DNA of 64,000 nucleotides. Source: Thiomonas intermedia. Lineage in GTDB: Bacteria; Pseudomonadota; Gammaproteobacteria; Burkholderiales; Burkholderiaceae_C. Position numbers and translations under genes: made by a program. The notes under the pieces were generated by a model. It had not been told where the DNA came from, searched no databases, and saw nothing but the letters and a program-made list of their open reading frames with translations. Where the stretch lies: contig NZ_CP020046.1 of assembly GCF_002028405.1 (NCBI RefSeq), positions 2,728,001 to 2,792,000 of the forward strand, given 5' to 3'. Below, piece after piece: positions 1-64,000 of the stretch (within the stretch, counting starts at the first letter, position 1; each line of letters starts with the position of its first letter).

Positions 1-661
1 GGCCCTGGCTGCCGTGCAGGTAGAGGTGGAAGCGGCCGGCGGCCACCCAGCACCAGTCGAGCGCGACCGAGCCGATGGAGCGTTGCGAGCTGTAGGGCGG
101 GCGCATCGCGAGCTGCGTGGCCAGGGGGGCTGAAAGCCGCTTGAAGTCGATGCAGGCGATGGTTTTGGGCAGGGGCGGCGGGGCGGCGGGCACGCGCAGC
201 GGCTGGCCGTTGAGGTAGGCGCCGACGCCCAGGGCGGCGCTGAAGACTTCGTCGCGCATCACGTCGACCACGACGCCCAGGCGGACCTGGCCGCCCTGAA
301 TCCACGCCAGCGAGGGGCCGAAGACGGGCAGGCCGGCGGAGAAGTTGCTGGTGCCGTCGAGCGGGTCGAGCACCCACAGGCCGGGGCCTTCGGGGCGGGC
401 GGCTTCGTCGGCCATGAGGCGCTGCTGGGTTTCGGCGGTCATCTCTTCGCCCAGCAGGGGGATGGCCGGCCAGAGCACGGCGAGTTCGCGCTGCACCCGG
501 GCCTGCATGGCCAGATCGGCGTCGGTGATCCAGGTGCCGTCGGCTTTCAGGCGCGGATCGGGAGACTGGGCGCGGGGCAGGATTTCGGTGCGTGCGGCGT
601 TGCGCAGCAGGGCGCCGACGATGGCGAGATCAGGAACGGTGTGCGGCGTGGGCATGGGCAT
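1..661 (-). CDS. Inositol monophosphatase family protein (3' part cut off)
   Basis: The 220 visible codons belong to the Mg-dependent inositol monophosphatase/bisphosphate nucleotidase fold. The metal-binding acid pair (LLGEEMT) and the signature WVLDPLDGTSNF are both present, followed by the expected GVVVDVMRDEVFSAALG stretch. Family members hydrolyse small phosphate monoesters such as inositol-1-phosphate or 3'-phosphoadenosine-5'-phosphate; which substrate is used here cannot be told. The start is the first of two in-phase ATGs, at 661. The C-terminal third, with the last metal-binding WD motif, lies outside the window. It is a divergent paralogue of the suhB gene at 22460-23494. It lies 47 bp downstream of nadB on the same strand and may be co-transcribed with it. 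Confidence 0.85.
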   Translation of the reverse strand, partial: MPMPTPHTVPDLAIVGALLRNAARTEILPRAQSPDPRLKADGTWITDADLAMQARVQRELAVLWPAIPLLGEEMTAETQQRLMADEAARPEGPGLWVLDPLDGTSNFSAGLPVFGPSLAWIQGGQVRLGVVVDVMRDEVFSAALGVGAYLNGQPLRVPAAPPPLPKTIACIDFKRLSAPLATQLAMRPPYSSQRSIGSVALDWCWVAAGRFHLYLHGSQG

Positions 662-708
662 TCAGAGGCTGTGAATGTTTCGGGCATGGCTGCAGGGTTC
701 GCAGCCTC

Positions 709-2277
709 TCAGGGCACGAGAATGGTGGGCGCGGCCGGGGCTGCAGTCTTGGGCCAGTCGAGGCTGTAATGCAGGCCGCGACTCTCGTGCCGCAACTGGG
801 CGGAGCGCACGATGAGGGCGGCGACCTGCAGCAGGTTGCGCAGCTCCAGCAGGTCGCGGGTGACGCGGAAGTTGGCGTAGAACTCGTCCACCTCGGCCTG
901 CAGCAGGGCGATGCGGTGGGCGGCGCGCTCCAGGCGTTTGTCGGTGCGCACGATGCCCACGTAATTCCACATCAGCAGGCGCAGTTCGTCCCAGTTGTGG
1001 GTGATGACGACGAGTTCGTCAGCGTCGCTGACCCGGCTTTCGTCCCAGCGGCGCGGGGTGGGGATTTCGGGCTGCTCGGCTTCGCGTATGGCCAGCGCGG
1101 CGGCCTTGCCGAACACGGCGCATTCGAGCAGCGAGTTGCTGGCCAGCCGGTTGGCGCCGTGCAGGCCGGTGTAGGTGACTTCGCCTGCCGCGTACAGCCC
1201 GGGAAGGTCGGTGCGGCCGGCCAGATCGGTGAGCACGCCGCCGCAGGTGAAGTGCACCGCGGGCACGACGGGAATGGGCTCGCGCGTCATGTCGATGCCG
1301 AGTTCGAGCAGGCGGGCGTGGATGGTGGGGAAGTGCTGGCGGATGAAGGCTTCGCCCTTGTGGGTGATGTCGAGATAGACGCAGTCGAGGCCGCGTTTTT
1401 TCATCTCGAAGTCGATGGCGCGGGCGACCACGTCGCGCGGGGCGAGTTCGGCGCGGGGGTCGTGCGCGGGCATGAAGCGCGTGCCGTCGGGCAGCAGCAG
1501 CTTGCCGCCCTCGCCGCGCACGGCTTCGGTGATGAGGAAGCTCTTGGCCTTGGGGTGGTAAAGGCAGGTGGGGTGGAACTGGATGAACTCCATATTCGCC
1601 ACGCGGCAGCCCGCGCGCCAGGCCATCGCCAGGCCGTCGCCGCTGGCGGTGTCGGGGTTGGTCGTGTAGCGATACACCTTGCCGGCGCCGCCCGTGGCCA
1701 GCATGGTGTGCGCGGCGGCGAAGGTTTCCACCCGCCCCCGCGCCGTGTCGAGCGCATAGGCGCCCCAGCAGCGGCGGTCGGCCTTGCCGTCGCCCACATG
1801 GCGCTCGGTGATGAGATCGACGGCGACGTGGTTCTCCAGCAGGGTGATGCGGGGATGGGCTCGGGCGCGGGCGAGCAGGGTGGTCTGGATGGCGGCGCCA
1901 GTGGCGTCCACCACATGGGCGATGCGGCGCTGGCTGTGGCCGCCTTCGCGGGTGAGATGCAAACCGCTGCCTTCGGTGTCGAAGGGCACGCCCTGTTCGC
2001 GCAGCCAGGCGATGGCGTCGGGCCCGTTCTCGATGACGAAGCGGGTGGCCGGTAGATCGTTGAGCAGGGCGCCGGCGACCAGGGTGTCGTGCACATGTTC
2101 GTCGAAACTGTCGCCCTCGGCCAGCACCGCGGCAATGCCCCCCTGCGCCCACTGGCTGGATGAAACGTCGAGCGTGCGTTTGGCCAGCACGGTGACATCG
2201 AAGCGTTCAGCCAGATGCAGGGCCGTGGACAGACCGGCCAGGCCGGCGCCGAGAATCAGGACATCGCTTTGAGGCAT
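709..2277 (-). CDS. nadB: L-aspartate oxidase NadB
   Basis: Flavoprotein of 522 residues that oxidises L-aspartate to iminoaspartate, the first step of de novo NAD synthesis, using oxygen or fumarate as acceptor. The N-terminus carries the FAD dinucleotide-binding motif [14 protein letters not shown], followed by [12 protein letters not shown], which is typical of the succinate dehydrogenase/fumarate reductase flavoprotein family. The mid-region HPTCLYHP and [10 protein letters not shown] and the late motif [26 protein letters not shown] are family hallmarks. The reading frame extends upstream to 2433, but the ATG at 2277 places the FAD motif at the usual distance from the N-terminus. nadA and nadC are not in the window. 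The gene is divergent from the aldolase pseudogene across about 140 bp. Confidence 0.95.
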
Positions 2278-2419
2278 GGTGGATCGACGCTGGCAGCTGC
2301 CGCGTTCAAGGTGGGCGGTGAAGCCGTGATTGTCCCTTCTTCGCTCAGCCTGCGCCTTGTGGGCTGACAAGGTGTTGAAAGCGGCCGAAAATCGCGTGAC
2401 AAAAATTCTGGAGACGATC

Positions 2420-3469
2420 ATGCACATCCCCAACTTGAAAGACGCGGTGGACCCACAGGAATGGGCGCTGCGCTGCGATCTTGCAGCCTGTTATCGCCTG
2501 GTGGCCCTGCACGGGTGGAGCGATCTGGTATTCACCCACATCAGCGCCAAATTGCCGCTTTCGCTGACCGGCGGCGAGCATCAGTTCCTCATCAATCCCT
2601 ATGGCTTGATGTTCGACGAGATCACCGCGTCGAGTCTGGTGAAGGTGGACGCCGAGTGCAACAAGCTCAGCGAGAGCCCGTTTCCGGTCAATCCGGCGGG
2701 CTTCGTCATTCACAGCGCGGTGCACGAGGCGCGGCCAGATGCGGGCTGCGTGCTGCACACCCATACCCGCGCCGGTGTGGCGGTGAGCGCGCAGGAGCAG
2801 GGCGTGTTGCCCATGAGGGCCTGTTCACGCTATTTGTGCACCCGCGTTGCCCCCAGGCGGGGAGGGCTGCAAGGCGGAGGTGCGAGGCAAGGCTTTGTGC
2901 CTTGCCTCGCACGGACAACGCCGCAGAGGCCCCGCCTGGGGGCAACCCTCCGGGCCGGGGGGCTGGGCGGCGCACTGCCACGTTGCAGTCCACTTGTGGT
3001 GGAGACCACCACGGCGCGGCCTGCGCCTTGCATTGCCTCCGCCCAGCCCCCCGGCGCGGGTGCACAAATAGTGTGAACAGGCCCTACTCAGCAGAGCACC
3101 TTCGTGCTGGCATCGGTGGCGTATCACGACTATGAGGGCGTGGCGTTTCGCGCCGATGAGAAGCCGCGCTTGCAGGCCGATCTGGGCGATGCCAACTTTC
3201 TCATTCTGCGCAATCACGGACTGTTGACCGTGGGGGCCAGCATTGCCGATGCCTTTCTGGGCATGTACGTGCTGGAGAGCGCCTGTCAGATCCAGATTGC
3301 GGCGCTGTCGGGTCAGCCGGGCGCGGCGGGGCTGAGGCAGGTCCAGCCGCAGATTCTCAGCGGGGTGGCCGAGGCCATGCGGGTGCAGACCGGCGGGCTG
3401 GGCGGCGCCTTCGTCTGGCCTGCGCTATTGCGCAAGCTCGAACGCACCGATCCGGGCTATCGGGCCTGA
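2420..3469 (+). pseudogene. Class II aldolase/adducin family gene interrupted by a palindromic insertion
   Basis: The first 132 codons (2420-2815) and the last 127 (3086-3466) read in the same frame as one class II aldolase/adducin protein of about 259 residues, the normal family size. The 5' part has the substrate-loop region and the metal-binding His pair in CVLHTHTRAGVAV; the 3' part has the third metal ligand region in LILRNHGLLTVG. Between them sits a 270-bp inverted-repeat element whose length is a multiple of three but which brings an in-frame TGA at 3074-3076, so the product stops after 218 residues with a nonsense tail. Without the insertion the join would read ATG ACT CAG with no frameshift. 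The original substrate is unknown. Either the gene is dead or the 3' half is translated from an internal start such as GTG at 3104, which I think unlikely. Confidence 0.85.
2816..3085. mobile_element. 270-bp MITE-like palindromic element with four nested hairpins
   Basis: The ends are near-perfect inverted repeats of about 31 bp (2816-2846 against 3055-3085), with one mismatch near position 13. Inside are two long perfect stems. The first pairs 2846-2862 with 2930-2946 (17 bp) and encloses a 14-bp hairpin, 2880-2893 with 2899-2912, loop TTTGT. The second pairs 2954-2970 with 3039-3055 (17 bp) and encloses a 7-bp hairpin, 2996-3002 with 3006-3012. The whole element could fold as a cruciform. 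It has no coding capacity and no obvious target duplication, although the inverted repeats prove its limits well because they split a conserved gene. Non-autonomous, transposase-mobilised DNA is the simplest reading. Confidence 0.8.
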
Positions 3470-3529
3470 CGGCGTTTATCGATCCGGATCGAGCTCATAA
3501 GAGCGGCTCTGCGTTGCGCCTTGCAGCGG

Positions 3530-3584
3530 CCTTCTCCCCCTCCCCACAAGTGGGGAGGGTTGGGGTGGGGAGGACGCTGGGTGA
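3530..3584. repeat. GC-rich palindromic intergenic repeat, copy A
   Basis: The core contains TCCCCACAAGTGGGGA, a short hairpin flanked by C-rich and G-rich runs, and ends in GGACGCTGGGTG. Related copies occur at 12241-12395, one in inverted orientation, so this is a dispersed repeat and not chance. It lies between the aldolase pseudogene and the convergent panC, where it could act as a transcription stop for either, but there is no T-run. Confidence 0.6.
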
Positions 3585-3614
3585 GCCTGACAAGTCGCAG
3601 GGCAACCTGAATGC

Positions 3615-4460
3615 TCAGCACTCCAGGTTGTCGATCAGCCGGGTGCGGCCCAGGCGGGCCGCGCCCAGCACCACGCAGGCCGCGCCTTGGTGCAGATCGA
3701 GCGCGGTGGGTGTCTGCAGATCGCTGCGGCGGCGCAGCGTGAGGTAATCGGGCACCCAGCCAAGCTGGTCGAGGCGGGCCATGGTCTGCTGCTCCAGCAG
3801 ACGAATCTGCTCGGGCGCAGTGGCCAAGCGGGCGTCTTCGGCCAGGGCGCGCAGCGCGGCCTGGAGCTGCGGCGCCTGGGCGCGCTCCTCGGGCGTGAGG
3901 TAGCCGTTGCGGGATGACAGCGCCAGGCCGTCGTCGGCGCGCACGGTGTCGAGGCCGATGATGTCGATGGGCAGGGCGAACTGCTCGACCATGCGCCGGA
4001 TGATCAACAGTTGCTGGTAGTCCTTCTTGCCGAACACGGCATGGCGCGGCCCGGTCATCTGGAACAGTTTCATCACCACGGTGGCCACGCCCTCGAAGTG
4101 ACCGGGACGCGCGGCGCCGTCGAGCATGTCGGCGATGGCCGGATCGGGCAGCACACGGAAGGTCTGCGGCTGCGGGTACATCTCGGCCTCGTCAGGGGCG
4201 AAGAGCAGATCGCAACCGGCCTCGGCCAGCAGTTCGGCGTCGTGCTGCAGGGTGCGCGGATAGCGGTCGAAGTCTTCGTTCGGGCCGAACTGCAGGCGGT
4301 TGACGAAGATGCTCGCGACTACCGGGACGTTCTCCTTGCGGGCGCGGGCGATCAGCCCCAGGTGCCCGGCGTGGAGATTGCCCATGGTGGGCACCAGGGC
4401 CCAGTCCGGGCGCGGCCTGAGTGCGACGCGCAGGTCGGAGACGGTGTGGACGGTCTGCAT
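3615..4460 (-). CDS. panC: Pantothenate synthetase PanC
   Basis: Condenses pantoate with beta-alanine, using ATP, to make pantothenate for coenzyme A. At 281 residues it has the usual length. The HIGH-like nucleotide-binding motif is in VPTMGNLHAGHLGL, the conserved FVNRLQFGPNEDF follows, and the KMSKS-like loop is LSSRNGYL. The strongly conserved GKKDYQQL is present. It follows panB with only 21 bp between, on the same strand, so the two pantothenate enzymes are surely one transcript, probably with scpA and the DUF3460 gene upstream. The third enzyme, PanE, is at 20454-21458; panD is not seen. Confidence 0.96.
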   Translation of the reverse strand: MQTVHTVSDLRVALRPRPDWALVPTMGNLHAGHLGLIARARKENVPVVASIFVNRLQFGPNEDFDRYPRTLQHDAELLAEAGCDLLFAPDEAEMYPQPQTFRVLPDPAIADMLDGAARPGHFEGVATVVMKLFQMTGPRHAVFGKKDYQQLLIIRRMVEQFALPIDIIGLDTVRADDGLALSSRNGYLTPEERAQAPQLQAALRALAEDARLATAPEQIRLLEQQTMARLDQLGWVPDYLTLRRRSDLQTPTALDLHQGAACVVLGAARLGRTRLIDNLEC

Positions 4461-4481
4461 GGGGAATGGCGGGAGAACGAC

Positions 4482-5366
4482 TCAGGCGGTATAGCCATGC
4501 AGGGCTTCGTCGGGAAACGCGCCTTGCTTGACGGCCTCGACATAGCCGCGCACGGCGTCGAGAAGGCTGGGCGCGCCCTGCATGAAGTTGCGCACGAAGC
4601 GCGGCTTGGGGCCGCGGGTGATGTCGAGCATGTCGTGCAGCACCAGCACCTGACCGTGGGTGCGCACGCCCGCGCCGATGCCGATGGTGATGCCGGGATA
4701 GTCGGCGCTGATCTGGGCGGCAAGATCGGAGGGCACGAGTTCGAGCACCAGCATGGCCGCACCCGCGGCGCCGACCTCGGCCGCATGGCGGCGCAGCGTG
4801 TCGGCCGACTGCGTGTCGCGGCCCTGGATGCGGTAGCCCCCCAGCGCATGCACGCTCTGCGGCGTGAGCCCGAGGTGGGCGCACACCGGAATGCCACGCT
4901 CCACGAGGGCGGCGATGAGCGGCGCTGTCCAGCCGCCGCCTTCCAGCTTGACCATCTGCGCGCCGGCCTGCATCAGCGCCGCGCTGCTGGCCACGGCCTG
5001 CTCGATGCCGCCCTGGTAGCTGCCGAAGGGCAGATCGGCGATGAGCCAGGCACCGCGATTGCCGCGCGCCACGCATTGCGTGTGATAGACCATCTGCTCC
5101 AGCGTGACGGGGAGGGTGGTGGCGTGACCTTGCATCACCATGCCCAGCGAGTCGCCCACCAGCAGGCAATCGACCCCGGCGGCGTCGAGCAGGCTGGCGC
5201 TGGCCGCGTCGTAAGCGGTGAGCACGGCGACCTTCTCGCCGGCCTCGCGCATGGCGCGCAGGCGATGCAGCGTCAACGGCCTGCGGGGTTCGGAACTGGC
5301 GCGGGACGGGGCGCTGCCGTAGGGCGCGACCTCAGGCGTGGCGTGAGCGGAGGGGTCTGAAGACAT
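4482..5366 (-). CDS. panB: 3-methyl-2-oxobutanoate hydroxymethyltransferase PanB
   Basis: Transfers a hydroxymethyl group from methylenetetrahydrofolate to ketoisovalerate, giving ketopantoate. The 294-residue protein has a variable Ser/Pro-rich N-terminus of about 35 residues before the TIM-barrel core. Core hallmarks are [13 protein letters not shown], the metal and substrate region [20 protein letters not shown] and [14 protein letters not shown]. The ATG at 5366 is the only good upstream start. A shorter start at the internal Met in [10 protein letters not shown] would still keep most of the core, so the exact N-terminus is uncertain. It sits between scpA and panC. Confidence 0.95.
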
Positions 5367-5456
5367 GGCAAAGCTCGCGTGGAAACCGGCGCATTATGCC
5401 CGCGCCCTGGCCGTGCATGCGAACGAGCGTTCGATTTAGGGCATCAGCCTGGGGCA

Positions 5457-6305
5457 TCAGCTCGGGGTGTAGGCCAGCCGCACATAGAGCGGCGCGAAGG
5501 CCTCGGCCTGGGTGAGGTCGACTAGGGCCTCGCGCGTGAGTTCGAGCAGCGCCACCAGCGTGACCACGGCAACGGGTACGCCCTGTGTCGGGTCGAACAG
5601 CTCGTGGAATTCGAGAAAGCGCCGGCCCTGCAGCTGACGCAGCACGCGGCTCATGTAGTCGCGCACCGACAGTTGCTCGCGGGTGATCTTGTGATGCGTA
5701 TGCAGCTTGGCGCGTTTGAGAATGTCGCTCCAGGCCTGTTGCAGCTCGGAGACGGCGACATCGGGCAGACGCGGCGCGGCGTCGCGGTCGAACAGCACCT
5801 GCGCCCGCCAGAAGTCCCGGCCGAGCACGGGCAGGGCATCGAGCTGCTGCGCGGCGAGCTTGAAACGCTCGTACTCCAGCAGGCGGCGCACGAGTTCGGC
5901 GCGCGGGTCTTCGGGCTCGGCGCCCGATTCGGTGGGCGGCCGCGGCAACAACATGCGCGACTTGATCTCGATGAGCATGGCCGCCATCAGCAGATACTCG
6001 GCGGCAAGCTCCAGGTTGTGACGGCGAATCTGCTCGACATAGCTCAGATACTGGGCCGTCACCTGGGCCAGCGGAATGTCGAGGATGTTGAAGTTCTGCT
6101 TGCGGATGAGGTAGAGCAGCAGATCCATCGGCCCTTCGAAGGCTTCGAGAAAGACCTCCAGCGCGTCGGGCGGGATGTAGAGATCCTGCGGCAGCTCAAA
6201 CAGCGGTTCGCCGTATAGCCGCGCGACCGCCATGCCGTCGACCGTGGCGGGCGTGCTGTCCACCGCGGGCGAAATCAGCTCGGACTCACGGGATGCGGGA
6301 AGCAT
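5457..6305 (-). CDS. scpA: Segregation and condensation protein A (ScpA)
   Basis: Kleisin subunit of the SMC-ScpAB complex that organises the chromosome. The N-terminal kleisin signature is clear: FEGPMDLLLYLIRKQNFNI followed by IPLAQVTAQYLSYVE, with EYLLMAAMLIEIKSRMLLP after it. The C-terminal winged-helix region ends near AFAPLYVRLAYT. At 282 residues it is of normal length, with a variable first 45 residues. The partner scpB is not adjacent here. It lies 32 bp after the DUF3460 gene and about 90 bp before panB on the same strand, an arrangement I know from Burkholderiales. Confidence 0.93.
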   Translation of the reverse strand: MLPASRESELISPAVDSTPATVDGMAVARLYGEPLFELPQDLYIPPDALEVFLEAFEGPMDLLLYLIRKQNFNILDIPLAQVTAQYLSYVEQIRRHNLELAAEYLLMAAMLIEIKSRMLLPRPPTESGAEPEDPRAELVRRLLEYERFKLAAQQLDALPVLGRDFWRAQVLFDRDAAPRLPDVAVSELQQAWSDILKRAKLHTHHKITREQLSVRDYMSRVLRQLQGRRFLEFHELFDPTQGVPVAVVTLVALLELTREALVDLTQAEAFAPLYVRLAYTPS

Positions 6306-6337
6306 GCGTCAGCGCGGCCCCATCTGGATGAGCGGCT

Positions 6338-6535
6338 TCAATGACTGCCGTAGACGTAGGCCTTCTGCGGCACGCGGCCCGCCTTGAAGGCCTTGGTCAG
6401 CTCCGTGTTCTGAGGCTTGTCCCAAAGCTGCGCGCGGCCCTCCTTCTGTTTGGCCTCGAGCTGCGGATCGCTGTGCTTGAGATCCTGGATGAAGTGGGTC
6501 ACTTCGGACACATACGGTTTGACTTTGAAGGGCAT
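6338..6535 (-). CDS. DUF3460 family small protein
   Basis: A 65-residue basic, soluble protein beginning MPFKVKPYVSEVTHFI and ending near KAYVYGSH. It matches my memory of the DUF3460 family, which is largely restricted to Burkholderiales and usually sits beside scpA and the pan genes, as here. Function is unknown. The ATG at 6535 is chosen because it gives the family's conserved N-terminus; the reading frame itself extends further upstream. No membrane segment, cysteine or signal peptide is visible. Confidence 0.8.
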   Translation of the reverse strand: MPFKVKPYVSEVTHFIQDLKHSDPQLEAKQKEGRAQLWDKPQNTELTKAFKAGRVPQKAYVYGSH

Positions 6536-6763
6536 GGGCGTTCTCTCGGAATGGAACAGGCAGGGCCATTCTATGCAAGCGGAGGACAGGATTCGAACGC
6601 CCGAATACGGTGCATGTAGGCCTCTTATCGGTGCATATCCAAGGTATTGATGCACTATTAGCGGGCTATTTGTGAGGGTTTGTGACGCGCATTGGTTTTT
6701 ATCGCCCTATCTTCGGGCATATGGATTGCTTTTGGTGCGTAAGACCCTTTCTCGAGAACTGAC

Positions 6764-7966
6764 ATGGTGCAAGATCCTTCCAGCGGCAATGTGTTGTTCA
6801 TCCTGCTCGGTGCCATTCTGGTGCTGGCCATGCATGCCGGTTTCGCCTTTCTCGAGTTGGGCACCGTGCGCAAGAAGAACCAGGTCAATGCGTTGTCGAA
6901 AATCATCACTGATTTTGCCGTCTCGGCCCTTGCCTATTTTCTCATCGGCTACGGCCTGGCCTATGGCCGGCATTTCCTGGTGGGCGATGACGTACTCAAC
7001 AAGGACCACGGTTACGCGCTGACCCGGTTCTTTTTCCTGCTGACCTTTGCCGCGGCGATTCCGGCCATCGTGTCTGGAGGCATTGCCGAGCGGGCCAAGT
7101 TCTGGCCGCAACTGATCGCCACGTTCACCCTCGTCGCATTCGTTTATCCGTTCTTCGAGGGCCTGATGTGGAACGGCAATCTGGGGGTCCAGGCCTGGCT
7201 GCAGTCCACCTTTGGGGCGCCCTTTCACGATTTCGCCGGGTCGGTGGTGGTGCATGCCATGGGTGGCTGGATCGCCCTGCCCGCCGTGCTGCTGCTGGGC
7301 GCGCGCCGAGGCAGGTACCACGCCAACGGGCAGATATCGGCGCATCCGCCGTCGTCCATTCCCTTCCTGGCGCTGGGTTCGTGGATTCTGATCGTCGGCT
7401 GGTTCGGCTTCAATGTGATGAGCGCGCAGAAGCTCGATCAGATCAGCGGTCTGGTGGCGGTGAACTCGCTCATGGCCATGGTGGGCGGCACCCTCGCTGC
7501 ACTGGCCGCGGGCAGGAACGATCCGGGCTTTCTGCACAACGGGCCCCTGGCCGGGCTGGTGGCGGTGTGCGCGGGTTCGGATGTGATGCATCCGCTGGGC
7601 GCGCTGGTGGTCGGCGCCGTGGCCGGGGGCCTGTTCGTCTGGATGTTCACCCTGACGCAGAACCGCTGGAAGATCGACGACGTGCTGGGCGTGTGGCCGC
7701 TGCACGGCCTCTGCGGCACCTGGGGCGGCATCGCTGCGGGCCTCTTCGGCATGAAGGCGCTGGGAGGGCTGGGAGGCGTGTCGCTGCTGTCGCAGATCGT
7801 GGGCACGCTTCTGGGGATCGCGGTGGCGCTGATCGGCGGCTTCGTGGTCTATGGCGTGCTGAAAAAGACCCTCGGCATCCGGCTGGATGCGGAAGAAGAG
7901 TTCAACGGCGCCGACCTGTCCATCCACCGCATCAGCGCCACGCCGGAGCGCGAGGCGTCGTGGTAG
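6764..7966 (+). CDS. amt: Ammonium transporter (Amt/AmtB family)
   Basis: Polytopic inner-membrane channel of 400 residues that imports ammonium. About eleven hydrophobic segments are visible. The twin pore histidines appear as VVVHAMGG (His164) and PLHGLCGTWGG (His314), equivalent to His168/His318 of E. coli AmtB, and IVSGGIAERAKF is also conserved. Translation begins at ATG 6764 without a cleavable signal peptide, unlike E. coli AmtB. No glnK/glnB gene lies next to it, which is unusual because the pair is generally linked. The upstream region shows no clear sigma-54 -24/-12 box. Confidence 0.95.
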   Translation: MVQDPSSGNVLFILLGAILVLAMHAGFAFLELGTVRKKNQVNALSKIITDFAVSALAYFLIGYGLAYGRHFLVGDDVLNKDHGYALTRFFFLLTFAAAIPAIVSGGIAERAKFWPQLIATFTLVAFVYPFFEGLMWNGNLGVQAWLQSTFGAPFHDFAGSVVVHAMGGWIALPAVLLLGARRGRYHANGQISAHPPSSIPFLALGSWILIVGWFGFNVMSAQKLDQISGLVAVNSLMAMVGGTLAALAAGRNDPGFLHNGPLAGLVAVCAGSDVMHPLGALVVGAVAGGLFVWMFTLTQNRWKIDDVLGVWPLHGLCGTWGGIAAGLFGMKALGGLGGVSLLSQIVGTLLGIAVALIGGFVVYGVLKKTLGIRLDAEEEFNGADLSIHRISATPEREASW

Positions 7967-8022
7967 CGCACGCCGTGGTCATCTGACGTCGCCGCGTGGT
8001 GCGGGACGTAGTATCGCGGCCC

Positions 8023-8886
8023 ATGTCACGCACCACGCAAGCCAATCTGTACGCCCTCGGCGCCATCGCGCTGTGGGCCTCGCTCGCCACCCTGGGGGTG
8101 GCGCTGTCTCATGTGCCGGCCTTCGCCCTCACGGGCCTGGCCCTGATCATCGGCAGCGTGCCGACCTGGGGCCACTGGCGCCAGTGGAGGGTATCGCCGC
8201 GGGCGCTGGCGCTGGGGGTTTACGGCCTGTTCGGTTTTCATTTTCTGCTGTTCATCGCCTTGCGCCATGCGCCGCCGGTGCAGGCCAATCTGGTGAACTA
8301 CCTCTGGCCGCTGTTCATCGTGGTGCTGGCGCCGCTGATGCTGCCCGGGCTGCGGCTGCGCCCGGTGCATGTGCTGGCCGCAGGTTTGGGGTTTATCGGG
8401 GCAGGGCTGGCCATTCTGGGCGGGCGTTCGATCGAAGCGGCCTGGGCCTGGGGCTATGTGCCGGCCTTGGGGTCGGCGCTGGTCTGGGCCACGTTTTCGC
8501 TCGGCAGCCGCCGCATGGCCCAGACGGGCCGGGGCTTTCCCACGGCGGCGCTCGGGCTGTTCGGTCTGATCTCGGGCGTGCTCGCGTTGGCCTGCCACGT
8601 CTGGCTGGAGCCCGCCGTGCATCTGAGCCTGAAGGACGCGCTGCTCATCGTCGTGATGGGCCTTGGGCCCCTGGGCGGCGCCTTTCTGCTGTGGGATCGC
8701 GCGCTCAAGCTGGGTGATCCGCGCACCATCGGCGTGTTGAGCTACCTGACTCCGCTGGCCTCGACCCTGCTGCTGATCGTCTTGACCGGGCGCGCCCTGA
8801 CCGTCTGGATCGGTCTTGCGGCGCTGCTGATCGCCGGGGCCGCCCTGCTGGCGGTGCGGGCCAGAACTGGCGCGAACAGTTCCTGA
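8023..8886 (+). CDS. EamA/DMT-superfamily inner-membrane exporter
   Basis: A 287-residue membrane protein with about ten hydrophobic helices in two EamA repeats. The second repeat contains GPLGGAFLLWDRALKLGD, typical of the YddG-type subgroup. By family it is a drug/metabolite transporter, and aromatic amino acid export is a possible role, but the substrate cannot be read from sequence. The ATG at 8023 is preferred; a GTG at 7996 would add nine residues. It follows the ammonium transporter by 56 bp on the same strand. Confidence 0.85.
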   Translation: MSRTTQANLYALGAIALWASLATLGVALSHVPAFALTGLALIIGSVPTWGHWRQWRVSPRALALGVYGLFGFHFLLFIALRHAPPVQANLVNYLWPLFIVVLAPLMLPGLRLRPVHVLAAGLGFIGAGLAILGGRSIEAAWAWGYVPALGSALVWATFSLGSRRMAQTGRGFPTAALGLFGLISGVLALACHVWLEPAVHLSLKDALLIVVMGLGPLGGAFLLWDRALKLGDPRTIGVLSYLTPLASTLLLIVLTGRALTVWIGLAALLIAGAALLAVRARTGANSS

Positions 8887-8995
8887 TCGGATGGGGTGGC
8901 CGACGTGTCTTGGCCTGGTTTGATTCAGCTTTGCCATAACATCTCGTCACAATTCGACCCCCGGGTTTGCGGGGGCGGTGACCGGAGGGGGAAGG

Positions 8996-10696
8996 ATGAC
9001 CGAACAGGCCTCGCAGGACGTGGCGGCGCAAACGCCGACTCACCCATCACACGCGCGTGAAACGGCGCCTGCGGCTTACGTCCTGGGGCTTGCCGCGCTG
9101 GGCAGTCTGACTCTGGCCGCTTGTGGAGGCGGCTCGGGTTCGAGCGATGGCGGCGCAGCGGCGGCCAAACTGCCGCTGCCCACGCAGGCCCAGGCGGCAC
9201 GTTTCACCAGCATGGCCGGAACCGGCGCGACGCAGACCGACATCGACGCGCTCACCGCCCGCGGCTATGAGGCCTGGCTCGACGCGCAGTTCAATGCGCC
9301 GCGCAGTCTCTCGCATGTCGACTGGCTGCTGTCCAAGGGCTATGGCCTCGCAGCCGATCAGTACAGCTTCAACGGCATGGACGCCACGATCTGGCGCAAG
9401 CTGCTGTCATCGCCCGATGTGCTGCGCCAGCGCGTGGTGCTGGCGCTCTCGGAGATTTTCGTGGTCTCCATGACCGGGCTGAGCACCGCCTGGGGCAAGT
9501 TTGCCCTGGCCGCCTATCTCGACATGCTGGAGGAGCGGGCCTTCGGCAGCTACCGCGACCTGCTCGGCGCGGTGAGTCTGTCGTGCGCTATGGGGGTCTA
9601 CCTCAATATGCGCGGCAATCAGAAGGGCGACCCCAAGACGGGGCGCCAGCCCGACGAGAACTACGCCCGCGAGGTCATGCAGCTGTTCAGCATCGGCCTG
9701 TTGCAGCTCAATCCCGATGGCAGCCCGAAGACGCTGAGCGACGGCCGGGCGCAATACACCTACAACCAGGAGCATGTCACCGCGCTGGCCCAGGTGTTCA
9801 CCGGGTGGGACTTCAACACGACCAACGTCAACGCCAGCCCGGCGTTCATGCGCGAGCCCATGCGCCACATCGCCGCGCGTTTTTCCCCTGGCGAGAAGAG
9901 CGTGCTGGGCGTGGCCATTCCGGCCTCGGCCGATGGTCCGACGGCGCTGAACAGGGCACTGGACGTGCTGGCCGCGCACGACAACGTCGGTCCGTTCATC
10001 GGGCGGCAACTCATCCAGCGGCTGGTCTGCTCCCAGCCGAGCCCGGCCTATGTTGCCCGGGTGTCGGCGGTGTTTGCCAACAACGGGCAGGGACAGCGCG
10101 GCGATCTGAAGGCGGTGATCCGCGCCGTGCTGCTCGACCCCGAGGCGATCAGCCCACCGGCGGGGCCGGCCAGCGGCAAGATGCGCGAGCCGGTGCTGCG
10201 CTTCGTGCAGTGGGCGCGCACCTTCGGCGTGACGTCGCCTTCGGACGCCTGGGCCGTGGGAGACACCTCCAGCCCCAGTTCGCGCCTGGGGCAGAGCCCG
10301 CTTCGCTCACCCTCGGTGTTCAATTTTTTCCGGCCGGGCTATCTGCCGCCTGATTCGGCCCTGGGGGCCAACGCCGTCACGGCGCCGGAGTTTCAGCTCT
10401 GCAACGAAACCACCGTGGCCGGTTATCTCAACTTCATGCAGAGCGTGATTCAGAACGGCATCGGCGACCTCAAGCCCGACTACACCGCGCATTACGCCCT
10501 CGCCAACGATGCCGCGGCCCTAGTGGCCCGTTTCAATCTGCTGCTGGCAGGCGGGCGCCTGGGCGCGGAAACCCAGTCGGCCATCGCCACCGCCGTCGGC
10601 ACCATCGGCGCGACGACGGATACCGGACGGCTCAACCGCGTGCGCGCCGCCATCCTGCTGGTGATGGCAGCCCCGGAATATCTCATCCAAGTGTGA
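8996..10696 (+). CDS. DUF1800 domain protein, putative lipoprotein
   Basis: A 566-residue protein of the DUF1800 family, recognised by DENYAREVMQLFSIGLLQLN and the GWDFN region. The N-terminus has about 25 polar residues, a hydrophobic stretch and a lipobox-like LTLAACGGGSGSS, so it is probably exported and lipid-anchored. The ATG at 8996 has a strong purine-rich ribosome site directly upstream (GGAGGGGGAAGG). A GTG at 8978 is in frame but lacks such a site. It is followed after 54 bp by a DUF1501 gene. The two families commonly occur as a pair, but the biochemical role of the pair is not established. Confidence 0.88.
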   Translation: MTEQASQDVAAQTPTHPSHARETAPAAYVLGLAALGSLTLAACGGGSGSSDGGAAAAKLPLPTQAQAARFTSMAGTGATQTDIDALTARGYEAWLDAQFNAPRSLSHVDWLLSKGYGLAADQYSFNGMDATIWRKLLSSPDVLRQRVVLALSEIFVVSMTGLSTAWGKFALAAYLDMLEERAFGSYRDLLGAVSLSCAMGVYLNMRGNQKGDPKTGRQPDENYAREVMQLFSIGLLQLNPDGSPKTLSDGRAQYTYNQEHVTALAQVFTGWDFNTTNVNASPAFMREPMRHIAARFSPGEKSVLGVAIPASADGPTALNRALDVLAAHDNVGPFIGRQLIQRLVCSQPSPAYVARVSAVFANNGQGQRGDLKAVIRAVLLDPEAISPPAGPASGKMREPVLRFVQWARTFGVTSPSDAWAVGDTSSPSSRLGQSPLRSPSVFNFFRPGYLPPDSALGANAVTAPEFQLCNETTVAGYLNFMQSVIQNGIGDLKPDYTAHYALANDAAALVARFNLLLAGGRLGAETQSAIATAVGTIGATTDTGRLNRVRAAILLVMAAPEYLIQV

Positions 10697-10750
10697 GAGG
10701 TTGAGAACCTTATAGCCGCGCCCGAAACATGCTCAACCTCTGAGGCCCCT

Positions 10751-12139
10751 ATGCCTGTCAGCTCAATCAAATCTCTGCAACGGCGAGCCTTTCTTCGCCG
10801 CAGTTCCCTGCTCGGTCTGGTGGGCCACGCGGCGCCCTGGGCACTCACGCTGTCGGCCATCGGCGAGGCGGCAGCGGCTGACGCCACCGGCTACAAGGCC
10901 CTGGTCTGCGTGTTTTTCAACGGGGGTAACGACCACGGCAATACCGTGGTGCCCTACGACCAGCCGAGCTACGACGCCTACGCCGCCATCCGGCAGACCC
11001 TGGCCACGCCGCGCGACCAGCTCGCGGCCACGGCGCTGAGCCCCAGTGCGGCGCTCGATGGGGGGCGTCAATGGGCCTTGGCCCCGACACTGACCGGGGC
11101 CAAGCGCGTATTCGACGCGGGGCGTCTCGCCGTGCTGCTCAATGTCGGCACCCTGGTGCAGCCCACCTCCGTGGCGCAATACAAGGCCAAGAGCGTGCCG
11201 CTGCCGCCCAAGCTGTTCTCGCATAACGACCAGCAAAGCGTGTGGCAGGCCGCCATGCCCGAAGGGGCGATCACCGGCTGGGGCGGACGCATCGGCGATT
11301 TGTTTCTGTCCAGCAACGGCAGCGCCACCTTCACCGCCATCAACGTTTCGGGCAACGCGGTGTTTCTGTCCGGCCAGCAGGCCGTGCAGTACCAGATTTC
11401 CACCGGCGGAGCGATCCGAGTGAACGGTGCGACCAGCAGCCTCTATGGCTCGCAAGCCTGCTCCAACGCCCTGCGCAGCCTGATCACCGCGCCGCGCGAA
11501 CACTGGATGGAGCAGGAGATCAACCGGGTGACGGCACGCTCCATCGCGGCGCAGAGCATGGTGGCCTCGGCCCTGGCGGCGGCACCCACCAACTTCACTG
11601 CGGCGTTCGACACCACCAATCCCCTGGCCAGCCAGTTGCTCATGGTCGCCCGTCTCATTGCTTCACGCGCCGCACTGGGTGTGAAACGGCAGGTGTTCTT
11701 CGTGTCCATCGGCGGGTTCGATCTGCACGACAACCTCAATGCCCAGCATCCGGCGCTGCTTGGCCGCGTGGGCAGTGCGCTCGACAGTTTCGATGCCGCG
11801 ATGGTGGAACTGGGCGTGGCCAACGACGTGACCGCGTTCACCGCCTCAGACTTCGGCCGAACCCTCAGTTCCAACGGCGATGGCTCTGACCACGGCTGGG
11901 GCGCGCATCACTTCGTCATGGGCGGCGCCGTGCGCGGCGGGCGTTTCTGGGGAACGCAACCGGAGGTCTCCGTCAACGGCGCCGACGATGTGGGCCAGGG
12001 ACGTCTGCTGCCGACCACGTCGGTCGATCAGCTCGCCGCCACGCTGGCGAGCTGGATGGGGGTTTCGGCAAACGAACTGCCCCTGGTCGTGCCCCAGATC
12101 GGCAACTACACGACGCGCGACCTGGGGTTTTTCGCTTAG
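10751..12139 (+). CDS. DUF1501 domain protein with Tat signal
   Basis: A 462-residue protein of the DUF1501 family, related to the alkaline phosphatase/sulfatase superfamily. The N-terminus RRAFLRRSSLLGLVG is a twin-arginine signal followed by AIGEAAAA, so export in folded form is likely. Family motifs include VCVFFNGGNDHGNTVVPYD, SIGGFDLHDN and ASDFGRTLSSNG. It lies directly downstream of the DUF1800 gene, with which it probably forms an operon. The catalytic function and substrate are unknown to me. The gene ends about 100 bp before a block of palindromic repeats. Confidence 0.88.
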   Translation: MPVSSIKSLQRRAFLRRSSLLGLVGHAAPWALTLSAIGEAAAADATGYKALVCVFFNGGNDHGNTVVPYDQPSYDAYAAIRQTLATPRDQLAATALSPSAALDGGRQWALAPTLTGAKRVFDAGRLAVLLNVGTLVQPTSVAQYKAKSVPLPPKLFSHNDQQSVWQAAMPEGAITGWGGRIGDLFLSSNGSATFTAINVSGNAVFLSGQQAVQYQISTGGAIRVNGATSSLYGSQACSNALRSLITAPREHWMEQEINRVTARSIAAQSMVASALAAAPTNFTAAFDTTNPLASQLLMVARLIASRAALGVKRQVFFVSIGGFDLHDNLNAQHPALLGRVGSALDSFDAAMVELGVANDVTAFTASDFGRTLSSNGDGSDHGWGAHHFVMGGAVRGGRFWGTQPEVSVNGADDVGQGRLLPTTSVDQLAATLASWMGVSANELPLVVPQIGNYTTRDLGFFA

Positions 12140-12240
12140 GGCAACGCTGAATATGTTTTCGTGATGGCGCGCGCCAGGCTGCAGGCGGTCTGCGACGTTG
12201 CCAGTCCTCGCCCTATTGATCCGGCACGTTGCAGTCTGAA

Positions 12241-12395
12241 GCGGCACCCCACCCCAACCCTCCCCACAAGTGGAGAGGGAGCCAACACGCCACCCCCGCG
12301 GCGTAGGGGAGGTTGGGAGGGCTTACGCAGATCACACGCAGCGCAGTCTTCTCCTCCCCCACAGGGTGGGGGAGGTCGGGAGGGGGAGACGCTTG
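12241..12395. repeat. Cluster of GC-rich palindromic intergenic repeats (copies B and C)
   Basis: Copy B (about 12241-12282) is the reverse complement of the repeat at 3530-3584 and keeps its TCCCCACAAGTGGAGA-type core. Copy C (about 12349-12395) is in the same orientation as copy A and ends with the matching GACGCTTGGGTAA. Between them, 12294-12325 holds a related C-run/G-run hairpin. Together these fill the gap between the DUF1501 gene and the insertion sequence; no gene is visible in 12140-12401. They look like a REP-type family. Confidence 0.6.
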
Positions 12396-12401
12396 GGTAA
12401 T

Positions 12402-13812
12402 GTCCCGCCGAGTGGTGTAAGTCTTTGGTGCGGTGAGCTGCGAAGGGCGTAGCCCGGAGCAGCTCACCGCGCGCCGGTCGTCCCTGGAGATGGGGGTGGC
12501 CATCGTGAAGTCCGGATAAGGTTGAGGTGCGACCCACCAATCCTTGTCTGAAGGAAACCACGATGACCCACGCCACTATCGCATTGACCGAGCTCGCTGA
12601 GAAGGGGGCCGATGTCGACGTGCTGCGCCAGATGGTGCAGTTCATGGCCCAGCGCCTCATGGAGATCGACGTGGAGGGGCGCTGTGGCGCCGGCTACGAC
12701 GAGAAGAGCGCCGCCCGGCTCAACAGCCGCAACGGCTACCGTGACCGCACCTGGGAGACTCGTGTCGGCACGGTCGAGCTCAAGATCCCCAAGCTGCGCC
12801 AGGGCAGCTACTTCCCCGAGTTCCTGGAGCCGCGGCGCACCGCCGAGAAGGCCCTGACCGCCGTCATCCAGGAAGCCTACGTGCAGGGCATCTCCACGCG
12901 TTCCGTGGACGACCTGGTCAAGGCCCTGGGCATGAGCGGCGTGTCCAAGAGCCAGGTCTCGCGGCTGTGCGGCGAGCTCGACGAGCAGGTCGGCGCCTTC
13001 CTCAACCGCCAGATCGAGGGCGACTGGCCCTACCTGTGGATCGACGCCACCTACGTCAAGACCCGCGAGGCCGGCCGCATCGTCAGCGTGGCCGTGATAA
13101 TCGCCGTCGGCGTCAACACCGAGGGCCAGCGCGAGGTGCTGGGCATGAAGGTCGGCGCCTCGGAGGCCGAGCCGTTCTGGACCGACTTCCTGCGCAGCCT
13201 CAACCGCCGCGGCCTGCGCGGGGTCAAGCTCGTCATCAGCGACAGCCACTCTGGTCTCAAGGCGGCGGTCGCCAAGGTCCTCAAGGCCACCTGGCAGCGC
13301 TGCCGCGTGCACTTCATGCGCAACGCCCTGGCCCATGCCGGCAAGACGCAGCGCCGCATGGTCGCGGCGGCCATCGGCACCGTGTTCGTGCAGGACACGG
13401 CCGAAGCCGCGCGAACGCAGTGGCGCACCGTGGCCGACCAGCTGCGAGAACGCTTCCCCAAGCTCGGCGCCCTGATGGACGAGGCCGAGCACGACGTGCT
13501 GGCCTTCATGACCTTCCCGAAGGCGCACTGGGCGCAGATCTACTCGACCAACCCGCTCGAGCGCCTGAACGCCGACATCAAGCGCCGCACCAACGTCGTG
13601 GGCCTCTTCCCCAACGACGCGGCCATCACCCGCCTGGTCGGCGCCATGATGCTGGAGCAGAACGACGAGTGGTCGCTGAACCGCCGGTATATGCAGCTTG
13701 AAGGCCTTCAGTCGCTCTGCGATACTGCCCCGACTCGGCTGTCCGCTGTGGCACGCTGAGTACCGTGTACCTCAGCCTGTCCGGGCTGTGGACCTACACC
13801 ACGTCGCGGGAC
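12402..13812 (+). mobile_element. IS256-family insertion sequence
   Basis: About 1.41 kb. The left end starts GTCCCGCCGAGTGGTGTAAG and the right end, read inward on the other strand, starts GTCCCGCGACGTGGTGTAGG, an imperfect terminal inverted repeat. A second subterminal inverted pair lies at 12510-12528 and 13769-13785 (GTCCGGATAAGG / CCCGGACAGGC). A perfect 12-bp hairpin (12430-12441 with 12459-12470) sits between the left end and the transposase and may block incoming transcription. I could not find a convincing 8-9-bp target duplication, so the ends may be a few bases off. Insertion is just downstream of the convergent heptosyltransferase gene. Confidence 0.8.
12563..13759 (+). CDS. IS256-family (mutator-type) transposase
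   Basis: A 398-residue DDE transposase. The catalytic residues are Asp161 in [10 protein letters not shown], Asp227 in VISDSHSG and Glu333 in [13 protein letters not shown]; the family C(2)H element is Cys247/His250 in [10 protein letters not shown]-terminal [10 protein letters not shown] and [13 protein letters not shown] are typical. The ATG at 12563 follows AAGGAAACC; an upstream in-frame GTG at 12527 has no ribosome site. The frame is intact, so the element may be active. Confidence 0.95.
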
Positions 13813-13893
13813 GCGACCGTAAAACGCAGCCGTGGCCATTGCTATGGCGAGGATTTGCTGCGCCGCATGGCGCCGCAAATCGGGGGGATTTGT

Positions 13894-14934
13894 TCAACGA
13901 ATATTCAGTGCAGGACACTCAATCAACTGCTGAAACGCCTGCCAGACGGCGTCCACGCTGGGAGTGGCGCCATGACCCCCGAGCGTGCGGGCGAGATCGG
14001 GGGAGGTTGGCGTGAACAACTCCGGCCCCGTGGCGACGAACAGTCCTACCACGGGGCGCCGCAACGCGGCGGCCAGGTGGGTGAAACCGGTGTCCACGCC
14101 GATCAGCAGCCGGCTCTGGGCAATCAAGGGCAGCATGTCGAGAAGGCTGCGACGATCGAGGATGTCGGCACTTCCCGGGGGCAAACCGGAGATGATGTGC
14201 TGTGCGTGCTCACGCTCGGCGGCGTTGCCCCACGTCAGTCGCAGGGACATGCCGGCCTGGACCAGGCGCGCGCTCAGGGACTGCCAGTGGTCGAGGGGCC
14301 AGAGCTTTTCGGGCTTGGATGCGCCGTGGGCAAGAAAGACCACATTCGCCCCGCTCGAATCGGTCTGATGGGCAAAGCGCTGGTCGATCGCGTAGTCGGT
14401 GGGGCGATCACCGTCGGTATCGAAGATTTCACGCGCGAACACGCGGCGTCCCTCGGTGCCGTGCAGACCCGTCGGGCGGCTGTAGTGCAGCTGATAGGCC
14501 CGGGCCGCCAGAGGCTCGCCGCCGCAGTCTTGGGCACGGTAGCCGACCCGCAAGGCGCCACGTGCCAGGCGCGAGACGATGGCGCTTTTGAGCACGCTGT
14601 GCGGATCCCAGATCACGTCGTATCGGTGCCTGCGAAGATCGCGAATGAGCGATCCGAGCGCGCGCAGCGACGCGAGGCCAGGTTGCTGTTGGGTTGCCTT
14701 GAGGGGCAGGGCAAACACCTCGCGCACCGCCGGATGCAGCCTCGGGATGTCGGCGAAGCGGGCGTCCACCGCCCAGTCGATGGCGATGCCCGGCCAGCGC
14801 GCGGCGATGTCGGATACGGCGGGCAGCGTCTGCACCTGGTCGCCCATGGCCGAGATCTGCACCAGCAAGATGCTTCGCGGTGCCGTGGGCAAGCCGCCTT
14901 GGCCCCATTGCAGGGGCAGAATCGTGGGGGTCAT
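13894..14934 (-). CDS. waaC: Lipopolysaccharide heptosyltransferase (WaaC-like, GT9)
   Basis: A 346-residue glycosyltransferase family 9 protein that adds L-glycero-D-manno-heptose to the inner core of lipopolysaccharide at the inner membrane. N-terminal ILLVQISAMGDQVQTLPAV and IDWAVDARFADIPRLHP are typical, as is the C-terminal nucleotide-sugar signature GVDTGFTHLAAALRRPVVGLF. WaaC rather than WaaF is favoured by the DARFADIP region, but this is not certain. The start ATG at 14934 overlaps the stop of the Kdo hydroxylase gene (ATGA), so the two are translationally coupled. The IS256 element ends about 80 bp beyond its stop. Confidence 0.85.
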   Translation of the reverse strand: MTPTILPLQWGQGGLPTAPRSILLVQISAMGDQVQTLPAVSDIAARWPGIAIDWAVDARFADIPRLHPAVREVFALPLKATQQQPGLASLRALGSLIRDLRRHRYDVIWDPHSVLKSAIVSRLARGALRVGYRAQDCGGEPLAARAYQLHYSRPTGLHGTEGRRVFAREIFDTDGDRPTDYAIDQRFAHQTDSSGANVVFLAHGASKPEKLWPLDHWQSLSARLVQAGMSLRLTWGNAAEREHAQHIISGLPPGSADILDRRSLLDMLPLIAQSRLLIGVDTGFTHLAAALRRPVVGLFVATGPELFTPTSPDLARTLGGHGATPSVDAVWQAFQQLIECPALNIR

Positions 14935-15830
14935 GCGGCGGGCAGCAAGGCCTTGCCCATCAGGTCTTCCAGAACCTTGAGCGGCGCGGTGTGCGGATAG
15001 AGCTGGTGGGCGGGTTCGAGATAGAAGGTCTGCTCCATCATGTATTGCCCGCCCATGACGGCATGCAGCACCTGATCGGAAAACACCACCCAGGTCGTGC
15101 CCGGCGCGAAGTCCACCGCGCGTTGCGGCCCGTTTCGCTGGTAGTCGAGATTGGCCTTGGCCTTGTCGTGCAGCTGCAGCATGTAGTGGTCGTAGTCGGT
15201 GCGGCGCGACTTGGTGATCTTGAGTGCGCGCAACACGGTGGCCGACCCGGGCACCGGCGGAGTCAGCTGGGGCGCGAAGCGCTGCAGAAACTCGGGAAAG
15301 GTCTCGCCTACCCGCCACTGCCGCGGCCGGCCTGCCGGGTTAAGGTTGGTGAAGACGCGCAGCAATCGCACGCCACGAATCGGGGTCGACGGAAACGCAT
15401 CGACATGTAGCCGGGTGTCGTCCTTGCGCCAGCTCGTTTCGCGATCTTCCACCTGCATGGGCCGATACGAGGCCTTGGCGGCGCGCAGCTTGCCCTGATA
15501 GTGCGGGAACAGCCGATCGACCAGGGCTTGAGCCTGGTTCGAGAAACGCTGAATCATGTCGCGCAGCTCGGCCTGATCTTGTGCGCTGCCCGAGGCGCCG
15601 CGCAAGCTGCCATCGTCGCGCAGGCTGATGTTCTTGGCCTTGCCGTCGCTGATCGACGGGGTCAGGAAGCGGCGCTCGGCGTCGGTCAGTTCGAAGGCCA
15701 GTTGGGGAAAACACAGTACATGGCCCGCTTCGAGCAGATGCTCCACCCCGGCCGTGGGCGCGCGTTCGGACGTGCGTGCCTCCCAGGCGGAATCGGGGAG
15801 GGTGCGGAGGATGTCGTCGAGGGCTGCCAT
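14931..15830 (-). CDS. kdoO: Kdo hydroxylase (Fe(II)/2-oxoglutarate dioxygenase, KdoO-like)
   Basis: A 299-residue member of the Kdo hydroxylase family, which converts the outer Kdo of lipid A-Kdo to Ko in Burkholderia and Yersinia. The iron-binding facial triad is visible as His142 and Asp144 (RLHVDAFPSTP) and His256 (VLHAVMGGQY). The GTTWVVFSDQVLHAVM segment is characteristic. It is upstream of, and overlaps by four bases, the heptosyltransferase gene, which supports a role in inner-core lipopolysaccharide. The assignment rests on family recognition plus the triad; Ko in the lipopolysaccharide would be the test. Confidence 0.85.
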   Translation of the reverse strand: MAALDDILRTLPDSAWEARTSERAPTAGVEHLLEAGHVLCFPQLAFELTDAERRFLTPSISDGKAKNISLRDDGSLRGASGSAQDQAELRDMIQRFSNQAQALVDRLFPHYQGKLRAAKASYRPMQVEDRETSWRKDDTRLHVDAFPSTPIRGVRLLRVFTNLNPAGRPRQWRVGETFPEFLQRFAPQLTPPVPGSATVLRALKITKSRRTDYDHYMLQLHDKAKANLDYQRNGPQRAVDFAPGTTWVVFSDQVLHAVMGGQYMMEQTFYLEPAHQLYPHTAPLKVLEDLMGKALLPAA

Positions 15831-15913
15831 GGGAGACTCCTTGGAGAAAACGCTGTGCGTGACCTGTGTCGATCAATGGCTGTCGGCCCTGAGCCGGGCC
15901 ATCGACGGGGGCT

Positions 15914-18070
15914 TCACCGCACGCGCATGCCCGGCTGCGCGCCGGCATGAGGCTCGAGGATGTAGAGGCCGGGCTGGCTCTTCTCGTCCTCACTGCTGGC
16001 GGCCAGCACCATGCCTTCGCTGAGACCGAACTTCATCTTGCGGGGCGCCAGATTGGCGACCAGTACGGTGAGTTTGCCGATGAGTTCTTCAGGTTTGTAG
16101 GCGCTGGAGATGCCCGAGAACACATTGCGCGTGCGGGGCAGGCCGTCCGGGCCGGTCTCGCCCACGTCGAGGGTGAGGCGCAGCAGTTTGGTGGAGCCTT
16201 CCACGGCCTCGGCGTGCTGGATGCGGGCGATGCGCAGATCGATCTTGGCGAAATCGTCGATGGTGATGAAGGGGGCTTGCGTCGTCTCGGCAGCGGGAGT
16301 GGGGGATGTCATGGGGGCGACGGTGAGCTTGGCCGCGGTCGGGGCGGCCGGGGGTGGGTCGGTCTCGAACAGGGCGTCGAGGCGCTTGGGATCGATGCGC
16401 TGCATCAGGTGCTGGTAGGGCGCGGCGTGCTGCGGCAGTTCGGTGGCATCGCTCCAGAGGAAGTCCCGATCGAGGCCAAACAACTCGCGGGCCACGCGGG
16501 CGGTGAGCGCTGGCAGCACCGGGCTGAGCATGACCGACAGCAGCCAGAACCCGGCCAGGGCTTGCGAGCAGGCGTCTTGCAGCTCGGCGCGGCGCGCATC
16601 GTCCTTGGCCAGAATCCAGGGTTGGGCGGCATCGAAGGCGGCGTTGATGCGATCGGCATAGGCCATGATTTCGCGCAGTCCGCGTGCATATTCACGCTGC
16701 TCATAGGCGGCAGCCACATCGTCGGCAAGTGCCTTGGCCGCGGCCTGCAGATCGTCGCCACCGCGTGAATAGGCCAGTCTGCCGTCGAAGTATTGGCTGA
16801 TGAATTTGGCGGCGCGGCTGGCGATGTTGACGTATTTGCCGATGAGGTCGCTGTTGACCCTGGCGACGAAATCTTCCGGCGTGAAGTCGACGTCTTCCAC
16901 GCGCGCGGTCAGCTTGGCGGCGAGGTAGTAGCGCAGCCATTCGGGATCGAGACCGAGGTCGAGGTACTTCAGCGGCGAAATGCCGGTGCCCCGGCTCTTG
17001 CTCATTTTCTCGCCGCCGACGGTGACGAAGCCGTGCACATTGATCTGGCTCGGTGTCTTGCGGCCCGAGAAGTGCAGCATGGCCGGCCAGAACAGGGTGT
17101 GGAAGTAGACGATGTCCTTGCCGATGAAGTGCACCTGCTCCACGGCCGGATCGGCCACGAAGGCGTCGAAGCTCTGTGTGGTGCGCGACGGGGCGTGCCA
17201 GTGCTGAGCGGCCTGGCCCTTGTCGAAGTGGTTTTTCAGACTGGCGAGGTAGCCGATGGGAGCGTCGAGCCAGACATAGAAATACTTGCCGGGCGCGTCG
17301 GGAATCTCGATGCCGAAGTAGGGCGCGTCGCGCGAGATGTCCCAGTCGGCCAGGCCGCCGTGGCCGTGTTCGTCGGTGGCGAACCACTCGCGTACCTTGT
17401 TCAGCACTTCGGTCTGCAAATGGGGCTGGCCTTGGGCATTGGCGGCGTGAGTCCAGCCACGCAGGAATTCGGCGCAGCGGTCGGACGACAGCTGGAAGAA
17501 ATAGTGCTCGCTCTTGCGCAGTTCGGGCGTGGCGCCCGACAGAGTGGAGTAGGGATGTTTCAGCTCGGTGGGGGCGTAAACCGCGCCGCACACCTCGCAG
17601 GCGTCGCCGTACTGGTCGGCCGCGCCGCACTTGGGGCACTGGCCCTTGATGTAGCGATCGGGCAGGAACATGCCTTTGACGGGATCGAAAAACTGCTCGA
17701 TGTCGCGCATCGCGATCAGGCCGTTCTTGCGCAGTGCGCGGTAGATGTCCTGCGCGAGCTGGTGGTTTTCCGGGCCGTCGGTGTTGTGCCAGTTGTCGAA
17801 GCGGATGTGAAAGCCGCCGAGGTACTGCGGCCGCCCCGCGGCAATGTCGGCGACGAACTGCTGGGGCGTCTTGCCGGCCTTCTCGGCGGCAATCATGATG
17901 GGGGCGCCATGGGCGTCATCGGCACCGACGAAGTGCACCTCGTGGCCTCGCATGCGCTGGAAGCGAACCCAGGTGTCGGCCTGGATGTATTCCATGATGT
18001 GGCCGATGTGGAACGGGCCGTTGGCGTAGGGCAGGGCGGTGGTAACGAAGAATCGGCGCTTGGAAGTCAT
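15914..18070 (-). CDS. metG: Methionyl-tRNA synthetase MetG
   Basis: A 718-residue class I aminoacyl-tRNA synthetase that charges tRNA-Met. HIGH is at residues 21-24 ([10 protein letters not shown]) and KMSKS at 355-359 ([10 protein letters not shown]). A zinc knuckle is formed by Cys145, Cys148, Cys158 and Cys161. The C-terminal dimerisation and tRNA-binding (EMAP/Trbp111) domain begins near [17 protein letters not shown]. The frame opens further upstream, but the ATG at 18070 gives the standard N-terminus [18 protein letters not shown]. It is 83 bp upstream of the Kdo hydroxylase gene on the same strand. Confidence 0.97.
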
Positions 18071-18228
18071 GGTGAACGGGAGGAGATGCGCCCGGTGCGT
18101 GCGCCGTGCGTGTCGGCGTTGCCGGGCAAAGTGCCATTTTAGGGCGTTGCCTCTCAAGCAAACGCAGGGCCGCCCCAAGTTTCCTTCAACTCCCAGGGGG
18201 CGGGTTGGCGAGCCGACCCTGGGGGCGC

Positions 18229-20364
18229 TCAGGTGGGCGCGGTCGAGAGGATCTGACGGGAGAGGCGGGCGATGGTCTGCCCTTCGGCTTCGACCTCGCG
18301 CAGCCTGCGCTCCACTGGGGTGTCGATGGAACCGGCTTCCGCGGCGCTTGAGGGGAGATCCTGCCCGTTTGGGTTGAGGCCGCTCTGGAGCAGCGCAAGG
18401 GTGCGCCGAAGCCGGGCCTGCTCCGCAACTGACAACACCCGGTCGCCATGCTGTGCGCGCAGGACGCGCAGGGTGGCGAGGTGGGCGCTGAGAAGGTCGC
18501 TGTGGGCGATGAAGGCGGCAAGCTCGCGTCGCATCCGTTGATGTTGGCGCGGTTCTTCCAGCATGCGGGCATGCAGGCCGCCCACGGCGGCAAGCGCGTC
18601 CTGGATGCGCTTGCGCTCCCGGCGGTAGTTCAGATCGCTGACATGCACCGGATCGAGCACGGCCTGTGCATAGCCCAGGGTCGCGCGCCGCAGCGCATCC
18701 ACCTGGCGGCGCAGATCATTGGCCTCCCAGCGTGGCAGCACGAAACTGAACCCCCAGGCCAGTGCTGCGCCGATCAGGGTGTCTTGCAGTCGCTGGGTGA
18801 TCAGGAACTGGCTGCCCGGCTCCAGCAGGGCCACCAGCAGCAAGGCATTGACGCTGGCGAACAGGGCGGTGAAGCGATAGTTGAGGGTGATGAAGGTGCG
18901 CGCAAAGGCCAGGGAGATGAACACGCCCAGCGTCATCACGCCCAGCGAGGGGTGCGTGGAGAGCAGTGCGGCCACCAGCGCACAGCCCAGCAGCGTGCCC
19001 AGCACGCGGTCCTTGATGCGTTGACGCGTGACGCTGTAGTTGGGCCGCAGGATCACCCCGATGGTCAGCAAGACCCAGTAATCATGCGGGTGATAGGGCA
19101 GCACGCGCAGCAGCAGCTCTCCGGCGAACAAGGCCAGCGCCAGCCGGATGGCATAGCGCAGGATGGGTGATTCCCAGCGGATCGACTGCCACAGCGCACG
19201 GGGGTCGTAGCGCAGGGGGCTGAGAAAGGACTGCAGATCCATGCCCTGGAGCGGATCGGCCGTGTCGGCCCCGTCGGCGCGCGGGGGCGTTGCCAGAAGA
19301 TCGGTGATGCGCTGGAACTTGTCCGCGCTGGCCCGCAAGGCCATTCTCGCCTGGGCGAAGGCTGCGCTGGGCTGGCTCGGCTGCAGCGTTTCGAGGGCCT
19401 GATGGATGGTCTCGGCGCAGGGCAGGCTCGTGGGCAGGGTGTCGGGCTGTGTGCCGCGCAGCAGCGCATCGGCACGTTGGTCGAGCGCGTCGCCGATGCG
19501 GCGTGCCCAATCGCTCAGGGCGTCGGGGACCGGAGTGGCGTCGAACTGGTTCAGGATCAGGTCGACATCGGTCTGGCTGGCCAGCAGGGCCTCGTTCACT
19601 TCCAGCAGCAAGATCAGCCTTGCCGCCAGGGTGCGCTCCGCTTCGGTATGGACATCTCGCAGCACGATGTCGCGCGTGTTCTGCAGGGTATCGTTGATCG
19701 CCGTGAGTTGCGCCACGACACTGCCCACGCCTGCGGGCCCCCACGGTCGGGCGGCATGCCCGCTGGTGCCCTCCTGGGCCGAGTGCACGCCCAGATGATC
19801 GGCCAGCCAATGGGCAAACTGACCCAGCTGCGCCAACAGCTCGGCGAGTGCTTGTTCCTTCGTTCGCCGGCTCAGCCAGTGCGCCAGCAACAGGGCATAG
19901 ACGCTGTAAAGCAGGGCGCCAGCCAGAAACAGCGCGACGGCTGCGCCAAGCTGTGCCGGGCTGTGCATGGTCGGCGCCCCCAGCGTGATGACCGAAATGA
20001 ACAGCACGCTGAAACTCATCGCCAGCGCCCGCTTGCCCCAGACCGCGATCAGGCCGCTGAAAAAACCCAGCAAGGGAATCAGCACGATCTGCACTGACGG
20101 CCACCACAGACTGGCACTGACCAAGGCGAAGGCCCCTGTGCTCGCAAAACTGGCGAACAGCATCTCCACGCGCTTGACCCGGGTGGGCGCCGGATTGTCG
20201 GCAAAGCACACGGTGAGTGCGCCACTGCCCAGGGCGATTGCAGGGCCCAGGCCTGCGATCGCGTAGGCAGCCAGGCCCAGAATGGCCACGCCCACGGCAG
20301 AGACCAGACCGCCCGTGAAGTAGCGGCCGTGCAGGAGAACGAGGACTTGTCGTGGCGTCAGCAT
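18229..20364 (-). CDS. FUSC/YccS-family inner-membrane protein
   Basis: A 711-residue protein with two blocks of about five to six transmembrane segments (roughly residues 15-165 and 415-555) and a large soluble region between them plus a soluble C-terminus. This is the layout of the FUSC superfamily (YccS, YhfK, AaeB), whose known members include aromatic acid efflux components. [33 protein letters not shown] is the diagnostic stretch and lies in the second membrane block. No membrane-fusion partner is adjacent, so a role in hydroxybenzoate efflux cannot be claimed. It is divergent from panE. Confidence 0.85.
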
Positions 20365-20453
20365 GGGAGCCTTTTGGCATGCTATTGTCGTTGCAGTAGG
20401 GAGTCTTTGTGCGCGGCCGCACGAGTGGCGGCGTGCTCAATCGAGGAGTGGAG

Positions 20454-21458
20454 ATGTCCGCACCCTGGAAGATTTTGGTGGTCGGCGCCGGCGCGGTCGG
20501 CGGGACTCTGGCAGTGCGCCTGGCGGCCGCCGGAAATGCGGTTGGCGTGTTGGCGCGAGGCGAGCACCTTCAAGCCATTCGCCGCGACGGGCTGTGCCTG
20601 GACGATCCGCACGAACGTGTCTGCGTTGAGGTTCGGGCCAGCGACGACCTGGCCGATTTCGCGGCGCAGGACCTGGTGATTCTCGGGCTGAAGGCGCATC
20701 AGCTCGCACCGCTGATGCCCGGCCTGCGGTCGGTGCTGCACGCGGGCAGCATCGTGCTGCCGGCCATCAACGGTGTGCCGTGGTGGTACTTCCATCGGGA
20801 TGCCAGTCCCTACGCGACCACGCCGAATGGGCGTACGGCGCATCTGGAGAGCATCGATCCGGGAGGCCGGTTGTTGCACGCGCTGGACCCGGCGCATCTC
20901 GTGGGGTGCGTGGTGCATGCCAGTGCGGAAGTGGCCAGTCCAGGCGTGATTCGGGGCAACGGTCAGTATCGCTATGTCCTTGGCGAGCCGGCCCATGAAC
21001 GCAGTGCTCGCGTCCAGGCGCTCGCCGAGCGGTTGCGCGCGGCTGGTTGCGAGCCGGAGACTACCGATCGGATCCGCGATGCGATCTGGATGAAACTCGT
21101 CGGCAATGCCACCTTCAATCCGGTCGCGGCGCTCACGCGGGCGCGCATGAATGCGATCAGCGACAACCCCGAACTGGTGGCCATCATCCGCGAGGGCATG
21201 GCCGAGGTCATGGGGTTGGCGCGCGCTTATGGTTGCGACCCGATGGTCAGCGTCGAACAGCGAATGGACATCGCCCGCGGCATTGGCCCGGTCAAGGCGT
21301 CGACCCTGCAGGATCTGGAGCGAGGCCGCGCGCTGGAAATCGCCGCACTGCTTCACGCTCCCCTGGAACTGGCGCGTCTGGCCCGGCACCCCATGCCGAC
21401 GCTGCAGATGTTGAGCGCCCTGCTGGGCGAACTCGATCGGCAGGTGTGCGGTCATTGA
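20454..21458 (+). CDS. panE: 2-dehydropantoate 2-reductase (PanE/ApbA family)
   Basis: Reduces ketopantoate to pantoate with NADPH, linking PanB to PanC. The N-terminal nucleotide-binding motif is ILVVGAGAVGGTLAVRLAAAG. The middle contains NGVPWWYF and the C-terminal domain contains KLVGNATFNPVAALTRA, both typical. The ATG at 20454 is preceded by GAGGAG; the frame continues upstream without a better start. Length 334 residues. Because PanE homologues include other ketoacid reductases, pathway membership is supported mainly by panB and panC in the same window. Confidence 0.88.
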   Translation: MSAPWKILVVGAGAVGGTLAVRLAAAGNAVGVLARGEHLQAIRRDGLCLDDPHERVCVEVRASDDLADFAAQDLVILGLKAHQLAPLMPGLRSVLHAGSIVLPAINGVPWWYFHRDASPYATTPNGRTAHLESIDPGGRLLHALDPAHLVGCVVHASAEVASPGVIRGNGQYRYVLGEPAHERSARVQALAERLRAAGCEPETTDRIRDAIWMKLVGNATFNPVAALTRARMNAISDNPELVAIIREGMAEVMGLARAYGCDPMVSVEQRMDIARGIGPVKASTLQDLERGRALEIAALLHAPLELARLARHPMPTLQMLSALLGELDRQVCGH

Positions 21459-21501
21459 GCAAAGGTGACGCTGAATCAGTTCCCGCAATGGCGCGAGGGG
21501 C

Positions 21502-21528
21502 AAAAAAAGAGCCGGTCATCGACCGGCT
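21502..21528 (-). terminator. Rho-independent terminator (minus strand)
   Basis: Read on the minus strand, AGCCGGTC-GAT-GACCGGCT is followed by CTTTTTTT. It lies about 165 bp beyond the phasin stop codon and points the right way to end that transcript. The interval 21529-21692 contains a short direct repeat (AAGGGTACC twice) and no gene I can support. Confidence 0.75.
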
Positions 21529-21692
21529 TCAAGGGTACCTTAAGGGTACCGAGGAGACAACTCTCGAGGCGACTCGGCTTTGGGAATGATGGATGCGGCC
21601 GGGCCTCTTGATCAGTCAACGTCGCGATGCCATGAAAGTTGACAGACGGTGCGACGTTGGAAAAGCGATCTGCGCGGAAAGAGAACAGACCC

Positions 21693-22250
21693 TCAGGCCG
21701 CGGTACGCTTGGCGGCACGCGTGGTGGTCTGCGCGGCCTTCATCGCGGTGCTGGTGACGGCATTCATATTGGCCTCCACCGCCTCGGCTGCTTGTTTGGT
21801 GACCTTTTGCACCGAGTCGTAAGCGTTGTTGGCGGCGCTCATGGCGCTCTTGATCATGGCCACGGCCGTCTCCGATCCAGCGGGAGCGTTCTTGGCGGCA
21901 GACTCGGCCAGATCCATGAACTTCTTGTGCGTGTCGGCGATCTGCGACTCCGCTGCCTTGGTCAGTTCGGCCTGGGCGCCCGAAGCGATCTCGTAGGCGT
22001 GACGCGAATACGACAGCACCTTCTCAGCCATCGGCTGCATCCAGCCGGATTGCAGGGCCGACAGTTCCTGCAGATCCTTGACCGAGAACAGGGCCAGGGT
22101 GTGGTCGGCACCTTCCTGCAGCGAAGTCTTGACGGTCTGCATGTTCAGGTCGACCAGTTTTTCCATGTTGTCCATGGATTTGGCGGCCAGACCGAAAAAG
22201 GTTTCGAACTGGGTTTTTTGCGCGGCGGCGAATTGCTCGGGGGTCATCAT
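21693..22250 (-). CDS. phaP: Phasin family protein (PHA granule coat)
   Basis: A 185-residue helical, alanine-rich protein of the phasin family, which coats polyhydroxyalkanoate granules. The beginning MMTPEQFAAAQKTQFETFFG and the central MQPMAEKVLSYSRHAYEIA are typical of betaproteobacterial phasins. The C-terminus is basic (TRAAKRTAA). The first of two adjacent ATGs at 22250 is used, with GGAGAGAC upstream. The gene is monocistronic and has two matching TGCA-type sites in its promoter region, suggesting control by PhaR. No PHA synthase genes are in the window. Confidence 0.9.
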   Translation of the reverse strand: MMTPEQFAAAQKTQFETFFGLAAKSMDNMEKLVDLNMQTVKTSLQEGADHTLALFSVKDLQELSALQSGWMQPMAEKVLSYSRHAYEIASGAQAELTKAAESQIADTHKKFMDLAESAAKNAPAGSETAVAMIKSAMSAANNAYDSVQKVTKQAAEAVEANMNAVTSTAMKAAQTTTRAAKRTAA

Positions 22251-22349
22251 GATGTCTCTCCTGGGTTGAAGGGTGTGGCTGCGGGGCGGCAGCCAACACA
22301 TTCTGAACCCGCAACGGTGTCATGGAGATGACGGTCTGCTCAGGTTCAT

Positions 22350-22417
22350 TTGTGCACTGCACAATTCCTATTTTAGGGATGACCTCTCGAATTGCAAGAA
22401 CTTTTTTGTGCGTTGCA
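22350..22417 (-). promoter_or_regulatory. Two putative PhaR-type operator sites upstream of phasin
   Basis: Site 1, TTGTGCACTGCACAA (22350-22364), is a 7-1-7 perfect palindrome. Site 2, TTGTGCGTTGCA (22406-22417), shares TTGTGC-NN-TGCA with it, 56 bp apart. They lie 100 and 156 bp upstream of the phasin start. PhaR-type repressors of betaproteobacteria bind TGCA-rich palindromes at phasin promoters; assignment to PhaR here is inference. Confidence 0.5.
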
Positions 22418-22459
22418 GCAAAATAGATGAAAGTCAAATCATTTCAATGACTTGCGGAA

Positions 22460-23494
22460 CTAGTCCTTGTTGCGCCTGGGCTTGTATACCGATGGCGGAA
22501 GGGACTTTTCCGCCGGGCGTGGCTTGGCAACATCGCTTGCCTTGATGCGACGCGGCGCGGCCTTTGGGCGTTTGCTCTCAGGAACGGCCAACGTACCGGT
22601 CTTCTTGCTGGTAGGGGCATTCATCTGAGCGATCTGGGCGTCGGTCGCGCTCGAGACCGGGGCCATTGATGGGGGTTCGGCGTCGGGTGGTGAGACCTTG
22701 GAGAATCGCTGCAGCAGGGTGACGATCTGTCCGTACACGCGCGGTGTGGCCGCTATCACCTCGCCGCTGTGGAGAAAATCGCCGTCTCCGGCAAAGTTGC
22801 CCACCAGGCCGCCAGCCTCGGTGATCAGCAGGCTTCCCGCCGCGATGTCCCAGGGCTTGAGGCCGCTCTCGAAGAAGCCGTCGTAGCGTCCCGCGGCCAC
22901 ATAGGCCAGGTCGATCGCTGCCGCACCTGGGCGTCGCAAGCCGACGCAGCGTTGAGCCACGAGCTTGAACATTTCCATATAGGTGTCGAAATCATCGTGC
23001 TTGCGGAACGGAAATCCGGTGCCGATGAGACTGTCTTCCAGGCGCACCCGGCTGGACACGCGGATGCGGCGACTGTTGAGAAAGGCCCCCGCCCCACGCG
23101 TGGCAGTGAATAGTTCGTCGCGGGTCGGGTCGTAGACGACGGCCTGCTGCACCACGCCGCGGTGCGCCAGTGCAATGGACACGGCGTACACCGGCATCCC
23201 ATGGATGAAGTTGGTGGTGCCATCCAGCGGGTCGATGATCCACTGGTATTCGGAGGATGCGTCTCCGAAGGTGCTCCCGGTCTCCTCGCCCAGAATGCCG
23301 TGCTGCGGGTAGGCCTTGAGCAGCACATCGATGATGGCCTGCTCGGCGGCGCGATCGACTTCGGTCACAAAATCGTTGGCCGCTTTTTGCGCGACGCGAA
23401 GCAGATCGATATCGAGACTCGCGCGGTTGATGATTTTGCCGGCTTCGCGCGCTGCGCGAACGGCCACATTGAGCATGGGGTGCATGGTGTCCAT
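22460..23494 (-). CDS. suhB: Inositol-1-monophosphatase SuhB with long basic C-terminal tail
   Basis: The first ~265 residues are a standard inositol monophosphatase of the SuhB type: [12 protein letters not shown] and the [17 protein letters not shown] motif bind the metals, and [18 protein letters not shown] is the second signature. In E. coli SuhB also acts in ribosomal RNA antitermination. This protein has 344 residues, about 75 more than usual; the extra C-terminus is rich in Pro, Lys, Arg and Ala (for example [14 protein letters not shown], ending VYKPRRNKD) and looks disordered. It is divergent from trmJ across 53 bp. Confidence 0.93.
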
Positions 23495-23547
23495 AGCGCC
23501 ACCAACGACAATGGCGCGAGAAAGATTCGGGAAGTGACAAAGAACAA

Positions 23548-24330
23548 ATGAAAGACGCGCATTTTATCGAGGGCCGCGCAGTGCCGCCCGGCCGTCCCTT
23601 GGACGACACGGTCTTCGTGCTCGTGGGCACCAGTCATCCCGGCAATGTCGGCGCGGCCGCGCGCGCCATCAAGAACATGGGGTTCGACACGCTGCGGCTC
23701 GTGGCCCCGCGATATGCGGATGTGCTGAAACAGCCTGAAACCCTGGCGTTCGCCAGCGGGGCGGAGGACGTGCTTCAGTCGGCACAGGTGCAGTCCGAAT
23801 TGACCGATGCCGTGAAAGATTGCGGCTTGGTTGTGGCGCTGTCGGCACGGGTGCGCGATTTCGGGCCACCACTGCGAACGCCGGACTGGTTGCCGCATTT
23901 GGCGCAGCGCAGTAGCGAACAGGGGCGCCGCGTCGCGTTTGTGTTCGGCAGTGAGCGATTCGGACTGAGCAACGCCGACGTCTACCGCTGTGATGCTTTG
24001 CTGAGCATTCCGGCCAATCCGGCCTACACCTCGCTCAATCTCGCTCAGGCTGTGCAGGTCATTGCCTGGGAATGGCGCAAGGTGGTCGGCCTGCATGCGG
24101 TACAGCCCGCCCAGGCCGAGGTGGTGGCCGCGACCGCCGGGGAGGTGCAGGGGATGCTCGCGCACGTCGAGCAGGCCCTGCTAGCTCTGGAGGTGCTCGA
24201 CCCCAGCGCGCCGCGCAAACTTCTGCCTCGGTTACAGCGCCTGGCCTCGCGCGCCGAGCTGACCCGCGACGAGGTGCAGATTCTGCGGGGGGTATGCACG
24301 GCGATTCTGCGCAAGGTGTCGCCCGGTTGA
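23548..24330 (+). CDS. trmJ: tRNA 2'-O-methyltransferase TrmJ
   Basis: SPOUT-class methyltransferase (260 residues) that methylates the ribose of nucleotide 32 in tRNA using S-adenosylmethionine. Diagnostic pieces are [24 protein letters not shown] near the N-terminus, [11 protein letters not shown], and the knot motif [22 protein letters not shown]. It is followed after 75 bp by cysE. In many proteobacteria these two genes lie immediately before iscR, but here the isc operon is 21 kb away. Confidence 0.93.
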
Positions 24331-24405
24331 TGCGCGCCTCCTGCACGGTTGGTGCCCGTTCAATACACTGCCTCTTCCTTCCCATGGCTGTAGAGCGACC
24401 GATCC

Positions 24406-25173
24406 ATGCTGCAACGATTGCGTGAGACCATCCAGATCATCTTGGAGCGCGACCCTGCCGCGCGCTCGACCTGGGAGGTGATCACCTGTTATCCGGGCCT
24501 GCATGCCTTGCTGTTCCACAGCATGGCCCATGGCTGCTGGAAGCGCGGCTGGCATTGGCTCGGGCGCTGGATTTCGCATTGGGGCCGGTGGCTGACGGGG
24601 ATCGAGATCCACCCCGGCGCCATCATCGGTCGCAGGGTCTTCATCGATCACGGCATGGGCGTGGTGATCGGTGAAACGGCAGAGATCGGAGACGACTGCA
24701 CGATCTATCAGGGCGTGACCCTGGGAGGGACGTCGCTTTACAAGGGCGCCAAGCGGCACCCAACGCTTGAAGCCGGCGTGGTCGTGGGCGCTGGCGCCCA
24801 GGTGCTTGGCGGTTTCACGGTGGGCGAAGGTGCGCGCATCGGATCGAACGCAGTCGTGGTGAAAGCCGTGCCTGCGGGGGCAACTGCCGTGGGAAACCCG
24901 GCCCGCATCATCCAGAAGGAAGTCGAGCAGCAACGCGAGGCAACCGCGGCCCGCATGGGTTTTTCCGCCTACGCCGTCACGCAGAATGGCGACGATCCTC
25001 AATCACGCGCGGTCCTTGGTCTGATCGATCATGCCGCTCAGCTCGAACATCAGGTTGCGCTGCTGTGGCAGGCGCTCGAACGCCACGGCGTTTGTCCGGC
25101 CGAAGCCTGCCCGCCAGAAGCGCGGCGAACCGAACATTTCGACAAGGCCAAGCTGGAAAAGCTGGTGGAGTGA
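24406..25173 (+). CDS. cysE: Serine O-acetyltransferase CysE
   Basis: Acetylates L-serine with acetyl-CoA, the first step of cysteine synthesis. The 255-residue protein has an N-terminal helical domain and a left-handed beta-helix of hexapeptide repeats, seen in [19 protein letters not shown] and [20 protein letters not shown]. The catalytic His is in [12 protein letters not shown]. The C-terminus past NPARII is longer than the minimal form and ends in a charged tail. Co-transcription with trmJ is likely. Confidence 0.94.
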
Positions 25174-25240
25174 TCGGGCATGGAGCCATGCCCGGCTCTG
25201 AGGCAGAGGCTCTGAGATGGGTGATGCGGGGCGCGGATAC

Positions 25241-25387
25241 TCAGTGCTGCTGGTTGGCGCAGCGATCTCGCAGCATGTGCTCCAACTCGTTCAAGCTGGT
25301 CGTGCGCACGGCAAAAAGGCGGATCGTTTCGGCAGAGCTGCCGTTCGAGCCAAAGAAGAAATTCAGAATTTGTTTCGCAATGCCCAT
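25241..25387 (-). CDS. Small hypothetical protein (48 aa)
   Basis: An open frame starting MGIAKQILNFFFGSNGSSAE and ending RDRCANQQH, in the 340-bp gap between cysE and a small lipoprotein gene. The composition is protein-like, with an amphipathic N-terminal helix and a Leu/Glu-rich middle, and it is not the antisense of another gene. The ribosome site is weak. I do not recognise it. No other coding candidate is visible in this gap. Confidence 0.35.
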   Translation of the reverse strand: MGIAKQILNFFFGSNGSSAETIRLFAVRTTSLNELEHMLRDRCANQQH

Positions 25388-25516
25388 GATGACACCAAGT
25401 TATTTTAGGGTTAACCCGCATTCTAATCTGCGCCGCGAAATCTCGCTCGGGCGGCGGGGTCTGCGGGTTGCAGCGGTCTCCGCTTTCGTGGCGGTTGCCA
25501 CGGAAGGAGAGGAATC

Positions 25517-25666
25517 ATGATCGCCGGTTGGACGCGGCGGATCGCCTTTGTGCTGGCGGTCGGTCTGGCCCCTGGTGGTTGCGCCGTCCAGACTCCGCCG
25601 ATGTCCGGCCCTTCCGGGGTTCATCTGTATGGGCAAATCGACGAGGGTGTTCAGTTTCATCCGTGA
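25517..25666 (+). CDS. Small putative exported or lipoprotein (49 aa)
   Basis: Starts at ATG 25517 immediately after a very strong ribosome site (GGAAGGAGAGGAATC). The sequence begins MIAGWTRRIAFVLAVGL, a short signal-like segment, followed by APGGCAVQTPP; the Cys could be lipidated, although Pro at position -3 is not a canonical lipobox. The mature part would be only about 28 residues and ends DEGVQFHP. Function unknown. Confidence 0.5.
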   Translation: MIAGWTRRIAFVLAVGLAPGGCAVQTPPMSGPSGVHLYGQIDEGVQFHP

Positions 25667-25824
25667 CTTTGCTCCCCCTCGAGGGTTTTGGGTGTGAATC
25701 TTCTGTCCTAGATCAAACAATCCCGGAAAAGGCCTCAAGCCTTTGGGGGCGGTGCCGTTGTTCAGTGCGTTGAATGTCCAGGCATGCAGGCGAAGTCGTC
25801 TTCTGTATGCGACCAGGAGCGATC

Positions 25825-27477
25825 ATGCGAAACAACCAGCCTGTCACCCAGACCGAACGCCATCTCCGTGAGAACGAGTACATCGTTTCCAAGACCGATC
25901 TCAAAGGCCGCATTGCCTATGTGAATCGCCCCTTTCTGGAGATCAGCGGATTTTCCGAGGATGAGTTGCTGGGGTCGGCCCACAACATCGTGCGCCACCC
26001 CGATATGCCCTCGGAGGCCTTCGAAGACATGTGGGGGCATCTGCAGGCAGGCAAGGCGTGGCAGGGCATGGTGAAAAATCGCTGCAAGAACGGCGACTTC
26101 TACTGGGTTCAGGCCAATGCCAATCCCATTTGGGAGCAGGGGCGCATGGTGGGGTATATGTCGCTTCGGGTCCGCCCCAGTCGGGAGCAGGTGCGTGAGG
26201 CCGAGGCGTTCTATGCCGACTTGCGTGAAGGACGGGCATCCGGATGGACGGTCCTGCATGGCAGGCCGGCTCGCACGGGTTTGCGAGGCTGGATGGCCGA
26301 GAGCGGCAGAGCACTGCAACATCGCGCGGTCAGCGTTTTGAGCGGGGCATCGGTGTTGCTCGCGGCCTTGATTCTGGGGCTTGGCGTGGCCAAGACTCTC
26401 GGCGTGCAGGCGTTCGGCATCGTGCAGGCCGAAACGCTGTTGTTGGTACTGGCCGGGGTGTTGCTCGGGGTCATGCTGGTCCTGGCCTGGACGACGCGTC
26501 ACCGCCTGGTGCAGCCCCTCGATGCCCTGCAAAGAGATATGGAAACCGTGTCTGCGGGCATTCTGACGCTGAATCAGGTGTCCACTGACACGAATGGCGC
26601 TAACCGGCTGCGTCAGACGCTGGACACCATGCGGGGCAATCTCAGCAGCATGGTGCAGGACATCCGCGCGGCTTCGTCGCAGATCACAACCGGTTCGCAG
26701 GAAATTGCTTCGGCCTCGCAAGGCCTCGCCCAGGCCGCTTCCGAGCAGGCGGCTTCGGTCGAGGAAACGTCGGCCACGCTGGAGCAGACTGGGGCCTCCA
26801 TTCAGCAAAATTCCGACAACGCCCGCCAGACCAATGCCATTGCGCAGGCGGCCTCCCATCAGGCCGCCGATGGTGGTGTGGCGGTGAGCCAAACCGTGGC
26901 GGCCATGCAGAGCATTGCCGAACGCATTTCGGTCATAGACGACATCGCCTATCAGACCAATATGTTGGCGCTCAATGCCGCCATTGAAGCAGCTCGCGCA
27001 GGCGAGCACGGCAAAGGCTTCGCCGTCGTCGCCGCGGAAGTGCGCAATCTCGCCGAGAAAAGTCAGGCCGCCGCACGCGAGATCAGCGAGCTGGCGACTT
27101 CGACCGTTCACCAGGCCGTACAGGCCGGGGCGCTGCTTCAGGAGATCGTGCCCGCCATCTCGAAAACGTCGCAACTTGTCGAAGAGATCAGCGCCGCTTC
27201 AGAAGAGCAGGCCACAGGTATTCAGCAGATCTCGCTGGCCGTATCCCAACTCAATGCTGTGACGCAGCACAACGCATCGGCCTCGGAGGAGTTGGCCGCC
27301 ACCGCGGAAGACCTCAGTTTTCAAGCGCAGTTTCTAGAGAAAGCCATGGCGCAGTTCCGACTGAACGGCGAATTGGCCCCCACCTCACTCTCTCGTGCCG
27401 AGCGCAAGCGGTCCCACGCTCAGGAGGGAGCGCACCGGGGCGAACGGCTCATCGAGACGGGATTCGCCGCATTCTGA
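25825..27477 (+). CDS. aer: Aer-type PAS methyl-accepting chemotaxis receptor
   Basis: A 550-residue energy/redox taxis receptor. Residues about 10-125 form an Aer-like PAS domain ([55 protein letters not shown]), which in Aer holds FAD. Two hydrophobic segments near residues 170-220 are the membrane anchor with almost no periplasmic loop. A HAMP-like linker follows, then a signalling domain with the conserved hairpin [43 protein letters not shown] region. The ATG at 25825 is chosen for its AGGAGC site; earlier in-frame ATGs at 25774 and 25807 lack one. No che genes are in the window. Confidence 0.92.
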
Positions 27478-27652
27478 AGTCTGGCGAATGGCAGCGGTTC
27501 GGCTCCACGCTGACGTGTTTCGCAGCAGTGATGCTGCGCTGCAACATTTCACAAAATGGAGATCGCAAGATCTTGGCATCTCGCCTATGATTAGGGTTAT
27601 CCCTGATTTTAGGCAATCGCCCCCACAAGGAGCGCGCTGTCCTTCAAGCATC

Positions 27653-27856
27653 ATGAACCCCATCAAGCGATTTCTCGAAAAGCTGCTGTCCCGCGTTGAA
27701 TTTCATCAAAACGAGGATGAACACTACCTTGCCCAGTCGGTCGACGCGTGCGACTTTGAACGCCGCATCAGGGAACTGGAACTTCGCGGATCCAACGCGC
27801 AGGATTGGACTTGGGCCGACGTGCCCCGATCCCAAGCCTTGCGGATGCCGTGGTGA
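27653..27856 (+). CDS. DUF3563-like small protein
   Basis: A 67-residue protein beginning MNPIKRFLEKLLSRVEF. The segment DEHYLAQSVDACDFERRIRE resembles the short DUF3563 proteins of Burkholderiales, in which Y-L-x-x-A/S-x-D-x-x-D-x-E-R-R is the recurring pattern. Function unknown; no membrane segment. Its stop codon overlaps a possible GTG start of the next small gene. Family assignment is from memory and is tentative. Confidence 0.6.
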   Translation: MNPIKRFLEKLLSRVEFHQNEDEHYLAQSVDACDFERRIRELELRGSNAQDWTWADVPRSQALRMPW

Positions 27857-28071
27857 CGGCCTCGGCGGCCTTCTTGGACGGCTGGGCAGAATGGACGCAG
27901 AGGGTCTGCCATCAAAGCCTTCAGTGGCCCTTTGATCTGCTGCGCCTGCGATATGCAGCCGCGGTAGAGGCCGGACTGATCGAGCGTTCACTCATTGGTG
28001 CATCCCAGTTCGAGCGTAAGACTGCTGCGCTGGAGCAAGCCCTGCTGGGACCCCACGCCCGTCGCCTTTGA
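27853..28071 (+). CDS. Small hypothetical protein (72 aa), coupled to preceding gene
   Basis: Starts at a GTG that overlaps the stop of the DUF3563-like gene (GTGA), suggesting translational coupling. The product contains AAFLDGWAEWTQRVCHQSLQ and a Leu/Arg-rich helix WPFDLLRLRYAAAVEAG, a helical pattern reminiscent of phasin-like or granule-associated proteins, but too short to assign. A TTG at 27805 would extend it. The interval 28072-28206 after it holds no gene I can support. Confidence 0.45.
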   Translation: MTASAAFLDGWAEWTQRVCHQSLQWPFDLLRLRYAAAVEAGLIERSLIGASQFERKTAALEQALLGPHARRL

Positions 28072-28206
28072 CGGCAGCCTACGCGCGGCGAAATATTTTG
28101 CCCCGCTTGTCGAAGGCAAGTCGATTGATCCTCGGGCAGATATCGCGCCTGAGGATGACGATTCGGGCTAGCAAGCGGTGGCTGTGCGACACCGCCATGC
28201 AAAATG

Positions 28207-28236
28207 AAAAAGCCCCACGCGGATGCGTGAGGCTTT
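28207..28236 (-). terminator. Rho-independent terminator for tRNA-Asn
   Basis: On the minus strand, GCCTCACGC-ATCC-GCGTGGGGC is followed by TTTTTC, eight bases beyond the 3' end of the tRNA gene. Confidence 0.85.
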
Positions 28237-28244
28237 GAATTTGT

Positions 28245-28320
28245 TGGCTCCTCGACCTGGGCTCGAACCAGGGACCTACGGATTAACAGTCCGGCGCTCT
28301 ACCGACTGAGCTATCGAGGA
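28245..28320 (-). tRNA. tRNA-Asn (anticodon GTT)
   Basis: A 76-nt cloverleaf including an encoded CCA. The acceptor stem pairs TCCTCGA with TCGAGGA, the D-arm is AGCTCAGTCGGTAGAGC, the anticodon loop is CTGTTAATC with anticodon GTT, and the T-arm is GGTTCGAGCC. It is followed by its own terminator. Confidence 0.97.
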
Positions 28321-28392
28321 ACAGCAAAGCAAAAAAGTATAGAGTCAGATCGCTTGGGCGTCAACTCACAATTGCGTTTGTTAAGAGCGATC

Positions 28393-29496
28393 TCAGTCAA
28401 AAACTGGTGTTTCCACACCCAGTACCTTGTGCAGTTTGGGGCTTGTGGTGGTGTACTGCAGGTGGATTTTCTTCTCCGGGAAAATGAAGGGGGCTGCGCC
28501 GAAAGCGGCCAGCGCGGCCTCGTGAAAGCCGGAGAGAATGAGTTTTTTCTTGCCCGGGTAGGTGTTGATGTCGCCCACCGCGAAAATGCCGGGAATGCTG
28601 GTCTGGAACTTCTCGGTATCCACCACGAGCTGCTTGCGTTCGATGTCCAGTCCCCATTCGGCGATCGGTCCGAGCTTGGGCGACAGGCCAAAGAAGACCA
28701 GCAAGAGGTCCAGCGGGAGGCGGCGGGTAATGCCGTCGTTGCCTGTGACCTTGATCATGTGCAGCCGTCCCTCGGCGTTCTCCTCGTAGCCGCTGACCTG
28801 ACCGACGAGGAACTGCATTTCGTGTTGCTCGCATAGGGCATGCATCTGCGCGACAGATGCGGGGGCGGCGCGAAAGCCATCGCGACGATGGATCAGGGTC
28901 ACGCTCTCGGGCTTGTTTTCTGCGGACTGCACGAAGTGCAGGGCCCAGTCGAGCGCGGAGTCGCCTCCACCGACGATGACGAGATTCTTGTCGGCGAACT
29001 GGGCCGGGTTGCGGACCCGGTAGAACAGCTGGCTGCCTTCGAACTTGTCCAGGCCGTCCACTTTCAAGGTACGAGGCTGGAAGGATCCCACCCCGGCGGC
29101 GATGAAGGCTGTCTTGGTGAGCAGACGAGTGGATTGGGTCGTTTCGATCAGGAAGCGGCCATCCGGCTGGGGCTCCAGTGCGGTGACTTCCTGTCCGAGG
29201 TGAAAAGTGGCGCCGAAGGGTTCGATTTGCTTGAGCAGGTTGTCGGTCAATTCCTGCCCGGTGCAGACCGGGACGGCCGGAATGTCGTAGATCGGCTTGT
29301 CCGGGTAGAGCTCAACGCATTGCCCGCCGGGATAGGCCAGCGTGTCGATGACGTGGGTTTTGATCTCAAGCAGTCCGAGCTCAAAGACCTGGAACAGTCC
29401 GACCGGCCCGGCGCCGATGATCACGGCGTCGGTTTCGATGATGTCGGTGGCGACGGATGCGGCCGACGCGGCAGTGGAGGCGTTGGACATGTCCAT
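28393..29496 (-). CDS. Ferredoxin--NADP reductase (thioredoxin-reductase-like type)
   Basis: A 367-residue flavoprotein with an FAD-binding motif [18 protein letters not shown] near residue 25 and an NADPH-binding motif [18 protein letters not shown] near residue 175. It lacks the redox CxxC of thioredoxin reductase, which identifies it as the ferredoxin/flavodoxin-NADP reductase type. [32 protein letters not shown] near the end binds FAD. The start ATG at 29496 (MDMSNAS) or the second at 29490 is possible. The 7Fe ferredoxin gene lies immediately upstream on the same strand, 58 bp away, and is a plausible partner. Confidence 0.9.
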
Positions 29497-29554
29497 GCGG
29501 ATGTTGGGTGAAAGATGTGAGGGGCCGCCTTCGGTAGCGGCGCGGATGCGCGTT

Positions 29555-29878
29555 TCAGCGCTGCAGATACTGCAACTTGTTCGGCTGGTCCTTCCACTCG
29601 TCGGCGTCATCGGGAGCGGCCCTGCGCTTGGTGATGCTGGGCCATTGCCGTGACAACTCGGCATTGAGCTTGATGAAGGCTTGTTGATCGCCGGGCACAT
29701 CTTCCTCGGCGTAGATGGCATTGGCCGGGCACTCCGGAACACACACGGCGCAATCAATGCATTCGTCCGGATCGATGGTGAGGAAATTGGGACCTTCGCG
29801 GAAACAGTCCACCGGGCAGACGTCGACACAGTCGGTGTATTTGCAGCGAATGCAGTTCTCAGTTACGACGAAAGTCAT
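29555..29878 (-). CDS. fdxA: 7Fe ferredoxin FdxA
   Basis: A 107-residue ferredoxin with two cluster-binding motifs. Cys9, Cys17 and Cys50 with the remaining cysteines of [17 protein letters not shown] would hold one 3Fe-4S and one 4Fe-4S cluster; the second motif is [11 protein letters not shown] (Cys40, 43, 46, 50). The long C-terminal tail after IYAEEDVP is typical of the proteobacterial FdxA type. It carries electrons and is likely co-transcribed with the ferredoxin-NADP reductase downstream. Confidence 0.95.
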
Positions 29879-30026
29879 GTGCGGAATCGATTCTGTAAAA
29901 GCCCAGAATTTTAACTGGCACCGGATGACGCAGTCTGCATCAGGTCAAAGCCGCATGTCGCCACAGGCGCGTCCAGAAAAAAACCACCGCCCCGACGCGC
30001 GGATGGCGGTGGTTGGTCGCGTCAGC

Positions 30027-30497
30027 TCAGGGTTTGCTCGGCGCGGGCGTTTTGACCAGACCCGAGGATGTGGTGGCAGTCGCCGGTTTGCCGAAGCGCT
30101 GCCACAGCTCGAAGCCGATCATGCCTGCAAACATACTGCTGAAAAACAGCCACTCCTGCCAGGTGGAAGCGGCCAGCGACGCCAGCGATGGCCCAGGACA
30201 CAGGCCCGTCATGCCCCAGCCGATACCAAAGATCGCGCTGCCTGCGATCAGTTTGCCATTGATGCCCCGAGTGGAGGGAAAGGCGATTTTCTCGCCCATG
30301 AGGGACTGGGAGCGCCGCTGCGCCATTTGCATCGGCACCAGGGCGACCAGGACGGCGGTGATCATGACCAGGATCAGACTGGGGTCCCAGGGGCCGGCAA
30401 TGTCGAGAAAGGCGATGACCTTGGCCGGGTCGGTCATGCCCGATACGAGCAGGCCGATGCCGAATACGACGCCACTGATGAAAGCGAGAATCTTCAT
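30027..30497 (-). CDS. YeeE/YedE family sulfur-transport membrane protein (second half)
   Basis: A 156-residue membrane protein with four hydrophobic segments. It has the family Cys motif in GMTGLCPGPSLASLA. Together with the gene three bases upstream, it makes a split YeeE/YedE (DUF395) transporter, the family that moves thiosulfate or other reduced sulfur species. It is in line with the upstream YeeE and the BigR-like regulator, whose homologues in Xylella control exactly such genes. The C-terminal ~20 residues are Thr/Ser/Pro-rich. Confidence 0.88.
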   Translation of the reverse strand: MKILAFISGVVFGIGLLVSGMTDPAKVIAFLDIAGPWDPSLILVMITAVLVALVPMQMAQRRSQSLMGEKIAFPSTRGINGKLIAGSAIFGIGWGMTGLCPGPSLASLAASTWQEWLFFSSMFAGMIGFELWQRFGKPATATTSSGLVKTPAPSKP

Positions 30498-30500
30498 GGC

Positions 30501-30950
30501 TCAGGCTCCTCCCAGAAGGTGGCGCATGACGAAGGTGGTCGCCATGCCCATGCCGATGAAGGTGCCCACGGCTGCCATCGAGCGCGGAGAGAACCGCGAG
30601 AGTCCACAGACCCCATGGCCGCTGGCACAGCCCGAACCCAGTCGGGTGCCGAAGCCGACGATCAGTCCGCCGATCGCGATCACGGGCCAGGACTCGCCAT
30701 AGTGAGCGCCCGGTATGGGGCGAAACATCACCCAGATGAACGAGGCGGCGATCAAACCGCCCAGAAACCACAGACGCCAGGCCGTCGGTCGTTTGCCCTG
30801 CATGGCCTCGTTGATGGCGCCGCCGAAAATGCCGCTGATCCCTGCGATCTTGCCGCCGCCCAGCGCCATGGCACCGGCGGCAGCCCCGATCATGGCACCG
30901 CCGAGAATGGCAGTAGCCGGGGTGAAATGGGTCCAATCGATGTGGAACAT
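30501..30950 (-). CDS. YeeE/YedE family sulfur-transport membrane protein (first half)
   Basis: A 149-residue membrane protein with about four hydrophobic segments. The conserved motif GFGTRLGSGCASGHGVCGLSR contains the cysteines thought to handle sulfur in this family. The start ATG at 30950 has GGAGAGAC upstream. It is followed by its partner after only three bases and preceded by the BigR-like gene, forming one operon on the minus strand. Confidence 0.88.
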   Translation of the reverse strand: MFHIDWTHFTPATAILGGAMIGAAAGAMALGGGKIAGISGIFGGAINEAMQGKRPTAWRLWFLGGLIAASFIWVMFRPIPGAHYGESWPVIAIGGLIVGFGTRLGSGCASGHGVCGLSRFSPRSMAAVGTFIGMGMATTFVMRHLLGGA

Positions 30951-31065
30951 CTGTCTCTCCTTCGTGACATGGCATGTTGTCTCTGGTTTTATTGACGCCA
31001 GCCAGTTTTCTGGTCAGGCCGCCTGCCGTACCGCCGCGACATGCAAGCGCGGCGGCACTCATTGC

Positions 31066-31410
31066 TCATTTGCCTGGCGGCTCGTCGCCTCCGTGGCAGT
31101 AAATCTGATACAGCGTCATCAGCACGGCGCTTGCTGCCGGACTGGCCAGGCTGTAATACACACGCTTGCCATCTCGACGGGTTTTCACCAGGCCCTGGGC
31201 TCGCAACACGGTGAGCTGCTGCGAAAGGGTGGGCTGGCCCACGTCGCAGGCAGCCTCGAGATCGCTCACACAGATCTCGCCGCGGTTGATCTGGCACAAA
31301 ATGAGCAGACGGTCAGGATTGCCCAGTGTTTTCAACAGGGCGCCGGCCTGTTCCGAGTTGCGGCGCATGGCTTCGACGCTGGGAATTTCAGATTCTTGTG
31401 CGCTTGTCAT
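31066..31410 (-). CDS. bigR: ArsR-family sulfide/persulfide-responsive regulator (BigR/SqrR-like)
   Basis: A 114-residue winged-helix repressor. The recognition helix is in VGQPTLSQQLTVLRAQGLVKTRRDGKRVYYSL. Cys47 and Cys105, placed as in BigR and SqrR where they form a disulfide or polysulfide bridge in response to sulfide, are present, plus Cys39 and Cys55. It lies between the divergent persulfide dioxygenase gene and the YeeE pair, the gene set that BigR controls in Xylella and Agrobacterium. A fitting operator is seen at 31445-31470. Confidence 0.88.
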   Translation of the reverse strand: MTSAQESEIPSVEAMRRNSEQAGALLKTLGNPDRLLILCQINRGEICVSDLEAACDVGQPTLSQQLTVLRAQGLVKTRRDGKRVYYSLASPAASAVLMTLYQIYCHGGDEPPGK

Positions 31411-31444
31411 TGACTTGGCTCAATCAGGTAACTCCTAATGGAAA

Positions 31445-31470
31445 AACAATATATTCTTTTCTATAGTGTT
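31445..31470. promoter_or_regulatory. Putative BigR operator in the divergent promoter
   Basis: The 26 bases read AACA-N-TATA-N8-TATA-N-TGTT, a dyad that is symmetric in every specified position and AT-rich against a GC-rich background. It sits 35 bp upstream of the regulator and 33 bp upstream of the dioxygenase, where binding would repress both. Confidence 0.75.
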
Positions 31471-31502
31471 CCTGCAACGCATAACGCCTAGGAGATACCC
31501 GT

Positions 31503-32369
31503 ATGAGTACGCAGTCCCCCATCGTCCAGAGCTGGTTTCACGCACCGACCTTCACCGCGACTCACTGCATCATCGATCCGGAAACCCGTCACTGCGCGAT
31601 TCTCGACAGCGTGCTCGACTTCGACTACGCCTCGGGCCGCACCAAGACCGATTTCGCCGACAAGGTCGCCGCTTTCGTGCGCGAACAGGGTCTCACGGTG
31701 GACTGGCTGCTCGAAAGCCACGCCCACGCCGATCATCTGTCGGCCGCGCCGTATCTCAAAAAGCTGTTCGGCGGCAAGGTCGCGATCGGCGAGCACATCC
31801 AGGATGTGCAGAAAGTGTTCAGCCAGGTCTTCAACGACAGCTCGATGCCCACGGATGGCTCACCCTTCGACCATCTGTTCAAGGATGGCGAGGCCTTCGC
31901 CATCGGCAAATTGCAGGCTCGTGTGATGCACACGCCCGGCCATACGCCGGCCTGTGTCAGCTATCTGGTGGGCGACTGTGCGTTCGTGGGCGACACGCTG
32001 TTCATGCCCGATTACGGCACGGCCCGATGCGACTTCCCCGGGGGAGACGCGCATGTGCTCTTCCAGTCGGTGCACAAGCTCTACAGCCTGCCCCCACAAA
32101 CCAAACTCTACCTTTGCCACGACTACATGCCCGGCGGACGCGAGCCGATCTGGCAAACCACGGTGCAGGCCGAGCGCGAGGGCAACGTCCAGCTCAATGC
32201 CCAGACCTCCGAGGACGATTTTGTGGCGTTCCGCAAGAAGCGCGATGCCACGCTGAACATGCCCGCGCTCATCTTGCCCTCGGTGCAGATCAATGTCCGC
32301 GCAGGCGAGATGCCCAAGGCCGAGGCCAACGGCGTGAGCTACCTCAAGGTGCCCGTGAACGCGCTGTAA
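31503..32369 (+). CDS. blh: Persulfide dioxygenase-like metallo-beta-lactamase-fold protein (Blh/ETHE1)
   Basis: A 288-residue metallo-hydrolase. The iron/zinc motif HAHADH occurs in LLESHAHADHLSAAPYL, with further ligands in HTPGHTPACVS and FVGDTLFMPDYGTARCDFPG. The last fits the ETHE1/Blh subgroup, which oxidises glutathione persulfide to sulfite. The ATG at 31503 has AGGAGATA upstream. Divergent placement from the BigR-like repressor matches the bigR-blh locus described in Xylella. Rhodanese and quinone-dependent sulfide oxidation genes are not in the window. Confidence 0.9.
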   Translation: MSTQSPIVQSWFHAPTFTATHCIIDPETRHCAILDSVLDFDYASGRTKTDFADKVAAFVREQGLTVDWLLESHAHADHLSAAPYLKKLFGGKVAIGEHIQDVQKVFSQVFNDSSMPTDGSPFDHLFKDGEAFAIGKLQARVMHTPGHTPACVSYLVGDCAFVGDTLFMPDYGTARCDFPGGDAHVLFQSVHKLYSLPPQTKLYLCHDYMPGGREPIWQTTVQAEREGNVQLNAQTSEDDFVAFRKKRDATLNMPALILPSVQINVRAGEMPKAEANGVSYLKVPVNAL

Positions 32370-32435
32370 GCGCCGCCGCAAGCGCCCAGTGGCGACTGCC
32401 GGGCAGCTGGTTAGACTGCAGGTTTTTTGCCTGCC

Positions 32436-34841
32436 ATGACCGTTGCCGACACCGCCTCACCGAATCCGTTTACCCAACCGCAGGTCGCCGCGCGGCGGGT
32501 GTTGCAGGCGCTCAGCGCCGAACTGCAGCTCCCGGCCTCGCAGATTCAGGCAGCGATCGAGCTGATGGACGGTGGCGCCACCGTCCCCTTCATCGCCCGT
32601 TCTCGCAAGGAAGTGACGGGCGGTATGAGCGACGACCACCTGCGCACGTTGGAGGAGCGCCTGCTCTATCTGCGTGAACTCGAAGATCGACGCGCGGTGG
32701 TGCTGCAGTCCATCGCCGAGCAGGGCAAGCTCACCCCGGCGTTGCAGGCTGCCATCAACGCGACCGGGCAGAAGCAGGAACTCGAAGACCTCTACCTGCC
32801 CTACAAGCCTCGCCGCGTCACCCGGGCGCAGAAGGCGAGAGAGGCCGGCCTGGAGCCCCTCGCCGACTTGCTGTGGCAGCAGCCGCAGACCGATCCCCTT
32901 CAGGAGGCGGCAGCGTACGTCCGTCCCCAGCAGAGCAACGACGTGGCCGACACCTCCACGCCCCAGGCCTGCCTCGACGGTGCACGCGACATCCTCAGCG
33001 AACGCTGGGCCGAAGACCCGGCCGTGGTCGCCCCCATGCGCGAATGGCTCTGGCAGACCGGCCACCTGATCAGCCAGGTGCGCGCTGGAAAAGAACAGGA
33101 AGGCGCCAAGTTCCGCGACTACTTCGACTACGCCGAGCCGCTGGACAAGGTGCCTTCGCACCGCGCTCTGGCGGTCTTGCGCGGGCGGGCGCAGGACATG
33201 CTCGATGCTCGCATCGACCTGCCTCCCCCTCCCGAGGGCAGTGCAGCTCCCGCGCTGATTGCCCTGGCCGAGGGGCGCCTTGCCCTGCTGCTGCGGTGGA
33301 GCCATCAGGGGCGTGCAGCAGACGACTGGTTGCGCCGGGTGCTCCAGTGGACCTGGAAGGTGAAGCTCTCGCTGACGCTCGAGCGCGAGCTGCTGTCGCG
33401 TCTGCGAGAGCAGGCGGAGGCCGTCGCCATCGACGTGTTCGGCGCGAACCTGCGCGACCTGCTGCTCGCCGCGCCTGCCGGGCCCAAGGTCGTCATGGGG
33501 CTGGATCCCGGCATCCGCACCGGGGTGAAAGTCGCCCTGGTCGATGTCACCGGAAAGCTGCTGGAGACCGCCACCGTCTACCCCTTCGAACCGCGCCGGG
33601 ATGTGCAGGGTGCCTTGGCCACGCTGTCGGCGCTGGTCAGCCGTCATGGCGTGCAACTCATCGCCATCGGCAACGGCACGGCGAGCCGCGAGACCGATCT
33701 GCTTGCCGCCGAGCTGCTGCGCCACGCCAACCAGCCCGGCCTGGCCAAGCTCACGGTGAGCGAGGCCGGCGCCTCGGTGTATTCCGCCAGCAGTCTGGCG
33801 AGCCGCGAGTTTCCCGATCTGGACGTGAGCCTGCGCGGGGCCGTGTCCATCGCCCGTCGGGTGCAGGACCCGCTGGCCGAACTGGTGAAGATCGACCCCA
33901 AGAGCATCGGCGTGGGCCAGTACCAGCATGACGTGAACCAGGCCGCGCTGTCGCGCAAGCTTGATGCCATCGTCGAAGACTGCGTGAACGCCGTGGGCGT
34001 GGACCTCAACACCGCCTCGGCGCCGCTGCTTGCCCGCGTGGCGGGGTTGAGCGGACGCATCGCCGAGCAGATCGTGCTGCACCGCGACCAGGCCGGCGCC
34101 TTTGCAAGCCGCGAGGCGCTCAAGGCGGTGCGCGGCCTCGGCGATAAGACCTTCGAGCAGGCCGCGGGTTTTCTGCGCATCAACGGCGGCGACAATCCGC
34201 TCGACCGCACGGGCGTGCACCCGGAAAGCTATCCGTTGGTCGAGAGGCTGCTGGCGGCGGCCGGGCGCCCCATCGACGCCCTGATGGGACAGCGCGAAGC
34301 CCTCGCCAGACTTCACCCCGAACAGTTCGTGGACGATCGCTTTGGCGCATTCACCGTGCGCGACGTGCTGGCCGAGCTGGAGAAGCCCGGTCGCGATCCG
34401 CGTCCCGAGTTCCGCACGGCCAGGCTGCTCGACGGGGTGCACGACCTCAAACAACTGGAGCCCGGCATGCAGCTTGAAGGCACGGTCACCAACGTCACCG
34501 CCTTTGGCGCCTTCGTCGATCTGGGCGTGCATCAGGACGGCCTGGTGCATGTCTCGCAAATGGCGCAGCGCTTCGTGAACGACGCCCGCGAAGTGGTCAA
34601 GACCGGCGACATCGTCAAGGTTCGCGTGGTCGAGGTCGATGTGGCCCGCAAGCGCATCGCGCTGTCCATGCGTCCCGCCGACCCCGCCCGGGATGCGCCA
34701 CTGGCGCCGGGCGGATCGGGCCTGCCCGCACGTCCCCGCGATCGCCAGGAGGGCGGCCGAGCGGGACATTCGCGCACGGCCACCGCATCCGCCTCGCAGA
34801 ACACCGCCATGGCGGCGGCGTTTGCCAAGCTCAAACGCTGA
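32436..34841 (+). CDS. tex: Transcription accessory protein Tex
   Basis: An 801-residue nucleic-acid-binding protein. It has the N-terminal Tex domain (VPFIARSRKEVTGGMSDDHL), a YqgF/RNase H-like domain around VMGLDPGIRTGVKVALVD, a helix-hairpin-helix region (NTASAPLLARVAGLSGRIA) and a C-terminal S1 RNA-binding domain (GTVTNVTAFGAFVDLGVHQDGLVHVSQM). A low-complexity tail follows. The ATG at 32436 is preferred over an in-frame TTG nine bases upstream. A very long antisense frame covers this gene but is only a high-GC shadow. Confidence 0.95.
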   Translation: MTVADTASPNPFTQPQVAARRVLQALSAELQLPASQIQAAIELMDGGATVPFIARSRKEVTGGMSDDHLRTLEERLLYLRELEDRRAVVLQSIAEQGKLTPALQAAINATGQKQELEDLYLPYKPRRVTRAQKAREAGLEPLADLLWQQPQTDPLQEAAAYVRPQQSNDVADTSTPQACLDGARDILSERWAEDPAVVAPMREWLWQTGHLISQVRAGKEQEGAKFRDYFDYAEPLDKVPSHRALAVLRGRAQDMLDARIDLPPPPEGSAAPALIALAEGRLALLLRWSHQGRAADDWLRRVLQWTWKVKLSLTLERELLSRLREQAEAVAIDVFGANLRDLLLAAPAGPKVVMGLDPGIRTGVKVALVDVTGKLLETATVYPFEPRRDVQGALATLSALVSRHGVQLIAIGNGTASRETDLLAAELLRHANQPGLAKLTVSEAGASVYSASSLASREFPDLDVSLRGAVSIARRVQDPLAELVKIDPKSIGVGQYQHDVNQAALSRKLDAIVEDCVNAVGVDLNTASAPLLARVAGLSGRIAEQIVLHRDQAGAFASREALKAVRGLGDKTFEQAAGFLRINGGDNPLDRTGVHPESYPLVERLLAAAGRPIDALMGQREALARLHPEQFVDDRFGAFTVRDVLAELEKPGRDPRPEFRTARLLDGVHDLKQLEPGMQLEGTVTNVTAFGAFVDLGVHQDGLVHVSQMAQRFVNDAREVVKTGDIVKVRVVEVDVARKRIALSMRPADPARDAPLAPGGSGLPARPRDRQEGGRAGHSRTATASASQNTAMAAAFAKLKR

Positions 34842-34888
34842 AAATCGGGCGACTCCTCTCGCCGCGCCACGGAACCAACACGACCGCG

Positions 34889-34917
34889 CTTGAAAATCCA
34901 CCTGAAAAGCCGTATCT
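34889..34917 (+). promoter_or_regulatory. Putative sigma-32 heat-shock promoter of clpB
   Basis: CTTGAAA at 34889-34895, a 14-bp spacer, then CCGTATCT at 34910-34917, against the sigma-32 consensus CTTGAAA / CCCCATNT. It would start transcription about 20 bases before the clpB ATG, just clear of the ribosome site GGAGGAA. Confidence 0.7.
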
Positions 34918-34944
34918 ATGCGGCAGTTCAGGACGGAGGAATCC

Positions 34945-37530
<2,586 letters not shown>

Positions 37531-37606
37531 AGCGGGGGGAGCTTGTGGACATTTCAGCCATGCCCTAAAAATTCACAAGCTCAAAGGGGCTTGACCCTTC
37601 AGCCCT

Positions 37607-38566
37607 TCATCCTTTCAGCCACTTGAGAAAGTCGGCGTACTGCTTGGGGTCGCCGTCGATCCAGCCGGGAATGTGTAGCGCCTTGTTCACCGCGGCCGTC
37701 GAGGGGCTCATCAGCGCGCTGCGTGCATCGGCAATCTCTTGCAGGGGCACGTCCGGAGCGGCCACCAAGGCCCAGAAAGGCATGGGGCGATGCGCCAGCA
37801 CGATGCCGCCTTGCGCGGCCCAGGCCTTGGCCACGACCGGCGTGACCACCCCGACTGCCGCCACATGCATGTCGCGCATCAGCCCGACCACCGCGTTCTG
37901 CGTCTGTACCCTCGCAATGTGCTGGGGGATCGCCCCGTGCTCACGCCAGATTTTTTGCGCGATGAGATCGACCAGACTGCCTTCCTTCGGCGCGAGCATG
38001 ACCGCAGACGGGGATTGCCAGACCTGATCGGGCGTCACGCAGGTTTGCGCGGGGTGGGTTCCCATATCGAGGATGCTCAGGGAGTTGCCGCCGAGCAGCA
38101 CCTTGCCCGGCTGGCCCGGGCAGGACGGGGCGATCAGATCGGTGCCGAAGTGAATCGTGTCCTCGCCCACGGCGACCAGATGCCATCCCTTGCCCAGCAA
38201 AGCGGCAGTGAGGTTGGGGGGCTTGACGAAGGCATAACGGAAGGAAAGCGCTTCATTGCCGCCGGTCGGCTGGGTCTTGGCGAGGTTGAAGCCGCTTTCC
38301 CAGATGATTTTGCGGTGAACGGCATTGCCGAGCAGGGACGAGAGCGCCTGTGCCGCAACGTACTGATCCTGCTGGTTGCCCACGGCCAGACCGAAGTTCA
38401 GTCCCAGAAGCGCGTTTGGCTGGGCGGCCGCGGTTGCGCTCTTGTCGGCTGCGGCGTGTGCGGCGAAAGGCAGAATCAGGCTGGCCAGAAGACAGGCAAG
38501 CAAGCCCCTGGCAAGGGCGATGCGGCGCCATGGCCTATCGGCGCATCGGGGTTTGAAGTCCAACAT
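37607..38566 (-). CDS. PhnD-like periplasmic substrate-binding protein
   Basis: A 319-residue secreted protein with a signal peptide (basic start, then LLACLLASLILPFAAHAAA). The mature part resembles the PhnD/phosphate-phosphonate binding superfamily (PF12974 type): GLAVGNQQDQYVAAQALSSL near the start, and TPDQVWQSPSAVMLAP and NAVVGLMRDMHVAAVGVV later. No ABC permease or ATPase lies beside it, so it may act as a solitary binding or sensory protein. It is divergent from the first SCO gene. The ligand is unknown. Confidence 0.65.
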   Translation of the reverse strand: MLDFKPRCADRPWRRIALARGLLACLLASLILPFAAHAAADKSATAAAQPNALLGLNFGLAVGNQQDQYVAAQALSSLLGNAVHRKIIWESGFNLAKTQPTGGNEALSFRYAFVKPPNLTAALLGKGWHLVAVGEDTIHFGTDLIAPSCPGQPGKVLLGGNSLSILDMGTHPAQTCVTPDQVWQSPSAVMLAPKEGSLVDLIAQKIWREHGAIPQHIARVQTQNAVVGLMRDMHVAAVGVVTPVVAKAWAAQGGIVLAHRPMPFWALVAAPDVPLQEIADARSALMSPSTAAVNKALHIPGWIDGDPKQYADFLKWLKG

Positions 38567-38773
38567 GAAGGTGTCCCAGGAAGTGAGTATCGAGTATCGG
38601 AAGATGGAGTGTCATCCTCCACGCTTTCAATTTACATTTGACCCTAAAGCCTGCCGAGCGGGTTTTCCTCAAGCGAGACAAAGTGTGAGTGTTGTGTCGG
38701 TCGGCAAGTCTGATGAACCAATCCGTCACGGCTGGCTCCCTTTTTGTATCACTCAAGCATTCAGGAGGACGGC

Positions 38774-39397
38774 TTGTACCGTTTGTCATTGGCAGGGCTG
38801 GCTTTGACGCTGGCCCTGGCGGGCTGTGCCCCGCAGGAGCAGCAGCAGAAGTGGGCGATGGACTACATCGGGCCGAAAATCATGCTGCCGCTGCAGTTCA
38901 CGAACATCACATCGAGCAGCGGCCAGCCCGAGTCTTCCAAGGACTTTCTCGGCAAGGTGGTGGTGCTGTATTTCGGCTACACGCACTGCCCGGACGTCTG
39001 CCCGACCACGATGGCGCATCTGGCCCGGGCCGAGCAGTTGCTGGGGCCTCGGGCCAAGGATGTGCAGGTGATCTTCGTGACCGTCGATCCCAAGCGCGAC
39101 ACGCCCAAGGTGCTCGACGCCTATGTGCATGCCTTCATGTCCAGTGCCATCGGGCTCAGTGGCACGGTGGCGCAGACCAAGACCCTGGCCGATCGCTACC
39201 ACGTCAACTATTCCTACGGCAAGCCCGACGCGCATGGCAACTATGTGGTCAATCACAGTGCCGCGATCTATGTGTTCGGGCCGCACGGCAAGGGCCGTCT
39301 GATCGGCACCGAACTCACGCCGCCAGAAGGCATCGCCCATGACGTGCGCCAGCTTCTGGCCGACGCCAACGAGAGCTGGTGGCAGAAGCTGGTTTGA
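38774..39397 (+). CDS. SCO1/SenC-family copper chaperone (lipoprotein), copy 1
   Basis: Begins at TTG 38774, which is preceded by a textbook AGGAGG five bases upstream; this start yields the clean lipoprotein signal MYRLSLAGLALTLALAGC. The upstream ATG at 38744 would bury it. The mature 190-residue domain has the copper-binding CxxxC in YTHCPDVCPTTM and the distal His in NHSAAIYVFGP. SCO proteins load copper into the CuA or related centre of terminal oxidases from the periplasmic side. Confidence 0.9.
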   Translation: MYRLSLAGLALTLALAGCAPQEQQQKWAMDYIGPKIMLPLQFTNITSSSGQPESSKDFLGKVVVLYFGYTHCPDVCPTTMAHLARAEQLLGPRAKDVQVIFVTVDPKRDTPKVLDAYVHAFMSSAIGLSGTVAQTKTLADRYHVNYSYGKPDAHGNYVVNHSAAIYVFGPHGKGRLIGTELTPPEGIAHDVRQLLADANESWWQKLV

Positions 39398-39413
39398 CTG
39401 CGCTTGATTGGCC

Positions 39414-39659
39414 TTAGCCGCTGCGTGCAAACCCCTTGACCTGCAAGGCACGGTGCGTGTCGTTGACCACCATCACGCGCTGTCCGGGCGACAGGGCGGT
39501 GAGGGGCAGGGCGTGGTGATCCAGCGCAGCGAAATGCAGCACGTTGATGGCCACGAGGGGCAGCCTTGGTGCGCTGGCGGCATGCACGGTGAGTGCCGCG
39601 GTGACCAGCGTCGTGACGGCGCCTGCCAGGAGGGCTTTGAACAAGGTGGGTCGGGACAT
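39414..39659 (-). CDS. Small exported protein of unknown function (81 aa)
   Basis: Starts at ATG 39659 with GGAG seven bases upstream and a convincing signal peptide (MSRPTLFKALLAGAVTTLVT, ending VHAASA). The mature ~50 residues contain His-rich NVLHFAALDHHALPLT and end QVKGFARSG. It lies antiparallel between two SCO genes. The histidines and position make a metal-related role conceivable, but that is speculation. Confidence 0.55.
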   Translation of the reverse strand: MSRPTLFKALLAGAVTTLVTAALTVHAASAPRLPLVAINVLHFAALDHHALPLTALSPGQRVMVVNDTHRALQVKGFARSG

Positions 39660-39971
39660 GGCGCACTCCACGAACGGTGTGAGAACGGTTTGGATCTGGG
39701 CGATCGTGATAGGTTGCGCGCTGTCTCGTAAAGAGTTGTGACGCCCAGGAGACTTCGGGCTTGAGGATCGCGGGCTGCAAAAGGGCTGTGAGGCACCCTG
39801 AGCCAGCGGCTTCAGCCCCTAACGTCCATGAGGTGGCAAATCCACCGCAGCATGGCATCGCCCCCCTTTGCGCTTTCCCCGCCCCACAAGTCCCACAAGG
39901 CCCTGGGCCCGCTGGGACACGGCACAATCTACCTTTGTCTGATGCGACCGACGTTTTCTGCGAAACCCACC

Positions 39972-40583
39972 ATGACGCTGACCTCTCCCCTGTCCCGGTC
40001 CCGCCGCCTCCTTCTTCTGAGCGCGCTGGCCTTGTCTCTGGCTGCCTGCGGACACCACGATCAGACCTGGCAGCTCAACAACATCACCGGTGTGATGCCC
40101 AATCTGGATTTTCAACTGACCAACGACCTGGGTCAGAAGGTGACGGCGGAGAACTACAAAGGCAAGATCGTCCTGCTCTATTTCGGCTACACCCACTGCC
40201 CGGACGTCTGCCCAACCACCATGCAGCTGATGTCCAACGTTGTCCAGCAGCTCGGCCCCGAAGGCAAGGACGTACGCATTTTGTTCGTCAGCGTGGACCC
40301 CAAGCGTGATAGCAACACGATTCTCAAGGCTTACACCCAGGCCTTCAGCCCGAACGCGATCGGTCTGACCGGCAGCATGAAGCAGATCGACGCCATCACC
40401 CGCCGCTATCGCGTGGCGTTCAGCTATGGCAAGCCCGATGCGCAGGGCAACTATGTGGTCGATCACAGCGCCGGGGTGTATATCTTCGGCCCCAACGGAC
40501 GTATCCGTCTGCTGGCCTCCGACACCAACCCACCGTCGGCCTTCGTTCACGATCTCAAGCAACTGATCGCCGACGAAGCCTGA
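39972..40583 (+). CDS. SCO1/SenC-family copper chaperone (lipoprotein), copy 2
   Basis: A 203-residue paralogue of the protein at 38774-39397, closely similar through YFGYTHCPDVCPTTMQ and YGKPDAQGNYVVDHSAGVYIFGP, with copper ligands CxxxC and the distal His retained. The chosen ATG at 39972 gives a lipoprotein signal LLLLSALALSLAACGHH. An ATG 30 bases upstream is also in frame. The pair looks like a local duplication later separated by a small antiparallel gene. A strong terminator follows. Confidence 0.9.
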   Translation: MTLTSPLSRSRRLLLLSALALSLAACGHHDQTWQLNNITGVMPNLDFQLTNDLGQKVTAENYKGKIVLLYFGYTHCPDVCPTTMQLMSNVVQQLGPEGKDVRILFVSVDPKRDSNTILKAYTQAFSPNAIGLTGSMKQIDAITRRYRVAFSYGKPDAQGNYVVDHSAGVYIFGPNGRIRLLASDTNPPSAFVHDLKQLIADEA

Positions 40584-40606
40584 GCGTTGTTTTGCTGCAG
40601 CAGAGC

Positions 40607-40635
40607 AAAAAGGCCCGGAGATTCCGGGCCTTTTT
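40607..40635. terminator. Bidirectional Rho-independent terminator
   Basis: AAAAAGGCCCGGA and TCCGGGCCTTTTT pair around a GAT-containing loop, with A and T runs on both sides. It separates the convergent SCO copy 2 and dctM genes. Confidence 0.93.
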
Positions 40636-40652
40636 GATGCGGGGTCATGGCG

Positions 40653-42452
40653 CTATTTCGACGCCGCACTGGCCGGCTGATCGGCCTGCAGCGAGCGCAT
40701 CACCGCGGCGGCCGGATCTTCCTCGGCCGCGGCAGGGGCGCTGGCGCCGTCGGCCGGGGTAGCCTCCGAGCCACCGAAGCTCGGCGGGGCGATGGATTCA
40801 TAGCTGCTGTCATCGGACGGGCCGACGATCTGCACCTTGTCGATATCCACCGTCTTGTGATGGCCCAGGCCACTGGTGACCAGACCCGGGAAGGCAATGA
40901 CCAGGGCCACCATGATGATCTGGATGATCACGAAGGGCACCGCACCCCAGTAGATCTGCCCTGTGGTGACGCGGGCGATGCGTTTGCCGGTCTCCTTGTC
41001 GGTGTAATCATCCTTGGCGGCGACGCTGCGCAGGTAGAACAGCGCAAAGCCGAAGGGCGGGTGCATGAACGAAGTCTGCATGTTGACGGCGAGCAGCACG
41101 CCGAACCAGATCAGGTCGATGCCCAGCTTTTCCGCCACGGGCCCAAGCAGCGGAATGATGATGAACGCCAGCTCGAAGAAATCGAGAAAGAACGCCAGCA
41201 CGAACACCAGGATGTTCACCACGATGAGGAAGCCCAGCACCCCGCCAGGCAGACTGGTGAGCAAATGCTCCACCCAGACGCGGCCATCGAGCCCCTGGAA
41301 CACCAGGTTGAACACTGTGGAGCCGATGAGAATGAACAGCACGAAGGTGGAAAGCTTGGCTGTGGTGTTGAGGGCTTGCTTGAGCAGGCTTGCATTGAGC
41401 CGCTTGCGGCCAAACGCCATGATCAAGGCGCCGACGGCTCCCATCGCGCCACCTTCGGTCGGCGTGGCGACGCCGAGAAAAATGGTGCCCAGCACGAGGA
41501 AGATCAGCGTCAGCGGCGGCACCAGCGCAAAGGTCACCCGCTCGGCCATCTGCGACAACAGATTGAGCCTGAAGGCGCGGTTGAGCAGCGAGAGCACCAG
41601 CGAAAAAATCACGCCGAAGGTCATGGCCACGACGATGGTCTCATCCAGGGCTGCCGTGACCTCGTGGCCCGCACGCCAGCTCAGCAGCGCGTCGTAGTTC
41701 TTGGCCAGCACGATGCTCGAGATCAGCACCACGCCGAACAGCACGGTCAGCGAACGCAGGCCGCTGTCGCCATTGGGCTCACGGATGGTGCGGGCCTCGG
41801 GCGGGAGTGCTGGTGCCCATTGCGGCTTGAGCAGCGAAACGCCGATGACGTAGGACAGATACAGCCCGGTGAGCACGAAGCCCGGGATGAACGCACCCTT
41901 GTACATGTCGCCCACGCTTCGGCCGAGCTGGTCGGCCATGACGATGAGCACCAGCGAGGGCGGAATGATCTGCGCCAGTGTGCCCGACGCCGCGATCACG
42001 CCCGACGCCAGACGGCGGTCGTAGCCGTAGCGCAGCATGATGGGCAGCGAGATCAGGCCCATCGAGATGACCGAAGCCGCCACCACGCCAGTGGTCGCCG
42101 CCAGCAGCGCGCCCACCAGAATCACCGCAATGGCCAGGCCGCCGCGGATCGGGCCGAACAATTGGCCAATGGTCTCCAGCAAGTCTTCGGCCATGCCGCT
42201 GCGTTCAAGCAGCAGCCCCATGAAGGTGAAGAAGGGGATGGCCAGCAGCGTGTCGTTCTGCATGATGCCGATGATGCGCAGCGGAATGGCTTCGAGCAGC
42301 GCCTGCGGCATCAGCCCCAGTTCCACGCCAATGAAGCCGAACAGCAGACCGCAGGCCGCCAGGCTGAAGGCGACCGGGAAACCCACCAGCAGGAACAGCA
42401 CCAGCGCCACGAACATGATGGGCGCGATATTGGCAATGAGGAAGGCGATCAT
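40653..42452 (-). CDS. dctM: TRAP transporter large permease subunit DctM
   Basis: A 599-residue membrane protein of the TRAP large-subunit family. Typical parts are FFTFMGLLLERSGMAEDLLE, ATTGVVAASVISMGLISLPIML and TPTEGGAMGAVGALIMA. It is longer than the usual ~430 residues: a loop with additional helices is inserted near residues 215-300, as in the mannitol/chloroaromatic-type subgroup, and a ~70-residue Pro/Ala/Ser-rich cytoplasmic tail follows the last helix. Its ATG directly abuts the stop of dctQ. The substrate is unknown. Confidence 0.92.
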   Translation of the reverse strand: MIAFLIANIAPIMFVALVLFLLVGFPVAFSLAACGLLFGFIGVELGLMPQALLEAIPLRIIGIMQNDTLLAIPFFTFMGLLLERSGMAEDLLETIGQLFGPIRGGLAIAVILVGALLAATTGVVAASVISMGLISLPIMLRYGYDRRLASGVIAASGTLAQIIPPSLVLIVMADQLGRSVGDMYKGAFIPGFVLTGLYLSYVIGVSLLKPQWAPALPPEARTIREPNGDSGLRSLTVLFGVVLISSIVLAKNYDALLSWRAGHEVTAALDETIVVAMTFGVIFSLVLSLLNRAFRLNLLSQMAERVTFALVPPLTLIFLVLGTIFLGVATPTEGGAMGAVGALIMAFGRKRLNASLLKQALNTTAKLSTFVLFILIGSTVFNLVFQGLDGRVWVEHLLTSLPGGVLGFLIVVNILVFVLAFFLDFFELAFIIIPLLGPVAEKLGIDLIWFGVLLAVNMQTSFMHPPFGFALFYLRSVAAKDDYTDKETGKRIARVTTGQIYWGAVPFVIIQIIMVALVIAFPGLVTSGLGHHKTVDIDKVQIVGPSDDSSYESIAPPSFGGSEATPADGASAPAAAEEDPAAAVMRSLQADQPASAASK

Positions 42453-43046
42453 TTACTGGGCCTCCTTCTGCTTCTGCGCCAGGACGAACTCGGCAAGCTC
42501 TTCTTCGGCGGTCTTCTCGTTCTTTCTCACCATGGGATCGTCGATGAGCCCACGCAGAAAGGCCACCCGCTTGATCAGCTCCGACACGCCCTGCAGCCCG
42601 AGCAAGGAGAACCCGATCGGCACCAGGATGTAGACCGGCCAGCGGATCAGACCGCCGGCATTGCTCGACATCTCGCCCGAGACGACGGCGTTGATTACCG
42701 TGGGCAGCGACAGCCGCACCGTCTCAACCACGAACGGAAACAGGAAAAACACGATGCCGATGATGTCGATCCAGTTGCGTCCACGCGGCGAGAGTTTGCT
42801 GGACAGCACGTCGATGCGCACATGCTCGTTGTGCAGAAACGTATAACCGGCCGCCAGGAGAAAAACGGCCGCGAATAGATACCACTGGATTTCCAGAAAG
42901 GCGTTCGAGCTGTAGTCGAAGGCTTTGCGGACCACGGCGTTGAGGGCGCTGATGATGGCAGAGCCGAGAATGAGCCAGAGGGCCAGGCGGCCCACGCGCT
43001 CGTTGAGCCAGTCGATCCCGCGGGATAGGGCAAGTAAGGCGTTCAA
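42453..43046 (-). CDS. dctQ: TRAP transporter small permease subunit DctQ
   Basis: A 197-residue four-helix membrane protein. The motif EIQWYLFAAVFLLAAGYTFLHNEHVRIDVL is the family signature. A TTG at 43046 with GGGAG upstream is the only reasonable start. The stop codon is immediately followed by the dctM ATG. The periplasmic binding protein (DctP) that would complete the transporter is not adjacent; either it is encoded elsewhere or a different binding protein is used. Confidence 0.9.
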   Translation of the reverse strand: MNALLALSRGIDWLNERVGRLALWLILGSAIISALNAVVRKAFDYSSNAFLEIQWYLFAAVFLLAAGYTFLHNEHVRIDVLSSKLSPRGRNWIDIIGIVFFLFPFVVETVRLSLPTVINAVVSGEMSSNAGGLIRWPVYILVPIGFSLLGLQGVSELIKRVAFLRGLIDDPMVRKNEKTAEEELAEFVLAQKQKEAQ

Positions 43047-43287
43047 GACATCTCCCGATTGTTTTGTGAACGATTCAGTGTCGGCTGTCTAGGCGCTGGC
43101 CAGTCGTGCTCCGGCGGGCTTGCACGACAGACCTGCAACAGTCCGCGGCCGAAGTATAAAGATGTAACAGACGCTCACGGAAAATCCCGGCTCCGGGTTT
43201 GCCCGGGGCCGGTGGAGTGAAGCAGTCCTGCGCGTGGTGAAGGTAATCGTCGAGCCAGGTGGCGCGAGGGGCGCGCGATGCGTCGCG

Positions 43288-44352
43288 TCAGCGAACGTCG
43301 ATGCCCGCCACGCCCGGCTCCAGCGTGCCGATGACGGCGGCCTGCGCAAAGCCTTCATCCCTGAAGGTGCCCAGCACCTCGTCGACGCGTTCGGGGGCGC
43401 ATGCAACGAGAAGGCCCCCGGAGGTCTGCGGGTCGGTCAACAAGGTCTGGGCCAGGGCGGGCAGACCCGGCGCGAGCGCGACTTCGGCGCCATAGCTTGC
43501 CCAGTTGCGGCCCGATGCTCCGGTGATCATGCCCGCCGCGGCCAGTTCGACGACGCCCTGAATGATGGGCACGTCGGAGAAGTTCAGACGCGCTCTCAAC
43601 TGCGAGCCGCGGCACACTTCCAGCAGATGGCCCAGGAGACCGAATCCGGTGACGTCGGTCATGGCGTGCACCCCGGCAAGCCCCGCAAGATGCTTGCCGG
43701 GGGTGTTGAGCTGTGTGGTGCTGGCCATCATGCGGGCGTAGCCTTCGGCGTCGAGCGCCTCTTTTTTGAGTGCGGCCGACTGGATGCCCACGCCGAGCGG
43801 CTTGCCCAGCACGATGGCGTCACCGGCTCGCGCGCTGTCGTTACGGCGGATATGGCCAGGATGGGCCAGGCCCATGGCAACCAGACCGTAGATGGGTTCG
43901 ACCGAGTCGATGCTGTGGCCGCCCGCGATGGGAATGCCGGCTTGCGCGCACACCGATTCGCCTCCGCGCAGGATCGCCGAGACGATATCGAGGGGCAAGA
44001 CGCCAATGGGCATGCCCACGAGCGCCAGCGCCATGATGGGCGTGCCCCCCATCGCGTAGACATCCGAGAGGGCGTTGGTCGCGGCAATCCGTCCGAAGTC
44101 GAAGGGGTCGTCCACGATGGGCATGAAGAAATCGGTGGTGGCGATGAGCGCCTGCTCGGGATTCAGCAGATAGACCGCCGCGTCGTCGGAGGATTCCGTG
44201 CCCACCAGCAGCGCCTCGGGGCGCGGCAGCATAGGCGCGTGCTTCTTGAGAATTTCGGACAGGACGTTGGGGGCGATCTTGCAGCCGCAGCCGCCGCCGT
44301 GCGACAGCGACGTGAGGCGGGGAACAACCGGGGCGGTGGGAACGGAGGTCAT
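43288..44352 (-). CDS. selD: Selenophosphate synthetase SelD
   Basis: A 354-residue enzyme that makes selenophosphate from selenide and ATP, for selenocysteine or 2-selenouridine in tRNA. The N-terminal active loop HGGGCGCKI places the catalytic Cys22 and Lys25, equivalent to Cys17/Lys20 in E. coli; a Cys rather than selenocysteine is used. DDAAVY and TTDFFMPIVDDPFDFGRIAATNALSDVYAMGG bind ATP and metals. It lies 18 bp after a LysR gene on the same strand. No selA, selB, selC or selU is in the window. Confidence 0.93.
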   Translation of the reverse strand: MTSVPTAPVVPRLTSLSHGGGCGCKIAPNVLSEILKKHAPMLPRPEALLVGTESSDDAAVYLLNPEQALIATTDFFMPIVDDPFDFGRIAATNALSDVYAMGGTPIMALALVGMPIGVLPLDIVSAILRGGESVCAQAGIPIAGGHSIDSVEPIYGLVAMGLAHPGHIRRNDSARAGDAIVLGKPLGVGIQSAALKKEALDAEGYARMMASTTQLNTPGKHLAGLAGVHAMTDVTGFGLLGHLLEVCRGSQLRARLNFSDVPIIQGVVELAAAGMITGASGRNWASYGAEVALAPGLPALAQTLLTDPQTSGGLLVACAPERVDEVLGTFRDEGFAQAAVIGTLEPGVAGIDVR

Positions 44353-44370
44353 GAGGAGCGCGGGCCGTGT

Positions 44371-45261
44371 TCAGGATGGAAGCGAATCGTCCTGCCAGGT
44401 CTGGCAGAACTGCAGGAAACGCTGAAGGGGTTGAGAGAAGGTCTTTTTCTGGTGGTGAACGATGTAGAGCGTGCGGTGCATCGAGGGCAGGGCGCTTCGC
44501 ACGGTCACGAGATGTCCGCGCTCAAGAGCGTCGCGCACCAGCCGTCTCGGAGTGCATGCGAGGCCCAGCCCAGCCATGGCTGCCCCGCGAATCGATTCGG
44601 AACTGCCGAGCACCATGACCTGCTCGAAACCATGCAGATGTTCGAGCAGGAGCGCCTCTACGGTCTCGCGTGTGCCTGAGCCGGCTTCGCGCAAGAGCCA
44701 GCGGGCTGCTCGAAGCTCGTCAAAAGTGACCTCGCGTCCGGCCATGGGGCTGCCGGGTGCGCAGACCACGACCAGCGCATCCTGAAGCCAGGGTTGAATG
44801 GCGAGATCGTCGCGATGGCATGCACCTTCGACCAGGCCGAGATCGACTTCGAACTGGGCCACGGCTTCCGCGATGGCCTGCGTGTTGCCCACCCGCAGGC
44901 AAAACTGCGCGGCCGGGAATTCGTGGCAGAACGCTGCCATGATTCCGGGCAGGATGGCGTTGCCCACGGTACTGCTGGCACCAATGCGCAAGGCCGCGGC
45001 GCCCGCGCTGAACAGCGCTTCGATGCCCCGCGTCTGGTCGAGGATGGCCATGGCCCGCGGAAGCAGCAGTCGACCGGAATCGTTGAGGACCAGGCGCTTG
45101 CCCACCCGGTCGAACACGCGCTCACCCAGCTGCGTTTCGAGCTCGGCCAGCGCTGCGCTGACTGCCGACTGCGACATGGCGAGCGAGTCTCCGGCCGCTG
45201 TGGCGCTGCGGCTGTGCGCAATTTCCACCAGCACTTCCATTTGCCGCAGGGTGAGTCGCAT
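44371..45261 (-). CDS. LysR-family transcriptional regulator
   Basis: A 296-residue regulator. The N-terminal winged helix (RQMEVLVEIAHSRSATAAGDSLAMSQSAVSAALAELE) is standard, followed by a LysR substrate-binding domain with RIGASSTVGNAILPGIMAAF. It is transcribed just ahead of selD and divergent from the isc operon. The small-molecule signal and targets are unknown; selD is the obvious candidate target by position. Confidence 0.9.
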   Translation of the reverse strand: MRLTLRQMEVLVEIAHSRSATAAGDSLAMSQSAVSAALAELETQLGERVFDRVGKRLVLNDSGRLLLPRAMAILDQTRGIEALFSAGAAALRIGASSTVGNAILPGIMAAFCHEFPAAQFCLRVGNTQAIAEAVAQFEVDLGLVEGACHRDDLAIQPWLQDALVVVCAPGSPMAGREVTFDELRAARWLLREAGSGTRETVEALLLEHLHGFEQVMVLGSSESIRGAAMAGLGLACTPRRLVRDALERGHLVTVRSALPSMHRTLYIVHHQKKTFSQPLQRFLQFCQTWQDDSLPS

Positions 45262-45385
45262 AAATTTGATCTATTCGCTAGATTGATTCGAAGCCAAGCA
45301 TAAACCACATGTCTTGAAAGCCCACACTCGCGTCATAGAAAAAAGCCCCGTGGCTTCGGAACTTTGCGGCGCTCGAAAAGTCTGA

Positions 45386-45418
45386 GTAGTTGACGAAAAA
45401 GATCGGGATTCATACAAT
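45386..45418 (+). promoter_or_regulatory. isc operon promoter with IscR type-1 site
   Basis: TAGTTGAC (45387-45394), eight bases, then TCGGG (45403-45407) matches the E. coli iscR operator half by half. It overlaps a near-consensus promoter: -35 TTGACG at 45390-45395, 17-bp spacer, -10 TACAAT at 45413-45418. This arrangement fits repression by cluster-bound IscR. The leader to the iscR ATG is about 115 bases. Confidence 0.85.
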
Positions 45419-45539
45419 TGCCCCCTGAAATTCGTCGGGTATTTTCTATTCCGGCGCTGTGTAATGTCTGCTGCAAGCCTGCCTAGGTAATCGCCTCCGA
45501 CCTTGCAACTGGCCGCCATTCATGTTGAGGAGAGCCGCC

Positions 45540-46076
45540 ATGCGACTGACAACCAAAGGACGTTTTGCCGTAACCGCCATGATCGACGTGGCCATGCGTC
45601 AGCATCTGGGTCCCGTGACTCTGGCCGGCATCAGCCAGCGCCAGCATATTTCCCTTTCCTACCTCGAACAGTTGTTCGGCAAGCTGCGCCGCCACGAACT
45701 GGTCGACTCCGTTCGCGGTCCTGGCGGCGGCTACACGCTGTCGCGCAAGTCGGAGGAGATCAGCATCGCCGACATCATCATTGCCGTGGACGAGCCGCTC
45801 GACGCAACTCAGTGCGGCGGCAAGGAAAACTGTCATGGAGAAGACAGCGGCCCCTGCATGACGCACGATCTCTGGGCGCAACTCAACGCCAAGATGGTGG
45901 AGTTTCTCGACTCGGTCAATCTGAAGGGCCTGGTGGAGCAGAACCTGGCCAAGGGTGTCACGGTGGAAGAGGTTGCCGTGGCGCGCAAGCCGGTGTCGCC
46001 GCTGCCGGTGACGGCCAAGCCGATCAAGGTCAAGGCGCCCAATTCGGTCTTCAACCTCGCCCAGACCCTGGGCTGA
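45540..46076 (+). CDS. iscR: Iron-sulfur cluster regulator IscR
   Basis: A 178-residue Rrf2-family regulator that senses [2Fe-2S] supply and represses its own operon. The start [19 protein letters not shown] is highly conserved. Cluster ligands are Cys92, Cys98 and Cys106 with His109; compared with E. coli (92, 98, 104, 107) there is a two-residue insertion in the loop. The ATG at 45540 has GAGGAGAG upstream. First gene of the isc operon, with an IscR site over its promoter. Confidence 0.96.
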
Positions 46077-46201
46077 GCGCACGGCGGCGGTCCTGGCGGG
46101 CTTGGTGTGCCCAGCCCCTTGTTGCCAGACCTCTGCGCGCGCTTTGCAAGCCCGGTGCGCTGCGCCGGGAAGTTTTCCACAACACCCTGAGCATTTCAAT
46201 C

Positions 46202-47422
46202 ATGTCCACCACGCCCCATCTGCCCATTTATATGGACTACGCTGCGACCACGCCCGTGGATCCGCGCGTGGTCGACGCCATGATTCCCTGGCTGCGCGAG
46301 CATTTCGGCAATCCGGCGTCGCGCAGCCATGCCTGGGGCTGGGAAGCCGAGGCGGCGGTGGAAAAGGCCAGAGCTCAGGTGGCTGATCTGATCAACGCCG
46401 ATCCCAAGGAAATCATCTGGACGTCCGGCGCCACCGAGTCGAACAACCTCGCCATCAAGGGGGCGGCGGAGTTCTACCAGGGCAAGGGCAAGCACATCGT
46501 CACCGTCAAGACCGAGCACAAGGCGGTGCTCGACACGGTGCGCGAAATGGAGCGGCGCGGCTTCGATGCCACCTATCTCGATGTGCAGGCCAACGGCCTG
46601 CTCGATCTGGAGGTTTTCAAGGCGGCGCTGCGGCCCGACACGATTCTGGTGTCGGTCATGCTGGTCAACAATGAGATCGGCGTGATTCAGGACATTCCCG
46701 AGATGGGCCGCATCTGCCGCGAGCGCGGCATCATCTTCCATGTCGATGCGGCGCAGGCCACCGGCAAGATGGTGATCGATCTGCAGGCCTGGCCAGTCGA
46801 CCTGATGAGTCTGGCTTCGCACAAGACCTACGGCCCCAAGGGAATCGGTGCGCTCTATGTGCGGCGCAAGCCGCGCGTGCGGCTGATACCGCAGATGCAC
46901 GGTGGCGGCCATGAGCGGGGGCTGCGTTCGGGCACTCTTCCCACGCATCAGATCGTGGGTATGGGAGAGGCCTTCCGCATTGCCAAGGCCGAACTCGGGG
47001 CGAGCATCGAGCGGGCCCGCATGCTGCAGCAGCGACTGCTCGACGGCCTCAAGGACATCGAGGAGGTCTATGTGAACGGCGACCTCGAGCGCCGCGTGCC
47101 GCACAACCTCAACATCAGCTTCAACTACGTCGAAGGCGAATCGCTGATCATGGCGATCAAGGGCATTGCGGTGTCCAGCGGCTCGGCCTGCACCTCGGCC
47201 AGTCTGGAGCCATCGTATGTGCTGCGCGCCCTGGGACGCAGCGACGAGCTGGCCCATTCCTCGCTGCGCATGACGATCGGCCGCTACACGACCGAAGAGG
47301 AAATCGATTCCGCCGTGCGCCAGCTGCGCGAGAGCGTGGCCAAGCTGCGCGACCTTTCGCCGCTTTGGGACATGTACAAGGAAGGCATCGACATCAGCAC
47401 CATCCAGTGGGCTGCGCACTGA
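46202..47422 (+). CDS. iscS: Cysteine desulfurase IscS
   Basis: A 406-residue PLP enzyme that takes sulfur from cysteine as a persulfide for iron-sulfur clusters, thiolated tRNAs and other uses. The PLP lysine is Lys208 in [12 protein letters not shown] and the persulfide-forming Cys330 is in [13 protein letters not shown]. The reading frame opens far upstream through iscR, but the ATG at 46202 gives the canonical [14 protein letters not shown]-terminus. Second gene of the isc operon. Confidence 0.97.
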
Positions 47423-47543
47423 GCCGCGAATGGCGCTCAAGCGCCTATCCGCATCAGGGTTGTGCAAATAGTCGACAATAGAGGTCGGAATTATGGAAGG
47501 CGTCGTTCGCCGCCTGGGCGAACGTAACGAGGAGGACAGGATC

Positions 47544-47969
47544 ATGGCTTACAGCGACAAAGTGGTAGATCACTATGAAAACCCGCGCAACGTGGGCTCC
47601 TTCGCCAAGGACGATCCGCAGGTTGGCACCGGCATGGTGGGTGCCCCGGCCTGTGGCGACGTGATGAAGCTGCAGATCCGTGTCAACGATCACGGCGTGA
47701 TTGAAGATGCGCGGTTCAAGACCTATGGCTGCGGCTCGGCCATTGCCTCGTCTTCCCTGGTGACCGAATGGGTCAAGGGCAAGACGCTGGATCAGGCGCT
47801 CGAAATCCGCAACAGCCAGATCGCCGAGGAGTTGGCGCTCCCGCCGGTCAAGATCCATTGCTCGATCCTGGCCGAAGACGCCATCAAGGCGGCGGTCAGC
47901 GATTACCAGCAGCGTCACGGTCAGGCCGCTGTGCAACAGCCGCGGGCCGAACAGGCCCAGCCGGCTTGA
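47544..47969 (+). CDS. iscU: Iron-sulfur cluster scaffold IscU
   Basis: A 141-residue scaffold on which [2Fe-2S] clusters are built. The three conserved cysteines are in [20 protein letters not shown] and [10 protein letters not shown], and the HscA-binding LPPVK is intact. The ATG at 47544 follows GAGGACAGG. A Gln/Ala-rich tail of about 15 residues extends past the usual end. Confidence 0.97.
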
Positions 47970-48001
47970 TCGCCGCGGAAAAGACAGACGAAGGATCGAT
48001 G

Positions 48002-48325
48002 ATGTCAGTCACCTTGACGGAACGCGCTGCCCAACAAGTGCAGCGCCATCTCGCCAAACGCGGTGCGGGGCTAGGCGTGCGCCTGGGGGTCAAGACCACG
48101 GGCTGCTCCGGCATGGCCTACAAGCTGGAGTTCGTGGATCAGGCCACCGACCAGGATCTGGCCTTTGAAAGTCATGGTGTCAAGATCCTGGTCGATCCCA
48201 AGAGTCTTGCCTATGTGGACGGTACCGAGCTCGACTTCGTCCGGCAAGGCTTGAACGAGGGTTTCCAGTTCAACAATCCGAACGAACGCGACCGCTGCGG
48301 CTGTGGCGAGTCGTTCAGGATCTGA
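48002..48325 (+). CDS. iscA: A-type iron-sulfur carrier IscA
   Basis: A 107-residue carrier with Cys35, Cys99 and Cys101 at the same positions as in E. coli IscA when the second of two adjacent ATGs is used, which is why that start was chosen. Motifs are [15 protein letters not shown] and RCGCGESF. Confidence 0.95.
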
Positions 48326-48406
48326 TCAGGCAGATGGGTGCGCCTTGCTGCCGCCGCGTTGGTATGCCGTCGACGCGCTTTTCGTTGATGCGTCGCGCTT
48401 GATCTG

Positions 48407-48943
48407 ATGGATTTCACCCAGTCGTACTTTGCGCTGTTTGGCCTGCCCGAGACCTATGGGCTCGACCCAGTGCAATTGGAGCGGGCGCGGTTGGCGGTGC
48501 AGTCGCAGGTGCATCCCGACCGATTCGCCGCCGGCACCGATCGTGACAAGCGCCTGGCCATGCAATGGGCGGCGCAAGCCAATGCGGCCTACCTCACCCT
48601 CAAGAACCCGGTACAGCGGGCCACCTATCTGTGCGAGCGGCGAGGGGTGCCAATTCAGGCGGAGAGCAACACCGCCATGCCCGCTGATTTTCTGATGCAG
48701 CAAATGGCCTGGCGCGAAGCGCTGGACGACCTGCGCGACGCAGCCGATGTCGCCGGGCTTCAGGCCTTGCAGGCCGAAGTGCTGGCCCAGCGGGCTGAGC
48801 GTCTCGGGGTCGTGCGTCAGGCGCTCGATGAGGAGAACGCCCCGAATCGGGCGGCCGAGCAGGTGCGCGCACTGCTCTTTCTCGACCGTTTTGCAGAGGA
48901 ACTGCGGCGGACCGCCGAGCGCCTGGCGCCACAAACCGTTTGA
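48407..48943 (+). CDS. hscB: Co-chaperone HscB
   Basis: A 178-residue J-domain protein. HPD is in VQSQVHPDRFA within the N-terminal J domain; the C-terminal helical bundle binds IscU. It delivers IscU to HscA and stimulates its ATPase. Normal length and position in the isc operon. Confidence 0.94.
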   Translation: MDFTQSYFALFGLPETYGLDPVQLERARLAVQSQVHPDRFAAGTDRDKRLAMQWAAQANAAYLTLKNPVQRATYLCERRGVPIQAESNTAMPADFLMQQMAWREALDDLRDAADVAGLQALQAEVLAQRAERLGVVRQALDEENAPNRAAEQVRALLFLDRFAEELRRTAERLAPQTV

Positions 48944-49020
48944 TGCCGTACTGATTTTTCGTTTGCGGGTTCCGGCACGCGTCAACAACGCCCGAGCCCA
49001 GCCACCTTTTTCCCTTGCCC

Positions 49021-50916
49021 ATGGCCTTGTTGCAAATCTCCGAACCCGGACAATCCCCCGACCCGCACCAGCACCGCCGTGCCGTGGGCATCGATCTGGG
49101 GACGACGCATTCCCTCGTCGCCGCCGTGCGCAGCGCGACGCCAGAATGTCTGCCCGATGATTGCGGGCAGGTGCTGCTGCCCTCCGTGGTGCACTATCAC
49201 GCTGATGGCCGTGCCGAAGTGGGCCTTCGCGCGCGCGAAGAGCAGGCGCTCGATCCGGCCAACACCCTGGTTTCGGTGAAGCGCTTCATGGGACGGAGCC
49301 CGCGCGACCTGCCGGCTTCCGCGCTGGCGCATTACCGTATCGCCGACGACGCGCGGGTCGTGCGCTTCGAGACAGCGGCGGGCGAGATCACGCCAGTCCA
49401 GGTATCGGCCGACATCCTGCGCGTCCTGCGCTGGCGCGCCGAAGACACGCTGGGTGGGGAGCTGATCGGCGCGGTGATCACCGTGCCGGCCTATTTCGAC
49501 GATGCGCAGCGTCAGGCGACCAAAGACGCCGCGCAGCTCGCGGGTCTGCATGTGCTGCGCCTGATCAACGAGCCCACCGCAGCGGCGCTGGCCTACGGGC
49601 TCGATCATGGCATCGAAGGCCTGTATGTCATTTATGACCTCGGCGGCGGCACTTTCGATCTTTCCGTGCTGCGGCTGACCAAGGGCGTTTTCGAGGTCGT
49701 CGCCACCAGCGGCGACACGGCGCTCGGGGGGGACGATTTCGACCTTCGCCTCGAAACGCTGATGCGGCAACAGGCCGCAGAGCCCGAGTTGTCTGCAAGC
49801 CAGCAGCGGCAGTGGCGCATGGCCGCCCGTCAGGCTAAAGAAGCCTTGAGCGAGGCCGAAGTCGTTCCGTACACCGTTGCGCTGCCCGATGGATCGCATC
49901 ACACCGGCACCCTGCAACGCGCGGATTTCGAGCAGGCCAGCGCCGATCTCGTGCAACGCACCCTTGCCCTGCTGCGCCGCGCCCTGAACGATGCGCAGGT
50001 GAGCGTGGCTGATGTGCAGGGCGTGGTACTCGTGGGAGGTGCCACGCGCATGCCCATGATTCGCGGTGCGGTCGAACGCGTCATGGGCAAAGCGCCCCTG
50101 ACCGACCTCGACCCCGATCAGGTGGTGGCACTCGGTGCCGCCATTCAGGCCCATGCGTTGGCGGGCAATGCCGGGGCCGACGATGTGCTGCTGCTCGACG
50201 TCATCGCCCTGTCGCTCGGCATCGAGACCATGGGCGGACTGGTCGAGCACATCCTGCCGCGCAACAGCACCATTCCCCAGGCACGCTCGCAAGACTTCAC
50301 CACCTTTCGCGACGGGCAGACCGCCATGGCCATTCATGTGGTGCAGGGCGAGCGCGAATTGGTGAGCGACTGCCGCTCGCTGGCGCGTTTCGAGCTGCGC
50401 GGCATTCCGCCCATGGTGGCAGGCGCTGCGCGCATCCGCGTGACCTTTGCCGTCGATGCCGACGGCCTGCTCGAAGTCAGCGCGCAGGAACTCACGACCG
50501 GCGTGCAGGCCCAGGTGCAGGTCAGGCCCGCCTATGGTCTGGATGACGCGCAGATCGCACAGATGCTGCAAGACAGCGTGGCCCACGCCCAGGGCGACCG
50601 CGACGCGCGGATGCTGCAGGAAGCGCGGGTGGATGCACAGGCCTTGTTGGCCGCGACGCGAACCGCCATGCAGTTCGACCGCGACCTGCTGTCGGACGAG
50701 GAGGCTGCGCAGATTCACGCCGGCATGGCGGCCCTGGCGCGAGCCGAGCAGGGCGGCGACATCGAGCCGATCCGCCAGACCACCGAAGCGCTGAGCCGGC
50801 AGACCGATGCGTTTGCGGAACGCCGTATGAATCGCAGCATTCAGCGCGCGCTGGCGGGGCAGTCCGTCGACCGCATCGCGCAACTCACCGACACGCCTTC
50901 GAATACAACGCCCTGA
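49021..50916 (+). CDS. hscA: Hsp70-type chaperone HscA
   Basis: A 631-residue specialised DnaK homologue that drives cluster transfer from IscU. The nucleotide-binding domain has [50 protein letters not shown] and [13 protein letters not shown]; the substrate domain follows [14 protein letters not shown]. The ATG at 49021 is preferred over a TTG six bases upstream. Confidence 0.96.
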
Positions 50917-50937
50917 CGATCTCACCTCATTCGCACC

Positions 50938-51276
50938 ATGCCCATCATCACGGTTCTACCGCATCCCGAATATTGTCCGCAAGGCAAACAGGTCAGTGCC
51001 GGGCGCGGAACGTCGATCTGCGAAGCCCTGCTGGAGAATGGCGTGCCGATCGAACACGCCTGCGATCTTCAATGCGCCTGCACCACCTGTCATGTCATCG
51101 TGCGCAAGGGTTTCGACAGCCTGGGCGAGCTCGACGAAAGCGAGGAGGACCTGCTCGACCGCGCCTGGGGGCTCGAGCCCACGTCGCGTCTGTCCTGTCA
51201 GGCCATCCTTGCCGACGAAGACGTGACCGTCGAGATTCCGAAATACTCCATCAATCACGCCAAGGAACACGGCTGA
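50938..51276 (+). CDS. fdx: ISC-type [2Fe-2S] ferredoxin Fdx
   Basis: A 112-residue ferredoxin supplying electrons for cluster assembly. Cluster ligands Cys42, Cys48, Cys51 and Cys87, plus the extra Cys46, fall at the same numbers as in E. coli Fdx (EHACDLQCACTTCHV, RLSCQAI). It is the last gene of the operon; no iscX follows. It converges with the nuclease gene 10 bp away, and no terminator is visible between them. Confidence 0.97.
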   Translation: MPIITVLPHPEYCPQGKQVSAGRGTSICEALLENGVPIEHACDLQCACTTCHVIVRKGFDSLGELDESEEDLLDRAWGLEPTSRLSCQAILADEDVTVEIPKYSINHAKEHG

Positions 51277-51286
51277 GCGTCGCGGT

Positions 51287-52696
51287 TCACCCCAGGCGGA
51301 TCAGATCGGGCGGCGGGCCCTTGGCGCTCATCAGACGCCCCAGTAGCAGACGATAGAGGTCCAGGTCGAATCCCCCTGGTTCCTCCTCGCGCAGGCCCTC
51401 CATCAGCGTGGCCAGATCGGGCTGGCTGCGCGCCGTGCCCAGATACCGCCACTGGTCAAACACATGCACATCGGTGCGATCGAGTGTCGCGCTGTGTTCG
51501 CGCAGCCCGATGGGCCCGGCATACGGCCAGGCGCGCAGCCGATCCGTGGCCAGCGCCAGTTGCAGACGAGCGTAATGCCGCTGCGGCGGTTCAAGCCCGC
51601 AGCACACCCCTTTGCATTGGCCAAGCTGGTGCGCAAAGCAGCGCCCCTTGCCCGACTCCAGCCCGAGGGCCTGAGGACACAGGGCATGACGTTCGGCGAG
51701 TTTGCGCAGTTCTTCCACTGCCTGCCGCTTGCTGCGATAGCAGCCGTAGAGCCGGGAGAACAGGCGAGGATCGAGAGCTTCGTCGCGGACCAGATGCAGC
51801 AGTGGCCGTGCCTCGGCGTCGTCGTTCAGTTGCCATGAGCAGAGCAGGCGCTCGCGGCGCAATTGGCGATTCAGCAGCGGCTGCCGTTGCTTGATGAGCC
51901 GCATTTCCAGAAGCAGGGCACCGAACTCCCCGGCCGTCTCCTGCCATTCCACCCTCCGTACCTCCTGGGCCAGACGAAGTTCGCGCGCATCGCGGTGGTC
52001 CGATTGAAAGTGCGAGAGCACCCGGCCGCGCAGCCGCACGCTCTTGCCGATGTAAAGCGGCATGTCGCTCTCGCCATAGAACAGATAGACCCCAGGCGTG
52101 TCGGGAATCTCGTCCATCGGCGTTTCCAGGTGCGGCGGCAGGCTGGAGCTGCCGCGCAACAACGCCTGCGCTGCGGTCTCTACCGCGGCAGAGCCGAGTT
52201 CTGTTTGAGCGATGTCCAGCCACTGATGCAGCACCTCGACGTCGCCCATGGCCCGATGCCGTGCCGTGGTGTGCAGTCCGTGGCGGCGCATGATGGCATC
52301 CAGCCCATGCCCCCGCGCCTGCGGGTAGAGCTTGCGCGACAGTCGCACGGTGCAGAGGGTCTTCACCCGGAGATCCACCCCTTCGCGTGCAGCGGCCTGC
52401 TTCAGGAAGCCATGGTCGAACCGCACGTTGTGCGCCACGAGCACCGCGCCATCCAGCAAGGCGAGCAACTCGGGCAGCACCGCGCCGAATGTCGGGGCGC
52501 CAGCCACCATGGCGTCGTTGATGCCGGTGAGCTGCTGGATGAACGGCGGAATGCGCTGTCCCGGATCGATCAGGCTGCTCCACTTCGCCACAACCTGCCC
52601 ATGCTCGATTCGCATGGCCGCGACCTCGGTGATGCGGTCGTGGATGGGATTGGCGCCGGTGGTTTCGAGGTCTAGCAGGACATAACAGGGCAGCAT
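51287..52696 (-). CDS. DnaQ-type 3'-5' exonuclease fused to a UvrC-like GIY-YIG domain
   Basis: A 469-residue two-domain protein. Residues ~1-170 form an exonuclease: LLDLETTGANPIHDRITEV has the DxE pair, HNVRFDHGFL the second acid, and HRAMGDVEVL the final His/Asp. Residues ~195-290 form a GIY-YIG nuclease like the UvrC N-terminus and Cho (DTPGVYLFYGESDMPLYIGKSVRLRGRVLSHF). The rest resembles the following UvrC region with the Cys cluster KGRCFAHQLGQCKGVC. Such fusions are known in actinobacteria and some proteobacteria and are thought to act in DNA repair. The ATG at 52696 puts the first motif at the right distance. Confidence 0.88.
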   Translation of the reverse strand: MLPCYVLLDLETTGANPIHDRITEVAAMRIEHGQVVAKWSSLIDPGQRIPPFIQQLTGINDAMVAGAPTFGAVLPELLALLDGAVLVAHNVRFDHGFLKQAAAREGVDLRVKTLCTVRLSRKLYPQARGHGLDAIMRRHGLHTTARHRAMGDVEVLHQWLDIAQTELGSAAVETAAQALLRGSSSLPPHLETPMDEIPDTPGVYLFYGESDMPLYIGKSVRLRGRVLSHFQSDHRDARELRLAQEVRRVEWQETAGEFGALLLEMRLIKQRQPLLNRQLRRERLLCSWQLNDDAEARPLLHLVRDEALDPRLFSRLYGCYRSKRQAVEELRKLAERHALCPQALGLESGKGRCFAHQLGQCKGVCCGLEPPQRHYARLQLALATDRLRAWPYAGPIGLREHSATLDRTDVHVFDQWRYLGTARSQPDLATLMEGLREEEPGGFDLDLYRLLLGRLMSAKGPPPDLIRLG

Positions 52697-52744
52697 GGCT
52701 CGAATTGTCGGCGAACGCGCCAACTGTGCGGATGCTGAGGGCAT

Positions 52745-52773
52745 AAAAAAACCGCAGCCGAAGCTGCGGTTTT
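52745..52773 (-). terminator. Rho-independent terminator after fadL
   Basis: On the minus strand ACCGCAGC-TTCG-GCTGCGGT is followed by six T's, 16 bases beyond the fadL stop. The UUCG tetraloop makes it especially stable; it works weakly in the other direction as well. Confidence 0.92.
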
Positions 52774-52788
52774 CTGGCTTGGGAGGAA

Positions 52789-54009
52789 TTAATACTTCCA
52801 GCCCACCGAGACACCCAAGGTGTTCTGAGACATGCTCAACTCCTCACCATAGCCTCCTGACTGGGTCATTGTGCCTGTGACGGTGTTCTTGAAAGCGTGG
52901 ACGTAGTCCGCGGAAATCTCCATCGTCTTGCTCAACGCATAGGTTGCACCAAGTGTCAGGTGATCCTTCACGACGCCAGGAGCGATGGTGTTGAAAAACA
53001 CGTTTTCAGGGGAGACGGGGTTGTCGGTATGGTTCCAGCCAGCGCGCAGCGTGAGCGCTTCGTTCATCGCATAGGCGACACCGAGCTTCACAACGGTAAT
53101 GTCCTTCCATCCGAAGCCCGGGCCGTTGGATGCGCCGAGAGGATTCATACCGAAGGTTGTTGAGGTGTTGCCAATGGCGCTCACGTCGCTGTACAGAATG
53201 CGCTCGATATCACCCGCTACGGTCAGCTGACCCATGGGCTTCCAGGCGAAACCAATGCCGTAGTTGGCCGGAATATCGAAACTGCCGTTATCAGCAAACA
53301 AGCCGCTGTATTTGCTGAACTTGCTCATGTGGGTCTTGGGCTGATAGGTCGCGCCCAGCGAAAACCCAGGGGCCAATTCGCCAATCCAGCCGATGCGTAC
53401 CCCGACGCCAGTAGAAGAGTCGTGTCCATTCTCGCTCAGGTTTGCGGGCGAAGACGAATAGCCAGCAAACGCTCCCAGGCCATTCGCGCGGAACGTCTGT
53501 TGCACCAAGTTGACAGCTACACCGATGGTTTGCGTGGGCGTTACGCGCCAAGCGAAGCTGGGGGAAATGAACATCTGCTGCAGATCAACACCTGCACCAT
53601 TGCCAAGACCTGTCATCGAGCCTGCAATATTGCTGTAGCCCGAGTTCATCCCGCCGTTGCCATACAGGCTGATACCCGCCGACATGGTCGGGTTGATCAT
53701 GTAGTTGGCGCCGACTTCCGGGATGATGAAGTTCTGCTGATCGTTGCCGCTGTAGGTCGTGCCATTGATCTTGGCTTCACGATCCGGGCGGAACAAGCTG
53801 ATGCCGCCGTCGACGCGGTTGCCGATCAGGGCCATGCCGGCCGGGTTGGTGGCGGCGGCCAGTGCGTCTTGCGGCAGGGCGATGCCCACGCCGCCCATGC
53901 CGTTAGCCTTCACGCTGAAGCCGGGCTGGAAGTAGCCGTCGGTGGCGTGAGCAGCGGGAAGGGCGATGCCGGCCAGGGCCAGCGAGAGTGCCAGTTTCTT
54001 GAGTTGCAT
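52789..54009 (-). CDS. FadL/OmpP1/TodX-family outer-membrane porin
   Basis: A 406-residue outer-membrane protein with signal peptide MQLKKLALSLALAGIALPAA ending in AHA. The mature N-terminus contains the hatch region NGMGGVGIALPQDALAAATNPAGMALIG, the FadL hallmark, and the C-terminus ends in aromatic WKY as in beta-barrels. Members import long-chain fatty acids or hydrophobic compounds. GC content is visibly lower than in neighbouring genes in the first third of the displayed coordinates. A perfect palindrome lies 77 bp upstream. Confidence 0.92.
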   Translation of the reverse strand: MQLKKLALSLALAGIALPAAHATDGYFQPGFSVKANGMGGVGIALPQDALAAATNPAGMALIGNRVDGGISLFRPDREAKINGTTYSGNDQQNFIIPEVGANYMINPTMSAGISLYGNGGMNSGYSNIAGSMTGLGNGAGVDLQQMFISPSFAWRVTPTQTIGVAVNLVQQTFRANGLGAFAGYSSSPANLSENGHDSSTGVGVRIGWIGELAPGFSLGATYQPKTHMSKFSKYSGLFADNGSFDIPANYGIGFAWKPMGQLTVAGDIERILYSDVSAIGNTSTTFGMNPLGASNGPGFGWKDITVVKLGVAYAMNEALTLRAGWNHTDNPVSPENVFFNTIAPGVVKDHLTLGATYALSKTMEISADYVHAFKNTVTGTMTQSGGYGEELSMSQNTLGVSVGWKY

Positions 54010-54389
54010 TCTTTTGTCTCCTACCGGGCGAGCGACCCGGCCTCCATCGGTGGTTGATTGCGCCGCAAGAGCGGCCCAGACTCGAAATACTCAATTGAGT
54101 ATTAAGGGCTGCACCGATGGTAGAGGGACACGCGCATACACCACATTGTGTTTACTGTTGATTGCGCTTCGCTGTTTTTTGTTGTAGGTGGTAGAAATTT
54201 CGCCAAAATGGCCCCGGGGAGTATGAAAAATCAATATACAGGCCGGAGTATTTTTGGGGCGCGTCGGGATAGGCGGAAGGCCTTGCGGAATTTGCGCGAG
54301 GCATCAGCTGGCTTGGCCTGAGGGTGGCCTCCTTGGGGGTCTGGAGGCGTTGCGATGTCTATCGCCACGCGGCGGGGCCACCTGCAGGG
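54010..54389. other. 380-bp intergenic region upstream of fadL
   Basis: No coding frame here has protein-like composition. It contains the 18-bp palindrome at 54086-54103 and an AT-richer stretch (about 54140-54250) that stands out in this GC-rich chromosome. Part of it must be the fadL promoter; the half closer to yggX is plain. Confidence 0.6.
54086..54103. promoter_or_regulatory. Perfect 18-bp palindrome, putative operator of fadL
   Basis: AATACTCAATTGAGTATT is completely self-complementary and AT-rich. It lies 77-94 bp upstream of the fadL start. The size and symmetry fit a homodimeric repressor site (TetR- or MarR-type), but no regulator gene is adjacent and I cannot name the protein. 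Confidence 0.55.
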
Positions 54390-54662
54390 TCACGCGGTGG
54401 GCGGCACGTAGCCTTGCGGCACTTCCGCGCCTTCCCCGAAGAAATATTTCTCCATCTGCCGCGCCAGATATTGCCGGGCGCGCGCGTCGGCCAGGTTGAG
54501 GCGGTTTTCATTGACCAGCATGGTCTGGTGCTTGAGCCAGGCCGCCCAGGCTTCCTTGGAGACGTTGTTGTAGATGCGCGTACCGAGTTCGCCAGGGTAG
54601 GGGGCGAAGTCGAGACCTTCGGCGTCGTGACCGAGTTTGATGCAGTGAACCATGCGTGCCAT
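54390..54662 (-). CDS. yggX: Fe(II)-trafficking protein YggX
   Basis: A 90-residue small protein of the YggX family that protects iron-sulfur clusters from oxidation and buffers iron. It begins [19 protein letters not shown] with the conserved Cys7, and [19 protein letters not shown] and EKYFFGEG are typical. It follows argA by 62 bp on the same strand. Confidence 0.95.
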
Positions 54663-54724
54663 GAAAATTCCTTGGGGAGTCGTGAGTCCGGCCGCGGCCG
54701 GGGAATGGGAAGGCGTTCTTGTCG

Positions 54725-56050
54725 TCAGAGGAGATGCTTGACCAGCACCCGCGAGCGGCGCTGATCGTCGTAGCGCAGGCGGCGCTCCGGCGGGAGCCAT
54801 TCGCGTTCGACGAGTACGAAGCCGCGCTTGATGAACCAGTGCATGGTGCGGGTCGTGAGCACGAAAATGCTCTGCAGCCCTTGCGCGCGCGCGCGTTGTT
54901 CGATGTGTTTGAGAATGCGCTCGCCGTCGCCCTGGCCCTGGGCCGAGGGGTGGACGGTGAGCGCGGCCATTTCGCCGGTTTTCTGTTCGGCGTAGGGGTA
55001 GAGCGCGGCGCAGCCGAAGATGATGCCGTCGTGCTCCAGCACGGTGTAATTGCTGATGTCGCGTTCGATCTCGGTGCGGCTGCGCTTGACCAGCACGCCC
55101 TGGGTTTCCAGCGGTTCGATGAGTTGCAGGATGCCGCCCACGTCGTCGGCCGAGGCCTGGCGCAGGTGTTCGAGATGCTCGTCGGCAATCATGGTGCCCA
55201 CGCCGTCGTGGGTGAAGAGTTCGAGCAGCAGCGAGCCGTCGAGCGAGAAAGGCACGATGTGTGCACGCGTCACTCCGCCGCGCACCGCTCTGACGGCATG
55301 GCGCAGGTAGAAGGCGGTGTCTGTGGGCTGCTGGGGGTCGGGCAGGCGCGACAGCAGACTTTCGGCCTGCGCCACGGTGAGTTCGGGGATGAGGTTGTGG
55401 GCTTCGTCGATCACCCCGGACACCTCGGTGATCATCAGCAGCTTTTCCGCCTTGATGGCGGCGCCCACGCTGCTGGCCACGTCTTCCATGCTGAGATTGA
55501 AGGCCTCGCCCGTGGGCGAGTAGCCGAAGGGCGACATGAGCACGACGGCGCCATATTCCAGCGCGCGCTGAATGGTCGGCGCATCGACCTTGCGCACCAG
55601 GCCGGTGTGCTGGAAGTCGAGACCGTCGATCACCCCCACGGGGCGGGCGATGATGAAATTGCCGGAGACCACCCGCACCGTGGCGCCGGCCATCGGTGTG
55701 TTGGGCAGGCCTTGAGAAAACGTCGCTTCGATCTCGAAGCGCAACTGGCCCGCGGCTTCCTGCGCGGCGTCGAGCGCCACTTCGTCGGTCACGCGCATGC
55801 CGTGCGAGTAGCGCGAGCCCACGCCCTTCTCGCGCAGTTGGGCCTCGACCTGAGGGCGGAAGCCGTGCACGAGCACGATGCGCACGCCCATGGCGGTCAG
55901 CAGGGCGACATCCTGCACCAGGGCGTTGAGTCGTCCGGCCGCGATCAATTCGCCGGCGATGGCGACCACAAAGGTCTTGCCGCGATGGGCATGGATATAG
56001 GGTGCGACGGAACGCAACCAATCGACGAACTGTTCTTGCTGGGCGATCAT
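54725..56050 (-). CDS. argA: N-acetylglutamate synthase ArgA
   Basis: A 441-residue enzyme acetylating glutamate with acetyl-CoA, the first step of arginine synthesis. The N-terminal amino-acid-kinase-like domain has [16 protein letters not shown] and [14 protein letters not shown] and binds arginine for feedback; the C-terminal GNAT domain has [17 protein letters not shown]. Length matches E. coli ArgA (443). Divergent from hrpA across 50 bp. Confidence 0.95.
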
Positions 56051-56100
56051 GGCGCGATTATCCGAGAATGACGGGTTGTCTTCCGCATTCCTTGTCGTCC

Positions 56101-59100
56101 ATGCCTGAACAGACCGCCTCCCGCCCGCCTCGGCCTCGTCGGCCCGCCGCCGCCCGCGCGCCCGGGCCTGCCACGCCGGTGGGCGAGGTGCGGCTTCCGC
56201 TGGAATTGCCGGTCTCCCAGCGGCGCGAGGCCATTGCGCAGGCCATGCGCGAGCATCAGGTGCTCATCGTCTGCGGCGAGACCGGATCGGGCAAGACCAC
56301 GCAGCTGCCCAAGATCGCGCTGTCGATCGGGCGCGGGCTGGGTGCTGGAGGCAAGGGGCTGATCGGCCACACCCAGCCGCGGCGGCTGGCGGCTACCAGC
56401 ATTGCCAAGCGCGTGGCCCAGGAGCTGGAGAGCGAGCTGGGCGCCATCGCCGGCTACAAGGTGCGCTTCAACGACCGGCTGCAGCCTGGGGCCTCGATCA
56501 AGTTGATGACTGACGGCATCTTGCTGGCAGAAACGCAGACCGATCCTCTGCTGCGCGCCTACGACACCCTGATCATCGACGAGGCGCACGAGCGCAGCCT
56601 GAACATCGACGTGCTGCTGGGCTACCTCAAGCAGTTGATGCCGCGCAGGCCCGATCTGAAGATCATCGTGACCTCGGCGACCCTTGATGCCGAACGGTTT
56701 GCGCAGCATTTCGCCGAGGGTTCGGGGCGGCAGGTTCCCGTCATTGAGGTCTCGGGGCGGCTCTACCCGGTGGAGATGCGCTGGCGGCCTTTCGGGGTGG
56801 ACAAGGGCGACGACCGCGACTTGTCGGCCGCCATCGGCGACGCGGTGGACGAGTTGTGGCGCATGGGCTCGGGCGACGTGCTGGTTTTCCTCCCGGGCGA
56901 GCGTGAGATCCGCGAGGCCGAAGCGGCGCTGCGCAAGCACCACCTGGACACGCAGCGCGCGGGCGTGGAAATCCTGCCGCTGTACGCCCGGCTTTCGCAG
57001 GCCGAGCAAGACAGGGTGTTTGCCTCGGGCGGTGCGCGTCGCATTGTCCTGGCCACCAATGTGGCCGAGACCTCGCTCACGGTGCCGGGCATCCGCTATG
57101 TGATCGATTCAGGGCTGGCGCGGGTCAAGCGCTACAGCTACCGCAACAAAGTGGAAATGCTGCAGGTCGAGGCCATCAGCCAGGCCGCGGCGCAGCAACG
57201 CGCGGGCCGCTGCGGCCGCGTGTCCAACGGCGTGTGCATCCGTCTCTACGACGAAGCCGGGTTTGCCGAGCGGCCGCGGTTCACCACGCCGGAAATCCAG
57301 CGGTCTTCGCTGGCGGCTGTCATCTTGCGCATGAAGGCGTTGGGGCTGGATGCGATCGAACAATTTCCGTTCATCGAGCCGCCGCCGGGCAAGGCCATCG
57401 CCGACGGCTACCAATTGCTCGCCGAACTGGGCGCGGTGGACGACCGCAATGTGCTCACCCCGCTGGGCCGCGAACTCGCCCGTCTGCCGCTGGACCCGCG
57501 CATCGGCCGCATGATTCTCGAAGCCCGCAACCGCGAGGCGCTGAGCGAGGTGCTGATCATCGCCGCGGCGCTATCGGTGCAGGATCCGCGCGAACGCCCC
57601 GCCGAGGCGCAGCAGGCCGCCGACGAGGCCCACCGCAAGTTCAGCGATGAGCGTTCCGAATTTCTCGGCTGGCTCAAGCTCTGGGCGCATTACCACGCGG
57701 CCATTGCCCACAAGAAATCCCAGCGCAAGCTCTGGAGCGAGTTGCGCGGCCAGTATTTGTCGCCGCTGCGCCTGCGCGAATGGCATGACGTGCACAGCCA
57801 GCTCCACACCTTGGTGGCCGAGCAAGGCTGGCGGCTCAACACGGCCGAGGCCACCTATGAGCAGATTCACTGCGCCCTGCTGAGCGGCCTGCTGGGCAAC
57901 GTGGGCTACAAGGGGGATGATGAACCCCAATATCTGGGTGCCAGAGGCCTACGCTTTGCCATCCACCCGTCTTCGCCGCTGGGTCGTAAGGCCGGGCGCT
58001 GGATCATGGCGGCCGAGCTGGTCGAGACCAGCCGTCTGTACGCCCGAGGCGTGGCGCGCATCGAGCCGCAGTGGCTGGAGCGCGTGGGCGCGCATCTGCT
58101 CAAGACCAGCCTGCTCGACCCGCACTGGGAGAAAAAGCCGGCGCAGGTCACGGCTTTCGAGAGGGCCACGCTGTACGGCCTGGTCGTCTACAACCAGCGT
58201 CGGGTGGATTTCGGCCGTTTCGATGCCCCCCAGTCGCGCGACATCTTTCTCCGCGAGGCGCTGGTGGCGGGCGAGTGGGACTGCCGCTGGCCGTTCTTCC
58301 AGCACAACCGGGCGCTGATCGCCGACATAGAGCGGCTCGAACACAAGGCCCGGCGGCTCGACGTGCTGGTCGACGAGGACCTCATTCACGCCTTTTACGA
58401 CCAGCAAGTGCCCGCCGAGGTGCACAGTGGCGCCAGCTTCGACCGCTGGTACCGCGACGCGGTCCGTGCCAACCCCAAGTTGCTGTTCCTGCAGCGCGAC
58501 GAATTGATGCGCCACGAGGCGGCGGGCATTACCACCGAGGCCTTTCCCAATCGCCTCAAGCTCGGCGCGCTGGAGCTGCAACTCGACTACACCTTCGATC
58601 CGGGCGGCGCGCGTGATGGCGTCACGGTGATTGCGCCCCTGGCGGCGCTCAATCAGATACCGGCGCAGCGTCTGCAATGGCTGGTGCCCGGGCTGCTCAA
58701 GGAGAAAATCCTCGCCTTGCTCAAGAGCCTGCCGCAGCGACCGCGCTCCCGCCTCGTGCCGCTGCCGCAGACGGCCGAGACTTTCGCCGCTCGGCTCACC
58801 TCGGACGATCGGTTTGGCCAGGGCGATCTGTTCGATGCCTTGCGCGATCAGGTCCGCGAGCACACCGGGCTGGCGCTGCAGCGCACCGATTTCAAGCTCG
58901 AAACCCTTGGCCCCCATCTTTTCTTCAATGTCCAGGTGATCGATGCCCACTGGCGGCGCATCGACACCGGACGCGATATCGACAAGCTGCGTGCCGACCA
59001 TGGCCAGGCCTCGCGCAACGCGTTCGCAGAGCTGGCCAAGCTCAAAACCCGCCTGCCGCCGCCGAATGAAAGCAAGGAGCAGCCGAAGGCTCCGGTATCG

Positions 59101-60009
59101 CCTGGCGAAGTCCCCGCCCGTCCCGCCCCTGGCCCGGGCTCTTTGCCCACCGATACCCTGCAAGGCCTGACCGACTGGACCTTCGACGCCTTGCCCGACC
59201 TGCTGGAGCTGCGTCGTGGCGCGCATACCCTGATCGGCTTTCCCGCCCTGGTGGACAAGGGCGGCGCGGTCGACGTGGAGGTGTTCGATACCGCCGAGGA
59301 AGCCGCGCGCCTGCATCGCGGCGGCCTGCGCCGCCTGTTCGCTCTGCAACTGCGCGAGCAGATCAAGCACGCGGAAAAGCATCTGCCCGGGTTTCAACAG
59401 GCGGCCATGCTGTTCATGGCGCTGGGCACGGCCGAGCTATTGCGGTCGCAGATCGTCGATGCGGCGCTCGACCGTGCCTTTCTGGCCGAACCCCTGCCCG
59501 CCGACAAGGCGACGTTTGCCCAACGTCTGAGCGAAGGCAAACCCCGCTTCCAGCTTCTGGCGGCAGAAATGGCGCGCCTTGCCGGGCAGATTCTGGACGA
59601 GCACGCCCAGGTGCAGAAAAAACTGGCCGGCTACAAAAACCAGCCAGCGTTTCTCGCCGACATTCGTGCTCAGTTGCTGGCCTTGTTGCCGCCGCGCTTC
59701 CTGGCCGAGACGCCGGCTGCGCAGATCGCGCACTTTCCCCGCTATCTGCAGGCCATCGGGCGGCGGTTGGACAAATGCCGCACCGACCCCGCGCGGGACG
59801 CCCAGCTCAGCAGTCAGCTCGCACCGTGGCTCACCCGCTGGCAGCGCGAGGCGGCGCCGTACCGCGGGCTCCTGCCCGAGCGACTGCAGACCCTGCGATG
59901 GCTGCTCGAAGAGCTGCGGGTCTCTTTGTTCGCGCAGGAATTGCGAACGCCCATGCCGGTATCGCTCAAACGTCTTGAAAAAGTGTGGGCGCAGTGGGAA
60001 CAGGGTTGA
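56101..60009 (+). CDS. hrpA: ATP-dependent RNA helicase HrpA
   Basis: A 1302-residue DEAH-box helicase. Walker A GETGSGKTT is at residues 59-67 and DEAH at 160-163, followed by VTSATLDAERFA and the later QRAGRCGRV motif VI. The helicase-associated and OB-fold regions and the long DUF3418 C-terminal half, typical of HrpA, follow. E. coli HrpA helps rescue stalled ribosomes and process mRNA. The ATG at 56101 is chosen; the frame runs upstream into the argA promoter. A Pro/Arg-rich stretch precedes the helicase core. Confidence 0.96.
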   Translation: MPEQTASRPPRPRRPAAARAPGPATPVGEVRLPLELPVSQRREAIAQAMREHQVLIVCGETGSGKTTQLPKIALSIGRGLGAGGKGLIGHTQPRRLAATSIAKRVAQELESELGAIAGYKVRFNDRLQPGASIKLMTDGILLAETQTDPLLRAYDTLIIDEAHERSLNIDVLLGYLKQLMPRRPDLKIIVTSATLDAERFAQHFAEGSGRQVPVIEVSGRLYPVEMRWRPFGVDKGDDRDLSAAIGDAVDELWRMGSGDVLVFLPGEREIREAEAALRKHHLDTQRAGVEILPLYARLSQAEQDRVFASGGARRIVLATNVAETSLTVPGIRYVIDSGLARVKRYSYRNKVEMLQVEAISQAAAQQRAGRCGRVSNGVCIRLYDEAGFAERPRFTTPEIQRSSLAAVILRMKALGLDAIEQFPFIEPPPGKAIADGYQLLAELGAVDDRNVLTPLGRELARLPLDPRIGRMILEARNREALSEVLIIAAALSVQDPRERPAEAQQAADEAHRKFSDERSEFLGWLKLWAHYHAAIAHKKSQRKLWSELRGQYLSPLRLREWHDVHSQLHTLVAEQGWRLNTAEATYEQIHCALLSGLLGNVGYKGDDEPQYLGARGLRFAIHPSSPLGRKAGRWIMAAELVETSRLYARGVARIEPQWLERVGAHLLKTSLLDPHWEKKPAQVTAFERATLYGLVVYNQRRVDFGRFDAPQSRDIFLREALVAGEWDCRWPFFQHNRALIADIERLEHKARRLDVLVDEDLIHAFYDQQVPAEVHSGASFDRWYRDAVRANPKLLFLQRDELMRHEAAGITTEAFPNRLKLGALELQLDYTFDPGGARDGVTVIAPLAALNQIPAQRLQWLVPGLLKEKILALLKSLPQRPRSRLVPLPQTAETFAARLTSDDRFGQGDLFDALRDQVREHTGLALQRTDFKLETLGPHLFFNVQVIDAHWRRIDTGRDIDKLRADHGQASRNAFAELAKLKTRLPPPNESKEQPKAPVSPGEVPARPAPGPGSLPTDTLQGLTDWTFDALPDLLELRRGAHTLIGFPALVDKGGAVDVEVFDTAEEAARLHRGGLRRLFALQLREQIKHAEKHLPGFQQAAMLFMALGTAELLRSQIVDAALDRAFLAEPLPADKATFAQRLSEGKPRFQLLAAEMARLAGQILDEHAQVQKKLAGYKNQPAFLADIRAQLLALLPPRFLAETPAAQIAHFPRYLQAIGRRLDKCRTDPARDAQLSSQLAPWLTRWQREAAPYRGLLPERLQTLRWLLEELRVSLFAQELRTPMPVSLKRLEKVWAQWEQG

Positions 60010-60033
60010 CCCTGATCGATAGATAGAAACTTC

Positions 60034-60047
60034 TTGATACATCTCAA
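60034..60047 (+). promoter_or_regulatory. FNR/ANR-type box upstream of ccoI
   Basis: TTGATACATCTCAA matches TTGAT-N4-ATCAA except one base of the right half. It shares TTGATACAT with the box before ccoN. Its centre is only 33 bp from the ccoI ATG at 60074, unusually close. Confidence 0.7.
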
Positions 60048-60073
60048 GGTGTGCCGACATCCCCGTTTCTAGG

Positions 60074-62599
60074 ATGTCGGTCATGTCGAGTTCCACGCTC
60101 CCTCTGCCCGCAGCGCCGCGACAGGCCGCTTCCGCGCCTGTGCCGCCCGCGGGCGAATCCACCTGCTATCACTGCGGGCTGCCCCTCGGGCACGAGCCCG
60201 TTCGCATGGAACTGGATGGACAGTGGCGCAGTTTCTGCTGCCAGGGGTGCGCGGCCGCGGCCGAGATCATCGTGCAGGGCGGGCTGTGCGCCTACTACGA
60301 CCGCCGCACCACGGGCGAGGGCGCGCTTGCCGCGCTTCCCCAGGCCGAGATCGAAAAACTCCATCAGCAATGGATGGCGCTGGCCGACCCGGCCTTCCTG
60401 TCGGCCTACGCCACGCCTTTGGGTGAGGGCAAGTGGAGCACGCAGATCGCGGTGGAGGGCATTCACTGCGGCGCCTGTGTCTGGCTGATCGAGCAGCGTG
60501 TGCGGGGCCTACCTGGCGTGCTCGCCGCCACGGTCAACTACTCCACCCGCCGGGTCGCGCTGCAATGGGATGCGAATGTCGTCCAGCTGGCCCAGATCTT
60601 CCATGCGCTGGCCGAAGTCGGCTATCGCCCCTTGCCCAATGCGCGCCACCAGAGCGAACTCAGCCACCGGCGTGCGCGCAGGCTGGCCATTCTGCGCACC
60701 CTCGTGGCCTGGCTCGCGATGATGCAGGTGATGATGTTCGCCTGGCCAGGCTATCTCGATGCGGACGGTCTCAACGCCGCCGAGCAGGGCATTTTTCAAT
60801 GGGGAAGTCTCGCGCTGACGCTGCCGGCCTTGCTGTTTTCGGGCTGGCCCTTCTTGATGGGCGCGTTGCGCGATGTGCGCAACCGCCGCCTGGGCATGGA
60901 CGTGCCTGTGACCCTGGGACTGTGGAGCGCCTTTGCCGCCAGCGTGTGGAGCGTGGCTCACGGCGAGAACCATGTGTACTTCGATTCCGTCGTGATGTTT
61001 CTGGCCCTGCTGCTGAGCGCTCGCCTGATCGAAGACGGTCTGCGGCAGCGCAGCCTGAACGCGGCCGAAGAACTGATGGAGCAATTGCCCGCCGCCATGC
61101 GGGTGCGCGGCAGTGCGCAGGACGATTGGCGCAGTGTTGCCATCACTCAGGTGCGAGCCGGCGATGAAGTGGAACTGCCCAGCGGCAGTGCCGCGGCGGT
61201 GGACGGGGTGGTGGTGGCCGGCACCTCGCAGGTGGACGAGGCCCTGCTGACCGGCGAGAGCCGTGCGGTCTTCAAACAGCCCGGCGATGCCATTCTGGCG
61301 GGCAGCATGAACCGGCAGTCTCCCTTGATCGTGCGTGCCACGCAAACCGGCGCCGCCACCCGTATCGCCCAGATGGTGGATCTGATGCAGCACGCGCTGG
61401 CGAGCAAGCCGCGATCGGCGCAGCTGGCAGACCAGGCCGCGCAAGGGTTCACCGCAGGGCTTTTGGGGGTGGCCGCGCTGACGGTGCTGCTGTGGGCGTG
61501 GCTCGATCCGTCGCGCATCGTGCCCACCTTGGTCGCCGTGCTGGTGGTGAGTTGTCCCTGTGCGCTGTCGCTCGCGGTGCCTGCCGCGCTGGCGGCGTCG
61601 ACTGCCAAGCTCTCGCGTCGCGGTGTGCTGCTGGCTCGCGGCCACGCCCTCGACCGGGCGCCGCAGGTCGATCTCTGGCTGTTCGACAAGACCGGCACCT
61701 TGACCACGTCGGAGCCGGTCGTCGCCAAGGTGCGGGTCCTGGATGACGCTTTCAGCGAGCAGCAGGTCCTGGCCTTGGCACGCGCCCTGGAGCAAGGCGT
61801 GCAGCACCCGCTTGCGCGGGCGTTCATGGCCACCCTGGGCGCAGCTGACGAAGATTTGGAGCCCATACAGAACCTGCTGGCGGTTCCGCATGGCGGCATG
61901 CAGGGCCTGTGGCGAGGGCAGCTCTTGCGGCTCGGAAATGACGCCTTCTCCGGAGTTTTTCAGGCCGCGTTGCCGCAGGCTACGGACATTCCGATGACGC
62001 GGCTCGGGTTGAGCCTCGATGGGCGTCCGCTGGCGGTGTTCGACATTGCGGAAACGCTTCGGCCCGGTGCGCATGAAGCCCTGCAGTCATTGATGAAGAC
62101 CGGCGCCGAGGTCGCCGTGCTGTCGGGCGACGCGCCAGCGACGGTTCAAGCCTGGGGCGCCCAGCTTGGCGTGGCACAGGCCGAAGGTGGATTGAGCCCG
62201 GAGGCCAAGCTCGAACGGGTAGGCCAATGGCGCGCGCAGGGCAGGGTGGTCGCCATGGTGGGGGACGGCGTGAACGACGCGCCTGTCCTTGCTGCGGCCG
62301 ATCTTTCGGTGAGTTTTGCGGGCGCTGCGCCCATCGCCAAGGCCGGCGCCGACGTCATCCTCCATCACCCGGATATGCGGGCCTTGCCGCGTCTGGTCGA
62401 GACGGGGCGGCGAACCGTTGGCGTGATGCGCGAGAACCTGATCTGGGCCGTGGTCTACAACCTGTTGGCCATTCCGCTGGCTGTGGCGGGCTATATCACC
62501 CCGGTCTGGGCTGCGGTGGGCATGAGCACCTCGTCACTCCTGGTCGTGCTCAATGCGGCCCGGCTGGCGCGGCGGGACCGCTCGCTTCCTGTTCGCTGA
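60074..62599 (+). CDS. ccoI: Copper-translocating P-type ATPase CcoI/FixI
   Basis: An 841-residue P1B ATPase that supplies copper for cbb3 oxidase assembly. The N-terminus has the cysteine-rich CYHCGLPLG and FCCQGC segment of CcoI proteins, then a heavy-metal-associated domain with CGAC at residues 132-135. About eight membrane segments follow; the transport motif CPC is at 494-496 and the phosphorylation motif DKTGT at 538-542. An internal ATG at 60083 is an alternative start. It is followed by ccoS after nine bases and then ccoN. Confidence 0.95.
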   Translation: MSVMSSSTLPLPAAPRQAASAPVPPAGESTCYHCGLPLGHEPVRMELDGQWRSFCCQGCAAAAEIIVQGGLCAYYDRRTTGEGALAALPQAEIEKLHQQWMALADPAFLSAYATPLGEGKWSTQIAVEGIHCGACVWLIEQRVRGLPGVLAATVNYSTRRVALQWDANVVQLAQIFHALAEVGYRPLPNARHQSELSHRRARRLAILRTLVAWLAMMQVMMFAWPGYLDADGLNAAEQGIFQWGSLALTLPALLFSGWPFLMGALRDVRNRRLGMDVPVTLGLWSAFAASVWSVAHGENHVYFDSVVMFLALLLSARLIEDGLRQRSLNAAEELMEQLPAAMRVRGSAQDDWRSVAITQVRAGDEVELPSGSAAAVDGVVVAGTSQVDEALLTGESRAVFKQPGDAILAGSMNRQSPLIVRATQTGAATRIAQMVDLMQHALASKPRSAQLADQAAQGFTAGLLGVAALTVLLWAWLDPSRIVPTLVAVLVVSCPCALSLAVPAALAASTAKLSRRGVLLARGHALDRAPQVDLWLFDKTGTLTTSEPVVAKVRVLDDAFSEQQVLALARALEQGVQHPLARAFMATLGAADEDLEPIQNLLAVPHGGMQGLWRGQLLRLGNDAFSGVFQAALPQATDIPMTRLGLSLDGRPLAVFDIAETLRPGAHEALQSLMKTGAEVAVLSGDAPATVQAWGAQLGVAQAEGGLSPEAKLERVGQWRAQGRVVAMVGDGVNDAPVLAAADLSVSFAGAAPIAKAGADVILHHPDMRALPRLVETGRRTVGVMRENLIWAVVYNLLAIPLAVAGYITPVWAAVGMSTSSLLVVLNAARLARRDRSLPVR

Positions 62600-62608
62600 A
62601 AGAACGGC

Positions 62609-62815
62609 ATGGAAGGCTCCCTTCTCATTCTCATTCCGATCAGTGTGTTGCTGGTTCTGGTGATCGTCGGGGTGCTGTGGTGGGCCGCCCGGAGCGGGCA
62701 GTTTGACGACATGGAAGGCCCGGCCCACGCCATTCTGATGGATGACGACAAGCCGAAGTCCGAGAAAAAAACCTCGAAGCCAGAGGGCGATGACCCAGAA
62801 ATCCCTAGCCAGTGA
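62609..62815 (+). CDS. ccoS: cbb3 oxidase maturation protein CcoS
   Basis: A 68-residue protein with one N-terminal transmembrane helix (LLILIPISVLLVLVIVGVLW) and the conserved AARSGQFDDMEGPAHAIL, the family signature. It is needed for haem/copper insertion into CcoN. The tail is charged (Lys/Asp/Glu). It follows ccoI closely and is in the same operon. Confidence 0.94.
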   Translation: MEGSLLILIPISVLLVLVIVGVLWWAARSGQFDDMEGPAHAILMDDDKPKSEKKTSKPEGDDPEIPSQ

Positions 62816-62890
62816 GTGGCGGGTCGTGCGGCAGGTTGTCGCATTGACACACGCACCTTCCTAGTGCTTACCCTTACGAATAGAAATGTG

Positions 62891-62904
62891 TTGATACATG
62901 TCAA
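62891..62904 (+). promoter_or_regulatory. FNR/ANR-type box upstream of ccoN
   Basis: TTGATACATGTCAA matches TTGAT-N4-ATCAA except for one base. It lies 74-87 bp upstream of the ccoN ATG, leaving room for a class II promoter with a start near 62939. Confidence 0.8.
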
Positions 62905-62977
62905 CTTGCCATCTGTATAAGTAAATGACCATGTCCTACATTACTTTTTGTTTCTTTTTGACCCACAGGTGGAGCAG

Positions 62978-64000
<1,023 letters not shown>

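Follow-up and report, generated by a model that had tools for sequence, protein, structure and literature searches.

A folded MITE-type element interrupting a class II aldolase gene in Thiomonas, probably mobilized by IS5-family transposases

Bacterial MITEs are usually viewed as the decayed leftovers of insertion sequences (ISs). PMC10969869 delimits them by a size under ~500 bp, terminal inverted repeats (TIRs) and a target duplication, and describes them as typically, though not strictly required to be, AT-rich. The ISs relevant here resemble the IS427 group, which in Paracoccus comprises elements of 832-865 bp that mostly make 2-bp repeats and carry a frameshift motif in a pair of overlapping ORFs (PMC3281130). 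REP repeats are palindromes of 20-40 bp (PMC3733652). The element described here lies in a 64,000-nucleotide stretch of the Thiomonas intermedia genome, which is referred to as the window. On comparison of sequences, we read it as a non-autonomous MITE-type element on whose TIRs a DDE transposase of the two-ORF, IS5-family, IS427-like kind would act in trans, and we give this reading a probability of roughly 0.8.

The element sits inside a class II aldolase gene and consists of a closing outer stem, two hairpin arms and a mini-hairpin between the arms. It is oriented so that the arm with the motif pair GATGCAAGGCG / CAACGCCGCAG is the left one. The features of the locus, in window coordinates, are as follows.

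2420-3076, + strand, left part of the disrupted class II aldolase gene (PF00596), which runs into the element and stops at the TGA at 3074-3076
2815-2816, no strand, left target duplication, GA here and TA in most copies
2817-3084, + strand, mobile element of 268 bp, delimited by empty orthologous sites (net 270 bp, three genomes) and by the BLAST-delimited ends of genus copies
2817-2846, + strand, left arm of the outer stem, the first ~14-19 nt being the IS5-type terminal inverted repeat
2846-2946, + strand, left hairpin arm, with a 17-bp basal stem at 2846-2862 / 2930-2946
2866-2876, + strand, left-arm motif GCTGCAAGGCG
2880-2893 / 2899-2912, + strand, apical 14-bp hairpin of the left arm
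2916-2929, + strand, left-arm motif CAACGCCGCAGAGG
2946-2954, + strand, mini-hairpin CCC-TCC-GGG joining both arms, with CCCNNNGGG in 91 of 96 pooled copies
2954-3055, + strand, right hairpin arm, an inverted and diverged copy of the left one, capped by a 7-bp hairpin at 2996-3002 / 3006-3012
3055-3084, + strand, right arm of the outer stem (inverted copy), helix 1 of the alignment structure with 94.7% of cells paired
3085-3086, no strand, right target duplication, TA
3087-3469, + strand, remainder of the aldolase gene past the element

The palindromic anatomy set out in the original prediction, with ~31-bp TIRs, 17-bp stems and hairpins of 14 and 7 bp, is present, and its ends are here refined to 2817-3084. 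The TIR pair at 2816-2846 / 3055-3085 spans 31 nt and is 97% complementary. The left basal stem is a perfect 17 bp, and the right stem is a 21-nt pair at 95% that includes a perfect 17-bp run at 2954-2970 / 3039-3055, as read from the sequence. The right arm gives a 74% inverted self-match with the left arm. Folding of the element as DNA yields -130.2 kcal/mol (z -17.8) and as RNA -224.3 (z -16.8), and in neither case was any of 200 shuffles equally good. The G+C content is 71%, where the median over 96 copies is 67%. Among the ORFs listed, three that overlap the element have no Pfam match at E 0.1.

That 2817-3084 is an inserted element can be observed directly from relatives. When 13 genomes of the genus were searched, orthologs of the left gene part were found in three others. 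All three have an uninterrupted 259-aa frame, and in aligned coordinates each is a net 270 bp shorter. The 270 bp are absent from these orthologs; it had been allowed that they might instead prove to be a conserved part of the gene. The net 270 bp is the 268-bp element plus a 2-bp target duplication, with 2817-3084 as the best boundary. At the empty sites the sequence is AT(T/C)AG: the closest relative (G008) has TA there, and G005 and G007 have CA. The filled site reads CATGA-element-TACT. The left GA is best read as a mutated copy of the duplicated TA.

The element had also been described as exactly 90 codons long and as keeping the host gene in frame up to a TGA near its right end. The net 270 bp and the TGA stand, but the exact length looks like coincidence. 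All six frames of the element are stop-free until about the last six codons, bar one stop at codon 1 of a minus frame, and the length (plus 2) is divisible by three in 12 of 22 full-length same-genus copies. Because a GC-rich palindrome is nearly stop-free in six frames and 12 of the 22 copies have a length that keeps the frame, an open, in-frame length carries little meaning. An in-frame coding role was rejected on the internal TGA and on lengths unlinked to multiples of three. Rickettsia-type coding palindromes lie in frame within host genes and are translated. That identity was rejected on the same two grounds and also because open runs are shorter where the elements lie (83 elements, median 313 codons) than at random points (405 codons). 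Separately from the element, a perfect 10-bp hairpin, CCCTCCCCAC/GTGGGGAGGG, is found 3' of the aldolase gene at window positions 3538-3559. A stretch in another locus (L108), CCCTCCCCACAAGTGG, resembles it, and it may be another small repeat.

The family to which the element belongs is MITE-type and multi-copy in the genus, and its architecture recurs in many other beta-proteobacteria. Multiple copies, empty sites in relatives and a target duplication together uphold the original prediction of a non-autonomous mobile family, and the many copies dispose of the possibility that no other exists anywhere. The host genome of the window (3.34 Mb, 2 contigs) gives 13 matches, several of which are self-matches of the palindrome; it holds two full-length or near full-length copies and several partial ones. 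Among 40 genomes searched, 16 have matches, namely 11 of the 13 of the genus (own included) and 5 others. In 25 fetched genus copies with both ends, TA stands on both sides in 16 and on one side in 9, and by a count made by eye the site is YTAR at 13 of the 16 with TA on both sides, the end of one copy (L077) having been shortened by two bases. REP/RAYT repeats are not known to make a target duplication, and identity with them was rejected for an element of 268 bp with target duplications.

A scan of 84,980 species with the pair of left-arm motifs returned at least 119 stretches. Among the matches listed are Thiobacillus, Sulfuritalea, Variovorax, Acidovorax, Xenophilus, Propionivibrio, Methylobacillus, Gallionellaceae and Sulfuricella. 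A stricter pattern was present in 10 of the 92 genera covered in the order (12 of 150 genomes), one genome having as many as 18 copies, and its reversed control gave none among the matches listed. The window's own copy, in which the second motif is changed, escapes these scan patterns; therefore, the pattern-based counts are lower bounds. A clean end palindrome could be placed in 78 of the 119 listed loci, and 60 of these measure 264-269 bp (58 of them 264-268 bp), by an end-finder that favored TA flanks, so that TA counts and lengths from it lean that way. The placement was repeated blind to the flanks, and that repetition is the basis of the end-class duplication counts given below. The remaining listed loci are cut by contig ends or have another architecture (including those in Planctomycetota and Myxococcales) and were not counted as members. 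One placed copy (L146), in a MAG labelled Omnitrophica, is a loose fit.

Several variants of the element were seen. Two longer members, of 334 bp (L197) and 318 bp (L192), have extra sequence inside otherwise normal ends. Armless palindromes of 41-57 bp with the element's ends also occur and look like deletion derivatives. Two armless palindromes of 41-44 bp with TA flanks (L251, G007:C1:438813-438860, and L105, G000:C1 about 1951380-1951423) occupy seemingly orthologous sites. In Thiomonas delicata (L121, about 5803-6497), two left-arm motif pairs lie 421 bp apart, as if two elements stood in tandem or one had inserted beside another. In the drafts G006 and G012, several contigs end within the element, many at one position; hence, the element is probably multi-copy there and breaks the assemblies. 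The whole element had no match among plasmids at 1e-5 and none in the phage collection searched, and an end-repeat query of plasmids found one element copy on a Variovorax replicon (L284).

To compare copies, 72 placed loci of 255-285 bp were pooled with 26 earlier copies and identical ones were removed, which gave 96 copies; at least one physical copy is in this pool twice (L023, L115), and close copies from the same genus account for 22 of the 96. The structure alignment holds 36 of 47 de-replicated copies, with 11 left out, and has a mean column identity of 63%. RNAalifold assigns 90 pairs to it, 77 of them with two-sided changes. Cells changed on both sides number 850, against 255 after shuffling. 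Standard pairs make up 92.8% of the paired cells, against 64.9% shuffled and at most 42.9% in slid controls, and a covariation score of 0.682 compares with 0.175 after shuffling and no more than 0.132 in the slid controls; the scored structure came from the same alignment, which favors it over the slid controls, and the margin is large. The count of pairs with two-sided change (77 vs. 62.8 shuffled) is a less telling measure alone. None of 500 shuffles reached any of the four structure measures. These comparisons show that compensatory change keeps the fold while the sequences diverge. A multi-hairpin fold conserved across copies also agrees with the earlier view that the element is far more structured than a simple MITE.

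Motifs are conserved along with the fold. The junction motif CCCNNNGGG occurs in 91 of the 96 copies, where 6.6 are expected from mononucleotide shuffling; in the right arm, CGTTGC occurs in 56 (2.0 expected) and GCGCCT in 63 (3.2 expected). None of the three played any part in retrieving the copies. With the spans widened slightly, the three are found in 43, 23 and 27 of the 47 de-replicated copies, respectively. The conservation of the left-arm motifs cannot be counted in the listed 119 loci, since those motifs were the search pattern. In four copies from other genera, retrieved by a whole-element BLAST, each of these motifs has at most one change.

Covariation together with conserved unpaired motifs resembles a structured RNA family. 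One may therefore suppose that the element is mainly a structured RNA, either regulatory or processed by RNase III, with its fold selected in transcripts and its mobility secondary. Small mobile repeats in other bacteria do work via RNA hairpins (PMC2229807). There are also two wobble pairs in the same orientation: a T.G pair in the left arm (columns 50/118) in 30 of 36 copies, where the G belongs to the search pattern, so that the T alone counts as independent, and a G.T pair in the right arm (columns 160/231) in 16 of 36. Apart from those two pairs, there is no clear wobble excess. G.T and A.C mismatches number 73 and 67 in the 36 copies, and a larger set gives 81 vs. 61 and 32 vs. 25; this near balance argues against selection on the RNA of one strand, by a test that is weak if both strands are transcribed. 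Furthermore, Rfam gave no family at the gathering threshold in the window except a tRNA, with two sub-threshold matches on the element. We consider a primarily RNA-level role unlikely.

The manner in which the arms change can be followed in the closest copies. L014 and L029, from one genome, have an identical ~206-bp core, and their outer stems are separated by three compensated double changes and one single. Over the three closest copy pairs, there are 8 compensated doubles and 2 singles, and the divergence per position is 0.107 in the arms and 0.015 in the core. Slow change of one side and then the other predicts an excess of singles between the closest copies; therefore, templated copying of one arm from the other, or exchange of the whole outer stem between copies, fits better. 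In more distant pairs, which are not independent of each other, the excess is smaller (doubles to singles of 28:15, 294:120 and 516:321), and in one close pair, L041/L071, all four changes are single (0 doubles). Stem mismatches are no more frequent where the duplication has decayed (40 vs. 19 copies, p 0.90). Most likely, one arm would be rewritten from the other via a hairpin or cruciform, by template switch or hairpin mismatch repair, such that the arms stay complementary.

The 8:2 ratio and the several-fold faster change of the outer arms could also be carried further, to the position that the paired changes are purely mutational, hairpin-templated correction making the arms complementary and leaving a fold without function. 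The length is, however, nearly constant across genera (58 of the 78 listed placed copies at 264-268 bp), and the motifs that took no part in retrieval are conserved (91, 56 and 63 of the 96 copies, as above). Thus, a purely mutational origin of the fold is conceivable but doubtful. We favor instead that the inner fold and the conserved unpaired motifs would be maintained by selection acting on the DNA, in favor of the element's own spread.

The link of the element to an IS is drawn from end similarity, a shared duplication and co-occurrence. The element TIR of ~14-19 bp begins GGGC(C/G)TGTT(A/C)AC next to the flanking TA. An IS transposase would bind its terminal ~15 bp, cut, and insert at TA (mostly YTAR) with a 2-bp duplication, and such an insertion would have split the aldolase gene here. 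Querying plasmids with the end repeat of a relative led to an 813-bp IS in Cupriavidus necator (L288) and to another, of similar length, in Paraburkholderia phymatum (L287). L288 begins GGGCGTGTTCACACTA, is flanked by TA on both sides, and has two overlapping ORFs with DUF4096 (PF13340) and DDE_Tnp_1 (PF01609). Against the NCBIfam IS5 family NF033580, its ORF2 scores 140.7 bits (cut-off 110) and its ORF1 104, just below. Within the genus, G002 has a complete 827-bp IS with TA flanks (L289) that scores 133.4 and 106.8 bits. The partner ISs, of 813 and 827 bp, both have the 2-bp TA duplication. The search for a transposase gene with the same ends, as had been proposed, thus arrived at IS5-type ISs.

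Between the IS ends and five element ends, 11-14 of the first 14 positions agree (11-13 for the window's copy). The identity extends for up to 19 in a row, and the next 26 positions agree at 6-14, where chance gives about 6.5. When the local loci were searched for IS-length pairs of the window's ends, there were two: a pair spanning 831 bp with TA flanks, which is the IS of L289, and a pair spanning 694 bp, which is the double element of L121. In L289 (1146-2030, G002:C109), the IS directly abuts an element end, TA followed by GAGCCTGTTCACGC, and one TA is common to both.

ORF2 of L288 has matches at 81-82% identity in 4 of the 13 genus genomes (own, G002, G011 and G005). The relative in the window's own genome is an IS5-type IS of about 822 bp (G000:C1 about 1622053-1622874; L292 1130-1951). 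Both of its ORFs are open, with 81% aa identity in ORF2, its left end is degenerate and its right end imperfect. It is the likeliest local source of transposase. The co-occurrence of IS and element has gaps: G006, G008, G010 and G012 carry elements and have no IS match, G003 has IS fragments only, and G011 has an 826-bp IS and no element match, most of these genomes being incomplete drafts.

The original prediction had instead proposed a hairpin-recognizing transposase, which would be of the HuH/Y1 type, IS200/IS605- or RAYT-like. The element's strong hairpins and conserved asymmetric internal loops would suit such a mover. HuH single-strand transposition is not known to make a target duplication. 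The element has target duplications and long TIRs, and there are IS5-type DDE elements whose ends match its own. Hairpin recognition is unnecessary for mobility, since IS5-family DDE ends and the same TA duplication explain the movement, and we now regard a mover of this type as extremely improbable. An IS630 (Tc1/mariner-like) transposase is nearly as improbable. It has the same TA/YTAR target habit, some IS630-type elements sit in CTAG, and there are four DDE_3 matches in the own genome. However, in 30 loci scanned, candidate ends were seen in 13, and none of those 13 was like GGGCsTGTT; in the other 17, the finder saw no ends.

The ends and duplications of the family fall into more than one class. 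With ends placed blind to the flanks, copies ended by GGGCsTG have TA/TA in 31 of 42 cases and an identical 3-mer in 1 of 42, whereas of the 21 copies ended by GA(G/A)C, 3 have TA/TA and 7 an identical TNA 3-mer (Fisher p 9e-6 for TA/TA and 0.0013 for the 3-mer). Of the five copies ended by GGGCTCG, one has TA/TA and two have TNA, and five other copies were unclassed. For copies with GAGCC ends the duplication tends to be a 3-bp TNA, and the IS5-type IS that they match is not the GGGCsTG partner. A Xanthomonas plasmid carries an 846-bp IS5-type element with GAGCCTGTTCAAAG ends and a TTA duplication, and its transposase also belongs to NF033580, very distant from that of L289. No IS partner was found in plasmids for the GGGCTCG or GAGCCTATTTCAG end classes.

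On a quick unrooted tree built from 96 cores, 14 changes of end class are required, against 29.2 when shuffled, and well-supported branches by themselves force at least two changes for class A and at least three for class B. The class assignments are crude, and a number of the class B rows lie on long, unsure branches. The tree suggests that one folded core may use several IS5-type engines through partner changes. Exchange of the terminal repeats could let the same core be served by other IS5-type engines, such as those with GAGCC ends leaning to TNA. A more inclusive reading, which we put forward only tentatively, would make the element a modular hitchhiker. An old, selected DNA fold of ~266 bp, with a four-way-junction core and two arms with unpaired motifs, would act as a cis device in transposition or replication; it would swap its terminal repeats among IS5-type transposases (TA vs. 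TNA), and a hairpin-templated process would rewrite both ends together.

For this closed, two-arm, covarying family of near-constant length, a literature search, with most subscription journals outside its reach, found no published description. Across many genera most stem pairs have changed, and yet the interior retains its fold, fixed motifs at the junction and an almost unvarying length, so an origin as IS debris is hard to accept. Through its many natural copies, the family offers a testbed for selection on the shape of DNA (or RNA) in a non-coding transposon. It also bears on how palindrome arms stay matched and on whether such elements switch transposase partner.

By anatomy, with IS similarity confined to the TIRs, the element is a type II MITE, probably served by IS5/IS427-like elements. 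It measures 268 bp, with a ~30-bp outer stem, a TA duplication and no transposase gene, and autonomous ISs with the same ends exist (L288 and L289, 11-14 of 14 terminal positions). At 71% G+C it is unlike the typical AT-rich MITE. A MITE has been reported from Polaromonas (JS666), as cited in PMC10969869. The partner ISs are like the IS427 group in size, in the overlapping two-ORF layout and in the 2-bp duplication. The element itself has its ends and 2-bp duplication in common with the IS5/IS427 ISs. It is unlike them in having no recognizable transposase gene, and its likeness to the IS ends stops after about 19 bases.

Other small repeats are similar in part. According to PMC2229807, Correia/NEMIS, ERIC and RUP are likewise short non-autonomous repeats with TIRs, a terminal TA and strongly folded transcripts, and RUP is, like the element, thought to be served by an IS (IS630-Spn1). 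They are about 100-200 bp long and have no arms or linkers. The element is unlike them in its two arms, junction mini-hairpin, near-constant length, G+C richness, cross-genus covariation, and probable IS5-type partner in place of an IS630-type one. Caulobacter CIR, as described in PMC2229807, is like the element in having two long hairpin arms and a linker. CIR lacks a terminal inverted repeat and has not been proven mobile, whereas the element's structure is closed by an outer stem in which the TIR lies.
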